Assembly (NCBI GenBank): GCA_003161495.1
Contig: PMOP01000300.1
Span: 2,239 to 13,029 of the forward strand
Length of the DNA: 10,791 nucleotides
Direction of reading: 5' to 3'
DNA from: Acidobacteriota bacterium
GTDB taxonomy: Bacteria; Acidobacteriota; Terriglobia; Acidiferrales; UBA7541
A program made the position numbers and the translations under genes. Below are positions 1 to 10,791 of this stretch, piece after piece. Below the pieces are notes generated by a model that searched no databases, was not told where the DNA came from, and saw nothing but the letters and a program-made list of their open reading frames with translations. How positions within the stretch are numbered: the stretch's first letter is position 1; every line of letters starts with the position of its first letter.

Positions 1-3000
1 ACGACTTTAAGTAATTTCGCGGATCTTTATAATCCGGCAACGGATTTATTCACACAAGCCGGTGCGATGGTCCAGCCGCGCCAGGCATTTACCGCGACAC
101 TTTTGCAAAACGGGAAAGTATTGTTCGCTGGCGGATTATCAAGCAGCGGTGGCACGGTCGCGGCCGCTGAACTTTTCGATCCTTCCACGGAAACATTCGC
201 AGCGGCCGGAAGCCTGAATTTTCCACGCGAGCTTCACACTGCCTCCTTGTTGCCGGACGGGAAAGTTCTGATTGCCGGAGGAGGGTCGGCGATTTCTCGC
301 ATAGCCGCCGCTGAGATGTACGATCCGGCGACGGACCTGTTTACGCTGACCGGCAACTTGCAGGAGACGAGAGTCGATCCCACCGCGACTACGCTGCTGA
401 ACGGCTCGGTCGTAATCGCCGCTGGAAATGCCGGACAATTGCTGAGCAGTGTCGAAACTTACGTTCCCTCGGAGGGAACATTCTCGAGCCAAAGCGTTTT
501 CATGAGGGTCACGCGCACGGGCCATGCCGCGACGCAATTGGCGGATGGCCGAGTGCTCCTGACGGGTGGCCGGGACGCGTATTTTAACGTGAATTCCAGC
601 GCCGAAATTTACGACCCCGTTGCAGGAAACTTTTCGCTCACCTTAGGCTCGCTGAACCATGCCCGTTACGGACATACGGCTACGCTTTTGAATAATGGAA
701 ATGTACTCATCGTCGGCGGATATAGCGATACTCTGGGAACCAATCCTGTAACCACCGCGGAGATATACAACCCGGGTTCCGATACGTTCAGCGTGGCTTC
801 AAGCCCGAATATTCCCCGGGCTTACCACACAGCGACGCTCCTGCAGAACGGCATGGTTTTAATTGCCGGAGGCCAAACGACTGGCGATCAGGCCACCGCA
901 GGTGTCGAACTTTACGACCCCGTCGCGGGAACATTTACCCTGGCCGGAAGCATGTCCGCCCCCAGATACAATCACACCGCAACTTTGCTGGCGAATGGAT
1001 CGGTGCTGATTGCGGAGGGCATTGCCGGGACCATTGGAGGCAGCGGAAATCAAGTGGCGCCGGACGAATTATATAATCCGCTCGCCGGCACGTTTACCGA
1101 GGTGGGCCCGCCCGCCGAATTTTTGCAAATCCCCGCCAATCCATTTGACTCCGTCCTGCTGGCCAGCGGGCAAGTCCTTGTCGATGAAGGTACGATCTTC
1201 GATCCAAACTCGAATACGCTTTCGACCTTCAATCCATTGACTACTTTGAGCGCGCAATTACAGGACTACAAGTTCCTGCTTCTCCCGAATGATCAGGTGT
1301 TTGTCGCGGGAGGGCAATCGGCTGCGTATCTGTTCGATCCGGTTCTGCGGGCTTACTCGTCCGCCGGAACCATGGAATATTCCCGATCGAGCCCGACAGT
1401 GAAGTTGCTTTCCAACGGCAACGTTCTGATCGCGGGTGGAGCCAATGTGACTCAGGCGGAATTCTATGTGCCGCCGGCGTCCGCTTCGAGCACTTCTCCT
1501 TCTCCCATTCTTTCGCTCATCAATCCTTCGAGTGTGGTTGCCGGCGGAGCAGGATTCACATTAACGGTGCTTGGATTTAACTTTGTCAGCGATTCAGCCG
1601 TGAATTTCAACGGCGTTGCGCGGCAGACCACTTACCAGTCCACGACGCAGCTCAGCATTTCCATTTCACCGGGCGATATCGCAAGTCCCGGCGCCGCGAA
1701 TATTACGGTGACGAATCCCCCGAACGGCACGAGCGGCGGTGGCACATCCAATCCCGCGACCATGACCATCACGGCTGGGAACATCCAACCGGCTGTCGGC
1801 GCGCTGTCTCCAGCCTCCACGACTGCCGGCGGGCCATCGTTCACATTGACCCTTTCGGGGAACAACTTCACGCCAAGTTCGGTCGTGAGCTTTAATGGGA
1901 ACACGATCGTTCCTAATTTTTTAAGCGGCACGGAATTGCAGGGCACGATTCCCCCGGGCGCGATTGCTGTCGCAGGCACGCCAATCGTCACTGTAACGAA
2001 TCCCGGCGCGCTTCCATCTGTAGTGGTGACATTTACCGTAAACAATCCTGTGCCACAACAGAGCCATCTTTCTCCCTCCAGTGCCGCGCCGGGCAGCGCA
2101 GCGATCACCCTACAGGTAACCGGAACCAATTTCAATTCGTCTTCCAACGTTTTGATAAATGGAGCAGGCCTTCCGACGACGTATGTGACCTCGACGCTTC
2201 TTCAAGCGACCATTCCCGCGAGCGACGTGGCGAAGAGTGGCACGCTAAATGTTTCCGTGAATAACCCGGCCCCTGGCGGCGGGACAACATTGGCGTTGCC
2301 ATTTACCATAGCGTTATCCACTGTCGACGATTACAGCATTTCACCCCTGGCTTCTTCCGAGACGGTGATTTCGGGCCAACCTGCGCCCTTTAGTCTGATG
2401 TATACACCCTCAAACGGGACATACTCAAATCCCGTTACATTAGCTGTCACGGGACTACCCATCGGCTCACAGGCAGCATTTTGGCCATCTGCAACAATCC
2501 CAGCCGGGAGCGGGGCCGGGGTATTTACAATAACCATTTCCACGACCTCGCGAACTTCGTCATCGGATACTCGTGGCCCCTGGGCAATCAGGGGCGTCAC
2601 TGTCCTTGTAGAGAGCCAAGCGGTTTTCATTCTTTTTGGCCTATTGATGTTATTCTCCGGGCTCGGCTGGCGTCGCGGTTGCATCAGCCGAGATTCGGCT
2701 GGGCCTTTGAGCAGGATGGCATTCTTCTTGCTCCTGTCCACGGCGGTTGTCAGCGGATTTCAAGAAGGCTGTAGCACCAGCGCCGGCACGTCCGCCGCAT
2801 CTTCGCCTACGCCAACAACTTCGTCTGCGCCAATAAACATCGGTGGAAATTGGACTTTTGTGACTACATCGTCCAACTTTGTCGGTCAAACAACGACAAT
2901 TACCGGACCTATAACTCAAAACGGTTCAAATTTTTCTGGATCGTTGAACATTTCGGGAAGTCCGTGTGCCCAGACGGGGAGCGTGGCAGGGGCAATCAGT

Positions 3001-3267
3001 GGAAGCTCGATTACAGCGTCCCTGAATGAAAATTCCCAAGCGGTATCCTTGGTAGGAGCCGTGTTATCGGATGGGAATTCGGCAAACGGAAGCTATTCCG
3101 CGGCTGTGGGAGGATGCACGAATGGTGATGTTGGCTCGTGGGTCGGGACGAGATCCGGAACAACGAGCAACGCCAACGGCACGCCTGCGGGGACTTACAC
3201 AATCACCGTTACGGCAACTTCGGGCGCCATCACGCACTCCACTCAAGTTACGCTCATCGTTATGTGA
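1..3267 (+). CDS. Kelch-repeat / IPT-TIG surface protein with membrane-anchor tail (5' partial)
   Basis: The frame is open from base 1 and the kelch pattern is already under way there, so the gene starts upstream; the ATG at 67 is internal. The first ~490 residues in view hold about ten kelch units of ~50 residues (HTATLLxNGxVLIAGG ... AELYDPxxGTF), which should form a beta-propeller of the galactose-oxidase/kelch type. Units at about 1100-1360 are degenerate. Three IPT/TIG Ig-like domains follow (about 1498-1770, 1783-2040, 2047-2310), then another Ig-like domain beginning DDYSIS (about 2326-2560). Next come a hydrophobic segment (about 2605-2665, ending GWRRG), a second one (about 2716-2765) ending in GCST, a low-complexity linker, a Gly/Ser/Asn/Thr-rich domain (2833-3160) and a last strand motif, GTYTITVTATSG (3190-3225). 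Likely cell-surface or adhesive. No catalytic residues are evident and the ligand is unknown. TGA at 3265 is followed directly by TAA. Confidence 0.85.
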   Translation, partial: TTLSNFADLYNPATDLFTQAGAMVQPRQAFTATLLQNGKVLFAGGLSSSGGTVAAAELFDPSTETFAAAGSLNFPRELHTASLLPDGKVLIAGGGSAISRIAAAEMYDPATDLFTLTGNLQETRVDPTATTLLNGSVVIAAGNAGQLLSSVETYVPSEGTFSSQSVFMRVTRTGHAATQLADGRVLLTGGRDAYFNVNSSAEIYDPVAGNFSLTLGSLNHARYGHTATLLNNGNVLIVGGYSDTLGTNPVTTAEIYNPGSDTFSVASSPNIPRAYHTATLLQNGMVLIAGGQTTGDQATAGVELYDPVAGTFTLAGSMSAPRYNHTATLLANGSVLIAEGIAGTIGGSGNQVAPDELYNPLAGTFTEVGPPAEFLQIPANPFDSVLLASGQVLVDEGTIFDPNSNTLSTFNPLTTLSAQLQDYKFLLLPNDQVFVAGGQSAAYLFDPVLRAYSSAGTMEYSRSSPTVKLLSNGNVLIAGGANVTQAEFYVPPASASSTSPSPILSLINPSSVVAGGAGFTLTVLGFNFVSDSAVNFNGVARQTTYQSTTQLSISISPGDIASPGAANITVTNPPNGTSGGGTSNPATMTITAGNIQPAVGALSPASTTAGGPSFTLTLSGNNFTPSSVVSFNGNTIVPNFLSGTELQGTIPPGAIAVAGTPIVTVTNPGALPSVVVTFTVNNPVPQQSHLSPSSAAPGSAAITLQVTGTNFNSSSNVLINGAGLPTTYVTSTLLQATIPASDVAKSGTLNVSVNNPAPGGGTTLALPFTIALSTVDDYSISPLASSETVISGQPAPFSLMYTPSNGTYSNPVTLAVTGLPIGSQAAFWPSATIPAGSGAGVFTITISTTSRTSSSDTRGPWAIRGVTVLVESQAVFILFGLLMLFSGLGWRRGCISRDSAGPLSRMAFFLLLSTAVVSGFQEGCSTSAGTSAASSPTPTTSSAPINIGGNWTFVTTSSNFVGQTTTITGPITQNGSNFSGSLNISGSPCAQTGSVAGAISGSSITASLNENSQAVSLVGAVLSDGNSANGSYSAAVGGCTNGDVGSWVGTRSGTTSNANGTPAGTYTITVTATSGAITHSTQVTLIVM
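70..1470 (+). repeat. Tandem kelch-repeat coding units
   Basis: Protein-level tandem repeat with a period of about 45-50 codons. Units begin near 70, 220, 364, 505, 655, 811 and 955, followed by two degenerate units and a final better-preserved one near 1372-1470. Each has R-x-x-H-T-A-T-L-L, then N-G-x-V-L-I-A-G-G, then A-E-x-Y-[DN]-P and a G-x-F strand. A partial unit occupies bases 1-69. DNA identity between units is low, so this is an old, diverged repeat, not a recent duplication. Confidence 0.8.
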
Positions 3268-3335
3268 TAAATTTAGGTGTGTTTCCTCTCAGGCCAATTG
3301 ATTTGGGCAATGGCTTTGGCGGAGTCCAGCGTCCT

Positions 3336-4208
3336 TTGTGGGTTCGGCCCGGGTCAAAAGCTTCTCGGCGCTTGATGCTTTGGGGGCTGGCCCTCATTGT
3401 GTTATTAGCTGGGAGTGTCGCGATTCGCGCACAGGAAATCCCGCCAAATCCCCAAAATCCAGACGGGCCGGCGGACTTGCCGGGACAGGTCGTGCTGAAT
3501 CCCGCGGGGCAATGCGTCCAGCCGCCGCCCATGGTTCAATTGCAGGATTACGTTGGGCCGTTCCACAAGATCATTGGCACGTTTACTCAGAAGCTCGATC
3601 GCCAGTCCGTGCATGTTCCGCATTACAAACCGGGCCTGGTCCTTTGCTCGCTGGAAATTAAAGACAAATTCTATTTGTTTCTTCGCGATTCGGTGGACCC
3701 TGCAACATTCTTGAGTTCCGGGTTCGACGCGGGTATTTCACAAGCCGAGAATGACGATCCCTCGTTTGGCCAGGGAGGCATGGGATATGCCAAACGCCTG
3801 GGCGTGAGTTACATCGACGATGTACAGTTCCGGTTTTTCAAGGAGTTTGCTTACCCGACAATTTTTTCGGAAGACCCGCGCTACTACCGAATGGGGGAAG
3901 GACCGGCAGGGCGGCGATTCATCCACGCCATGGCGCACTCCATCATCGCGTACAACGATCACGGCAGGCCCATGCCTAATTTTTCCGAATGGCTGGGGGA
4001 AATCAGCGGAACATCGCTCGGCAACCTCTATCATCCCGGAGCGCACCGCGGCTTTGGGCCCGCGGCCCAGAATATTGCCGTCGACGTCGCGATGGATATT
4101 GGATTCGATGAACTGCGCGAGTTTTGGCCGGAGGTAGCGCGGAAACTTCGGCTCCCCTTCCGCGATCAGAATGAGCCGCGGCCGGATGCGATTCCCGCCG
4201 GAAGATAA
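3336..4208 (+). CDS. Conserved secreted protein of unknown function (acidobacterial-type)
   Basis: I do not recognise a named function. The N-terminus has a signal peptide: a basic stretch (SKASRR), a hydrophobic core (LALIVLLAGSVA) and a probable cut after AIRA. The mature part is ~255 residues with recognisable segments FYLFLRDSVDP, FKEFAYPTIFSEDPRYYR, NFSEWLGEISGTSLGNLYHP and FDELREFWPEVARKL, and small-residue stretches alternating with aromatic ones. From memory, similar sequences are common, unnamed secreted or envelope proteins in Acidobacteriota. The start is uncertain. The first in-frame ATG near the signal peptide is 3375, but that drops the positive n-region. TTG at 3336 keeps it and has GGAG 11 bases upstream. 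An ATG at 3138 is in frame but lies deep inside the preceding gene. With the 3336 start the protein is 290 residues. Only ~70 bases separate it from the kelch gene, so co-transcription is plausible. Confidence 0.7.
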   Translation: MWVRPGSKASRRLMLWGLALIVLLAGSVAIRAQEIPPNPQNPDGPADLPGQVVLNPAGQCVQPPPMVQLQDYVGPFHKIIGTFTQKLDRQSVHVPHYKPGLVLCSLEIKDKFYLFLRDSVDPATFLSSGFDAGISQAENDDPSFGQGGMGYAKRLGVSYIDDVQFRFFKEFAYPTIFSEDPRYYRMGEGPAGRRFIHAMAHSIIAYNDHGRPMPNFSEWLGEISGTSLGNLYHPGAHRGFGPAAQNIAVDVAMDIGFDELREFWPEVARKLRLPFRDQNEPRPDAIPAGR

Positions 4209-4273
4209 ATAATCGCGCGAAACGGCGGCGCGGGGAATGCAAAGTCGCCAGCATACCGCTCTGGAATATTATT

Positions 4274-4349
4274 GTAGCGCCGGCGTCTCGCCGGCAGTTT
4301 TTCTAATTATTATGCAGCGCGAAAACCGCCGGCGAGACGCCGGCGCTAC
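4274..4349. repeat. REPIN-like element 1 (inverted pair of GTAG hairpins)
   Basis: Two perfect 22-base inverted arms (4274-4295 and 4328-4349) separated by 32 bases. The outer ends are GTAG and CTAC. Each arm is itself a hairpin with a 7 bp stem, GCCGGCG-TCT-CGCCGGC on the left and its complement on the right. The spacer starts AGTTTTTC and ends CGAAAACC, so the inverted symmetry continues past the arms with one mismatch. It lies between the 3' ends of two convergent genes. The layout fits a REP doublet (REPIN) of the kind mobilised by RAYT transposases; that attribution is inference. Confidence 0.8.
4279..4302 (+). terminator. Possible Rho-independent terminator formed by left arm of element 1
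   Basis: A GC-only 7 bp stem (4279-4285 with 4289-4295, loop TCT) is followed by AG and a run of five T at 4298-4302, 70 bases after the stop of the secreted-protein gene. The mirror-image arm could do the same for the minus-strand receptor gene, although its T-run is only four. A terminator role is inferred from structure and from the position between convergent genes. Confidence 0.4.
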
Positions 4350-4353
4350 GAAC

Positions 4354-5370
4354 CTACGCAAGTTTGCCGACATGAGCTTCAAGCAGGCTCCAAGCGCGCT
4401 CTCCGACCGTTTCTTTCCAGTGGGCATAATAGGATGTCAACCGGGGACGGAAGGAAGACGTGTCCGCTTCGTTAAACGTCATGCCTTGCGTTGCGAGCTT
4501 GGTGCGAAATTCCGTGTTGAGGGCGCTCAGTTCCGCGCGCTGCAGGCGAACGAATTTGACGACGTTGCGGGCGATGATGTCCTGAACATCGGAAGGGAAG
4601 CGCTGCCATAGTTTCCAGTTCGCGAGCAGATTGAAACCCGACCAGCCGTGATTGGTCAGGCTCACATACTTCTGCACTTCGTACAGCTTCAAAAATTCCG
4701 CGACGGCCAGTGGGTTGGTCTGCGCTTCGGCCGCGCCTGTCTTTAACGTTTCATACAGCTTGTTAAAATTGGCGACCACGGGTGATGCGCCCATGGCTTT
4801 CCAAGCTTCGATATAAATCGGTGCGTCCGGAGTGCGGATTTTCAGCCCTTGCAAATCGTCCACCGTGCGGATCGGGCGGGTCGCGCAGGTAATCTGGTGA
4901 AATCCGTTGTCGAAGCATCCTTTCGGAACGGCGTAGATCCCTTTGGCTTTCACTTCCTCGCGCAAATAATCCCCGAGATCGCCGTCCAGCGAATCGAAGA
5001 CTTGGGCTGGAGTGCGAAATGCGAAGAGGAGCCCTTGTACGTTCATCGCCGGAACGAGATTTCCGATGGAGCCGCCGTTCAACGTGAAGAAATCCAGTTC
5101 GCCGCTGGCTACCATATTGAGCGCGGCCGGGTCTCCCCCCGCGATCTTGTTGTTGTCCGAAAAAGTTTGCACCTGCACTCGGCCGTTCGTTTCGGTTTTT
5201 ACGGCGTCCCACATTTGCGTGAGCCATTTATCGAGCGGGCTGTCCGCAGGCTGGTTATGGAATTGTCGCAGCTCAAATTCCGCCGCGCGTGCGCGCCGGC
5301 TCGTGAGCAGCATTCCGCCAGCGGCCATCAGGCCCACTGTGAACTTCCTGCGAGAGATCTCGCGTACCAT
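4354..5370 (-). CDS. TRAP transporter solute-binding receptor, DctP family (Tat-exported, orphan)
   Basis: Periplasmic receptor of the tripartite ATP-independent (TRAP) type, 338 residues, usual for DctP proteins. The start at 5370 is fixed by an AGGAGA ribosome site (5376-5381) five bases upstream; the open frame runs on to 5463 only because it reads through a repeat element. Residues 6-12 (SRRKFTV) followed by a hydrophobic stretch and ARA at 27-29 make a twin-arginine signal, so it is probably exported folded. The family core is visible: GLKIRTPDAPIYIEAWKAMG around residue 175-194, with the conserved carboxylate-binding Arg at 179, then LYETLKTGAAEAQTNP at about 205-220. The ligand is probably an organic acid but cannot be named. 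No DctQ or DctM membrane subunits lie in the window, so its transporter is elsewhere or it acts in sensing. It lies downstream of the LVIVD propeller gene on the same strand with a 135-base gap. Confidence 0.88.
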   Translation of the reverse strand: MVREISRRKFTVGLMAAGGMLLTSRRARAAEFELRQFHNQPADSPLDKWLTQMWDAVKTETNGRVQVQTFSDNNKIAGGDPAALNMVASGELDFFTLNGGSIGNLVPAMNVQGLLFAFRTPAQVFDSLDGDLGDYLREEVKAKGIYAVPKGCFDNGFHQITCATRPIRTVDDLQGLKIRTPDAPIYIEAWKAMGASPVVANFNKLYETLKTGAAEAQTNPLAVAEFLKLYEVQKYVSLTNHGWSGFNLLANWKLWQRFPSDVQDIIARNVVKFVRLQRAELSALNTEFRTKLATQGMTFNEADTSSFRPRLTSYYAHWKETVGERAWSLLEAHVGKLA

Positions 5371-5375
5371 AAATT

Positions 5376-5381
5376 TCTCCT
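5376..5381 (-). promoter_or_regulatory. Shine-Dalgarno site deciding the DctP-like start
   Basis: AGGAGA on the minus strand, five bases before the ATG at 5370. It separates the true start from the upstream in-frame ATG at 5463, whose extra 31 codons are encoded mostly by REPIN-like element 2. Confidence 0.8.
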
Positions 5382-5403
5382 GAAAGCCGCGCGCTGATTT
5401 TTT

Positions 5404-5478
5404 GTAGCACAGCCACTCTTGGCTGTGCGGTGTTTGCTGCGCGTAACAAAGGCGCACAGGCAAGAGTGCCTGTGCTAC
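5404..5478. repeat. REPIN-like element 2 (inverted pair of GTAG hairpins, compensatory change)
   Basis: Two 25-base inverted arms (5404-5428 and 5454-5478) separated by 25 bases, with outer ends GTAG and CTAC. Each arm alone is a perfect 9 bp hairpin: GCACAGCCA / TGGCTGTGC with loop CTCT on the left, GCACAGGCA / TGCCTGTGC with loop AGAG on the right. The arms match each other at 23 of 25 positions, and the two differences fall on bases that pair within the hairpin. It sits between the LVIVD gene's stop and the receptor gene's ribosome site. The core is unrelated to that of element 1. Confidence 0.82.
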
Positions 5479-5505
5479 TTAAACCCCTTGCGCTGCCAGT
5501 CCAGC

Positions 5506-7206
5506 CTACCCCATCTGGCTGAGCGATCGCCCGAAATAAAAGCTGCGCGCCGTCTGATCGTCCCATCCGACATTGCAGTGCGGGATGGACCATTTCTGGA
5601 CTTTGGTAGGTTCAGTCACCGCCTTTCCGAGAGCCGGACAGGACAGGCAATACGTTCCTTCGTGCGTTCCGATCCAGATCAGATTTCGATCGAACTCGAC
5701 GAAAACATTTTCCGTCGTGCCCCGCCACCAGGTTTCATATTTGTTGATGTCGCCGTCGCGCGGAGGCACAAACCATGCAACTTCTTTCGGCGCGGTCGGG
5801 TCGGAAATATCGAAAACGCGGACGCCTGCGTTGAACCAGGTAATCACCATGATGGCGGGATTGGATGTTCCGGGCGCGAGCCAGCATTGCGTGTTGTGCG
5901 AACCGAAGCGTCCGCGCGCAAAGCAGAAATCCGAGTAGGGAGCGCCGGGAGGCGCGGCCGGACGGGGGAAGAAGCCGATGATCTTGGGATTTTTCGGATC
6001 TTTTACATCCAGGACGTATGGCGTGTGGTAATTCTCGCGGCAGTCCGCCTCCAGCGCTTCGTGCACGGCGACGACTTTATTCTGCAGCTTCGGGTGCGCC
6101 GCATCCGCGATGACCGGATAGCAGGTGTGGAATGGAATGGTGCCGAAGGTATCGAATTCATATTGCATGTGGCCGTAGGGTTTGGGATTTTTTATGTCGG
6201 ACAAATCCATAACGTAAAATCCGAATGCGCCGAAGCCGCCGTAGCCGACGGTGCCGCCGTCTTCCACGCGTTTTGGAACGCTGATCGCGCCGTGATTTCC
6301 GGTCCAGGCCGTGTGGTCCCCCGCGAAGCGGTACTTCTTGTACTCCTCTTCTTCGCCAAGCTTCTGGCCGGGGACCCACCAGCGGGAAACTTCCTGCACA
6401 TTCGCCGGATCGGACATGTCCACGATCATGAGAGCGTTGCTGGTGGGGCGCTGGTGATTTTCCAGGCGCAACTGATCATCCCATCCGCAATCGAGATAGG
6501 AGTATTTTCCGCCGTCATAAAAATTGTGGTGAGTGCCGTTTCCTTTTTCTCCCGTGCTGTATTCCTGCAGAAGGTTCGGCTTGGTGGGATCGGTGACATC
6601 GTAATTGCGGATTCCGCGCAGGCCTTTGTAGGCCAGAACTTTGTCGAGCAGTTCCTTGTCGTACTGGCCGTGCGGATATTCGGGCGATGCACCGGTGAGA
6701 GGTTGCGCCGCCGTGCACATCATGATCCATTTTTTGAGCTTCGAGTTGTAGACGACTGGCCCGCCCAGGCCGCCGCTCTGCATAACCCGTTTATTGTTGA
6801 CCAGCCCCGGGTTCTTGGCGTCACTTACATCGACAAAGTCGCCGCGCGATGGCGCAGGCAACAGCCGCTGCTTGCCCTTGGCCCACATGCACATGAGCGG
6901 CTCGCCGCCGTTGATGGTGGCGCCTGGAAGGTGCGAAATAATTTCCATGTTGTGGATATATTGTTTCGTGTCGAGATAGGTCAGCGAACCCAGGGGGAGA
7001 GGAAGTTCCGGGGGCTGGTTGGAAGTATAGAGGCCTTGCACCTGCGCGCGCGCCCCCGTTTTGCCGATAAAACCCGCGGCAGTCGCTCCAACGGCCGCTC
7101 CGATTGCGCTCTTGAGAATCGATCTCCGGCTGAAACTTTTGCCCGTATCTGCGCGTTTTTCAGTATTACATTTGGACGACAGGGAAGGCTTGCGGATTTT
7201 CGACAT
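5506..7206 (-). CDS. Tat-exported LVIVD-repeat beta-propeller protein
   Basis: 566 residues. The start at 7206 is chosen because AAAGGAGA lies four bases upstream; an in-frame ATG at 7245 has no such site. Residues 26-32 (SRRSILK) closely match the twin-arginine consensus, followed by an Ala/Gly-rich core and GARA at 51-54 as cleavage site. At least six repeats with the pattern hydrophobic-x-D-[VIML]-[ST/K]-D-x-x-x-P occur near residues 123-134, 200-213, 259-273, 330-345, 396-411 and 462-479, typical of LVIVD (PF08309-like) propeller blades. Other notable segments are HHNFYDGGKYSYLDCGWDD (226-244), FGSHNTQCW (434-442), a CxxC at 520-523 and HCNVGWDD near the C-terminus. Eleven cysteines is many for a periplasmic protein. 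Tat export suggests folding or cofactor loading in the cytoplasm. The substrate is unknown; no named enzyme activity can be assigned. Probably in one transcript with the downstream TRAP receptor gene. Confidence 0.85.
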   Translation of the reverse strand: MSKIRKPSLSSKCNTEKRADTGKSFSRRSILKSAIGAAVGATAAGFIGKTGARAQVQGLYTSNQPPELPLPLGSLTYLDTKQYIHNMEIISHLPGATINGGEPLMCMWAKGKQRLLPAPSRGDFVDVSDAKNPGLVNNKRVMQSGGLGGPVVYNSKLKKWIMMCTAAQPLTGASPEYPHGQYDKELLDKVLAYKGLRGIRNYDVTDPTKPNLLQEYSTGEKGNGTHHNFYDGGKYSYLDCGWDDQLRLENHQRPTSNALMIVDMSDPANVQEVSRWWVPGQKLGEEEEYKKYRFAGDHTAWTGNHGAISVPKRVEDGGTVGYGGFGAFGFYVMDLSDIKNPKPYGHMQYEFDTFGTIPFHTCYPVIADAAHPKLQNKVVAVHEALEADCRENYHTPYVLDVKDPKNPKIIGFFPRPAAPPGAPYSDFCFARGRFGSHNTQCWLAPGTSNPAIMVITWFNAGVRVFDISDPTAPKEVAWFVPPRDGDINKYETWWRGTTENVFVEFDRNLIWIGTHEGTYCLSCPALGKAVTEPTKVQKWSIPHCNVGWDDQTARSFYFGRSLSQMG

Positions 7207-7229
7207 GACTCTCCTTTGATCAGTTCGGA

Positions 7230-7248
7230 TGGTTGCGACGCGCAACCA
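7230..7248. promoter_or_regulatory. Inverted repeat in the leader of the LVIVD gene
   Basis: TGGTTGCG-ACG-CGCAACCA is an uninterrupted 8 bp stem with a 3-base loop. It lies about 24 bases before the LVIVD start codon and 13 bases before its ribosome site. It could be an operator or an mRNA hairpin; nothing in the sequence decides between them. Confidence 0.4.
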
Positions 7249-7455
7249 AATTGTCTCAAAATATTTGCGGCGAAATCGTCACACCCGGACGCGCTCGCAT
7301 GCCGCGCATCATACTCTAACTGGTTGCCGGCGCAAAGATGGAGCAACGGCCGGCCGTCTAAAATGCGGGCGGTTTCGTAGTGGGCAGGTTCATGGTGAAA
7401 CAGCGTCCCACCGAAAACGCGCTCACTCTGCGGAGTTGCCGCCAAGCGATTCAAC

Positions 7456-7475
7456 CTGTCGTACAATATCGACAG
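7456..7475 (+). promoter_or_regulatory. Candidate tkt -10 region within a 20 bp palindrome
   Basis: TACAAT (7462-7467) is a plausible -10 hexamer about 40 bases before the transketolase start. It is flanked symmetrically by CTGTCG (7456-7461) and CGACAG (7470-7475). The best -35 candidate, TTGCCG at 7436-7441, leaves a 20-base spacer, which is too long for comfort. The promoter call is weak; the palindrome itself is exact. Confidence 0.35.
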
Positions 7476-7506
7476 TGGGCAATAGGGACGAGAGACAGGA
7501 GCCAGC

Positions 7507-9606
7507 ATGAGCGTAACCGACACCAGTGCATCGATTCACAACGCCGCCACGCCAATGGAGATGCTGTGCATCAATACGATCCGCACGCTTTCCATGGACG
7601 CTGTGCAGGCCGCCAATTCCGGACATCCCGGCACGCCCATGGCGATGGCGCCGCTTGCTTACTGTTTGTGGCGGGAATTTCTGCGCTACGATCCGAACGA
7701 TCCGCTGTGGCCCAATCGCGACCGCTTCGTTCTCTCCGCGGGACACGCTTCCATGCTCCTATATTCTGTCCTGCATCTTGCGGCGGTTAAAGAGGCCGGA
7801 AAAAATCTCGAAATTCTCGATGGGCCCGCCGTGCGGCTTGAGGACATCAAGAATTTTCGGCAACTCGGGAGCCGCTGCCCAGGCCATCCGGAATCGCACC
7901 TGACGACGGGCGTCGAGACGACTACCGGCCCGCTGGGCCAGGGTTACGCGAACAGCGTGGGGATGGCGCTTGCCGGAAAATGGCTCGTAACACGATATAA
8001 TCAGCCGGGGTTTGAGGACATTTACAATTTCAACGTGTTCGCGCTAGGCGGCGACGGCTGCATGATGGAGGGCATTTCCAGCGAAGCGGCCTCGCTCGCC
8101 GGGCACCTGAAGCTTTCCAATCTTTGCTGGATCTATGACAGCAACCGCATCACCATCGAAGGCGGCACGCCGCTCGCATTTTCCGAAGACGTAGCCGCGC
8201 GATTCGCCGCTTACGGATGGAATGTCGCGCACGTGACCGATGCGAACGACCTGGACATGATTCGGGCTGGTTTTCGCACGTTCCTCGCGACGGGTGACCG
8301 CCCGACTCTCATTATTGTAAACAGCCACATCGGCTGGGGCTCGCCGCACAAGCAGGACACCAAGGAAGCACACGGTGAAGCGCTCGGTGAAGAGGAAGTT
8401 AAACTGACCAAGCGCTTCTACGGCTGGCCGGAGGACGCGAAATTTCTGATTCCCGACGGCGTGTACGAACAGTTCCGGAAGGGAATCGGAGCGCGTGGGA
8501 AAACGGAGCGCGATCGTTGGACGGCGCGACTCGCCGAATACCGTGCCGCGCATCCCGAGCTGGCCAATGAAATTTCGCTGATGGAACACCGGCAACTTCC
8601 TGCCGGCTGGGATAAGGAATTACCGACGTTTCCCGCCGATGCGAAGGGACTTGCCACGCGCGATTCCTCCGCCAAAGTTGAAAACGCGATTGCAAAAAAT
8701 GTTCCGTGGATGATTGGCGGTTCGGCCGATCTCGCGCCCTCGACTAAAACTTTGCTCACCTTCGAGCCGGCAACCGGATTTCAGCCCGGCAATTATGCGG
8801 GCCGGAATTTGCACTTCGGCATTCGCGAGCACGCCATGGCCGCGGCGATTAACGGCATGAGCCTGACCAAGGTGCGCCCATTCGGCGCCACGTTTTTTGT
8901 TTTTACCGATTACATGCGCGGCGGCTTGCGGCTCAGCGCGATCATGGGAATTCCGGTGATCTATATTCTGACGCACGATTCGATCGGCGTCGGCGAGGAT
9001 GGGCCGACTCATCAGCCGATCGAGCACTTGGCGATCGCGCGCGCCACGCCCGGCCTGCTCACATTGCGGCCTGCGGACGCGAACGAAGTGGTCGAAGCAT
9101 GGAAAGTAGTCATGCAGCTGCAGCACGAGCCGGCGCTGCTCGTTTTGACGCGCCAAGGGGTGCCCACGCTCGATCGCGCGCGATTCGCCCCAGCCGCAGG
9201 ACTCGTGCGCGGAGCGTATGTTCTCGCCGCCGAAAAGGCCGGAACGCGTCCCGATGTGCTGCTGCTGGCCACGGGCAGCGAAGTTTCGCTGTGCGTCGAG
9301 GCGTTCGAGCAGCTGGCGAAAGAGGGAATTCAGGCGCGCGTTATCAGCATGCCGTCGTGGGAGCTGTTCGAGAAACAGGATCAGGCGTACCGCGATTCCG
9401 TTCTGCCGCCTGCCGTGAAGGCGCGCGTTTCCGTGGAAATGGCCACGACCTTCGGCTGGGAGCGCTACGTTGGCATGTCGGGCCGCAGCATCGGAATGCA
9501 CAGCTTCGGCGCTTCGGCGCCCATCAAGGCGCTGCAGAAACATTTCGGCTTCACTGTCGAAAATGTAGTGGCCGCCGCGAAGGAACAGATTCAGTCCGTC
9601 AAGTAG
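7507..9606 (+). CDS. tkt: Transketolase
   Basis: Thiamine-diphosphate enzyme moving two-carbon ketol units between sugar phosphates in the non-oxidative pentose phosphate pathway; cytoplasmic. 699 residues, somewhat longer than the usual ~660. AGGAG at 7497-7501 sits five bases before the ATG. The pyrophosphate domain shows [13 protein letters not shown] (His40), LSAGHASML (His80), [22 protein letters not shown] (125-146) and the ThDP/Mg motif GDG (182-184) to N213 in [11 protein letters not shown]. Next come [13 protein letters not shown] (substrate-binding His289), the pyrimidine domain with catalytic Glu441 in [17 protein letters not shown], and [18 protein letters not shown] (His502). LTRQGVP and a C-terminal domain ending AKEQIQSVK follow. 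All key residues I can place are present, so it should be active. The glycine of the usual GHGSML is alanine here. The stop codon (TAG, 9604-9606) lies inside the first bases of REPIN-like element 3. The pgi gene follows after 88 bases. Confidence 0.97.
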
Positions 9607-9678
9607 GACGGGCTTCAGCCTGTCCGGTTTTGATTTTCTTCGCCGAACCGAAAACCGACAGGCTGAAGCCCGTCCTAC
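9603..9678. repeat. REPIN-like element 3 (inverted pair of GTAG hairpins) overlapping the tkt stop
   Basis: Two perfect 22-base inverted arms (9603-9624 and 9657-9678) separated by 32 bases, with outer ends GTAG and CTAC. The left arm folds as GGACGGGCT-TC-AGCCTGTCC with one G-T wobble. The right arm, read on the minus strand, has the same fold. The spacer begins CGGTTTT and ends CGAAAACC, the same eight bases that end the element 1 spacer. The TAG inside the opening GTAG serves as the transketolase stop codon. The element fills nearly the whole tkt-pgi gap, ending seven bases before the pgi ribosome site. Confidence 0.82.
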
Positions 9679-9694
9679 TAAAACCAGGAGTCCC

Positions 9695-10791
9695 ATGGAC
9701 GAATTCGAGCTTTGGAAACGTTACCGCAAGTATTTTTGCCGCGTCGATTCGCTCGACCTCTCGCTGGATATCAGCCGCATGCATTTCGACGAGGCGTTTC
9801 TCGCCTCGATGGAACCCGCCATGCAAAAAGCGTTCAAGGACATGGACGCTTTGGAAAGCGGCGCGATCGCCAATCCTGACGAAAAGCGAATGGTGGGCCA
9901 TTACTGGCTGCGCTCGCCGCAGCTCGCGCCCACGAAAGATATCGCCCTGGAAATCACCGGCACTGTCGAATCCATTCAAAAATTTGCCGCCGGCGTGCAC
10001 TCGGGAAAAATCAAGCCGCCCAAGGCGGAACGATTCACGCAGGTGCTGGCAATCGGCATCGGCGGCTCGGCGCTCGGCCCCATGTTTGTCGGCGATGCGC
10101 TCGGTGAACCTTCTTCCGACCGCATGAAAATGCATTTCATCGACAACACCGATCCGGACGGCATCGCGCGCATGATGGAAACGCTGAAGGGTCTTCTTCC
10201 CGAAACGCTCGTCATCGTGACCAGCAAAAGCGGCGGGACTCCGGACACGCGCAACGGTATGGTGGTTGTTGCCGAGGCCTATCGCGAAGTGCATTTGAAT
10301 TTCGCGCCTCATGCTGTCGCGGTCACCATGGCCGGATCGCATTTGGACAAACTCGCGGCATCGGAATCGTGGCTTGCGCGCATTCCCATGTTCGATTGGG
10401 TTGGCGGCCGCACGAGCGAGCTTTCGGCCGTGGGCTTGCTTCCCGCGGCATTGCAGGGAATCGATATCGTCCGCATGCTCGCCGGTGCCGCGGCCTGCGA
10501 CGCCGCCACGCGCGTTCATGAAACGCGGCGCAATCCCGCTGCGCTGATGGCTTTGATGTGGTATGTCGCAACGGACGGAAAAGGAAAGAAAGACCTGGTC
10601 GTTCTGCCGTACAAGGATCGCTTGCTTTTATTCAGCCGCTATTTGCAGCAGCTGGTAATGGAATCGCTCGGTAAATCGCTCGATCTCGATGGCCGCCGCG
10701 TCGAGCAGGGAATAGCTGTGTACGGAAATAAAGGATCCACCGACCAGCACGCTTTCGTGCAGCAATTGCGCGACGGCGTGAATAATTTCTT
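9695..10791 (+). CDS. pgi: Glucose-6-phosphate isomerase (3' partial)
   Basis: Interconverts glucose 6-phosphate and fructose 6-phosphate; cytoplasmic. The frame is open from the ATG at 9695 to the window edge, giving 365 codons, so perhaps the last third is missing (family ~450-550 residues). AGGAG at 9686-9690 lies four bases upstream of the start. Paired SIS-type sugar-isomerase features are visible: [11 protein letters not shown] (119-129), [11 protein letters not shown] (175-185, phosphate-binding loop), [16 protein letters not shown] (235-250), [18 protein letters not shown] (316-333, whose Glu323 corresponds to the catalytic Glu of the rabbit enzyme's MESNGK motif) and [18 protein letters not shown] (344-361, with the ring-opening His352). 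The GSTDQH form is, from memory, typical of the cyanobacterial-like PGI subgroup, not the E. coli type. It follows tkt in the same direction, linking pentose phosphate and glycolytic intermediates. The 88-base gap is almost all REPIN-like element 3. Confidence 0.95.

Follow-up and report, generated by a model that had tools for sequence, protein, structure and literature searches.

The repeated unit of REPINs in Pseudomonas fluorescens reportedly consists of two inverted REPs separated by a short spacer, and several families are said to occur in one genome. These REPINs are the subject of Bertels and Rainey 2011 (PMC3116915). Nunvar 2013 (PMC3686654) describes several REP classes per genome with cognate RAYTs of one clade, sorts RAYTs into orthogroups, uses the term “orthoswitch” for a class change between related strains, and reports orphan classes after presumed RAYT loss in pseudomonads and stenotrophomonads. 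The GTAG-tagged palindromes of Di Nocera 2013 (PMC3733652) have a GTAG foot that in many cases provides a TAG stop codon, form dimers with the feet outside, and show complementary stem changes; in the available text of that paper, Acidobacteria appear via Koribacter tyrosine transposase genes, whose terminal repeats differ. Class 3 TnpA-Y1 proteins are found in Planctomycetes, Acidobacteria, and Proteobacteria, with about 600 transposase-linked hairpins in Solibacter usitatus (PMC6006769, which also gives E. coli as the organism of TnpA-REP 4ER8). Palindrome counts for three Acidobacteriota are given in PMC12306157, whose available text does not mention RAYTs. In the literature on RAYTs or repetitive extragenic palindromes together with Acidobacteria, available in part, we found no description of the three families reported here, which is not proof of absence.

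In the window (the whole stretch of DNA that was analysed, 10,791 nucleotides), we find three REPINs and the following neighbouring genes:

4274..4349, element 1, REPIN of family F1, 76 bp, begins GTAG and ends CTAC; arms of 22 nt each at 4274-4295 (+) and 4328-4349 (-), spacer 32 nt
4354..5370, - strand, DctP-type solute-binding protein (Pfam DctP), between elements 1 and 2
5404..5478, element 2, REPIN of family F2, 75 bp, begins GTAG and ends CTAC; arms of 25 nt each at 5404-5428 (+) and 5454-5478 (-), spacer 25 nt
5506..7206, - strand, LVIVD-repeat protein (Pfam LVIVD; start codon from sequence), adjoins element 2
7507..9606, + strand, transketolase, tkt (Pfam Transketolase_N, 413 bits), adjoins element 3
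9604..9606, + strand, TAG stop codon of tkt (from sequence), within the GTAG foot of element 3
9603..9678, element 3, REPIN of family F3, 76 bp, begins GTAG and ends CTAC; arms of 22 nt each at 9603-9624 (+) and 9657-9678 (-), spacer 32 nt
9695..10789, + strand, phosphoglucose isomerase, pgi (Pfam PGI), adjoins element 3 and runs off the window

The positions, lengths, GTAG...CTAC ends, and spacers of 32, 25, and 32 nt given in the original prediction are borne out by the sequence, and a separate inverted-repeat search also recovered the pairs at all three elements. Folded as single-stranded DNA, the elements were not equalled by any of 200 dinucleotide shuffles (z = -8.7, -6.4, and -11.9 for elements 1, 2, and 3). 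Each single arm also folds as a short hairpin directly 3' of its GTAG foot, as expected of a REP (GTAG or GTGG next to the hairpin): 7 pairs with a 3-nt loop in element 1, 9 pairs with a 4-nt loop in element 2, and 7 pairs with a 4-nt loop in element 3, where each stem has one G.T pair. Element 2 has a different stem variant in each arm, AGCC..GGCT on the left and AGGC..GCCT on the right. The inner flanks do agree in elements 1 and 3, as predicted, but the likeness is not limited to these two, since a consensus-level TTT is common to all three families. Among the distinct arms of the loci examined, TTT occurs on the inner side of the arm, at most 8 nt away, in 38/52 (F1), 49/54 (F2), and 58/65 (F3), and outside the foot in 30/52, 21/54, and 21/65 of the same sets.

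The arms are neither unique nor few-copy. Searched across the whole 3.93 Mb assembly of the window's genome, allowing at most 3 mismatches, the F1 arm has 185 matches (93+92 on the two strands), the F2 arm 190 (99+91), and the F3 arm 212 (109+103), compared with 0, 0, and 1 for reversed-pattern controls; all three are thus high-copy and dispersed, as REP sequences are, and inverted copies are present as the original prediction anticipated. At the loci examined we counted 78 distinct inverted pairs that have their feet at the outer ends and a short spacer in between, the arrangement of a REPIN (26 F1, 22 F2, and 30 F3, 4 of these F4-like); these loci were mostly picked by best match, and the number gives no genome-wide paired share. 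Foot counts, taken on copies that differ from the GTAG arm at no more than 5 positions, lean to GTAG because the query itself began with GTAG: GTAG 39/56 and GTGG 15/56 for F1, GTAG 53/58 for F2, and GTAG 71/85 and GTGG 9/85 for F3. The stems covary, with F2 pair 10/19 being C-G in 34 copies, G-C in 22, and broken in 2 of 58, and F3 pair 5/22 being G-C in 57, C-G in 26, A-T in 1, and broken in 1 of 85 (F4-like arms included in the count). Simply counting GTRG hairpins in 135 kb taken without selection from this genome gave 19, against 6-15 in shuffles and 15 with the foot CGTG; this number is poorly separated from shuffles and other feet and is therefore not taken as evidence.

RAYT-type Y1 transposases, also predicted, are encoded in the same genome. 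A PF01797 search gives six hits, of which five are RAYT-type and one, on contig C361, is IS200-type. NCBIfam REP_Tyr_transpos (NF047646) is the best family for 7/7 proteins tested and is above its cut-off of 80 in 4/7; those below are the F2-cognate RAYT (65.2 bits), the F1-flanked L198 (75.2), and L034 (70.5). Against solved structures, the RAYT profile matched seven, with 4ER8 (TnpArep) the best (E = 7.7e-8). H99-V100-H101, W137-Q138, and Y158 are invariant in 18/18 alignment rows, and the RAYTs have the HuH motif and single catalytic tyrosine of the Y1_Tnp family.

We find RAYT genes flanked by the REP family served for F2 and for F1 or its variants. The RAYT on contig C474 of the window's genome has the right-hand variant of the element 2 arm on both sides, and F2-type arms also lie beside RAYTs in relatives. 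The exact F1 arm lies 5' of RAYT L198 in relative G112, and this arm or variants of it are on both sides of L198, L197, and L289 and on one side of L196 and L219 (cut by contig ends) and L295. For F3, only near-versions of the core were seen beside RAYTs in this genome and its relatives, and the exact arm was beside none, though G004 has 321 and G005 has 90 F3 arms (up to 2 mismatches). The expected juxtaposition of RAYT and matching hairpin is therefore found for element 2 in its own genome and for element 1 in relatives, but for element 3 it extends to near-versions only. The relatives' RAYTs are from among the PF01797 matches listed, and 60 places were extracted for the flank scan. Matched GTRG hairpins are on both sides of 28/80 RAYT-type ORFs, leaving 52/80 without, compared with 6/2000 random pseudo-ORFs; when a hairpin of any kind on at least one side is counted, the figures are 55/80 and 727/2000, respectively. 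Seven of 87 candidate rows were set aside from this test as IS200-type, and one of them, L136, did have matched hairpins.

In the RAYT tree, the RAYTs adjoining all three core types belong to a single clade, and intermediate cores exist. The families, which the original prediction called unrelated, therefore look like diverged specificities, with cores that have more in common than first appears. Within the tree (4/87 RAYT-candidate rows, L156, L157, L158, and L195, were dropped), the three F1-flanked RAYTs form one clade (SH-aLRT 97), and 17 F2-type rows fall in one clade of 18 (SH-aLRT 91), the remaining row being F4-like. Core labels on the tree and F2-type RAYT presence were assigned by hand from the flank results, and “F2-type” covers variants with, for example, GCGCAGCC or GCACAGAC cores. 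Under these labels, F2 arms are commoner in the 9 genomes with an F2-type RAYT than in the 28 without (one-sided P = 0.0014; P = 0.0037 without the window's genome); 3 of the 28 without a recognised F2-type RAYT still carry 28-49 F2 arms. F1 number shows no link with an F1 RAYT: in the 61 genomes searched, an F1-flanked RAYT is present in only 2 (G017 and G051) of the 10 with at least 20 F1 arms, and F1 abundance therefore does not track its RAYT. That several specificities may be active in one genome, as in the original prediction, agrees with its five RAYTs having different neighbouring hairpins, but for two of the three families in the window the assembly yielded no cognate RAYT.

Based on these data, we propose, with a probability of roughly 0.93, that the elements are REPINs spread by RAYTs as non-autonomous units and that F1, F2, and F3 are diverged specificities of one RAYT clade, whose group is probably Acidobacteriota. 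Each unit would comprise two inverted REPs, GTAG foot plus hairpin, around its short spacer. Matched sites in a sister species that have no such hairpin (see below) bear indirectly on mobilisation as a unit. The RAYTs (TnpA-REP, HuH/Y1 single-strand transposases) would act on the hairpin of the GTAG strand, recognising it in single-stranded DNA and catalysing its copying, and the predicted single-stranded target of the C474 RAYT is GTAGCACAGGCACTCTTGCCTGTGC. The RAYTs of F1 and F3 may have been lost here, they may be encoded in sequence that the assembly lacks, or these families may be moved by a related RAYT. Apparently unrelated REP families of one genome can, on this evidence, be specificities of one RAYT clade.

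A variant of this explanation, not an alternative to it, is that F1 and F3 are relics here, their RAYTs gone and their copies decaying. We consider this a real prospect, somewhat short of an even chance. No F1- or F3-flanked RAYT was found in the window's assembly, nor a cognate RAYT for either family in congeners G004 and G005 (94% and 97% complete), and orphan REP classes have been described (Nunvar 2013, PMC3686654). However, the F3 matches listed, about 100 of the 212, are all exact, which suggests recent spread, the families may be served in trans by a related RAYT, and the window's own assembly is 72.6% complete; its RAYTs on C422 and C20 are each cut off on one flank by the end of the contig.

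It is very unlikely that the elements are ordinary bidirectional intrinsic terminators, immobile and alike through shared function. GGTTTT-like sequence directly follows each arm hairpin, and 6/11 terminator-like sites in 4150-9750 fall in the three elements (region shuffles average 7.4 in all), but the T tails of the terminator-like hits on arms are short (GGTTTT). Many REP copies are indeed located at gene ends. The tkt stop lies in the GTAG foot in the G004 and G005 orthologues as well, and TAG stops supplied by the foot are in general excess, the foot often providing the stop (the count omits 11 ids and ORFs in which no stop was visible). Terminators would not, however, be expected to have 22-25 nt arms with a fixed foot in ~200 copies per family, or to adjoin RAYT genes. 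The elements are also absent from half of the matched sites in sister species G001, where 5/10 have no GTRG hairpin (junctions not resolved to the base) and the site matching element 2 has no such hairpin. Copy number, RAYT adjacency, and sister sites without the hairpin thus contradict pure terminators as the sole explanation, and termination may be a side effect of the elements. We give as little credence to the families being miniature derivatives of IS200/IS605 or another insertion sequence, moved by its transposase and not by RAYTs: an IS200-type transposase gene is present on C361, but the flanks of IS200 locus L031 have no GTAG/GTGG hairpin at the scan threshold, and the matching arms are borne by RAYTs instead. 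Chance hairpins are rejected by the arm copy numbers against controls and the folding against shuffles, and an Rfam RNA by the lack of any match in the window at gathering scores.

Relatives also allow a comparison of classes. The tkt-pgi junction has other REPs or REPINs in G001, G002, G004, and G005. Between two classes, G001 has mainly GCACAGGCTTCAGCCTGTG arms and the window's genome mainly GGACGGGCTTCAGCCTGTC, and at tkt-pgi and a second shared intergenic site, L044, each species' REPIN has both arms of its own class. Spacer comparison ranks the tkt-pgi pair 4/70 and 2/30 (equalled or bettered by 13% of the 2100 pairs) and the L044 pair 10/70 and 3/30 (equalled or bettered by 3%), which is only suggestive. 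Should the two species share one ancestral insertion at each of these sites, the two arms would have changed class jointly, via gene conversion or RAYT-driven replacement. Such overwriting of REPIN classes in place at shared sites is an unlikely but conceivable outcome; if true, new insertions would not be needed for a population of REPINs to change its class. What is seen at these two sites thus offers a modest lead on REPIN population turnover, and one that can be tested.

Nearly all of the present findings have precedents in print. What they add is an extension of REPIN/RAYT biology to a probably acidobacterial family, with a list of REP cores and adjoining RAYTs that is useful for studying the joint change of a single-strand transposase and its hairpin. 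Like the P. fluorescens REPINs, these elements are inverted-REP units in several families, but with other cores and in another phylum. The pattern of classes and RAYTs is like that in the available text of Nunvar 2013 (PMC3686654), with the difference that the F3/F4 change between two species can here be followed at two sites common to both. With the palindromes described in PMC3733652, as far as its available text goes, the window elements share the foot, outward-feet dimers, TAG stops, and compensating stem changes, and their REPs are uninterrupted hairpins, a form that Corneloup 2021 (PMC8266576) places in its second group of REPs. The class 3 TnpA-Y1 hairpins (PMC6006769) are likewise high-copy and acidobacterial, but their foot is CnGA and not GTAG/GTGG, and they belong to another protein class. 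Finally, E. coli TnpA-REP (4ER8) is the best solved match of the RAYT profile, yet a distant one.

The window holds three GTAG...CTAC elements, and an inverted-pair search of its sequence recovered exactly the coordinates of the original prediction. The elements represent three REP families, F1, F2 and F3:

Element 1 (F1), 4274-4349: neighbours dctP and a gene without a Pfam match
Element 2 (F2), 5404-5478: neighbours dctP and an LVIVD-repeat gene
Element 3 (F3), 9603-9678: neighbours tkt and pgi

In all three, a spacer of 25-32 nt separates two inverted hairpin arms. As single-stranded DNA, the whole elements are predicted to fold far better than shuffled sequences (z -8.7, -6.4 and -11.9 for elements 1, 2 and 3), and a single arm of every element forms a hairpin by itself. 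Rfam at gathering scores gave no match anywhere in the window. At all three elements, the arms with the GGTTTT that follows them look like weak terminators reading inward from both sides. The window (10,791 bp) is positions 2239-13029 of a 13,029 bp contig in an assembly of 3.93 Mb (544 contigs, 72.6% complete). A truncated second transketolase in the same assembly (L241, G000:C419:1148-3037) is 87% identical to that of the window, which suggests that some contigs may come from a related species.

All three arms are abundant in this assembly. At up to 3 mismatches, we find 93+92 matches to the F1 arm, 99+91 to the F2 arm and 109+103 to the F3 arm, and the reversed patterns have 0, 0 and 1, respectively. 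We count 78 distinct inverted pairs in 20 contigs and the loci of the best 30 matches to each arm: 26 of F1 (22 spanning 72-76 bp), 22 of F2 (19 spanning 75-108 bp) and 30 of F3 (28 spanning 66-84 bp). Four of the F3 pairs are F4-like, F4 being our name for the GCACAGGCTTCAGCCTGTGC hairpin of one RAYT (the Y1 transposase linked to REPs) in the congener G002. Among the matches listed for the own genome, F1 includes a GTGG-footed subfamily with GTGG on both arms. The features common to the families go beyond the foot. On the inner side of the arm, a TTT occurs within 8 nt in 38/52 F1, 49/54 F2 and 58/65 F3 distinct arms; on the outer side, beyond the foot, the same distance includes one in 30/52, 21/54 and 21/65. 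The frequency of TTT at any single position of the same loci is 2%.

Paired stem changes among the own-genome copies indicate that the hairpins are under structural constraint. Counting copies rather than independent events, 58 F2 arms have C-G (34), G-C (22) or a broken pair (2) at 10/19; 85 F3 arms, a set that allowed up to 5 mismatches and includes F4-like arms, have G-C (57), C-G (26), A-T (1) or a broken pair (1) at 5/22; and 56 F1 arms have G-C (50), A-T (4) or a broken pair (2) at 12/16. The loop-closing pairs of F1 also covary in relatives (for instance, G..C, A..T, C..G and T..A). Position 8 of the F3 arm is mostly G in own copies and mostly A among the matches listed for the congener G004; the G turns an A-T pair into G.T (68 G.T versus 14 A-T own arms, n = 85).

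Y1_Tnp matches six genes of the own genome, five RAYT-type and one IS200-type. NCBIfam REP_Tyr_transpos is the best family for all seven proteins tested (five from the own genome), and its curated cut-off of 80 is passed by four of them; the three below it are the F2-flanked RAYT of contig C474 (65 bits), L034 and L198, which is F1-flanked. HVH, WQ and the tyrosine are kept in 18/18 RAYTs of our profile, for which the best solved-structure match is TnpA-REP, 4ER8. Each of the five own RAYTs adjoins a different hairpin:

C474 RAYT: F2 on both sides; its own TAG stop lies inside a REP foot
C16 RAYT (L033): GTGGGTCGCGGCTTCAGCCGCGAC on both sides
C422 (L035) and C20 (L032) RAYTs: at contig ends, with other hairpins on the one available side
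C28 RAYT (L034): GTGGCGCATGCTTCAGCTTGCGG pairs, read by eye

As the last four adjoin four other GTGG/GTAG hairpin families, this genome probably has five or more REP specificities side by side.

Cognate hairpins also accompany RAYTs in relatives. In the first example, L198 of G112 has an exact F1 arm 5' and an inverted variant with one changed pair 3', and F1 arms or variants lie beside RAYTs in G095, G017 and, twice, the more distant G051, some of them one-sided or cut by a contig end. In a second example, F2 arms or close variants adjoin RAYTs in G004, G006, G017, G021, G026, G028, G033, G036, G065 and G070, among others. Lastly, RAYTs of G018, G079 and a G006 fragment have arms GGACAGGC..GCCTGTCC or GGACAGAC..GTCTGTCC, which are near F3 with longer loops. 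Matched hairpins occur on both sides of 28/80 RAYT-type ORFs versus 6/2000 random pseudo-ORFs drawn from own and sister-species (G001) sequence; of seven IS200-type rows left out of this test, one also has them. This row is L136 (G001:C98), whose protein groups with the IS200-type branch, yet is flanked by matched GTAGCCCACCGCTTCAGCGGTGGG hairpins. Of the 80 top-scoring named loci for the F2-clade profile, 35 have acidobacterial titles, including 14 of the best 15, and the window is probably acidobacterial too.

The three families had been described as unrelated, a description we drop because RAYTs adjoining F1, F2 and F3-like hairpins fall in one clade. A quick tree of 83 proteins groups the three F1 RAYTs in one clade (SH-aLRT 97) and places the 17 rows labelled F2-type with one F4-like row in a clade of 18 (SH-aLRT 91); two F3-like rows branch immediately outside the latter. 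All lie within a clade of 30 (SH-aLRT 95) that also includes five rows without a recognised hairpin.

The expected link between arm number and RAYT holds for F2: within the family, the median number of F2 arms is 17 in genomes that have an F2-type RAYT (n = 9) versus 2 (top 49) in those without (n = 28; one-sided P = 0.0014, rising to 0.0037 when the own genome is left out). In G001 (89% complete), which has 9 F2 arms, the F2-clade profile found only a relative of the C16 RAYT. No F1- or F3-flanked RAYT was found in the 72.6% complete own assembly or in congeners, including G004, where 321 F3 arms match with no more than 2 mismatches. Of 61 genomes, 10 have 20 or more F1 arms, and among these an F1-flanked RAYT was seen only in G017 and G051.

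Ten of 80 own REPIN-like pairs were matched to sites in the 1.06 Mb of G001 compared; divergence of the flanks prevents base-level placement of the junctions. A GTRG (GTAG or GTGG) hairpin is absent from five sites, one has another family only, and four have F3/F4-type REPINs, two of these nested or broken. At L259 (11403-11554) and L269 (12737-12949) of G001, other-family REPs are nested in broken F3/F4-type REPINs. The tkt-pgi junction compares as follows:

Own genome: F3 REPIN
G001: F4 REPIN with GTGG feet
G004 and G005: single F3-type REP
G002: single F4-type REP
G003: no F3 or F4 REPIN or REP of these kinds

At the L044 site, too, the own genome has F3 where G001 has F4, and of these two classes the own genome mainly has F3 and G001 mainly F4. 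These may be the same insertions with arms converted or new insertions at tolerated sites; spacer likeness at the two sites, above most pairs and not exceptional, does not decide between them.

The foot also contributes to gene ends. Of 140 distinct GTAG arms, 28 have a foot whose TAG ends an open frame of 140 codons or more, versus 6 and 10 in the other two frames. At L095 and L071, the two GTAG feet of a single REPIN are the TAG stops of two converging frames (L065 likewise at 100 codons), and a REPIN so placed could end both transcripts. The stop is visible in 75 RAYT-type genes: 25 use TAG, and 20 of these read GTAG. In at least 10 of the 20 the GTAG is the foot of a scanned hairpin, and in some others it is not. 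GTAG repeats that supply TAG stops are a published habit (PMC3733652).

We observed directly the number of repeats, their pairing, their association with RAYTs, covariation in the stems and sites without an element. Taking previously studied TnpA-REP proteins as the model (PMC8266576), we infer recognition, cutting and copying by the RAYT: it would bind the GTAG-strand hairpin in single-stranded DNA and cut nearby, and two inverted REPs would make the REPIN, the unit that spreads. Most properties of F1-F3 have precedents, including genomes with many REP classes, cores linked to RAYTs, orphan classes and changes of class (PMC3686654), and stops supplied by GTAG, dimers and stem changes that are complementary (PMC3733652). 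We regard F1-F3 as further REPIN/RAYT families of an already known type. Solibacter likewise has Y1-linked, REP-like hairpins, although these are tied to another Y1 class (PMC6006769).
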